Of a DNA stretch of 35,099 bases, positions 1 to 35,099 are shown one piece after another. This DNA is from Defluviitaleaceae bacterium (lineage in GTDB: Bacteria > Bacillota > Clostridia > Lachnospirales > WQUN01). The stretch lies in the NCBI GenBank assembly GCA_009785615.1, contig WQVX01000013.1, positions 1 to 35,099 on the forward strand. The letters run 5' to 3'. The notes beneath the pieces are model-generated. The model was not told where the DNA came from, made no database searches, and was given only the letters and a program-made list of their open reading frames with translations. A program made the position numbers and the translations under genes. Numbering within the stretch: position 1 is the stretch's first letter; the number at the start of each line of letters is the position of its first letter.

Positions 1-135
1 CATTTGACCTTTTCCTTTTTGGTTTTGTTGGGGAACTCAACTATATCAGGATTTTCGTCAGTTGTTTTGCTTTTTTATTTTCATTACCAGTTTTTTACTT
101 TGGTTTTGCACATTCATAGTTTTATGTTTAACCTT

Positions 136-336
136 CAAGCGGGCGGTGTGGAAATCAAAGGCAAAGTGCCGTGGGAACATCAATCCAAGTTTTGGTGTGA
201 TGCAGACGATGCACAGCTTATCTGCTATGTGGATGCCCACTATGGCACTTTTTCCGCACTGAATTATAAAAATGCTTTTGCTAAAGTAGTGGATGACCGC
301 AAATATAACCCTGTCTTGGAGCGTTTAGAAGTTTAG
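136..336 (+). pseudogene. VapE-type (virulence-associated E) protein fragment
   Basis: The frame ending at the TAG at 334-336 contains the run WCDADDAQLICYVDAHYGTF followed by a VVDDRKYNPVLE-type stretch. This resembles the segment ahead of the P-loop in VapE/primase-helicase proteins of phages and integrative elements, where a 'DxDDAxLxxYxxxxYG...HPvxxyL' pattern is usual. The family continues with a P-loop ATPase domain, but this frame stops immediately, and the upstream 130 bases are T-rich with no convincing coding signal. It is therefore best read as a remnant of a decayed mobile element, not a working gene. An open frame extends back to an ATG at position 4, but those residues look like translated AT-rich noncoding DNA. 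Repeat copy A begins about 20 bases after the stop. The family assignment is from memory of the motif. Confidence 0.45.
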
Positions 337-356
337 CTTGCTGTAGCATAATTTTG

Positions 357-643
357 CTACAGCGTTCGGAGTATACCAACAATACACCAACCGACGCTTG
401 CAGGGATGATACGCGACCATCATCCACATACAAACACAGTAAACCTATTGCTGTAGCAATAGGCATTTTCCGCTTGTAATATAAGAAAGGCGCAGAAAGC
501 TGCGGGATGCAGGGTTGTGCATATTATGCAGATGAATTTATGGTGTGCTTGCTGTTTGAGTCCTTCGTACATATAAAGTTATGTTGGGCGTGTGGGTGAT
601 CTCAACCTTTAAGGATTGACTTCCCTGCGCGCCTTTTTGCGTA
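357..643 (-). repeat. Dispersed structured repeat, copy A
   Basis: Read on the minus strand, this segment matches copy B at 28077-28375 from the start motif TACGCAAAAAGGC to the end motif AACGCTGT. The best block (384-463 here) is roughly 85 percent identical by eye. One-base insertions/deletions between the copies argue against a coding sequence. Predicted stems are CCTATTGCT/AGCAATAGG (444-463), GGATGA/TCATCC, AGCGT/ACGCT and TCAATC/GGTTGA (602-619). Several carry compensatory differences relative to copy B. A further perfect hairpin, GCTGTAGCA/TGCTACAGC with a 6-nt loop (340-363), lies at its edge. This element fills the gap between the VapE remnant and the carboxypeptidase gene. Confidence 0.7.
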
Positions 644-659
644 CCAAAAATACTTGTTT

Positions 660-1886
660 TTACTCCGGCGATTTTGAAAACTTTGGCAAATCAGGCAGTT
701 CAGGAAATTCCGGCAAAATCAACTGCACAGGCTCTTCTGTCACTTGGCAAATCCATTGATTAATCACTTTCTCTAAAGATGTTTTAAAATCATGGCGCAA
801 AGCTTCTTCTGTCGCAGAAAGATCTATGGATGCATACAGCTTACCATTTATATAAATTTCTGCATGGCCAATAATTTCTCCCTTTGAAATTGGGGCTTGG
901 ATAGAATCCGGCACTACTAATTTAATTTCTATCGGCTCTTTTTTATTTTGGTTAAGAGGTAATAGCAGTTCAGATTCATAAATATATTCCATTTCATTTG
1001 TACGTGACCGGGTAACAGATGTATTGCCGGCCAAATCTTCATCATGGATTATAATTTCATATTCATAATTATCAAACCCATAATTGAGAACGGCCTTGGT
1101 GTCTACCCACTTCATTTTGCGGCCTCTGTCGCCCCAACCACTGCCCAATACCACAGAAATAAGTTGCATATCGTCTCTTTTAGCCGCTCCTACAAAGCAA
1201 TGTCCGGCTTTGTTTGTAAAACCTGTTTTAACCCCGTTAGCCCCTTTAAATTCACGCAGCAAACGATTTTTATTAACCATGCTGTATTCTCGTTTGTTGC
1301 TTGAAAATTTGGCCGTTTCAGTATTGGTAAGCTCAATAAATCCGGGCACCTCCAATGCATACTTGGCTATCATGGCCAGATCGTACGCTGTAGAATGATG
1401 GTTGCCTGCATCTAAACCATTAGGAGTTTCAAATAATGTATCCTTGGCACCAATTTCTTTTGCTTTGTTTGTCATCATAGCACAAAATTCTTCTACACTG
1501 CCGCCCAAATGCTCTGCTATAGCTACTGCGGCATCATTGCTGGATTCTAACATTAAGGCAAGAAGTAGATTTCTAAGGCTAATTTTTTCGCCGGTTGTTA
1601 GATGCATTTTCATCCTTGGAGCAGCGGCAGCAGCCTTTGAAACTGTTACTGTATCTTGTTGCTTGCCGCTTTCTAACGCTAACACCGCTGTCATTATTTT
1701 AGTAGTGCTGGCCATAGCTAAAGGCTTATAGGCTTCTTTTTCCCATAATATCCGCCCTGTTTTTGCATCCATTAAAATAGCGGCATGAGCCTCTACAGTA
1801 GGCTCTTTTACCTCTTCTGCAAATGCTGCTACTGTGCCGGACATTAGGATGATTAGCGATAATAAAAAGCACATTAATTTACGCAT
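660..1886 (-). CDS. dacF: D-alanyl-D-alanine carboxypeptidase (low-molecular-mass PBP, DacF/PBP5 type)
   Basis: This exported serine DD-carboxypeptidase trims the terminal D-Ala from peptidoglycan stem peptides. The 408-residue product starts with a signal peptide (MRKLMCFLLSL..., predicted cut after AFA near residue 23). All three S11 peptidase motifs are visible: SxxK at residues 60-63 (STTK), SxN at 115-117 (SSN) and KTG at 220-222. The C-terminal ~150 residues fit the beta-rich PBP5 C-terminal domain, and length is normal for the family. The ATG follows an AAGGGG run about 9 bases upstream on the minus strand. It is apparently monocistronic, with the HD-GYP gene more than 250 bases upstream on the same strand. 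In spore formers such paralogues are often sporulation-linked (DacB/DacF). Which paralogue this is cannot be decided here, so the symbol is tentative. Confidence 0.9.
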   Translation of the reverse strand: MRKLMCFLLSLIILMSGTVAAFAEEVKEPTVEAHAAILMDAKTGRILWEKEAYKPLAMASTTKIMTAVLALESGKQQDTVTVSKAAAAAPRMKMHLTTGEKISLRNLLLALMLESSNDAAVAIAEHLGGSVEEFCAMMTNKAKEIGAKDTLFETPNGLDAGNHHSTAYDLAMIAKYALEVPGFIELTNTETAKFSSNKREYSMVNKNRLLREFKGANGVKTGFTNKAGHCFVGAAKRDDMQLISVVLGSGWGDRGRKMKWVDTKAVLNYGFDNYEYEIIIHDEDLAGNTSVTRSRTNEMEYIYESELLLPLNQNKKEPIEIKLVVPDSIQAPISKGEIIGHAEIYINGKLYASIDLSATEEALRHDFKTSLEKVINQWICQVTEEPVQLILPEFPELPDLPKFSKSPE

Positions 1887-2040
1887 AGATGATGACCCCT
1901 TTTTTTATCAGATCTCAAATTGCTGGTTCTCTTTTATTGTGTGCTATTTTTTAGTAATCATTCCTAAGAGCCTGTTTAAAATCTTTTTTGCCAGAGTTGC
2001 ACAAGCGATTTTGTGTCATTTATACGTTTTTGCGCAATAC

Positions 2041-2085
2041 AAAAGCCCCCAACCGATCTCATTTTGTTACCGGTTGGGGGCTTTT
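2041..2085 (-). repeat. Conserved-loop hairpin, copy 1
   Basis: A perfect 15-bp stem (2041-2055 with 2071-2085) encloses a 15-nt loop that reads GTAACAAAATGAGAT on the minus strand. It lies between the HD-GYP gene and the carboxypeptidase gene, 3' of HD-GYP in the same orientation. The stem is GC-rich and ends in a T run on both strands, so this copy could also act as a bidirectional terminator. The loop is shared, with one or two changes, by hairpins at 10690-10720, 18521-18559 and 27944-27978. Confidence 0.85.
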
Positions 2086-2142
2086 TTGGGATAATGCAAA
2101 TCAAACGTCCTCGCTGTCGCCTCTATCACCTTATGTAAATGC

Positions 2143-2814
2143 TTATCCTTTTTCAATTTTTTTTACTTCATCTGAAGATTTTACAAATAAATCCACCAGA
2201 ACAGGGTCAAAATGGATTCCTCGCTCCTTTTGAATTGTTTTTAAAGCTTGATTGTGGCTACATGCAGGTTTATAAGGGCGCACAGATACCATGGCATCAT
2301 ATACGTCTACCAGAGCCATCATTCTTGCCTCTAAAGGTATTTTATCGCCTTTTAATTGTTCCGGATAACCTGTCCCATCCCATTTTTCATGGTGGTAATA
2401 TGCCATGGATTTAGCATATTCCAAAAAAGATTCTCCTGATAACCTAGCCCCTAGGCTTTCTAACAATTGCTTTCCATATAGGCAGTGGTTTTTCATTTTT
2501 TCATACTCTTTTGGGCTAAGCCGGCCTTTTTTTAAAAGGATGTTATCCGGGATTTTTATTTTACCAACATCATGTAATGCAGATGCCAACAGAACCGCAT
2601 TAACATCCCACTCAGATATCTCTTTTATATATGGCCCTTCTTTTTTTGCAGCATTTATCAGTATTTTCATATATTTTCGCACATGTTCTATGTGTTTGCC
2701 TGATGTATCGTCTCTAAATTCAACAAACTCACCTGACCACTGCAAAATGGCATCTCGTAGATTATTCATTTCTTTAGTTCTTTTTTCTACTATGGCCATC
2801 AAATCTGCTTGCAT
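2143..2814 (-). CDS. HD-GYP domain phosphodiesterase, no receiver domain
   Basis: This is probably a cytoplasmic cyclic-di-GMP phosphodiesterase. The HD motif appears in ALHDVGKIKIP, and the GYP signature in HHEKWDGTGYPEQLKGDKIP, followed by ALVDVYDAM; these are the metal-binding and family-defining residues. The N-terminus (EKRTKEMNNL...) looks like the helical linker that normally follows a receiver domain in RpfG-type response regulators, but no receiver domain is encoded here. I prefer the ATG at 2814 because AGGAG lies about 13 bases upstream. A GTG at 2859 in the same frame gives 15 more residues but has no ribosome binding site and sits just after an in-frame TAA. Activity is inferred from the motifs; the substrate could also be another cyclic dinucleotide. 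Confidence 0.82.
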   Translation of the reverse strand: MQADLMAIVEKRTKEMNNLRDAILQWSGEFVEFRDDTSGKHIEHVRKYMKILINAAKKEGPYIKEISEWDVNAVLLASALHDVGKIKIPDNILLKKGRLSPKEYEKMKNHCLYGKQLLESLGARLSGESFLEYAKSMAYYHHEKWDGTGYPEQLKGDKIPLEARMMALVDVYDAMVSVRPYKPACSHNQALKTIQKERGIHFDPVLVDLFVKSSDEVKKIEKG

Positions 2815-2930
2815 TTTTATTGGCACTCTCCTCATCTTTTCTATGCTCAATTTTAACACAGATTAGTGGTAACAATCTACTATATTTAAATTATTGCTTT
2901 GTTTATTTTATGGAAAGAAAACATCTTTCA

Positions 2931-2959
2931 TTGACAATCAATGGCACTGGTGGTATATC
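2931..2959 (+). promoter_or_regulatory. Promoter of the ssnA-ygfK operon
   Basis: TTGACA at 2931-2936 is a consensus -35 box, followed after 17 bases by TATATC (2954-2959) as a -10 candidate. It lies about 50 bases ahead of the ssnA start, in the intergenic region divergent from the HD-GYP gene. The -10 match is moderate. Confidence 0.5.
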
Positions 2960-3008
2960 TAATATTAACTATAGTATGCTAAGAAGTTAAGCAAAAGGAG
3001 ACGTTTTA

Positions 3009-4343
3009 ATGTTGCTGGTAGGAGATGGAAAGCTAATAACCCGTGGAGAAAATAATCAACTAATAGAGGATGGTTGCGTAGCCTTAGAAGATACCTTGAT
3101 CAAAGAAATAGGAGATACAACAGCACTTCGAAAAAAATATAAAGATGCAGAATTTATTAGTGCCAAAGGCGGCATTATTATGCCGGGGTTTATTAATGCA
3201 CATAATCATATTTATAGTGCGTTTGCCCGCGGACTTTCCATAAAAGGACATAATCCTAAAAATTTTTTGGAAATTTTAGATGGTCTTTGGTGGACAATTG
3301 ATAGACATCTTTTGCTGGAAAACACACACTGGAGTGCAATGGCAACATACTTAGATTGTATTAAAAATGGATGTACAACTGTATTTGACCACCATGCCAG
3401 CTATGGAGGTATAAAAGGAAGTCTTTTTACAATAGCTGATGCTGCCAAAAAATTAGGTGTGCGCACCTCTCTCTGTTATGAAGTATCTGACCGTGACGGC
3501 GAAGATAAAATGAAGGAAGCTGTCGCAGAAAATTCCGAATTTATTAAATTTGCTATGTCCGATGATACCGACATGATAAAAGGTATGATGGGTATGCACG
3601 CTTCCTTTACTCTATCTGATAAAACGTTAGCCCACTGCCGCGAGCATACACCTGAAGGTATAGGGGTACACATTCATGTAGCAGAAGGTATGGATGATGT
3701 ATATGACAGTCTAAAAAAATATGGTAAGAGAGTAATTCAGCGTCTTTATGATCAAGATTTGCTGGGACAATATTCTGTAACAGGGCATTGCATCCATGTA
3801 AATGGGCTTGAATTGGACATAATTAAAGCTACAGACACTATGGTTGTTCATAACCCGGAATCTAATATGGGTAATGCAGTAGGTATTCCACCGTGTATGG
3901 AGATGATGAAACGTGGAATATTGCTTGGCCTTGGTACAGACGGATACACTAACGACATGCTTGAGTCTGAAAAAGTTGCTAATGTAATTCACAAGCATGT
4001 ATTATGTGATCCGGGAGCCGCATGGGGCGAGGTTCCGCAAATGTTATTTGTTAACAATGCAAAAATAGCAAATAGAAGCTTTAATACCAAACTTGGAGTT
4101 TTAGAAGAAGGTGCAGCCGCAGATATTATTATCACAGATTACGACCCACTTACCCCCATGAATGCTGATAATTGTGATGGACATATTCTCTTTGGCATGA
4201 GTGGACGTTCTGTTATCACAACCATCATTAACGGTGTTGTTAAAATGAAAGATCGTAAACTTGTTGGTATAGATAGCGAGCACATTATGGCTAAATGCCG
4301 CGAACAGGCTTCAGATATGGCAAAACGCATTAATTCACGATAA
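3009..4343 (+). CDS. ssnA: SsnA-type aminohydrolase of the SDMH cluster
   Basis: A 444-residue metal-dependent hydrolase of the amidohydrolase superfamily, the usual length for SsnA. Metal-ligand motifs are in place: HNH in GFINAHNHIYSAF (about residues 61-73), the histidine-rich VHIHVAEG segment, GHCIH, and LGTDGYTND with the catalytic Asp. SsnA proteins are co-inherited with YgfK and YqeB/YqeC in genomes that use a selenium-dependent molybdenum hydroxylase, where they are thought to act in purine or related heterocycle catabolism; the exact substrate is unproven. The ATG has a strong AAAGGAG site at 2994-3000. It leads an operon, with ygfK 30 bases downstream. A generic guanine or chlorohydrolase-like deaminase is the alternative reading, but the neighbourhood makes SsnA the better name. 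Confidence 0.9.
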   Translation: MLLVGDGKLITRGENNQLIEDGCVALEDTLIKEIGDTTALRKKYKDAEFISAKGGIIMPGFINAHNHIYSAFARGLSIKGHNPKNFLEILDGLWWTIDRHLLLENTHWSAMATYLDCIKNGCTTVFDHHASYGGIKGSLFTIADAAKKLGVRTSLCYEVSDRDGEDKMKEAVAENSEFIKFAMSDDTDMIKGMMGMHASFTLSDKTLAHCREHTPEGIGVHIHVAEGMDDVYDSLKKYGKRVIQRLYDQDLLGQYSVTGHCIHVNGLELDIIKATDTMVVHNPESNMGNAVGIPPCMEMMKRGILLGLGTDGYTNDMLESEKVANVIHKHVLCDPGAAWGEVPQMLFVNNAKIANRSFNTKLGVLEEGAAADIIITDYDPLTPMNADNCDGHILFGMSGRSVITTIINGVVKMKDRKLVGIDSEHIMAKCREQASDMAKRINSR

Positions 4344-4373
4344 CTATACGTAAATAAATGGAGGCTACTTTCT

Positions 4374-7300
4374 ATGAGTGATAAAATGAGACAGATACCA
4401 TTTGCCCGGCTTATGAACTGGGTTTTGGAAGAATATCAAGATAATAATGAAATATTTGGAGTAAGAAAATTTGCTCCTAAAAGAGAAAATGAAAAGCTAT
4501 CCCTTTTTAATGAACAACTAGAATATCCCTTTGGCCCTGCGGCAGGCCCCCATACTCAGCTTGCTCAAAATATTATTGCATCCTATGTGGCAGGTGGGCG
4601 TTTTTTTGAACTAAAAACAGTGCAATTTTTAGATGGGGAAGATTTGCCTGTTTCTAAGCCTTGTATTTTGGCCTCAGATGAGGGTTATAATGTAGAATGG
4701 TCAACAGAACTTTACGTCCCGCAAGCATTGGAAGAATACATCAAAGGTTGGTTTGCTCTAAAACTTCTTAGCCGAGAACTTGATTTGGGAGATCCAAACG
4801 GCTTTATTTTTAACATGAGCGTGGGCTACGACTTAAAAGGAATTAGAACTGAAAAAATTAACAACTTTATTGACGGACTCAAAAATGCAGGAAACACTGA
4901 AGCTTGGGCAAATTGTAAAAAATGGGCAACTGAAAACCTCTCGCGGTTTAAAAATGTGGATGTAGAATACATTGATAGTATTACACCAAAAATTTGCAAA
5001 TCTATTACTTTATCTACACTGCATGGATGCCCTCCGGATGAAATTGAGCGCATTGCCACATACTTAATTAATGAAAAGAATCTTAACACTTTCATAAAAT
5101 GTAATCCTACTCTGCTGGGATATGAATATGCCCGTGAAACCGTAGATAGCTTGGGATTTGATTATCTTGTCTTTGACGACCATCATTTTAAGGCCGATTT
5201 GCAATTTGATGACGCAATACCTATGTTTCAACGCCTGAAAGAGTTGGCAACTTTCAATAATTTATCCTTTGGAGTAAAGCTCACTAATACATTCCCGGTT
5301 AAGATTACAGCGGGAGAATTGCCGGGGCAGGAAATGTATATGTCTGGTCGTTCTTTGTATCCCCTTTCTATTGCTTTGGCTAATCGCCTATCCAAAGAAT
5401 TTGATGGTCAACTGCAAATTAGTTATTCCGGTGGTGCAGATATTCATAATATTGCACAGTTATTTGAAGCAGGCATCTGGCCCATAACCATAGCAACAAC
5501 TTTACTTAAACCCGGCGGATATGACAGAATGTGCCAGATAGCAAACCGTTTGTCACAAGTCCCATATAAACCTTTTTCCGGCGTTGATTTGCCTAAATTA
5601 CAAGCACTTGCAGATAATATTCGTGGCAATAATCTCTATAAAAAACCAATCAAACCTATCCCATCTCATAAAATAAAAGGCAAAGTCCCTTTGATGGATT
5701 GCAATGATGCTGCATGTAGGCATGGATGTCCTATTGGGCAAGATATACCCGCTTACTTGAGGCTGGCAAAGGAAGGCAAATATCTTGAGGCTCTTGAAGT
5801 AATCATTGAACGTAACCCACTGCCTTTTATTACAGGGACTCTTTGTCCTCATCCTTGTACTGATAAATGTACACGTGGTTTTTATGAAGAGCCTGTTCAC
5901 ATTCGAGCCACAAAAAAAGAAGTAGCAGAAAAAGCATTCAAGCAGCTTATAACAAAGCTTAAAATTTCTTCAAAGCCCGGAGACAAAGTTACTGTAATTG
6001 GAAGAGGCCCTGAAAAATCCGGTGGTAAAATTGCTATAGTTGGCGGAGGCCCTGCCGGACTAGCCGCGGCGTACTTTTTGGCAAAGGCCGGCCGACCCGT
6101 TACCATATTTGAAAAAATTAACAGTTTAGGCGGCACTGTTCGTCATGTAATCCCGGAATTCCGCATAAGCAATAAAGCAATTGAAAATGATGTTGATATT
6201 GTATTAGCAATGGGCGTTGAAGTTTGCCTTAGTACAGAAATTAAATCTTTAAGCGAGTTGCAAGACTTTGAAACAGTTATTATTGCAGTAGGAGCCTGGA
6301 AGCTTGGTGAATTAATTTTGGAAGAAGGCGGAGGTCTTAACGCACACCTATTCTTGGAGGCTGCAAAGTTTGCACCTGTCATGGCGGGAGGACATGTAAT
6401 TGTTATAGGTGGTGGTAATACTGCAATAGATGCTGCCAGAACTGCCAAACGTATGCGTGGTGTGCAAACGGTATCTATTGTATATCGCCGTACCAAGCAG
6501 TATATGCCCGCTTCTGAAGAAGAACTTCAACTTGCTGCAAAAGAAGGTATAAAGTTTTATGAACTTCTTGCTCCTAAGGCATTTAACAATATAGATGGTA
6601 TATTGTCTTGTGTTAAAATGGAATTAGGTGAGCCGGATGCATCCGGTAGACGAAGCCCTGTTCCAACAAATGAAATAGTAGATATCCCTGCCGGTATGAT
6701 AATTTCTGCAATTGGCGATTCTATAAAGAGTGAATATTTTAAAAACTTAGGTATACCACTAGATGAGAATGACAAACCAATAGTAAATCCTGAAACTCTT
6801 GAATCTCAACTTAAAAATGTATATGTTATTGGAGATGCTGTATCGGGGCCTGCTACAGTAGTAAAAGCCATTAAGGATGCCATGACCTGTGCTCAAGCTA
6901 TTACCGGGGCTAAAATGGATAAATATGCTGATCTTAATGTAAATCCGGATACATCAGCGGCTATCAACAAAAAAGGTATCTTGTGCAGTAATGCCGAAGA
7001 ACTTTGTAATCCTGACAGGTGCTTGGAATGCGCCTCTGTATGCGAAAATTGTGCCGATGTATGCCCCAACCGTGCAAATGTAGTGCTAATTGCAGACGGG
7101 CGCAGGCAAGTTATTCACATGGACGCTCTTTGTAACGAATGCGGCAACTGTGAAGTATTTTGTTCGTATACAAGTGCTCCTTATAAAGATAAATTTACCT
7201 GTTTTTCTTGCGAAGAGGATTTTACAGACAGCGAAAACCAAGGATTCCTTTTACTAAAAGATGGAATGGTTCGTCTCAGATTAGATGGAAATGTACAAGA

Positions 7301-7376
7301 TTGTAAAATTGAAGAAGCGGATAAACTGACTCAGGCCGCTTTAGCATGTGATAGATTGGCTTTTTTAGCAGATTAA
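4374..7376 (+). CDS. ygfK: YgfK, flavin/iron-sulfur oxidoreductase of the SDMH system
   Basis: A 1000-residue protein often annotated as a putative selenate reductase subunit. Residues ~1-430 resemble a dihydroorotate dehydrogenase-like barrel. Residues ~443-510 form a GltD-type cysteine-rich domain (CNDAACRHGCPIG..., then CPHPCTDKC). An FAD dinucleotide-binding fold starts at ~551 (IAIVGGGPAGLAAAY), and an NAD(P)-binding fold at ~673 (VIVIGGGNTAID). C-terminal ferredoxin-type clusters are seen at ~878-900 (CNPDRCLECASVCENC) and ~919-930 (CNECGNCEVFC). This layout suits electron transfer from NAD(P)H through FAD and Fe-S centres to a partner enzyme. It follows ssnA by 30 bases with a GGAGG site, and yqeC begins one base after its stop. 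The electron acceptor in vivo is inferred, and no hydroxylase subunit is encoded in the window. Confidence 0.93.
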   Translation: MSDKMRQIPFARLMNWVLEEYQDNNEIFGVRKFAPKRENEKLSLFNEQLEYPFGPAAGPHTQLAQNIIASYVAGGRFFELKTVQFLDGEDLPVSKPCILASDEGYNVEWSTELYVPQALEEYIKGWFALKLLSRELDLGDPNGFIFNMSVGYDLKGIRTEKINNFIDGLKNAGNTEAWANCKKWATENLSRFKNVDVEYIDSITPKICKSITLSTLHGCPPDEIERIATYLINEKNLNTFIKCNPTLLGYEYARETVDSLGFDYLVFDDHHFKADLQFDDAIPMFQRLKELATFNNLSFGVKLTNTFPVKITAGELPGQEMYMSGRSLYPLSIALANRLSKEFDGQLQISYSGGADIHNIAQLFEAGIWPITIATTLLKPGGYDRMCQIANRLSQVPYKPFSGVDLPKLQALADNIRGNNLYKKPIKPIPSHKIKGKVPLMDCNDAACRHGCPIGQDIPAYLRLAKEGKYLEALEVIIERNPLPFITGTLCPHPCTDKCTRGFYEEPVHIRATKKEVAEKAFKQLITKLKISSKPGDKVTVIGRGPEKSGGKIAIVGGGPAGLAAAYFLAKAGRPVTIFEKINSLGGTVRHVIPEFRISNKAIENDVDIVLAMGVEVCLSTEIKSLSELQDFETVIIAVGAWKLGELILEEGGGLNAHLFLEAAKFAPVMAGGHVIVIGGGNTAIDAARTAKRMRGVQTVSIVYRRTKQYMPASEEELQLAAKEGIKFYELLAPKAFNNIDGILSCVKMELGEPDASGRRSPVPTNEIVDIPAGMIISAIGDSIKSEYFKNLGIPLDENDKPIVNPETLESQLKNVYVIGDAVSGPATVVKAIKDAMTCAQAITGAKMDKYADLNVNPDTSAAINKKGILCSNAEELCNPDRCLECASVCENCADVCPNRANVVLIADGRRQVIHMDALCNECGNCEVFCSYTSAPYKDKFTCFSCEEDFTDSENQGFLLLKDGMVRLRLDGNVQDCKIEEADKLTQAALACDRLAFLAD

Positions 7377-7377
7377 T

Positions 7378-8130
7378 ATGAATACAGCTTCTAAACTTTC
7401 AGAAATACTAAATATTGAGATTGGTGACAAAATTGCTGTTGTAGGATGCAATGGAAAAACCTCAGTAATTGAAATATTGGCCTTTGAAAATATCAATAAA
7501 AAAGTATTGATAAGCCCAACCACCAAAATATTTTTTATGGCACAAAAAGATATTATTGTATGCACAACAGAAGAATCTTGCCGTATGCATTACCCTGTCA
7601 AAGGGGTGCAGTGCTTTGGTATTTTACAAAAAGCTGTTGAAGTTGGCGCATCACAAAAATTAAGTGCTTTGCCTCTCACTTTACTGGAATCGCTGGCAAA
7701 GTCTTATGATATTGTATTAATGGAAGCAGATGGATCCGGGGGATTGCCGTTCAAAGGATATAAAGATTATGAGCCGGTAATCCCCTCATTTTCATCCCGT
7801 AGTATAGCAGTAATTAACTTGCAGGCACTTTACCAACCCGCTACAAAATTATGCGTTCATAATTTGCCTGAATTTCTTTTGCAAACAGGCTTGCAAGAAA
7901 ACGACATCATTGATGAGTATGCTATAGTTGCCATGGTTTGTGGCAAAAGTTCTATGCTTAAAAGTGAGTTTCTTCGCAACAAGCATAGTACATTGCTAAT
8001 GAACGGAGCGGTTGATGAACAGCATTTTTCTGCGGCAAAGCAAATAGCTAACATAATACGGATGCAATATTTAGCTATAGATACTTTTGTAGTTGGATGT
8101 ACTCGCAACAGAACTTGGAGAAAAATATGA
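7378..8130 (+). CDS. yqeC: Selenium-dependent molybdenum cofactor biosynthesis protein YqeC
   Basis: A 250-residue protein, the normal YqeC size (about 250 residues). Near the N-terminus VVGCNGKTS is a P-loop-like nucleotide-binding motif. The later MEADGSGGLPFKGYKDYEP run is the family's characteristic acidic/lysine motif. YqeC is a conserved marker of the selenium-dependent molybdenum hydroxylase trait and is presumed to help build or insert the selenium-modified cofactor; its biochemistry is not settled. The ATG lies one base after the ygfK stop and lacks a clear ribosome binding site, so translational coupling to ygfK is likely. Its TGA overlaps the yqeB start (ATGA). Confidence 0.9.
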   Translation: MNTASKLSEILNIEIGDKIAVVGCNGKTSVIEILAFENINKKVLISPTTKIFFMAQKDIIVCTTEESCRMHYPVKGVQCFGILQKAVEVGASQKLSALPLTLLESLAKSYDIVLMEADGSGGLPFKGYKDYEPVIPSFSSRSIAVINLQALYQPATKLCVHNLPEFLLQTGLQENDIIDEYAIVAMVCGKSSMLKSEFLRNKHSTLLMNGAVDEQHFSAAKQIANIIRMQYLAIDTFVVGCTRNRTWRKI

Positions 8131-8927
8131 ATAAGTTAATTATTATCCGCGGGGGCGGAGATCTAGCTACCGGGGTCATTCAAAAATTTTTTAGAGCAGG
8201 ATTTAATGTGCTTGTTTTAGAGACGAACTTCCCAACAGCCATAAGGCGCACTGTTTCACTAAGCGAAGCGGTTTATACCGGCACTACATTTGTGGAAGAT
8301 ATGACTTGTCAGCTTGTGTCCCCTGAAATATCTGAAATAAAAAAAATTTGGAGCCGCAATGAAATCCCTCTAATTATTGACTCGGAAGGTAAAATAATAG
8401 AAACTCTACAACCTGATGCTGTAATTGACGCTATAATGGCTAAATGCAACTTAGGAACAAATAGAAATATGGCTCCGATAACTATCGGACTAGGCCCGGG
8501 ATTTGCTGCCAAAGTTGATGTAGATATAGTGATAGAAACCAAACGTGGGCACAATTTGGGGCGATTAATTATGGAAGGCTCTGCAATTCCTAACACAGGC
8601 ATACCGGGGTTAATAGGCGGAAAAAGCACAGAAAGAGTACTATATGCTCCCAAAAGCGGAAAAATAAAGCACATTCGCAAAATAGGTGATCTCGTTCAAC
8701 AAGGAGAAATTCTTTTTTATGTTTCAGATATGCCCGTACAAGCTCCTTTTGATGGATTACTGCGAGGTTTAATACAAGAAAATTTAGAAGTAAGCAAAGG
8801 AACAAAAGTAGGCGACGTAGACCCACGTAAAGATGTAGATGTATACACCATTTCTGACAAAGCCCGTTGCATCGGAGGTGGGGTTTTAGAGGCGTATTTG
8901 TACTTATGTACCCTCACCGGACGGTGA
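8127..8927 (+). CDS. yqeB: Selenium-dependent molybdenum hydroxylase maturation protein YqeB
   Basis: A 266-residue protein of the YqeB (EF2563-like) family. The N-terminal IIIRGGGDLATGV is a Rossmann-like glycine-rich motif. It is followed by the family-typical ETNFPTAIRRTVSLSEAVYTG segment and a biotinyl-like hairpin region (LVQQGEILFYVSDMPVQAPFDG), then an IGGGVLEA motif near the end. YqeB is diagnostic for genomes carrying a selenium-labile molybdenum hydroxylase. I place the start at the ATG overlapping the yqeC stop (ATGA), with CTTGGAG at 8114-8120 as ribosome binding site. An in-frame start 30 bases earlier lies inside yqeC and has no such support. It is coupled to yqeC, and the xdhC-like gene follows after 45 bases. 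Confidence 0.92.
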   Translation: MNKLIIIRGGGDLATGVIQKFFRAGFNVLVLETNFPTAIRRTVSLSEAVYTGTTFVEDMTCQLVSPEISEIKKIWSRNEIPLIIDSEGKIIETLQPDAVIDAIMAKCNLGTNRNMAPITIGLGPGFAAKVDVDIVIETKRGHNLGRLIMEGSAIPNTGIPGLIGGKSTERVLYAPKSGKIKHIRKIGDLVQQGEILFYVSDMPVQAPFDGLLRGLIQENLEVSKGTKVGDVDPRKDVDVYTISDKARCIGGGVLEAYLYLCTLTGR

Positions 8928-8972
8928 TTCGATGCTTTCGTTATGAGGGAACGCAATTGAAAGGATAGTAAA

Positions 8973-9770
8973 ATGAATACGGATGATGTATTACAATTTA
9001 CAGCCGAAATGCAGAAACAAAAAGGAAAAGTCGCGCTTATTACAATCACCGGGGTTACAGGCTCAACTCCTGCCGGCATTGGTCAAATGATGGCGGTAAC
9101 ATCAAAAGGCGAAAGTGTAGGCACAGTAGGGGGAGGAGCGGCAGAGCACGCCCTTAAACAGAAGGCTGTTCAGGCTATAGAAGAAGGCAAAGCCTTTTTT
9201 ACATTTTCATTTGAACTTAGTGAGACCGGTATGGTTTGTGGAGGCACTGTATCAGGATTTGGTAATGTATTTGGTATACAGCACCGCGTTGTAATATTTG
9301 GTGGCGGTCACATTGCACGATGCATTGCGCCTATTGCAGCAGTAGCGGGCTTTGATGTAACTATTGTAGAAGAAAGGGCTGAAATGGAGTCTTTTTTTTC
9401 CGGCTCTATCAATGCAAATGTCCGTTTTATTTTGTCTCATCCCGGAGAATATGAAGATAAGATTAGCTTAGATAAGAATACTTACGTGGTGATTACTACA
9501 TACGGCCACCAAGCAGACCAAGCTGCATTAAACTTTTGCATAAATAAGGATTTAGCTTATTTAGGCATGATTGGATCAAAACGGAAAATAGAAGTAATAA
9601 AAAGCACTTTAGATTTTTCCGAAAAAGTAGTGAAGCACCTTTATGCTCCTATAGGGCTGGATATTGCAAGCGAAAAGCCCGGCGAAATTGCCGTTGGTAT
9701 AGTAGCTGAAATATTAGCCGTTAAAAATAAAGGGATCTTGCGCCATAAAAAAGATGGCGAATATGTCTAA
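8973..9770 (+). CDS. XdhC/CoxI family molybdenum hydroxylase accessory protein
   Basis: XdhC-type proteins bind molybdenum cofactor, support its sulfuration and deliver it to xanthine dehydrogenase-like enzymes. The 265-residue product has an N-terminal XdhC/CoxI domain (VALITITGVTGSTPAGIGQMM, TVGGGAAEH, MVCGGTVSGF) and a C-terminal Rossmann domain (VVIFGGGHIARCIAPIA, then VITTYGHQADQ and LGMIGSKRK). Both halves are intact and the length is normal. A GAAAGGA site precedes the ATG by about 10 bases. In this operon it is probably the chaperone that works with YqeB and YqeC on a selenium-bearing cofactor rather than a conventional sulfurated one; that is inference from context. The next gene, a PstS-like lipoprotein, begins 17 bases later. 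Confidence 0.9.
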   Translation: MNTDDVLQFTAEMQKQKGKVALITITGVTGSTPAGIGQMMAVTSKGESVGTVGGGAAEHALKQKAVQAIEEGKAFFTFSFELSETGMVCGGTVSGFGNVFGIQHRVVIFGGGHIARCIAPIAAVAGFDVTIVEERAEMESFFSGSINANVRFILSHPGEYEDKISLDKNTYVVITTYGHQADQAALNFCINKDLAYLGMIGSKRKIEVIKSTLDFSEKVVKHLYAPIGLDIASEKPGEIAVGIVAEILAVKNKGILRHKKDGEYV

Positions 9771-9787
9771 AGTTAGGAAGATGTTTT

Positions 9788-10687
9788 ATGAAAAATTTTT
9801 TTGCTTATTTTATTTTTTTTGCCCTTTTTGCTGCATTAATGACCGGTTGTTCAAATTCTGAAAATGAAGCCGCAAGCAATAACGAGCTTGGGACACAAAT
9901 TATGTTTAATGGCTCTTCAACGCTTGCATCTGTTATTGCATCCATTGCTGCTGATTTCAGTGAAACTTATGAAACTTGGGATAATGTTAATTCAAATTTT
10001 CCAAATGCGCCAATCTCCATTCATGTAGCTTCCGGCGGGTCCGGCCAAGGTATCAGAACTGTTATAGACCAAACCACAGATTTTGGAATGTTGGCACGAG
10101 AAGTAAGGGAATCTGAAAGAGAACAAATCTCTTATATTCAAGAATATCTGATTGGGATAGATGCTTTGACTGTTGCAATTAATCCTGAAAATCCACTTGC
10201 TTCCCTCAAGGATGGCTTAACAACAGAAGAAATTGTAAGAATATTTTCCGGCGAATATGAAACATGGAGAGATTTTGCCCCTTCCCTTCCCGATGAAGAA
10301 ATTGTAGTTATCATAAGAGATATTGGCGGTGGTGCTCATGAAGTTTTCCAAGACAATATAATGGGTGATGTAGATGTTAGAATTGATGCTATACAAGCAC
10401 CTTCTATGGGCGCGCTTGTAAATCGAGTAATTGAAAACAGAAATGCAATTGGATATGCTTCATTTGGTGTTTCTAACCAACATAAAGATAGTTTAGTTTT
10501 GCTTAATGTTGATGGCGTAGCACCAAGTATCGAAAATATAATGAATGGAAGCTACATAATTCAAAGGCCATTGCTGCTTGTGTTTTCCGGAGAACCTGAT
10601 GATATTCAAAGCTCTTTTCTTGATGTTATATTGGGTGAAGAAGGACAAAGAAAGATTGAAGATATGGGGTTTATTCCAATAAATTAA
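9788..10687 (+). CDS. PstS-like oxyanion-binding lipoprotein, solitary
   Basis: A 299-residue extracellular substrate-binding protein. It has a lipoprotein signal (hydrophobic stretch, then LMTGCSN lipobox with Cys at ~21). The phosphate-binding-protein fold signatures are visible: FNGSSTLASVI near residue 42, SGGSGQGIRT near 82, and a C-terminal GEEGQRKIEDMGFIPI tail that closes most PstS proteins. No permease or ATPase genes (pstCAB) adjoin it. It sits 17 bases after the xdhC-like gene with its own AGGAAG site, so it is probably co-transcribed with the SDMH genes. Phosphate is the default ligand from family membership. A ligand related to the operon (molybdate, selenite or selenate) is a speculative alternative that sequence alone cannot settle. 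Confidence 0.8.
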   Translation: MKNFFAYFIFFALFAALMTGCSNSENEAASNNELGTQIMFNGSSTLASVIASIAADFSETYETWDNVNSNFPNAPISIHVASGGSGQGIRTVIDQTTDFGMLAREVRESEREQISYIQEYLIGIDALTVAINPENPLASLKDGLTTEEIVRIFSGEYETWRDFAPSLPDEEIVVIIRDIGGGAHEVFQDNIMGDVDVRIDAIQAPSMGALVNRVIENRNAIGYASFGVSNQHKDSLVLLNVDGVAPSIENIMNGSYIIQRPLLLVFSGEPDDIQSSFLDVILGEEGQRKIEDMGFIPIN

Positions 10688-10689
10688 CC

Positions 10690-10720
10690 ATCAATCGATC
10701 TCATTTTGTCACCAATTGAT
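10690..10720 (-). repeat. Conserved-loop hairpin, copy 2
   Basis: Stem ATCAAT(TG)/(CG)ATTGAT encloses the 15-nt loop GTGACAAAATGAGAT, read on the minus strand. One stem position pairs as G-U only in that orientation, which suggests the functional strand is minus. It starts three bases after the PstS-like stop codon, so on the plus strand it can also fold, and a TTTTT run at 10723-10727 would make it a weak terminator for that operon. Confidence 0.8.
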
Positions 10721-10735
10721 CGTTTTTATACGGTT

Positions 10736-10779
10736 AGGCAATGTCAAGAAAAATGAAACTTTATTTCTTGACATTGCCT
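10736..10779. terminator. Perfect 16-bp inverted repeat after the PstS-like gene
   Basis: Arms AGGCAATGTCAAGAAA (10736-10751) and TTTCTTGACATTGCCT (10764-10779) pair perfectly around a 12-nt loop. There is no long T run directly after it, so it may be a terminator working with the hairpin just upstream, an mRNA-stabilising structure or a protein-binding palindrome. Confidence 0.55.
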
Positions 10780-10789
10780 TAATTTATAT

Positions 10790-10818
10790 TTGACGAATTG
10801 TACCAAATCTAATAGAAT
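10790..10818 (+). promoter_or_regulatory. Promoter of the SpoIID/LytB-type gene
   Basis: TTGACG at 10790-10795 and TAGAAT at 10813-10818 are separated by 17 bases, a good vegetative sigma-A-type match. The gene start is about 60 bases downstream. If the gene were sporulation-specific a different sigma motif would be expected, so this promoter hints at vegetative expression. Confidence 0.6.
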
Positions 10819-10876
10819 AATCCTCTGTACAAAACCTCATATTCATGTAACTTACTACTTCTAAGGAGATCTTCTC

Positions 10877-12220
10877 ATGAAAAAAGCTTCAGTAAAATTC
10901 TTGTTTTTCTTACTTATGACGATAGTACTATCATCTCATTACTTTATCTTTTCTGCTTATGCTAATCCTTTAGTCACTAATATTCGGATAGGCTTACTTG
11001 ATGATTTTAGCAAAAGGACTTCTATTACCATTAACAATACAAGCATAATATATAATCAACACCATCGCTTGGAATCATCAATTGGATTTACGATAAGACC
11101 ATATTATGTTCGGCAAATTGCTTTATATAGTGGAAACCAGCGATTGCGCATTTTTAATGATCCTATACAATTACAAGACTCTAATGGGGGCTTAATGTTA
11201 CTTGATGGTACAGCATACCGTGGTGCTATAGAATTTGCACTGCTTGATAACTACGGTTTGACCGCTATCAACATCCTTCCGCTAGAAGAATACCTTTTTA
11301 GTGTTGTCCCTTCAGAAATGCCGGCAAGTTGGCATCCGGAAGCCCTAAAAGCCCAGGCTGTGGCTGCTCGTACTTATACAATTTTTACAATGTCACGAGG
11401 AAGTGTACACACAGGCTTTGATCTTTGCGATCGTGTACATTGCCAAGTGTATCGCGGGGTGGAATGGGAAAATACGGCATCTACTCAAGCAGTTTTGGCC
11501 ACTACAGGGCTTGCACTATATTTTAATGGACAACTTATTGAAGCTGTATATTTTGCCAGCAGTGGTGGCAATACAGAAAATTCAGAAAATGTTTGGCTGG
11601 AGTCTCGTCCTTATCTACGCAGTGTACCGGATATCCATGAACATGAGCCTGTTGTTTGGAACAGAACTTTTACCCTATCAGAAATCACTACTTTGCTAAA
11701 CCAAAATAACCACAGTATTGGGACAGCAACAGGAATATATATTGGAGGGTCACACCCTTCCGGCAGGGTAGAGTCTTTAATAATTAGCGGGACAACCGGA
11801 CAAGTCATATTAACAGGTGAAGAAATACGTACTTTTTTTAGCACTTCTATTGATGGATCGTTAAAAAGTCGCAATTTCACTTTAACAGGGGATTTTGAAA
11901 TGTTATCACCTATTAATATAGCCATCTTTGACGGCCATCAGGTTTTTGACATATCACCTGTAGGTTTATATGGGATCTCTGCCCAAGGAAATGCTTCAAT
12001 TATGGAATCTTTTAGCAAAACAAGTGGTTCGGTTACTATAGCCCATGGGGAAAGTGTCCAGCCTCCTACTTCTGTATTAAGTGATGTTATTACAATAAAT
12101 GGCAGAGGCTTTGGTCATGGAGTAGGTATGAGTCAAAGAGGTGCTAACGGAATGGCTTTGCGAGGATATACATTTAGGGATATATTAGCCCATTTTTATA
12201 GGAATACTACATTGCGTTAA
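10877..12220 (+). CDS. SpoIID/LytB domain exported protein
   Basis: A 447-residue secreted protein with an N-terminal signal peptide (cut near YANP, residue ~30). The SpoIID/LytB core spans roughly residues 130-445. It includes LPLEEYLFSVVPSEMPASWHPEALKAQAVAARTYT (from ~134), the CQVYRG motif, the SSGGNTENSENVW motif and the closing GRGFGHGVGMSQRGANGMA run. SpoIID proteins are lytic transglycosylases of spore engulfment; LytB relatives enhance amidases. Here the N-terminal ~110 residues and the whole length are longer than classical SpoIID (about 340 residues), so a vegetative LytB-like wall enzyme is equally possible. It has a GGAG site at 10864-10867 and a vegetative-type promoter, with no SpoIIQ or SpoIIID neighbour. 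The next gene is ~490 bases away. Confidence 0.87.
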   Translation: MKKASVKFLFFLLMTIVLSSHYFIFSAYANPLVTNIRIGLLDDFSKRTSITINNTSIIYNQHHRLESSIGFTIRPYYVRQIALYSGNQRLRIFNDPIQLQDSNGGLMLLDGTAYRGAIEFALLDNYGLTAINILPLEEYLFSVVPSEMPASWHPEALKAQAVAARTYTIFTMSRGSVHTGFDLCDRVHCQVYRGVEWENTASTQAVLATTGLALYFNGQLIEAVYFASSGGNTENSENVWLESRPYLRSVPDIHEHEPVVWNRTFTLSEITTLLNQNNHSIGTATGIYIGGSHPSGRVESLIISGTTGQVILTGEEIRTFFSTSIDGSLKSRNFTLTGDFEMLSPINIAIFDGHQVFDISPVGLYGISAQGNASIMESFSKTSGSVTIAHGESVQPPTSVLSDVITINGRGFGHGVGMSQRGANGMALRGYTFRDILAHFYRNTTLR

Positions 12221-12330
12221 ATGATCATATTCTGTAACGTGTTGTCAAGGTTACAATGTTGGCAACCACGACATTCTAATTTAAAAATTGAGCGGAAATA
12301 GTCAAGAAAACGAGAAAGTATATCCAAGTC

Positions 12331-12373
12331 AAAGAGACTTTCCTTAAAAACACCGGTGAGGGGAAGTCTTTTT
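12331..12373 (+). terminator. Probable terminator after the SpoIID/LytB-type gene
   Basis: GACTTTCCT (12336-12344) pairs with AGGGGAAGTC (12359-12368), using two G-U pairs, and is followed at once by TTTTT. It lies about 115 bases beyond the stop codon. The rest of the 12221-12712 interval is AT-rich with no coding signal, apart from the leader hairpin before the xylanase gene. Confidence 0.5.
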
Positions 12374-12605
12374 GGAGATTGGTATATTTTTACTCCAAAA
12401 TTGCACAATAATAGTTTGATATTGATTTCAAATTAGAAAGACATTTATTACATAACCTAAAACTATATGAAAGTTTAATTAACAAATTTATATTCGTATC
12501 AAAGAGTTTTTTTGTGAAAATTCACTTCGAGTCTTTAATTATTACAAAAAGCCTTTAGTTTCTCCATGTACAGTGTCAAAATGTATTGGTATTATATTGG
12601 ATAAT

Positions 12606-12668
12606 ATAGCAACTTAACTTTACGGGAACTCAGTATTTGGCGAAAAATACGCAAAGTTAAATTGCTAT
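12606..12668 (+). promoter_or_regulatory. Structured 5' leader of the xylanase gene
   Basis: A 16-bp inverted repeat with one mismatch (12606-12621 with 12653-12668) encloses a nested perfect hairpin GTATTT-GGCGAA-AAATAC (12633-12650). It ends 29 bases before the ribosome binding site AAAAGGAGG (12697-12704). A possible -10 box GATAAT (12600-12605) overlaps its start, so the structure lies in or just beyond the promoter. It could be an mRNA 5' structure, a riboregulator or an operator. No known riboswitch consensus was matched. Confidence 0.6.
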
Positions 12669-12712
12669 GTCGTATCTGTTAAGTACTAGTAGAAGAAAAG
12701 GAGGTTTTATTT

Positions 12713-15700
12713 GTGATGTGTAATGTTGGGCGAAAGCGCGTAATTGCCTATTTAGTTGCTTTCGCCATGGTGTTCAGCACATTTTCGCCACTGACTGTTA
12801 TGGCGGAAGAAGGCAATGACATTGGAGATGGGTATGTTGAGGTTTTTATACCTGATCCTGAAGTGTCAGAAGATGAATCTGATGATAGCGAAAGCACTTC
12901 AGATTATGAAGGAGGAGATGATAACACTTACATCGAAGGAGATTATTCTTACAACTTAAATGATGATCTCAACGATGTAAACGTAGAAAATGATGAAGTA
13001 TTTAATGGCAATGATGCCAATAATGAGTACGAGGATCAATACTACGATGAATACGCCACAGAAAATGAAGTTGGGTACAATTATGGAGAAAATGACTTTT
13101 ATGATGAAATCGTTGTAGATTATTTTTCTTCTGCTTATGTACCTTATGTTCATGTTTCTTCTTACTTAAACCTAGATCCATTTATCTTGACACTTTCGGG
13201 AGATGTTGAAGTTATTTTCGATATGCAAGATGACCTTGTATTGCTTGGGCCGCTTACCGGAACAACATATTTACAAGAGTTTGGTAGCGGGATGAATGTA
13301 GCTGTTAATGAAGCTACAGTTGCAGGCGAAACTGTAAGATACATCCAAGTTCTTGAAGTAAACGATAACGGTCAGGGGCTTACCATCCTTACAAGTGACA
13401 TGGATTTAGAAGAAGGCGATCGACTTATAGTTACCGGGCGTCCCGGAGCTAATTTCCCGGATGCTAACAGAAGTATGATGCTTCGCAGATCAGTTGGGAT
13501 TGATTGGAATGATCAGCAATTGAATGCTGACAATGATCCTCAGCCAACTTTTTCACTATCACATATTATTAGTGCTGCTGAGTTAGCCCCCGGTGTTAAC
13601 ATTCATATTCATGCCAATACTTGGGGTGCTCCGGGATTAGACAATTCAGTTTTTTATATCGACAGCATCATCATTACTCGTGACCTTGGCGATGTTGAAG
13701 AAGATGATCGCGAAGTCATTTACTCTTTGACTGAAGATGCTTATATCCAATCTCTTACCGGTGCCGGCCCGGCAATGCTTATACAGCCTTTTACTACAAC
13801 AAATCTTGCCGGCACACCATACTTGCAGCCAAGTGGTGGTGCTGTAATTACTGTTTACGAATATGATGATGTAAATTTCCTTCATGTAGGCGGTAGAAGC
13901 AATGATTGGGATGGCTTAGATCTTATGTTTGATCCTATGGATTTGCTTCCGGGTAATGTATACCATGTGCGTGTATCCGGGCGCATAGATGGTACAGCAC
14001 CTGCCGGAGCTTCCATAATGCTTCAAGGGATTCCCGGTCATGATTGGACAAATAATACCAATATTTCCTCTAACGAAAGCTTTGTGCTTACCCACACCCT
14101 TTCTGCTTCAAACCTGGACAACTGGGACGTAATCCGTATCACTACAAACAGTGGCGGAGCATCAATGTCCTTCTACATCCACACAATAGAGTTTGGTACA
14201 GAACTTCCTGCTGATTTGCCTTTTACTCCACCGGGACTTCCCGGTGCAGGCGATGCGCTTTACTCTTTAGCTAACCACACAGAATTCCAAGATTTAGATA
14301 TTGGCGATATATTTACAGGAGTAGCACCGTTACAAGGTGCAGGCACAGTCACTTTAACTGTAGTGGATCATGCAACTTATGCCGGAAATGCAATTTCACT
14401 TACAGGCAGAGGTGATCAAAACTGGCACAGCCTTGATGTTCTTTTAGGATCCGAAAATGTGAATTTAGCTGTCTACAATGAATATTCTGTAACAGTTGAA
14501 GGGCGAGTAATCGGCGTGCCTCCTGCCGGAGCAGAAGTATTCTTACAAGGTGCCGCCAACCCATGGCCTTTCTTGGCCGGTAGCGGCCCGTTAACCGAAG
14601 ATGGTACATTTACGTTAACAGCTTATTTAGATGCATCCAATTTGCCTAATATAGGTGGAGCACTTAGAATTCAAACCAATGGTGATGGTATAGGAATGTC
14701 CTTCATCATTGATGATATTGAAATTGTGCTTGAATATGCAGGCGAACCTGAAGAAGAGCCGGAAAACGGCTATGAAACCGTACTGTACCGCTTGTCAGAA
14801 GATGCAGATGTTCAAGCTCTTTCTGCTTCTGCTTCATTTGCCGGCGGGCAATTTAATGATGTGTCACCATATTTAATCTCATCTGCTAACCCTACTATCA
14901 CTGTTGTAGATGGTTCTTATGGTAATGCTTTGCAAATTACAGACAGACCGGCAGGCACTGGCGAGTGGTATGGAATTGATATTTTATTTAATCCAATGGG
15001 CTTGGTTTCTGGTGCCGTCTATGAATTTAGAGCATGGGGAAGTATTTACGGTGAGATTCCAATAAGTGAAGGAACCCCTGCAATGCAATTTGCACAACCA
15101 AATACCCCTTGGGGTGGCTATGCAGGTCATGTTGCAACCCTTGATAATGGCGAATGGACTTTAACTCTTAGACTTTCCGGAGCATTATTGAATTCAATTA
15201 TTACAGGTCAAACTCAACCGGGCGTCCGAATTGCAACTAATGTACACGGACGAACCATGTCCTTCATCATTGATGAAATTGAAGTAGTTATGATTGGCGA
15301 TCCGGAAGTAACCTTTATACTGGAGCATCAAATTACTTTTGATGATGCAAGCTGGGCAGCATACCAAGATTATCTATCAGCAGGCGATCAGATGACCGGT
15401 ACAAGAGTAACCAACCGTGGTAATTCTGATAACTACTCTTTCCGCTTAGAGAATACAACAGGCAATTTTTACAGTGGTCAAGGTAATTACTTGCGTTTTG
15501 ACCTGCCTGAAAATATTCCTAACGGTACAATGGTTAGAATCTCTTGGGATGTATTTGTACCTTCCGGAGAAAATCCGGATGCAACAACTATAGTTGGCCC
15601 GGGTTTGGTAATAAACAGCTTCTTTGGTACACCTGACTATCAGCCAACAAATACCCAACCTGAACCCGGAGACCTTGGCGGCAGAACTACCCCTATGGAT

Positions 15701-18433
15701 GAATGGTTTAATACCACAGTAGAATTTATGGTAAACCATGAACAAGGTGGCCCGGGTTTAAATCATCTTATATTCCGTTTTAGGGTTAACAACAATACAC
15801 AGCAGCCGGTTGTATTATACATTGACAATATCAATGTATATGTTGGCGGCACTATTGAGCTTACCCCTCCGGAATGGGATTTAGGCTTACCATCATTAGC
15901 AGAACTGTTTGAGCCTTGGTTCTTATTAGGAAACATATTCCCGGGCACAACATCTTCTGTAATGAACCAATTTAATACCCGTGAAATGTTTGCACACCAT
16001 TTTAACGCTATAACAGGAGAAAACCATCATAAACCTGATCAAATAGCAGGCCCGGGAAGCCGTATTACGGTTCCGACTGTTGAAGAATTTGATTTTACTC
16101 ATGCTGATGCTGTTGTAGATTTTGCTATAGAAAACGACATAACACTTGTTGGTCATGCATTTGTGTGGCATTCTCAATCTCCAAACTGGCTATTCCTTGA
16201 ATCAGTTGGCGAACCTCTTACTCGCCAGCAAGCCAGGGACAACATGGAATTCTACATCCGTACAGTCTCTGAGCATTATGCAGAAAGAGGCTTGTTAGGA
16301 GCTTTCTATTCTTGGGACGTAGCTAATGAAGTTATTGCTTCCGGCGGCGGAACCTGGACATATAATTGGAAAGATCAAATTAGATCTACAGGTAATCCAT
16401 GGCTTGATGCTTATGCTAACAATCCTAACCCACAGCCCGGTGATCATCCTACAGATTATATTTATGATGCATTTGTATTTGCCCGCAGGTATTTCCCATA
16501 CTCCATACTTTACTATAACGATTATAATGAAGAAATTCCGGCAAAGCGCGATGCTATTGCAGCAATGGTAGAATACTTTAACGCACGTTGGGCGCATGAC
16601 TTAGAAAACAACTATGAAGCTGTATCTGTTGGTACTGCATACAACGGACGCTTGCTTATTGAAGCTATTGGTATGCAAAGCCACTATCACTTGAGTGGAT
16701 GGGAAACTAGCTTTGATAACGTACGCCCGGCTATCCAACGCTTTATTCAAACAGGCGCAAGAGTAAGTATCACTGAGCTGGATATCACTGTAGGTGGATT
16801 TGGCGGCCCGGCACCTGACGAAGCAGACTTGCCGGAATTATTTGCACAACAAGCTGCAACTTATGCAAGATTGTTTGGTTACTACTTGGAATTTGCTGAC
16901 TATATTGGTCGTGTTGCTATTTGGGGACTTGCCGATAATCAAAGCTGGCGTGCAGCAGGGCATCCATTGCTCTTTGATGCTAACTTCGATGCAAAGCCGG
17001 CATTCCAAGCTATTGTAGATGTAGCAGAGAGCGCAACACGTCCTACAGTAAATCCACCAACTGTTACTACAGCACCCGGTTTGCCGGATGGTGAATTAGG
17101 TGTACGTTATACTACACAACTTAGTGTAACACGCAATAATAATTCGCCTCTTTTCTGGGAAGTAAGTGGTGGAAATTTACCTCCCGGCTTAGTATTGCAT
17201 TCTCGTACCGGAGTGATTGAAGGAGTTCCAACTCAAAACGGTACCTTCACATTTACAGTAAGGATATCTAATTATGGTGGATATACTTACGAGACATTTA
17301 CTATTGTTATTGGCGAAGAAGAAATCGGCAACCAAAATAATAACCAACAAGTAACACAGCCTCCTCCGGCAACAACAACTACGACTACTCAATTTGTCAG
17401 AACTACCGGTAGCAGGCGTCCAATTTCACCGGCTTCCAGACCGGGTGGTGGCAGAGTATCAGTAGATATAGGTGCAGGAATTGTAGCACCTAATGTTCAA
17501 ATTGTTTTAATGCCTGTGGTAACAACAAGTAGACTTGCCGGAACCTTTATTGCATCCGGGGAAACAACTTTTACAATACACTTAACCTACGAAACCGGTG
17601 CAATACTTTCCGGCAGCGACATTGTAACTTTGGTAGAGAATAACAGAGATCTTCACATTCAAAGTGGACGCTTTACTGTAACATTTACCGTTGAGCAAAT
17701 GACCCACTGGAATGTAAACGACGAAATAACTATTATAGTTAACCGGGTTGATGTTCTTCCGCGTCCTACTATGCCATTGTTAGAGTTTGTAGAAGTAATA
17801 GTGTTAATTAACCAAGTAGAAGTATCCGGCCTTGGAGCTTACGCGCTGGTATCCATCGACATATCTGACCTCAATCTTACTCCTGAAGAACTAGACGCTT
17901 TAAGCGCAGTAATTTTTGATCCTTATACCGGTCAATACACTATTATTATGGGTGGGTTCCCGGATGGTAATATGTTTATATTCCCTATCAGTGGCCCGGG
18001 ACTGTTTGGCGTTGTAGTAGTTGGTTTAGAAGTCCAAGTTCCAACAATGCCTATAGTCGCTTTACCAATAGCTATACAACCTTCTTTGCGTTTTGTAATT
18101 GGAAGCACTTCATTTATGCAAGGCGACATTGCTTTAAGCTTAGATGCAGCACCATTCATTGATCCTGTTTATAACCGTACAATGCTTCCGCTTGCCGGTA
18201 TAGCTTCCGCATTAGGAGCCAATGTACAGTGGGTAGAATACACCCGTACAGTTGTTATCACCAGGGATAGTATTGTGGTGACACTTCAAGTAGACACCCC
18301 GCTTCCTAATAATATGGGAATGCCTGTGATCATTGATGGCCGCACCTTTGTACCAATTGCTTACATTATAGAAGCTTTGGGAGCTAATGTGATGTGGGAC
18401 GATAACACACAAGCTATATATGTAACTAACTAG
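12713..18433 (+). CDS. Giant secreted modular GH10 endo-xylanase with C-terminal copper-amine-oxidase-like domain
   Basis: An exported 1906-residue xylanase cleaving beta-1,4-xylan. Order: signal peptide (cut near VMA, residue ~31); Asp/Glu/Asn/Tyr-rich linker (~33-137); four related beta-sandwich modules (~153-325, 333-500, 514-680, 687-865), each ending in an IDxIxI-type strand and probably carbohydrate-binding; a CBM22-like module (~868-1046); the GH10 barrel (~1058-1436). The catalytic acid/base is Glu1206 in WDVANE and the nucleophile Glu1355 in ITELDI; VGHAFVWHSQSPNWLF is the GH10 substrate-site motif. A putative Ig (He_PIG-like) domain (~1446-1533), Thr-rich linker, unassigned beta region and two-repeat copper amine oxidase N-terminal-like domain (~1789-1906) follow. 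That last domain in Clostridia is thought to mediate surface attachment. Start GTG 12713 (8 bases from AAAAGGAGG) and ATG 12716 are both possible. Confidence 0.93.
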   Translation: MMCNVGRKRVIAYLVAFAMVFSTFSPLTVMAEEGNDIGDGYVEVFIPDPEVSEDESDDSESTSDYEGGDDNTYIEGDYSYNLNDDLNDVNVENDEVFNGNDANNEYEDQYYDEYATENEVGYNYGENDFYDEIVVDYFSSAYVPYVHVSSYLNLDPFILTLSGDVEVIFDMQDDLVLLGPLTGTTYLQEFGSGMNVAVNEATVAGETVRYIQVLEVNDNGQGLTILTSDMDLEEGDRLIVTGRPGANFPDANRSMMLRRSVGIDWNDQQLNADNDPQPTFSLSHIISAAELAPGVNIHIHANTWGAPGLDNSVFYIDSIIITRDLGDVEEDDREVIYSLTEDAYIQSLTGAGPAMLIQPFTTTNLAGTPYLQPSGGAVITVYEYDDVNFLHVGGRSNDWDGLDLMFDPMDLLPGNVYHVRVSGRIDGTAPAGASIMLQGIPGHDWTNNTNISSNESFVLTHTLSASNLDNWDVIRITTNSGGASMSFYIHTIEFGTELPADLPFTPPGLPGAGDALYSLANHTEFQDLDIGDIFTGVAPLQGAGTVTLTVVDHATYAGNAISLTGRGDQNWHSLDVLLGSENVNLAVYNEYSVTVEGRVIGVPPAGAEVFLQGAANPWPFLAGSGPLTEDGTFTLTAYLDASNLPNIGGALRIQTNGDGIGMSFIIDDIEIVLEYAGEPEEEPENGYETVLYRLSEDADVQALSASASFAGGQFNDVSPYLISSANPTITVVDGSYGNALQITDRPAGTGEWYGIDILFNPMGLVSGAVYEFRAWGSIYGEIPISEGTPAMQFAQPNTPWGGYAGHVATLDNGEWTLTLRLSGALLNSIITGQTQPGVRIATNVHGRTMSFIIDEIEVVMIGDPEVTFILEHQITFDDASWAAYQDYLSAGDQMTGTRVTNRGNSDNYSFRLENTTGNFYSGQGNYLRFDLPENIPNGTMVRISWDVFVPSGENPDATTIVGPGLVINSFFGTPDYQPTNTQPEPGDLGGRTTPMDEWFNTTVEFMVNHEQGGPGLNHLIFRFRVNNNTQQPVVLYIDNINVYVGGTIELTPPEWDLGLPSLAELFEPWFLLGNIFPGTTSSVMNQFNTREMFAHHFNAITGENHHKPDQIAGPGSRITVPTVEEFDFTHADAVVDFAIENDITLVGHAFVWHSQSPNWLFLESVGEPLTRQQARDNMEFYIRTVSEHYAERGLLGAFYSWDVANEVIASGGGTWTYNWKDQIRSTGNPWLDAYANNPNPQPGDHPTDYIYDAFVFARRYFPYSILYYNDYNEEIPAKRDAIAAMVEYFNARWAHDLENNYEAVSVGTAYNGRLLIEAIGMQSHYHLSGWETSFDNVRPAIQRFIQTGARVSITELDITVGGFGGPAPDEADLPELFAQQAATYARLFGYYLEFADYIGRVAIWGLADNQSWRAAGHPLLFDANFDAKPAFQAIVDVAESATRPTVNPPTVTTAPGLPDGELGVRYTTQLSVTRNNNSPLFWEVSGGNLPPGLVLHSRTGVIEGVPTQNGTFTFTVRISNYGGYTYETFTIVIGEEEIGNQNNNQQVTQPPPATTTTTTQFVRTTGSRRPISPASRPGGGRVSVDIGAGIVAPNVQIVLMPVVTTSRLAGTFIASGETTFTIHLTYETGAILSGSDIVTLVENNRDLHIQSGRFTVTFTVEQMTHWNVNDEITIIVNRVDVLPRPTMPLLEFVEVIVLINQVEVSGLGAYALVSIDISDLNLTPEELDALSAVIFDPYTGQYTIIMGGFPDGNMFIFPISGPGLFGVVVVGLEVQVPTMPIVALPIAIQPSLRFVIGSTSFMQGDIALSLDAAPFIDPVYNRTMLPLAGIASALGANVQWVEYTRTVVITRDSIVVTLQVDTPLPNNMGMPVIIDGRTFVPIAYIIEALGANVMWDDNTQAIYVTN

Positions 18434-18457
18434 CATTAAATTTAAAGTATAAACATT

Positions 18458-18506
18458 AACCCCAATGGCCTGCTTTGCGCTTGTAAAGCAGGCCATTGGG
18501 GTTTTA
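18458..18506 (+). terminator. Terminator of the xylanase gene
   Basis: A perfect 19-bp stem (18458-18476 with 18485-18503) with an 8-nt loop is followed by TTTTA. It is 25 bases after the stop codon and is the strongest Rho-independent terminator in the window. It insulates the xylanase from the amidohydrolase gene. Confidence 0.92.
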
Positions 18507-18520
18507 TGTTGAACTGAAAA

Positions 18521-18559
18521 CGTGCGCAACCGGTGACAAAATGAGATTGGTTACGTACG
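18521..18559 (+). repeat. Conserved-loop hairpin, copy 3
   Basis: A 12-bp stem with one mismatch and two G-U pairs encloses the loop GTGACAAAATGAGAT (18533-18547). It lies just beyond the xylanase terminator and 26 bases before the amidohydrolase promoter, in the plus orientation. The G-U pairs exist only on this strand. Confidence 0.8.
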
Positions 18560-18584
18560 TTATTTATTACCGGATTAACTCAAC

Positions 18585-18613
18585 TTGAAAAAAAATGAAA
18601 AATTCTGTATACT
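18585..18613 (+). promoter_or_regulatory. Promoter of the YtcJ-type amidohydrolase gene
   Basis: TTGAAA (18585-18590) and TATACT (18608-18613) are spaced by exactly 17 bases. The predicted transcript has a leader of about 115 bases before the ATG at 18737. Confidence 0.65.
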
Positions 18614-18736
18614 ATTAGTGACGTATTTAAATCTCAAAAATCAATAATTATGAAGGTAAATAATCGCAAAAAATTACCACCATTTGCGACAATGATGACG
18701 CGACTCATTGTCCGATATCTAAAGGAGAAATTATAT

Positions 18737-20275
18737 ATGAAATATGACCTACTATTCAAAAACGCAAACATTATAACAATGGACAAAAGCCTTTCAAAAT
18801 ATGAATGGGTTGGCGTAAAAGACGGTAAAATTGCCACACTTGGTTTAGGTGACATTTCTAATGCTGAGTCCGCTATGGCAATTGATTTAGAAGGCAAAAC
18901 TATTTTGCCCGGATTGATGGATTGTCACAGTCATGCAGTTGCTAAGGGGCTTTGCATGAATTCTGTAAATTTAGAAAACGTAAAAAGTATTGAAGAAGTA
19001 TTATCTTTGTTGAAAGCAGAAGCTGACTCCAAAGATAGCGGCGAATGGGTGTTTGGTGTTAGCTTTCTCCCTCAATATGTAAAAGAAAATCGATACCCTA
19101 CCAGATATGAATTAGATAGCATATGCGCCAATAATCCCTTGATGGTCACTGCTGCCACAATGCATGGATGTGCAATAAACACAAAAGCAATGGATATATG
19201 TCAAGTCCCGGACGATATGCCGGGAGTAGAGAAAGAAAATGGTATTCCGCTGGGAATATATGTATCAGACGAATCTTCTTTTTGTGCAATGCATAACGCG
19301 CTTGGTTCTCTCCCGGCCTCTGTAATTTGGAAATATATCAAAGATTGGGCTGAAAATTGCGCATCTAAAGGCATTACTGTTGCTCATAGCTTTTTTGGAT
19401 TGTTTGTAAAAGGAAATACAGATTTAAAATTAGTTCTGGAGAGAAAAGCAGAACTTCCTGTTGAAGTGTTAGTATTCTATGAAACATGGAAAGTTGAAGA
19501 TGCTATAGCTTTAGGACTGCCAAGAGTTGGAGGCTGCCTGACCCTGGACGGCTCGCCTTTTGAATTAACCCAGGCAAATTTTGAGCCTTACGCTTGCGAT
19601 CCATCGGTAAGAGGCGTACTTTATCACAATGATTCAGAGGTTTACAATCTAGTTTCAAAAGCACATGCATCAAATATGCAAGTAACCCTTCACGCTGTAG
19701 GAGATCGTGCTATAGATCAATTGATTTATACATACAACAGGGTGATTAAAGAGCAAGGCAAAAAAGATCTTCGCCATAGAATAGAACATTTTTGTATGCC
19801 TACTCAAAAGCAAATTGAAATGGCCGCAGAATTTGGTATAATTCTTTCTATGCAACCTGGATTCACTTATTTATGGGATAAGGCAGAAGGCGGAAATTAT
19901 GAATACATCCTTGGAAGAGAAAAAGCAAACCGAATGGATCCGTTTCCCCAAATATTAAAAGCAGGCAATATTATCTGTGCCGGGTCAGATTCTCCGGTAA
20001 CAATGATAGATCCACTTAAAGATATAGCCGCTTGTGTAAATGGGCCTAACCCCATTAGAAATATTTCCGTTGATGAAGCTCTTAAAATGCTTACAGTTAA
20101 TGCTGCTTATGCCGGAAATCTTGAAAAATTTAAAGGCAGTATTGAAGTTGGAAAAGATGCAGATTTTACAATTATCAACAAAGATCCTTATTTGTACGCT
20201 AACACTGAAGAAATTCATGACATGGAAGTTCTATACACAATAAGAGAAGGAAAAATAATGTATCAAAAATTATAG
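18737..20275 (+). CDS. YtcJ-type metal-dependent amidohydrolase
   Basis: A 512-residue cytoplasmic hydrolase of the amidohydrolase superfamily, subgroup amidohydro_3 (YtcJ/N-acyl amino acid amidohydrolase-like). Motifs in order: HSH in LMDCHSHAVAKG (~60-66), HAVGDRAIDQ and HRIEHFCMP (metal-binding histidines, middle third), and AGSDSPVT with the catalytic Asp. The physiological substrate is unknown; family members act on amides, formamides or heterocycles. I use the ATG at 18737 because AAAGGAG (18721-18727) precedes it and similarity starts at MKYDLLFKNANIITMD; an in-frame ATG at 18650 adds 29 residues without support. The gene has its own promoter and lies between two strong terminator/promoter boundaries, so it appears monocistronic. 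It is a distant superfamily relative of the ssnA product, not a paralogue in sequence. Confidence 0.85.
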   Translation: MKYDLLFKNANIITMDKSLSKYEWVGVKDGKIATLGLGDISNAESAMAIDLEGKTILPGLMDCHSHAVAKGLCMNSVNLENVKSIEEVLSLLKAEADSKDSGEWVFGVSFLPQYVKENRYPTRYELDSICANNPLMVTAATMHGCAINTKAMDICQVPDDMPGVEKENGIPLGIYVSDESSFCAMHNALGSLPASVIWKYIKDWAENCASKGITVAHSFFGLFVKGNTDLKLVLERKAELPVEVLVFYETWKVEDAIALGLPRVGGCLTLDGSPFELTQANFEPYACDPSVRGVLYHNDSEVYNLVSKAHASNMQVTLHAVGDRAIDQLIYTYNRVIKEQGKKDLRHRIEHFCMPTQKQIEMAAEFGIILSMQPGFTYLWDKAEGGNYEYILGREKANRMDPFPQILKAGNIICAGSDSPVTMIDPLKDIAACVNGPNPIRNISVDEALKMLTVNAAYAGNLEKFKGSIEVGKDADFTIINKDPYLYANTEEIHDMEVLYTIREGKIMYQKL

Positions 20276-20379
20276 GATCTATCTCTTTGTACAAACACAA
20301 ATCGCATTCACGCTGTACTATATTGCTTGAGTGGCTTGGGATTTTCATAATTCCTTGGAAATTATCTGTGGAAATTTTC

Positions 20380-20408
20380 TTGACTTTCCTGTTTATGAGT
20401 GATAAAAT
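20380..20408 (+). promoter_or_regulatory. str operon promoter
   Basis: TTGACT (20380-20385) and TAAAAT (20403-20408) are 17 bases apart. Just upstream, GGAAATT occurs twice 5-6 bases apart. Transcription should start near 20415, giving a leader of about 80 bases before rpsL. Confidence 0.75.
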
Positions 20409-20424
20409 CCATCAAGTGTTGGGG

Positions 20425-20447
20425 AGTGGGCAAATGGCCCACTTTTT
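20425..20447 (+). terminator. Leader hairpin with T run ahead of rpsL
   Basis: AGTGGGC (20425-20431) and GCCCACT (20437-20443) form a 7-bp stem with a 5-nt loop, followed by a T run to 20447. It sits ~10 bases after the predicted transcription start. It has the form of a small intrinsic terminator or attenuator but could equally be a 5'-end stabilising hairpin. Confidence 0.55.
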
Positions 20448-20496
20448 AATGCATTTTGATAGATACCTAAATATTTTAAAAAAGAGAGGTGAATAA

Positions 20497-20916
20497 ATGC
20501 CAACCTTCAATCAATTGGTGCGTAAAGGCCGTAAAGCAGCAGAAAAGAAAAAGTCTGCGTCTCCTGCCATGTTAAAAGGATTAAATAGTATCCGTGGCAA
20601 ACAAACAGACCAGGCTTCTCCGCAAAAACGCGGTGTGTGTACCTATGTACGTACTGCTACCCCAAGAAAGCCTAATTCTGCCCTTCGTAAAATCGCTAGA
20701 GTACGTATGTCCAACCAGATGGAAGCTACTTGCTATATTCCCGGTGAGGGACATAACCTTCAAGAGCATAGTGTTGTTCTTGTAAGGGGTGGCCGTGTAC
20801 GGGACGTTCCCGGTGTTAGATATCATATCGTCCGTGGGACGCTGGATACTGCCGGTGTTGCCAACCGTAACCAGGCTCGGTCAAAATATGGTGCCAAGAA
20901 GGCCAAAAAGAAGTAA
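20497..20916 (+). CDS. rpsL: 30S ribosomal protein S12
   Basis: The 139-residue S12 sits in the decoding centre of the small subunit and affects translational accuracy; it is the classical streptomycin-resistance locus. [12 protein letters not shown] at the N-terminus and the [13 protein letters not shown] and [15 protein letters not shown] signatures are intact, and the C-terminal [10 protein letters not shown] tail is typical of Firmicutes. The lysine in the [10 protein letters not shown] loop, a position where resistance mutations occur, is wild type. The site AGAGAGG lies just before the ATG. It is first gene of the str operon, with rpsG 124 bases downstream, an unusually wide gap for this pair. 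Confidence 0.98.
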
Positions 20917-21040
20917 CCGGAGATATACCAGCCGTTAGATTTGCGCTGTTCAATATAAATTTGTTGAGGCGCGGACGTTTGGTTAGTTATCACTACCATT
21001 CGAGTACCGGCGAGGGTTTCTCGCAAAGGAGGGAAGTAGC

Positions 21041-21511
21041 GTGCCACGTAAAGGCCATGTACCAAAAAGGCAAGTTTTGCCCGATCCTGTGTATAAAAGC
21101 AGGACTGTTACCAAATTAATAAACACCGTTATGCTGGATGGTAAAAAAGGCGTTGCAGAACGCATTGTATATTCAGCTTTTGAAAAGGTGGCAGAACGTC
21201 GGGAAAACCCGGCATTAGAATCTTTTGAAGAGGCATTGGGCAACATTATGCCTATGCTGGAAGTTAAAGCCAGACGTGTAGGCGGTGCCACTTATCAGGT
21301 GCCAATTGAAATAAGGCCGGACAGACGCCAAGCTTTAGGGCTTCGTTGGTTGGTTCATTTTGCAAGAGCAAGAAGCGAACGTACCATGGAAGAGCGGCTG
21401 GCTAACGAAATTATGGACGCTGTAAATAGTACCGGCGGCGCAGTCCGCAGGAAAGAAGAAATGCATCGTATGGCAGAAGCCAACCGGGCATTCTCCCACT
21501 ATAAGTGGTAG
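21041..21511 (+). CDS. rpsG: 30S ribosomal protein S7
   Basis: A 156-residue primary 16S rRNA-binding protein that nucleates assembly of the 30S head and contacts tRNA at the E site. [16 protein letters not shown] at the start and the [16 protein letters not shown] and [21 protein letters not shown] segments are diagnostic, and length is standard. The start is GTG, supported by AAAGGAGGG at 21025-21033. A short stem GCGAG/CTCGC (21010-21024) abuts this ribosome binding site. In many bacteria S7 represses its own operon by binding the rpsL-rpsG intercistronic RNA, so the long 124-base spacer here is a plausible place for similar control, though I cannot match a known S7 site. Confidence 0.98.
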
Positions 21512-21526
21512 AAAGAGGTTATCGTA

Positions 21527-23611
21527 GTGTCAAATCGTGCTTTCCCGCTGGAAAGAACTAGAAATATAGGAATCATGGCGCATATCGACGCCGGTAAAAC
21601 AACCCTGTCTGAACGCATATTGTATTATACCGGCCGTACGTATAAAATTGGCGACACTCATGAAGGTACCGCCACTATGGACTGGATGGAACAAGAGCAG
21701 GAGCGGGGCATTACCATAACGTCTGCTGCCACGACTACCCAGTGGGAGAACCATCGAATTAATATTATCGATACCCCGGGCCACGTAGATTTTACTGTAG
21801 AAGTTGAACGTTCTTTGAGAGTACTTGATGGTGCTGTTGGTGTTTTTTGCGCTAAAGGTGGCGTAGAGCCTCAATCAGAAACTGTTTGGCGTCAAGCAGA
21901 TAAGTACATGGTTCCTCGTATGGCTTACGTTAATAAGATGGACATCATGGGTGCAGATTTCCTCAATGTTGTAGGTATGGTAAAGGATCGCTTAGGTGCT
22001 AATGCTGTTCCTGTTCAATTACCTATCGGCGCAGAGGATACTTTTGTTGGCGTAGTTGACTTGATGGATATGAAGGCATATATATATCAGGACAAAGAAG
22101 GCCACGACATTAAAGTAGACGATATCCCTGATGATATGAAAGATCTTGCAGAAGAATACCGCACAAATATGATAGAATCAATTGCAGAAACAGATGAAGA
22201 TCTTACAGAGAAGTATCTGGCCGGCGAAGAAATTTCTGTAGAAGAACTTAAAGTTGCTTTGCGCAAAGCTTGCATATCCACAGAAATTACCCCGGTATTT
22301 TGCGGTTCTGCTTACAAAAACAAAGGTGTACAAAAATTGCTGGATGGTATTGTAGCCTATTTGCCGGCTCCAACAGATATACCACCTATACAAGGCATTG
22401 ATGTAGACACCGAAGAGCCTATTACTCGCGAACATTCTGATGAAGAGCCTTTTGCGGCTTTGGCATTTAAAATTATGAATGATCCGTTTGTGGGTAAGCT
22501 GGCATTCTTTAGAGTATATTCAGGCACTTTAACTGCCGGATCCTATATTCAAAACTCTGTAAAGGGTAAAAAAGAGCGTATTGGCCGTATCCTTCAAATG
22601 CACGCTAACCACCGTGAAGAGGTTCAGCAAGTGTATGCAGGGGATATTGCCGCAGCGGTAGGGTTAAAATTAACTACTACCGGTGATACTCTCTGTGATG
22701 AAAAGCATGAAGTAATACTGGAATCTATGAACTTTCCTGAGCCTGTTATATCGGTGGCAATTGAACCTAAAACAAAAGCCGGACGAGACAAAATGGGCAT
22801 AGCTTTAAGCAAGCTTTCTGAGGAAGATCCTACTTTCAGAACTCATACAGACCAAGACTCCGGCCAAACTATTATTGCCGGAATGGGCGAATTGCATCTT
22901 GAAATTATTGTAGATCGTCTATTAAGGGAATTTAGAGTAGAAGCCAATGTAGGTAAGCCTCAAGTGGCATACCGCGAAGCGTTCTCAAAAGCCGTTGACG
23001 TAGAAGGCAAATATGTGCGTCAGTCCGGTGGACGTGGTCAGTATGGTCATTGTAAAATAAAATTTGAGCCTATGGATGCTAACGACACTGACAAACCTTA
23101 CGAATTTGTTAACCAAATTGTAGGTGGTGCTATTCCAAAAGAATATATACCGGCTATAGATGGTGGCATACAAGAGGCTATGCAGTCGGGTATTATCGGC
23201 GGCTATCCCGTTTTGGGACTGCGCGCTGTTGTATACGATGGCAGTTACCATGATGTAGACTCGTCAGAAATGGCTTTCCGTATTGCCGGATCCATGGCGT
23301 TTAAAGATGCCATGAGAAAAAGTGATCCTAAATTGCTTGAACCTATTATGAAAGTGGACGTAACTGTTCCCGAAGAATATATGGGTGATGTTATAGGCGA
23401 TCTTAACAGCCGCCGGGGTCGCATTGAAGGCATGGAAGCCATGGGTAACGCTCAAGTGGTTCATGGATATGTGCCTTTAGCTGAGATGTTTGGATACGCA
23501 ACAGATTTGCGTTCTAATACTCAAGGCCGCGGCGTATATAGTATGGAAGTTCACCACTACGAACCTGTGCCAAAGAGTGTGCAGGAAAAAGTGACAGGTG
23601 CCCAAAATTAG
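21527..23611 (+). CDS. fusA: Translation elongation factor G
   Basis: A 694-residue GTPase that drives tRNA-mRNA translocation on the ribosome. The G-domain motifs AHIDAGKTT (P-loop, residues ~18-26), DTPGHVDF and NKMD are present, followed by domain II, the [14 protein letters not shown] region of domain IV/V and a normal C-terminus. Length matches Firmicute EF-G. The start is GTG 15 bases after the rpsG stop, preceded by AAAGAGG. It has no sign of being an EF-G2 or tetracycline-protection paralogue: gene order rpsL-rpsG-fusA-tuf marks it as the housekeeping copy. Confidence 0.98.
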
Positions 23612-23703
23612 GCAATCATTGCTTTAGGGCTAAAAATTATATAATTGTACAGGGATTATTAAAAAATCCCCAAGCCGCCCATAATAAAGAGGAGGAAGTT
23701 GTA

Positions 23704-24897
23704 ATGGCAAAAGCCAAGTTTGAAAGAAATAAGCCTCACGTAAACATCGGTACCATAGGCCACGTTGACCATGGTAAAACAACCTTAACAGCCGCTATTA
23801 CCAAAACACTTGCTGAAAGATACAAGCTTAGCGAGTTTGTTGATTTTGACAAAATTGATAAAGCACCGGAAGAAAAGGCTCGCGGTATCACAATTTCTAC
23901 CACTCACGTAGAATATGAAACCCCTAACCGCCACTATGCCCACGTTGACTGCCCGGGCCATGCTGACTATGTTAAAAACATGATCACAGGTGCTGCTCAA
24001 ATGGACGGTGCTATTCTGGTTGTTGCTGCTACAGACAGCGTTATGGCACAAACTCGCGAGCATATCCTTTTGGCTCGTCAGGTTAACGTGCCTTATATCG
24101 TAGTATTTATGAATAAATGCGACTTGGTAGATGACGAAGAAATGTTAGAATTGGTTGAAATGGAAATTCGTGACTTGTTGTCAGAATACGAATTCCCGGG
24201 TGATGACACTCCTGTTATCCGCGGTTCTGCCTTCCAAGCATTGCAAGACACTACCAATCAATGGGGCGACAAAATCGTTGAACTTTTTGAAATCATCGAC
24301 GAATACATTCCTACTCCGGAACGTGACAGCGAAAAGCCTTTCCTTATGCCTGTTGAGGACGTATTCTCTATCACCGGCCGCGGAACAGTTGCTACCGGCC
24401 GTGTAGAGCGTGGTACTCTTAAAGTTCAAGATGAAGTTGAAATCGTTGGTCTTACCGACGAAACCCGTAAAGTTGTTGTTACCGGTATCGAAATGTTCCA
24501 TAAACTTTTGGATAATGCAGAAGCCGGCGACAATGCAGGTTTGCTATTGCGTGGTGTACAACGTACAGATATTGAACGTGGTCAAGTATTGGCCAAGCCC
24601 GGCAGTATCAAATCTCATACAAAATTTACTGCACAAGTATACGTATTGTCTGAGTCTGAAGGTGGCCGTCATAAGCCTTTCTTCAATAACTATCGTCCAC
24701 AGTTCTACTTCCGTACAACAGACGTTACAGGTGTTATCAATTTGCCTGAAGGCGTAGAAATGTGTATGCCCGGCGACAATATTGAAATGACTGTTGAGTT
24801 GATCACTCCTATCGCTATGGAACAAGGCTTGCGTTTTGCTATCCGCGAAGGCGGACGTACTGTTGGCGCAGGATCTGTTGTTACTATTATTGAATAA
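23704..24897 (+). CDS. tuf: Translation elongation factor Tu
   Basis: A 397-residue GTPase that delivers aminoacyl-tRNA to the ribosomal A site. GTP-binding motifs GHVDHGKTT (~19-27), DCPGHADY and NKCD are intact, as are the kirromycin-region and C-terminal [16 protein letters not shown]-like elements (here GAGSVV). The site AGGAGG lies just ahead of the ATG. It closes the str operon 92 bases after fusA; the gap holds a small hairpin GGGATT/AATCCC (about 23652-23670). A strong terminator follows at 24923-24973. Confidence 0.98.
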
Positions 24898-24922
24898 GAA
24901 TTTATAAATATTAGCATTAAGC

Positions 24923-24973
24923 AAAAGAGGCTGTTCAAAACTGTAAAAAGCAGTTGGGAACAGCCTCTTTTTT
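24923..24973 (+). terminator. str operon terminator
   Basis: AAAAGAGGCTGTTC (24923-24936) pairs with GAACAGCCTCTTTT (24958-24971), with a further ACTG/CAGT pairing inside the loop, and ends in TTTTTT. It is 25 bases after the tuf stop and 25 bases before the lipoprotein gene. Confidence 0.9.
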
Positions 24974-24998
24974 ATGAAATTAAGAGGAGATTTATTTT

Positions 24999-26297
24999 AT
25001 GAAGAAATTGTTAATTACAACTCTGGTGTTGTCCACATTACTTATCTTGGTTGCTTGTGGAGATAATACTAATGAAAATCCTATTACACCTACGCTAAAC
25101 GAAGTAGCAAATAACCGGCAACTATCAACCCCCCAAGATCCTGTATCAACACCTGAACCGTCTGCAACGCCGGAGCCGGACAATGATCAGCCTTGCGAAT
25201 TGACTATTGAAGAACTTGGTCAAATGATTGTTGCCGCAGGCCAATTTTGGGAGGATTGGTGGAACTTGGCCGGGCCATTTGCCGGAGATGCCCCGGAATG
25301 GGAACAAATTCCTGAGCATTACGTTTTTGACTCCCCTGAGTACACTGAAATAACAGAGCGAAATTACGCAAGGTGGGCGGAGTACCGGGCAAAATACCCT
25401 GATGATTTGCCTGATGGACGAGCATGGTCACGTGTTGGGTCAAACTCTCCATTTTCAAGCATAAATGATATACGCAATTACTTATTGCAATTGCATACCG
25501 AAGAATGGGTAGATGCAAATTTGTTTGGTGAATGGCCGCTGTTCTATGAACGTGATGGTATGCTTTTTGCAGATGGCACAAGAGCAGGCTTTCCTCGTGC
25601 AGATTGGAATACTGCCGAACACACCTTGATTGAACAAGAAGGCAACCGCACTGTAGTTGAAACAACAGTTTTGTACGGCTCGTGGCATAGGGGCTATGAT
25701 TACGCATATCTATCAATAGCAAGGTACCAATTTATTTTTATCAATGGCAAAATCACTAACGGCTTAGGTTCCTTCTTTAGAGAAGATGCAGGTATTATTT
25801 GGGAATCACTCCCGCCTACAATAGGGCAACTTGGTAGATTAATTGAATCTAACGGCCGATTTTGGGAATCTTGGTGGAATTTACATTGGAGTTTTCAAGA
25901 GTTTAATCGATATGATTGGTTTCAAGTTGATGGGCAAGATATTGTAAGGCTCCTACCTGCTTCGGGCTTTGAAAGCATAGATGACATCCGCCGGCGTTTA
26001 TCATGGAGCTACACCGAAGATTGGATAAACCGTGAACTTGCGGCCAACAATGCACCATTCATTGAACATAATGAAGGTCTTTATATCAATTTCACAAGAA
26101 ACGTACATCTGCGCCGCCCCGATTGGGATACAGCCACACATACTTTGATTGAGCAAAGCGAGGATGGACTACATTCCGTGGTGGAAACAAGAGTTATAGT
26201 CAGCTACCAGACATACCTTGATCCGCTTCCTGAAGAAGTTGTATACCGCTTCACCTTTGTAGATAGGCTAATTGACAGTGGTCGTGGTGCTTGGTAA
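24999..26297 (+). CDS. Lipoprotein with an internally duplicated Trp-rich domain
   Basis: A 432-residue predicted surface lipoprotein (hydrophobic leader, LVAC lipobox with Cys at ~20) followed by a Thr/Pro/Glu linker. The body is a tandem duplication. Copy 1 (~65-265) and copy 2 (~273-432) share, in order, T-I-x-x-LG-x-x-I...FWExWWNL, a SI(N/D)DIR...TE(E/D)W segment, a WxTAxHTLIEQ run and VVET. The SIxDIxxxL/TExW pattern with an 'FYxRDGxLF' strand loosely resembles IseA/YoeB-type inhibitors of wall DL-endopeptidases; this is a weak resemblance, not an assignment. It starts with AGAGGAG ahead of the ATG, after the str terminator, and no promoter is obvious. Its stop codon sits in the loop of a hairpin (26284-26310). 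Confidence 0.75.
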   Translation: MKKLLITTLVLSTLLILVACGDNTNENPITPTLNEVANNRQLSTPQDPVSTPEPSATPEPDNDQPCELTIEELGQMIVAAGQFWEDWWNLAGPFAGDAPEWEQIPEHYVFDSPEYTEITERNYARWAEYRAKYPDDLPDGRAWSRVGSNSPFSSINDIRNYLLQLHTEEWVDANLFGEWPLFYERDGMLFADGTRAGFPRADWNTAEHTLIEQEGNRTVVETTVLYGSWHRGYDYAYLSIARYQFIFINGKITNGLGSFFREDAGIIWESLPPTIGQLGRLIESNGRFWESWWNLHWSFQEFNRYDWFQVDGQDIVRLLPASGFESIDDIRRRLSWSYTEDWINRELAANNAPFIEHNEGLYINFTRNVHLRRPDWDTATHTLIEQSEDGLHSVVETRVIVSYQTYLDPLPEEVVYRFTFVDRLIDSGRGAW

Positions 26298-26310
26298 CAT
26301 CAAGCACCAC
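26284..26310 (+). terminator. Hairpin spanning the lipoprotein stop codon
   Basis: GTGGTGCTTG (26284-26293) pairs perfectly with CAAGCACCAC (26301-26310); the TAA stop (26295-26297) lies in the 7-nt loop. There is no strong T run, so it may be a weak terminator or a 3'-end protecting structure. Confidence 0.5.
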
Positions 26311-26385
26311 TTGAGCAAGGATAACTTTATTTACATTAAGGTCTGCCTGAGCTACGATACTTGCATAAAACATCCGTCCCCTTCC

Positions 26386-26418
26386 AAAGTTTTTGTTCAA
26401 ACTTCTTTCAAAAAGTTT
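26386..26418 (+). promoter_or_regulatory. Possible operator ahead of the XRE regulator
   Basis: Three alternating half-sites AAGTTT (26387-26392), AAACTT (26399-26404) and AAGTTT (26413-26418) create overlapping inverted repeats within 35 bases, just upstream of the regulator's ribosome binding site. This arrangement suits an autoregulating dimeric HTH protein, but it could also be a hairpin. It is inferred from symmetry only. Confidence 0.35.
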
Positions 26419-26447
26419 GTTGGTGTGGGTGACAAGGAGGAATCATT

Positions 26448-27248
26448 ATGCAAGATGTTGGAAAAAATATTGCTCGGTTGCGCCGCGAGCGCGATATGAC
26501 ACAAGTAGAATTGGCAGAGAAGTTAATGGTTAGTTATCAAGCTGTGTCCAGTTGGGAAAGAGGCTTAACCATGCCGGATGTTTCTAAATTGCCGGAAATT
26601 TCTCAAATACTAAAGGTTTCAATTGATGAATTGCTTGGAAATAGTAAGCAAGCAGAAATGGTTAAGCATGTGCTAAAGCAAGGTTCCGGCGTATTTAGCA
26701 CTCAAGAGCCTCAACTAGGCCATCAACTAGGCCAAATAGCAGAAATTGCTCCCGCTTTAAAGCCCAGTCAATTAGATGATTTAGTAGAAACGGCAAGAAA
26801 GAACATCCGACACATTGATATTGATGGCTTATATGAACTGGCACCCTACATGGAACAACATGTTATAGATCAGCTAGCTCAGCAAATTGCTGAGGTTGAC
26901 GGCATTGACATTGACGAATTATGCGAATTAGCTGAATATCTCAGCAAAGAAGCATTAGTTGAGCTAGCTGAAAAAGCCAAAGATGCAGGAGATGTTGAAA
27001 ATTTATGCAGCATCGCTCCATATTTATCCAAAGAAACCCTGGGTCAATTAGCTTTAAAAGTTGCAAATATAGACGATATTGAAAATTTATGCTATCTTGC
27101 ACCTTATATCAGCCTGGAAGTATTGCAGCAATTGGCACTAAGAGCCTTGGAAAATGATTGCGATATAGATGAACTAGCCTCCCTTACATCTTATCTTAGC
27201 AAAAAACAAATGAGTGAGCTTGTAATAAAAGCCTTTGGCAAACAGTGA
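26448..27248 (+). CDS. XRE-family HTH regulator with a C-terminal helical-repeat domain
   Basis: A 266-residue protein. Residues ~5-62 are a Cro/CI-type helix-turn-helix (IARLRRERDMTQVELAEKLMVSYQAVSSWERG...), with the recognition helix at SYQAVSSWERG. From ~105 to the end are about five repeats of 28-31 residues, each with a D/E-rich start, an LxxLAxYLS/APY core and an (L)xxLAxKA helix, predicting an alpha-solenoid. Regulators of this class in Clostridia are usually local repressors or sensors; the repeat region is a likely protein- or ligand-binding platform. The ATG has a textbook AAGGAGG at 26434-26440. It follows the lipoprotein gene by 150 bases on the same strand, so they may be functionally linked, but nothing proves it. 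Confidence 0.85.
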   Translation: MQDVGKNIARLRRERDMTQVELAEKLMVSYQAVSSWERGLTMPDVSKLPEISQILKVSIDELLGNSKQAEMVKHVLKQGSGVFSTQEPQLGHQLGQIAEIAPALKPSQLDDLVETARKNIRHIDIDGLYELAPYMEQHVIDQLAQQIAEVDGIDIDELCELAEYLSKEALVELAEKAKDAGDVENLCSIAPYLSKETLGQLALKVANIDDIENLCYLAPYISLEVLQQLALRALENDCDIDELASLTSYLSKKQMSELVIKAFGKQ

Positions 27249-27257
27249 CAGCAGATT

Positions 27258-27833
27258 CTAAGCATCAGAAAGCATATTGTAGCTCCTTAAATGTGCTTCA
27301 TCTTTTTGGCATACGTTGCAACAGTACATTGTAGTACTGCACACTGTTAATTTCATTCCATATAATCGGTACAATTTAACTAATTGTTTTAACATATCTT
27401 CATCTTTAAAGTAGCATTTATCTATAAATATGTGTGTTAACTCCGCATCCACTTTGCTAATTCTGCCGCGAGGCAAAAAATCTGAACCCGCAAATTCACC
27501 TGCGTAAACTTTGTTAATATAATTTCCGTAAAAACACTCATGACGCATTGCCCTTAAATGAGGATTTTTAGAATTGCTTCTGGCTAAAGGGTTAATATTA
27601 ATAATTTCAGAAAACAAACACTCGGAATAGTAGTCCGGGATAAGTTGACCATTATGTATATAGAAAATCCCCTCTATAGGCTCATCACTGTTTTCTACTT
27701 CATGTCGTCTGGTTTCATAAATAGATAAAGATCGTTTCATTTCTTCAAGAGCTTTTGATTTTTTATATGTTGCTAATGGATTGTTATCAAACAAGGAATT
27801 TTTCATCTTGCTGATCATGTTTTTTATATCCAT
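27258..27833 (-). CDS. Hypothetical protein
   Basis: I do not recognise this 191-residue protein. It has a basic, helical N-terminus (MDIKNMISKMKNSL), no signal peptide and no membrane segment. A cluster of cysteines near the end (VCSTTMYCCNVCQKDEAH) could bind metal. The start at 27833 is chosen because GGAGGGG lies 5 bases upstream on the minus strand; an in-frame ATG at 27851 would precede that site. It converges on the XRE gene with only 9 bases between the two stop codons. Codon use and composition look like the neighbours', so it is likely a genuine gene of narrow distribution. Confidence 0.7.
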   Translation of the reverse strand: MDIKNMISKMKNSLFDNNPLATYKKSKALEEMKRSLSIYETRRHEVENSDEPIEGIFYIHNGQLIPDYYSECLFSEIININPLARSNSKNPHLRAMRHECFYGNYINKVYAGEFAGSDFLPRGRISKVDAELTHIFIDKCYFKDEDMLKQLVKLYRLYGMKLTVCSTTMYCCNVCQKDEAHLRSYNMLSDA

Positions 27834-27943
27834 ATGTACCCCTCCACACATCTAATTGAACGCTTTTAGTTGATTTTTTTGAAATCTGTTTGTTTTAATT
27901 ATATCACTTTATATTCATTATAGCTATACCTAAATTAAAAAAA

Positions 27944-27978
27944 TGCGCAACCGGTGACAAAATGAGACCGGTTGCGCG
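27944..27978 (+). repeat. Conserved-loop hairpin, copy 4
   Basis: GCGCAACCGGT and ACCGGTTGCGC pair perfectly (plus one outer G-U) around the conserved loop; in the frame of the other copies the loop reads GTGACAAAATGAGAC. It lies about 110 bases upstream of the hypothetical gene start and ~100 bases before repeat copy B. Confidence 0.85.
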
Positions 27979-28076
27979 CATGGTTTCAATAGGAAAATCT
28001 CGTTTTAATCACATTAATCATCATTTTCATTTTCAAATTTTAGTGGGTAATTCTCTCCTTTCCAACACATTTTTTG

Positions 28077-28375
28077 TACGCAAAAAGGCACGCAGGGACG
28101 TCAGTCTTTCGACTGAAATCACCCACGCGCCCCAATTAAAACGAAAGCATATGTAGAAGGACGGCAAACAGCAGGTACACCCGCAAGTGAACTGCACAAT
28201 AATACTACCCCCTATTATCCGCCGCCTTTTTGCGCGTTCATTGTATTACAAGCGGAAACAGAGTATAATACCTATTGCTACAGCGACAGGCTTCCTGTGT
28301 TTGTTGTGGATGATGGTTGAGGTCATCCCTGCAAGCGTTGGTTGGTGTTTCCTAGGCACCTTCCAAACGCTGTGG
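28077..28375 (+). repeat. Dispersed structured repeat, copy B
   Basis: This ~299 bp segment matches the reverse complement of 357-643 along its whole length, best at 28271-28350. Stems visible on the plus strand: CGCAAAAAGGC/GCCTTTTTGCG (28079-28089 with ~28224-28234), TCAGTC-TTTC-GACTGA (28101-28116), CCTATTGCT/AGCGACAGG with one mismatch (28271-28290), GGATGA/TCATCC, and AGCGTT/AACGCT (to ~28371) enclosing GGTGT/GCACC. The 700-base gap 27834-28533 holds only this element, hairpin copy 4 and a short upstream region for the aminotransferase gene. Confidence 0.7.
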
Positions 28376-28398
28376 TTCCATAAATCTGTAAAGCTTTA

Positions 28399-28438
28399 TT
28401 ACACTTGTTACACTTGGATATTAGCATGAACTTTGCTA
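28399..28438 (+). promoter_or_regulatory. Tandem and inverted repeats upstream of the aminotransferase gene
   Basis: TTACACTTG is repeated in tandem (28399-28416), followed immediately by an inverted repeat TTAGCA/TGCTAA with a 7-base centre (28420-28438). They lie ~100 bases before the gene start and could be regulator-binding sites. This is inferred from symmetry only. Confidence 0.3.
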
Positions 28439-28533
28439 AATTTCAATATGTTTTTTTCCATATATTTAAAATTACATTTTTTTTACTACATTTTTGCGTA
28501 TTCATAGTTTTTCATATAAAAGGAGCTACTACC

Positions 28534-29745
28534 ATGGAAATTAAAAAATCCAGCAAACTTAACAATGTCCGATATGACATTAGAGGCCCGGTAACTGATC
28601 TTGCTTATCAAATGGAACAAGAGGGCACACCCGTAGTTAAGCTTAACACGGGCAACCCGGCTGCTTTTGGCTTTAAGCCACCGGATTATTCAAGCATACT
28701 TGAAAATGAATTGCAGCTAACAGCCGCATATTCTAGTTCCAAAGGATTAACAGAGGCTCGGGAAGCTATTGCTGCATACGAAAGCAGCAAGGGTATCCCC
28801 AATATAAAAATAGATAATGTTTTTACAGGCAATGGTGTGAGTGAATTAATATCTATTTCTCTTAACGCTCTATTAAATGATAATGATGAGATTTTGATTC
28901 CAACGCCTGACTATCCTCTGTGGACAGCAGCGGCTAGATTAGCAGGCGGAAAGGTAGTTCATTATTTATGTGACGAATCTGCTTCTTGGTTCCCGGATAT
29001 GGACGACATTAAAAGAAAGATTACCCCACGAACCAAAGCTATTGTTGTAATTAGCCCAAACAATCCTACCGGAGCGGTGTATCCAAAGGAAATTTTAGAA
29101 GGGATATGTAATTTAGCAAGACAACATAATCTGTTAATATTCTCTGATGAAATATACGACCGTATGTTAATGGACGATGCTAAACATATTGCAATTTCTT
29201 CTCTTGCGCCTGATTTGCCTGTTATAACCATGAACGGTTTATCTAAATCTCACCAATTATGCGGTTTTCGTTGTGGCTGGATGGTGATAAGTGGAGATCT
29301 TTCAAATGCAGGAAATTATATTGAGGGCATTAATGTACTAGCTTCTATGCGTCTATGTGCTAATGTAAATGCCCAAGCTATTATTCCGGCAGCTTTAAAA
29401 GATCCGCATTTTGTACGCAACTCTTTACTTCCCGGGGGACGCCTGTATGAACAACGAGAACAAGCCTATGTTGGCTTAAACAGCATACCCGGTATTAGTG
29501 TAGTAAAATCAAGTGCAGGATTATACTTGTTTCCTAAACTAGATAATGAGCAATTGAACATACATGATGACGAGAAGTTTGTACTGGACTTTCTGCGTGA
29601 AAAACATGTTTTGTTAACTCATGGAGGCAGTTATAATTGGGATAAGCCTGATCACTTTAGATTAGTGTATTTGCCGGAAAAAGAAGTTTTAGCTGATGTG
29701 ATTGAGCGTCTAAGAGATTTTTTGAGTAATTATCGGCAATCGTAG
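28534..29745 (+). CDS. Class I/II pyridoxal-phosphate aminotransferase (AlaA-like)
   Basis: A 403-residue fold-type I aminotransferase. The pyridoxal phosphate lysine is Lys238 in NGLSKSHQLCGFRCGWM; other fold-type I motifs are TGNGVSELI near the cofactor-phosphate loop, SPNNPTGAVYP (with the Asn) and SDEIYDRM (Asp and Tyr contacting the ring). The sequence is closest in style to the AlaA/YfbQ alanine aminotransferases that convert pyruvate and glutamate to alanine. Substrate is inferred. The start is the ATG at 28534 with AAAGGAG (28518-28524); an open in-frame extension to 28405 encodes AT-rich hydrophobic residues and is rejected. It ends 4 bases from the convergent HD-GYP gene. Confidence 0.9.
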   Translation: MEIKKSSKLNNVRYDIRGPVTDLAYQMEQEGTPVVKLNTGNPAAFGFKPPDYSSILENELQLTAAYSSSKGLTEAREAIAAYESSKGIPNIKIDNVFTGNGVSELISISLNALLNDNDEILIPTPDYPLWTAAARLAGGKVVHYLCDESASWFPDMDDIKRKITPRTKAIVVISPNNPTGAVYPKEILEGICNLARQHNLLIFSDEIYDRMLMDDAKHIAISSLAPDLPVITMNGLSKSHQLCGFRCGWMVISGDLSNAGNYIEGINVLASMRLCANVNAQAIIPAALKDPHFVRNSLLPGGRLYEQREQAYVGLNSIPGISVVKSSAGLYLFPKLDNEQLNIHDDEKFVLDFLREKHVLLTHGGSYNWDKPDHFRLVYLPEKEVLADVIERLRDFLSNYRQS

Positions 29746-29749
29746 TTAA

Positions 29750-30820
29750 CTATGCGGTTCCAATAATTGTAATTGAACGTGCGTTAGCGTCTAAAGCCAA
29801 ATCAATATATTCGTTAGGTGAGGTTTTGCATTCGTGCAAAACCTTAACTAATGGGCGTATCATAAAATCCGGTTTATTTTCAACTACAATTGCTTTTCTT
29901 CCGTCAGAAAGTATTACGCCTGTGCCGACAGGGAATGGGGCAACTTTACGCATAAAAGCACTAACAATTTGAGGGTCAAAGTGTTCACCTGCGTTACCCA
30001 TAATATATTCATATGCTTCAGAAGCAAGTGCCGCGTCTTTGTAAGTTCGTTTTGATGAAATTGCGTCATAAACATCTGTGATGGCAATGATTCTTGAAAA
30101 GAAGGGGATTTCGTCTCCGGAAATATTTTTTGGATAGCCCCCACCTCCATATTTTTCATGATGATATAATGCGCCGTTGCACACACCTTTTGGTTGTTTC
30201 AAAATGTTTTTAAGGCAATCATAGCCAAGCAATGAATGTCTTTTTACTTCGCTAAATTCTTCAGGTGTGAGGTTTGAAGGTTTGTTTATTATGTTTTTTG
30301 CGATAAACATTTTTCCGATATCGTGAAAAAATGCCGCTTTGCCAAGTTGTATTAGCTTGCTTTTTCCTATTTTAAGTTCTTTTCCTAAAATGAGACTCAA
30401 AATTCCAACATCAACGCAGTGCTGAAAGGTATAATCATCATAGGTTTTTAACGATACAATATTTATTAATGCGTTTGTGTTTGATGCAATTTGGGCTATC
30501 ATGTCTGTAATAATGTGCTCTATCTCGTTAACCGTTTGATCACCTTTCATAATTTCTGTAAATTTTGTATTAGAAAAAAGACCTTGAAGAGCCACGATTG
30601 CGTTATTGCGGATAACAGGGTCTACTATTTCTACAATATTAATATCTTTTGAAAATTCGTCATCAATATATATTCCGGGATAACCAAGTTCTTGTAAGGC
30701 TTCAATATGGTTTTGTTTTAAGACAACACCTTTTTTAAGCAAAAGAGCACCATTGTTCCCATATAAACTTCTCCCGATGGTCATCCCTATTTTACAGTTA
30801 TCCAGATTTACAAATCTCAA
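29750..30820 (-). CDS. HD-GYP domain phosphodiesterase
   Basis: A 356-residue soluble protein. The first ~110 residues (VNLDNCKIGMTIGRSLYGNNGALLL...) resemble the small N-terminal domain often fused to HD-GYP in Clostridia. Residues ~130-300 are the HD-GYP domain, with AAFFHDIGKMFI (HD pair) and YHHEKYGGGGYPKNISGDEIPF (GYP signature) followed by AITDVYDAI. It is probably a cyclic-di-GMP phosphodiesterase. The start is a TTG at 30820 with AAAGGA eight bases upstream, a credible rare start; no upstream ATG exists in frame nearby. It is convergent with the aminotransferase gene with a 4-base gap. It is the second HD-GYP protein of the window. Confidence 0.87.
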   Translation of the reverse strand: MRFVNLDNCKIGMTIGRSLYGNNGALLLKKGVVLKQNHIEALQELGYPGIYIDDEFSKDINIVEIVDPVIRNNAIVALQGLFSNTKFTEIMKGDQTVNEIEHIITDMIAQIASNTNALINIVSLKTYDDYTFQHCVDVGILSLILGKELKIGKSKLIQLGKAAFFHDIGKMFIAKNIINKPSNLTPEEFSEVKRHSLLGYDCLKNILKQPKGVCNGALYHHEKYGGGGYPKNISGDEIPFFSRIIAITDVYDAISSKRTYKDAALASEAYEYIMGNAGEHFDPQIVSAFMRKVAPFPVGTGVILSDGRKAIVVENKPDFMIRPLVKVLHECKTSPNEYIDLALDANARSITIIGTA

Positions 30821-30864
30821 TATAATTATCCTTTACAATTTTTTTGCTTATTCAGAAGCTGTAT

Positions 30865-30960
30865 TCAACCCATTGAAACACTGTCTTGGCGGTCAATTTT
30901 CCGCATTTCTGCGTCAATTTCTCCCAGTGTACCTTTGTGGCTATGTACTACAAGAGCCAT
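30865..30960 (-). pseudogene. Short protein-like remnant
   Basis: A 31-residue minus-strand frame starting with ATG encodes MALVVHSHKGTLGEIDAEMR and continues to a TGA. It looks protein-like but has no ribosome binding site and recognisable family, and a neighbouring frame continues the coding-like run, suggesting a decayed gene. Two 10-bp direct repeats (ATGTACTACA at 30943-30952 and 30959-30968) flank its start. The rest of the 30821-31052 gap shows nothing else. Confidence 0.2.
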
Positions 30961-31052
30961 GTACTACATATTTAGCATTAACATTTGGAGATTATACAGG
31001 AATCTTAACTTAGATGCAATGGATTCTAATACATTTTTTAGGATAAAAATAT

Positions 31053-31093
31053 GAAAAAAAAAGCCAATGTCCACAATTTTTGGACACCGGCTT
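31053..31093 (-). terminator. Terminator of the SpoIVFA/SpoIVFB operon
   Basis: On the minus strand a 13-bp stem (31093-31081 with 31073-31061, two G-U pairs) with a 7-nt loop runs into a T tract of nine or so residues. The stop codon of the SpoIVFB-like gene lies at the foot of the stem, so the hairpin overlaps the coding end. Confidence 0.9.
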
Positions 31094-31946
31094 AGGTGCT
31101 TCTCGAAAAATGCAAATAATCTTCTAATGTTCCCAAGATCCCATAACGAGTTACATAGTTAATAATTTCCATTTCATTTATAGTAGCAATAGTGACAGTT
31201 TTAGTACGATCTATCACTGTTATTACAAGAATGTGATCCCAGCCCATGCTTTCAACTATCTTAGCCAAAGGATAATTAGCTTTTGCACATAAAGGTTTAA
31301 TAGGTAACATGCCTTTTGATAATCTGCCGGACTTATTTAGCATGGCCAAATAAAATTCTCCTGTCAGCTCAACTTTTATATTACAGTTTTGCCGCCAAAG
31401 AGTAAACCCAACAAGCAACATGGTAAAGTTTGGGGCATATAAAATAGCTTGAACCACTCCCAATGCCATTAAAACAATGCAACATATTTGCCCTATACGT
31501 ATTGCACGACGGTTTGCACGCATAGCACCTAAGTGGTTTCCCATCCACAATTGAAACAACTTTGCTCCGTCCAATGGAAAAATGGGCAGCAGATTAAAGA
31601 TACCTAATATTAAATTGTAAAAACCGAATGACTCCATACCTATGCTTACAAAAAACTGCATATTCTGCTCAATCAGGAACCATAACAAAAAATTACATGC
31701 CGGCCCTGCGGCTATAACTGCTGTCCGCTTCCAAGGAGTTAAGCGATCCATACGATTAATGCGCGCTATTTCTCCCAATGCACTGATGCGTAGCTGAATA
31801 GTTTTGCATCCAAAGGCTTTAGCAACCACTATATGAGCAAGTTCATGTAAAGTTACTGCTGAAATAACCATTAAAAAAACAATGCCCAGACCCATGATCC
31901 AAAAAATTGCCGCTGCCAGCCAAAATGATAAATGTATCTTTATCAT
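31092..31946 (-). CDS. spoIVFB: SpoIVFB-type site-2 membrane metalloprotease
   Basis: A 284-residue intramembrane zinc protease of family M50. Several hydrophobic segments span the first ~190 residues. The zinc site HELAH is at residues 34-38, and the second conserved motif is in LLPIFPLDGAKLF near 130, where the Asp is the third ligand. The C-terminal ~80 residues resemble the CBS-like cytosolic domain of SpoIVFB. In Bacillus, SpoIVFB cleaves pro-sigma-K in the mother cell and is held inactive by SpoIVFA. Its ATG overlaps the stop of the M23 gene (ATGA, 31943-31946), so the pair is translationally coupled, which strengthens the assignment. A generic M50 protease is the alternative. Confidence 0.87.
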   Translation of the reverse strand: MIKIHLSFWLAAAIFWIMGLGIVFLMVISAVTLHELAHIVVAKAFGCKTIQLRISALGEIARINRMDRLTPWKRTAVIAAGPACNFLLWFLIEQNMQFFVSIGMESFGFYNLILGIFNLLPIFPLDGAKLFQLWMGNHLGAMRANRRAIRIGQICCIVLMALGVVQAILYAPNFTMLLVGFTLWRQNCNIKVELTGEFYLAMLNKSGRLSKGMLPIKPLCAKANYPLAKIVESMGWDHILVITVIDRTKTVTIATINEMEIINYVTRYGILGTLEDYLHFSRST

Positions 31947-32410
31947 CGGCCGGCATATTCTAATGCGGCATTAGTTGATAAATTTAAATTTACCCTGGTT
32001 AAAGGATCCAACCGCTGACCATTACGCGAAATTCCATAATGAAGATGCGGGCCGGTAGATTGCCCTGTATTGCCGGACAGCGCAACTTTTTGCCCTCTAG
32101 CTACCCGATCATTTACATTAACTTTGAACTCGCTAAGGTGAGCGTAAACAATATGGTATCCATAGTCACATCGAAGGCGCATATATTTGCCGTTAACAGG
32201 GGTATCGCCTACATGGTATACAGTAGCATAACGGACAGCTAATACCGGAGTGCCAACGGGCACAGCAATATCTAATCCTGTATGAAACTCTGCCTCTTGA
32301 GTAACCGGGTTAGTCCGCATTCCAAATAACGAAGTTACCAACCCTTCTACCGGGTTAATCCAATCATACCTACCGGATGATTCTGATGCAATTGATTCTA
32401 ACACCGACAC
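31943..32410 (-). CDS. M23/LytM domain, C-terminal part of a SpoIVFA-like protein
   Basis: A 155-residue LytM-type peptidase domain. The zinc ligands are complete: H43 and D47 in FHTGLDIAV, H122 and H124 in GPHLHYG, with the H91 site in YAHLS. No signal peptide or membrane segment is present, which is odd for an M23 protein. The annotated start is a GTG at 32410 with no ribosome binding site, while coding-like residues (e.g. NIAGAVESTDIIVSVLES) continue upstream in the same frame until a TGA at about 32481-32483. That overlap and the adjacent gene's C-terminus suggest that the two are halves of one SpoIVFA-like protein separated by a frameshift. It overlaps the spoIVFB start by 4 bases. Confidence 0.75.
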   Translation of the reverse strand: MSVLESIASESSGRYDWINPVEGLVTSLFGMRTNPVTQEAEFHTGLDIAVPVGTPVLAVRYATVYHVGDTPVNGKYMRLRCDYGYHIVYAHLSEFKVNVNDRVARGQKVALSGNTGQSTGPHLHYGISRNGQRLDPLTRVNLNLSTNAALEYAGR

Positions 32411-32427
32411 AATAATATCTGTCGATT

Positions 32428-33021
32428 CTACAGCTCCGGCAATGTTATCGGCTCCGGAGCTGTAGTCTGTAAATCGTCACTATCCGTCCAGCCGAATATT
32501 TCTCGCAGCATATCCTCATCTATACGAGGAGCTACGGTTTGTCCTTCTATTGGCAAAGATTGAAATTCTAAAGCATCATAACCAATTGGAGTATCTGCAT
32601 CTCCTAAATCTTCACCTAAAAATCTACGAACCTCTATAGCCACCTGCTCTATTGTAATGTTCCCTGATATGGCTTGGTTGAGGTTAGTTACAATATTTGC
32701 TGCCTGTGGATGATCTGTTAGGTTTAAAACCAATACTACTGTAAAAATGATTCCGCTGATTATCCCTTGAACAATAAGTTTTTCTCTAAAGCTAATTGTT
32801 TCCGGCGTGTCATCTTTATTATCTTTATCATCTTTATCGTTTTTACCATGCTTATCATGTTTACCATGTCTATCAGGTTTAATATGATAAGCAAAATGAC
32901 CACTCTCCTGATTTTGAAACATTGGCTTATGGATACTATGGCTTATAGCATGTTGGTCAGGTTCTTGAGGGTTCGGACGCAACTTTGACGGCGTGTATCG
33001 CCGATAGTGTTCCCTTTCCAT
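32428..33021 (-). CDS. N-terminal part of a SpoIVFA-like membrane protein
   Basis: A 197-residue protein with a basic, charged N-terminal region containing a His/Lys/Asp-rich repeat (KHGKNDKDDKDNKDD, ~52-67), then one transmembrane helix (LIVQGIISGIIFTVVLVLNL, ~84-103) and an acidic extracellular or mother-cell-side segment. This is the organisation of the first half of SpoIVFA, the regulator that anchors and inhibits SpoIVFB. The stop TAG lies 17 bases upstream of the GTG of the M23 frame and the reading frames differ by two. The ATG is at 33021 with AGGAGA upstream on the minus strand. The alternative is a separate small membrane protein, but the gene order favours one split gene. Confidence 0.7.
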   Translation of the reverse strand: MEREHYRRYTPSKLRPNPQEPDQHAISHSIHKPMFQNQESGHFAYHIKPDRHGKHDKHGKNDKDDKDNKDDTPETISFREKLIVQGIISGIIFTVVLVLNLTDHPQAANIVTNLNQAISGNITIEQVAIEVRRFLGEDLGDADTPIGYDALEFQSLPIEGQTVAPRIDEDMLREIFGWTDSDDLQTTAPEPITLPEL

Positions 33022-33104
33022 ATGATGTCTCCTTAGTCATATTTTATAGCACTTTCAGTATTTCATAAACATATGCTTAGCCTAGCTAAACTATTCCGGG
33101 GCAT

Positions 33105-33130
33105 AAAAAAAGCACCTAAACCCGATGCTT
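33105..33130 (-). terminator. Terminator of murA
   Basis: On the minus strand AAGCATC pairs with GGTGCTT (33124-33130 with 33110-33116; one G-U) and is followed by a T run. A second hairpin TGCCGACA/TGTCGGCA (33153-33173) lies nearer the murA stop but has no T run. Confidence 0.7.
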
Positions 33131-33207
33131 GCTCACATTACCTATATGTATCTGCCGACATTAGTTGTCGGCATTGATGTTATAAAATTGTTATTTGTAA
33201 TTTGTTA

Positions 33208-34485
33208 CTAATGATAAGATATGTTAGCCCCTATAGCTTGAAGGTCCAGCTCAATTTGCTGGTATCCTCTCTCTACGTGGTGGCTATTTGTTACAGTTGT
33301 TTCTCCTTCTGCAACTAAACCTGCTAAGATCAATGCTGCCCCACAGCGTAAATCTGTTGCCTCCACGGATGCTCCTTTTAGCTGTTCCACTCCACGTACT
33401 ACAAAGTTTCTGCCATCTTGCATTACCATAATATCCGCGCCCATCCGTTGAAGTTCCGGAACGTGCCCAAATCTACAACTAAAGATATTTTCTGCCACTA
33501 CGGAAGTTCCATCAGCTACAGACAGAGCTGTTACAAATGGGGCTTGCAAATCTGTAGGAAATCCCGGGTGCGGACTTGTTTCCAGCTTTGAAACATACTG
33601 AAGCCTGGGCGGTGCTTTTAGTGTTATAGTATTTCCTGTTTCAGATATTTGACAACCCATTTCAGCAAGTTTTGCTGTAACCGGGACTATATCCCGAGGC
33701 CAAATATCTACAAGAGATACTTCCCCACCTGTAATGGCAACAGCGGTCAAATAGGTACCGGCAACAATCCTATCCGGCATAACACTATGTTCCACTGAAT
33801 GAAGTTTTTCTGCTCCATTGATAACTATTGTGCTGGTGCCGGCACCTTTTATTTTTGCTCCCATACCATTGAGAAAGTGCTCAAGGTCTACAATTTCAGG
33901 TTCCCGAGCCGCATTTAAGATCACTGTTTCTCCGATAGATAAAGCTGCCGCAAGCATAATATTTTCTGTAGCACCTACGCTCGGAAAATCCAAGTGGATT
34001 TGTGTACCTTGCATTTGCATTGTGCGACAGCATAGCATATCCCCCGTTTTTATAGCCGCCCCCATTTTTTTTAGAGATTTAACATGCATATCTATTGGTC
34101 GGTTTCCCAGTTTACATCCTCCCGGAAAACTGATGTCTGCCTTTCCAAACCGCCCAAGTAGACTACCCATAAATAAGACTGAGGATCGCATCATGTTTGT
34201 AAATTTCTCCGGAACATTCCAATTGTGAGCCTTTGAAGAATCTACTATTATGGTATTTCCAAACTTATCTCCGTGGTTACTTTTTTCTATTGTAACTGTA
34301 CACCCTATATGCTTCAGTATTTCAATGGATATAAAGGTATCTTGTATAAGCGGACAATTGTGCAGTATACTTTCTGAACCATTTAGTACCGTTGCCGCAA
34401 ATATTGGCAGTACTGCATTTTTACTTCCGCCTATCCTTACCTCACCTTTAAGACGCTTACCACCCTTAATGCGATATTCGCCCAT
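33208..34485 (-). CDS. murA: UDP-N-acetylglucosamine 1-carboxyvinyltransferase
   Basis: The first committed step of peptidoglycan precursor synthesis: it transfers enolpyruvate from phosphoenolpyruvate to UDP-GlcNAc in the cytoplasm. Counted from the start used here, the 425-residue product has the substrate-binding Lys22-Asn23 (GGSKNAVLP) and the catalytic Cys124 (FPGGCKLGNRPID), the fosfomycin target; both are wild type. The later VEATDLRCGAALILAGL signature is also present. I use the ATG at 34485 because AAGGGGTGA lies just upstream; the ATG at 34503 adds six residues before that site. Firmicutes often carry two MurA paralogues and which one this is cannot be told. It appears monocistronic, ending at the terminator at 33105-33130. 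Confidence 0.96.
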   Translation of the reverse strand: MGEYRIKGGKRLKGEVRIGGSKNAVLPIFAATVLNGSESILHNCPLIQDTFISIEILKHIGCTVTIEKSNHGDKFGNTIIVDSSKAHNWNVPEKFTNMMRSSVLFMGSLLGRFGKADISFPGGCKLGNRPIDMHVKSLKKMGAAIKTGDMLCCRTMQMQGTQIHLDFPSVGATENIMLAAALSIGETVILNAAREPEIVDLEHFLNGMGAKIKGAGTSTIVINGAEKLHSVEHSVMPDRIVAGTYLTAVAITGGEVSLVDIWPRDIVPVTAKLAEMGCQISETGNTITLKAPPRLQYVSKLETSPHPGFPTDLQAPFVTALSVADGTSVVAENIFSCRFGHVPELQRMGADIMVMQDGRNFVVRGVEQLKGASVEATDLRCGAALILAGLVAEGETTVTNSHHVERGYQQIELDLQAIGANISYH

Positions 34486-34660
34486 TAGTTCACCCCTTGT
34501 CATAATATAGCAATAAACAAGTTAAATGTTAAACCATGGACTATAATATGCAAAGTTGTACGTGCGGGTGCAACTGCATTTAAACGGACACAAAGTTTAA
34601 AACGAATGATGCAAATGGTGTGTGAATTGGTTAAGGGGCTTTTGGTTTGAAATTTTACAT

Positions 34661-34689
34661 TTACTTATTGTGGGAAAACATGCTATAAT
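34661..34689 (+). promoter_or_regulatory. Promoter of the proline-repeat membrane protein gene
   Basis: A perfect extended -10 (TGCTATAAT, box 34684-34689) is 17 bases from a poor -35 (TTACTT, 34661-34666), a combination typical of extended -10 promoters. The 34504-34660 stretch upstream holds an imperfect hairpin (34548-34579) and no coding signal. Confidence 0.55.
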
Positions 34690-34768
34690 GGGACAAATTA
34701 ACATGATGACTATAATGCGAGTCTAAAGTTACATAACTGAAAGTGTTAGGTATGTGGGGGATTAAAAA

Positions 34769-35099
34769 TGTGGTTTTTATTTCTATTCAGATTAATTTTA
34801 CTCATTATTGGTATAGTGGCACTTTATATTGCAATTAAAAAGCGGGATATAGTTGCTGCGTGGCCAGCCGCATTTACTTTGTTATTATTTATTTACAGTG
34901 AATTAATCGAACCTCCTGATATCATACATATTCAGCCACCTCAAGTACCAACACCTACGCCTGAGCCGCCAGTAGTACCTACGCCTGAGCCGCCAGCAGT
35001 ACCAACACCTACGCCTGAGCCGCCAGCAGTACCAACACCTACGCCTGAGCTGCCAGTAGTACCAACACCTACGCCTGAGCCGCCAGCAGTACCAACACC
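34769..35099 (+). CDS. Membrane protein with proline-rich tandem repeats (partial, runs off the window)
   Basis: The gene starts at ATG 34769 after a GTGGGGGA site and stays open to the end of the window (110 codons). The first ~45 residues hold two hydrophobic stretches (MWFLFLFRLILLIIGIVALY and a second around WPAAFTLLLFIY) separated by a short basic loop (KKRD). The rest is PTPEPPAV-type repeats, with periods of 10 residues (30 bases). The repeats predict an extended polyproline-like stalk, perhaps crossing the wall. The function and the C-terminus are unknown because the sequence ends. Confidence 0.75.
34951..35099 (+). repeat. 30-bp tandem repeat in the proline-rich gene
   Basis: About five near-identical units of 30 bases encode PPAVPTPTPE-like decapeptides; the first unit is shortened to 24 bases. 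Units differ by a base or two (e.g. a CTG for CCG and GTA for GCA change). The array reaches the window end, so its true length is unknown. Confidence 0.9.

Follow-up and report, generated by a model that had tools for sequence, protein, structure and literature searches.

Two halves of a SpoIVFA-like gene

The locus lies on the minus strand of the window, that is, the whole 35,099-nucleotide stretch of DNA that was analysed. It consists of a membrane half (33021–32428) and an M23 half (frame open 32476–31943) in different reading frames, directly 5' of spoIVFB, and all features of the locus described below are on this strand. The membrane half (0 frame, 32428–33021) is an ORF of 197 amino acids that runs from the ATG at 33021, with a Shine-Dalgarno sequence AAGGAG ahead of it at 33034–33029, to the TAG at 32428 (stop codon 32428–32430). 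One transmembrane (TM) helix is predicted by a hydropathy criterion at residues ~82–101 (32719–32778, LIVQGIISGIIFTVVLVLNL). This half gave no Pfam or NCBIfam match; homologous membrane halves occur in relatives. Ahead of the TM helix, at 32800–32900, there are Lys/Asp/His-rich repeats with a 9-nt unit, and this region also holds an 80% inverted repeat (32849–32893).

The ORF with the M23 half (31943–32476) is in the -1 frame relative to the first. It contains a GTG at 32410, 17 bases beyond the first-half stop, and ends at the TGA at 31943. It encodes a Peptidase_M23 domain (32003–32287; Pfam PF01551, 1.5e-29) with the motifs HTGLD and HLH, which correspond to the zinc ligands of peptidase family M23, HxxxD and HxH. 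No Shine-Dalgarno sequence was found before the GTG, and no signal sequence in the M23 half. Upstream of the GTG, the frame is open as far as the TGA at 32479–32477, which gives it an overlap of 46 nt (sense bases) with the 0 frame. The next gene encodes a SpoIVFB-like M50 intramembrane protease (31092–31946; PF02163, 5.4e-18), the ATG of which overlaps the M23-frame stop in an ATGA (31946–31943) and has no Shine-Dalgarno sequence of its own. The genome from which the window comes also has both bofA and spoIVB.

These results agree with an earlier sequence-only reading of the window. It had described a 197-residue membrane protein ending shortly before the GTG of an M23 frame that lacks a ribosome binding site and a signal, coding-like sequence extending upstream of that GTG past the first stop, and an ATGA link to SpoIVFB. 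The joined protein of ~355 residues that it predicted is close to the ~359 residues obtained here (see below).

The designation SpoIVFA-like is assigned by position and architecture. The gene is directly 5' of spoIVFB and, only if the two frames are joined, it encodes a single TM anchor followed by a C-terminal M23/LytM domain. In both respects it is like SpoIVFA of Bacillus subtilis, which is one continuous ORF; in contrast to it, the gene here is split and its zinc-site motifs are intact. The LytM domain of the B. subtilis protein has been described as probably inactive (PMC3533761). Elsewhere in the window, an ORF at 34768–35097 runs past the window end and has a repeated proline-rich unit, PTPTPEPP.

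The gene among relatives

A first search of 60 relatives showed that the same split is common among them. In the survey, which was anchored mainly on spoIVFB and in which the loci were classified by script, split loci were found in 58 genomes of the window's order. The second frame is -1 relative to the first in 41 of these (21 genera, 9 families) and +1 in the other 17 (5 genera, 3 families), and the two open frames overlap in every case. Both zinc-site motifs, HxGxD and HxH, are kept in all 58 split M23 halves, compared to only 14 of the 55 fused genes outside the order. Thirteen further genomes of the order have the membrane half only before spoIVFB, and five have a single fused ORF. Each of the two predicted products is thus found alone elsewhere, in short-only and in fused-only relatives, respectively. 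In a tree of SpoIVFB, which is a quick tree with many weak branches, the +1 loci form blocks, and loci with the fused or the short-only state branch from within the frameshifted ones.

Outside the order, no split was seen in the named loci, the first class loci or 40 further class loci. Where an M23 gene adjoins in the named loci and in the first set of class loci, it is contained in one ORF; of the 40 further class loci, 21 are fused and the other 19 lack an M23 gene, most of them having a short membrane ORF in its place. The scan of named genomes with SpoIVFB yielded outgroups and none of the split loci of the order. An M23 match in G008 (L217) had at first been classed as split; it was removed for its low score and the absence of spoIVFB. 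Likewise, "fused" matches without spoIVFB (L024, L027, L028, L030 and L216) were not counted, as they resemble other M23 proteins.

The sequence-only reading had offered a sequencing or assembly error, a real mutation and programmed frameshifting side by side, unranked. The last of these is the best supported by the comparison. Some circumstances do speak for an error, or for a mutation that recently inactivated the gene in this genome: the window comes from a draft genome of 240 contigs, and inverted repeats, of which there is one in the overlap, can cause errors. However, 13 sequences of the window's family align with almost no gaps through the stem and the frame, and the -1 arrangement is common to the window and its 12 relatives. 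The split is moreover conserved across the order, including four genomes in single-contig assemblies, with the M23 motifs intact. Since the -1 relation recurs in 21 genera and the +1 relation in five, with halves that always overlap, both error and mutation are very unlikely. This explanation appears largely refuted by the comparison, and we give it next to no probability.

A short single-TM protein without M23 precedes many SpoIVFB loci (L125–L136, L146, L147, L199 and several of the class loci L249–L282), and this short-only SpoIVFA-like form occurs both in the order and in other Clostridia. The window's 0-frame product has the motif RIDEDMLREI near its C-terminus (32497–32526), and motifs of this type are also found near the C-terminus in several short-only relatives. 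The recurring pattern, RIDEDIL..[IM], is present in the short ORFs of L131–L136, L146, L147 and L199; in short-only proteins it is often at most 10 residues from the end.

Candidate frameshift signals in the order and in the window

We consider first whether the M23 half could be a separate protein, with translation starting independently or, after termination, by reinitiation at the overlap. A GTG is present in the M23 frame near the stop in some loci, the window included, and stop/start coupling is common in operons. Relatives with separately initiated halves were the case that the sequence-only reading had put forward against a joined protein, and by this test the survey does not refute the joined protein: in 24 of the 58 split loci the M23 frame contains no ATG, GTG or TTG ahead of the domain, and in 53 it contains none with a Shine-Dalgarno match of 4 nt. 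An M23 half on its own would also lack both an anchor and a signal, and two separate proteins would leave the slippery motifs and the CCC TAG stops described below unexplained. We therefore regard this option as highly improbable.

For the -1 loci, a canonical in-frame X_XXY_YYZ heptamer was sought in the last 60 nt of the overlap, with equal windows from the same ORFs as controls. It is present in 29 of the 41 loci, compared to 16% of the control windows, and absent from the other 12. The binomial p is ~2e-14 by species and ~4e-7 by genus (14 of 21); genomes of the same genus are not independent. In much of the window's family the heptamer reads A_AAC_CCN and a hairpin follows. A_AAA_AAA, A_AAA_AAG and A_AAA_AAC are the forms seen in other families; they mostly lie at the stop or immediately 5' of it, and a hairpin often comes next. 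Strong downstream hairpins were found in many -1 loci, and RNA folding revealed none in the +1 loci. The latter have a different signature, namely that the first frame ends in CCC TAG (16 of 17) or TTT TAG (1 of 17), compared to CCC in 2 of 99 control ends.

The A-rich motifs could point to an origin of the shift other than the ribosome, namely slippage on A-runs, either during transcription or as phase-variable slippage of the DNA. A_AAA_AAA indeed accounts for 13 of the 29 heptamer loci, some of them within runs of at least 8 A. However, A_AAC_CCN, G_GGA_AAG, CCC TAG and the site in the window are not long homopolymer runs, and the hairpins together with the immediate stop fit the ribosome better, which makes slippage of this kind very unlikely.

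The signals resemble those of known systems. As in the -1 frameshifting of dnaX and the IS3/IS1 family, there is an X_XXY_YYZ heptamer, overlapping -1 frames, a downstream hairpin and two products with a common N-terminus; the differences are that the gene here is a chromosomal spoIVFA-like one, that the stem in the window's family is nearer to the slippery site, and that the window itself has a weak tetramer at best. The +1 orthologues, with CCC or TTT before TAG, recall the +1 frameshift of prfB (release factor 2), where the stop likewise interrupts a conserved gene after a shift-prone codon. Unlike in prfB, the gene is spoIVFA-like, the stop is TAG and most members are -1.

We now come to the site in the window. 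The overlap contains a perfect 12-bp inverted repeat, absent from the sequence-only reading, with a 14-nt loop. The 5' arm (CTACAGCTCCGG, 32454–32465) was assigned from the inverted repeat, the fold and a register common to relatives, and the 3' arm (CCGGAGCTGTAG, 32428–32439), which contains the 0-frame stop TAG, from the inverted repeat and the fold. A 65-nt RNA around the repeat folds with -28.2 kcal/mol (z = -6.3 compared to shuffles), and this stem could serve as the downstream stimulatory structure of a -1 frameshift site. No canonical X_XXY_YYZ heptamer is found in the overlap, where the only Z_ZZN motif is T_TTA (32470–32473), a candidate slippery tetramer of a weak, non-canonical type. 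A 4-nt spacer, CAGA (32466–32469), separates it from the stem. At the aligned slippery position the window has A_CAG_ACT, compared to A_AAC_CCN in most family relatives. In E. coli, U_UUA with a strong stimulator gave only 1.8- to 3.6-fold more frameshifting than background, a range that spans four motifs (PMC4066793). Because the canonical heptamer is absent and only the weak T_TTA is available, the window's own efficiency is uncertain, and the site may shift rarely or by another route. The claim of frameshifting is stronger for the family than for this single site.

In the family, the stem register is shared and 82% of the cells pair, with compensatory changes on both sides at two pairs. The covariation score, for which RNAalifold was also used, is 0.280, compared to 0.213 for shuffled and at most 0.127 for slid versions; it exceeds nearly all shuffles and every slid version of these sequences, which are related to one another. 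The covariation is modest, in a stem that lies in doubly coding sequence where few pairs vary freely. The stem begins 0–4 nt past the slippery site, nearer than usual, and some relatives have an apparent bulge in its outer part.

It should also be considered that the split is an early stage on the way to losing the M23 domain, the short form being the only one still functional. The short-only relatives inside the order and in other Clostridia would agree with such decay of the gene family, as would the degenerate slippery site of the window. However, none of the 58 split M23 halves has lost the zinc-site motifs, and the slippery motifs are enriched, from which the second half appears to be still under selection. 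We consider decay very improbable.

Taken together, the conserved overlapping frames, with the second ORF in the -1 frame in the window and in all 41 -1 loci, the conservation of the shift across the order, the slippery sites, the hairpins, the intact M23 motifs and the lack of separate M23 start signals make it very probable that programmed -1 ribosomal frameshifting is the way in which this spoIVFA-like gene is expressed. From these observations we infer the slippage itself, its translational nature and its efficiency; the use of T_TTA in the window and the roles of the two forms discussed below are likewise proposed on the basis of sequence.

In this mechanism, in-frame ribosomes would stop at the TAG at 32428, and this normal termination is predicted to give a short form of 197 aa that is anchored in the membrane and lacks the M23 domain. 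Some of the ribosomes would instead slip back by one base just 5' of the 12-bp hairpin and enter the M23 frame, terminating at the TGA that overlaps the SpoIVFB start. The product would be a full-length SpoIVFA-like protein of ~359 aa (computed as 184 + 175 residues for a slip at TTA) with a membrane anchor, a linker and an M23 domain placed outside the mother-cell cytoplasm. Without the shift, this domain would be neither anchored nor exported.

Possible role in sporulation

SpoIVFB is the protease in control of the late stages of spore formation. By analogy with B. subtilis (PMC9042235), the contacts to SpoIVFB and BofA would be made by the membrane part, and cleavage of the C-terminal domain by SpoIVB would release the inhibition. 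The short form has the membrane part but not the putative SpoIVB target domain, and the frameshift would in this way determine how much of the SpoIVFA-like partner is releasable relative to the non-releasable form. Perhaps it also sets the level of SpoIVFB, through coupling. Within the window's family, SpoIVFB usually starts in an overlap with the stop upstream of it and has no ribosome binding site of its own, irrespective of the form present, and because of this overlap the frameshifting ribosomes may also feed SpoIVFB. We tentatively propose, as a possibility rather than a likelihood, that the frameshift serves to control the sigma-K checkpoint in the order, acting through the ratio of the short form to the full-length form, which is possibly an active M23 peptidase, and that it may set the amount of SpoIVFB, possibly in a regulated manner.

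Surveys have recognized spoIVFA rarely or not at all in clostridia (PMC3533761, PMC9042235, PMC12632252) and have described the gene as absent or displaced there (PMC3533761, PMC3416734, PMC12632252), and recent work has raised the question of what controls SpoIVFB in those clostridia in which the gene seems to be missing (PMC12632252). In the window's order a spoIVFA-like gene is present yet split over two frames, and it would thus be easily missed by annotation; the cutting of the frameshifted gene in two may be part of the reason for its "absence" in this order. Among the open-licence papers searched, also on sporulation, endospores and M23, none was found to report frameshifting in this gene. 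Few bacterial genes outside mobile elements have a conserved frameshift. The switch between -1 and +1 among orthologues amounts to a natural experiment, and the close short-only, fused and frameshifted relatives make the purpose of the frameshift directly testable.

Finally, a split spoIVFA-like gene without an adjoining spoIVFB was found at five loci (L009, L020, L021, L023 and L029), from which the frameshift may have a role beyond SpoIVFB.
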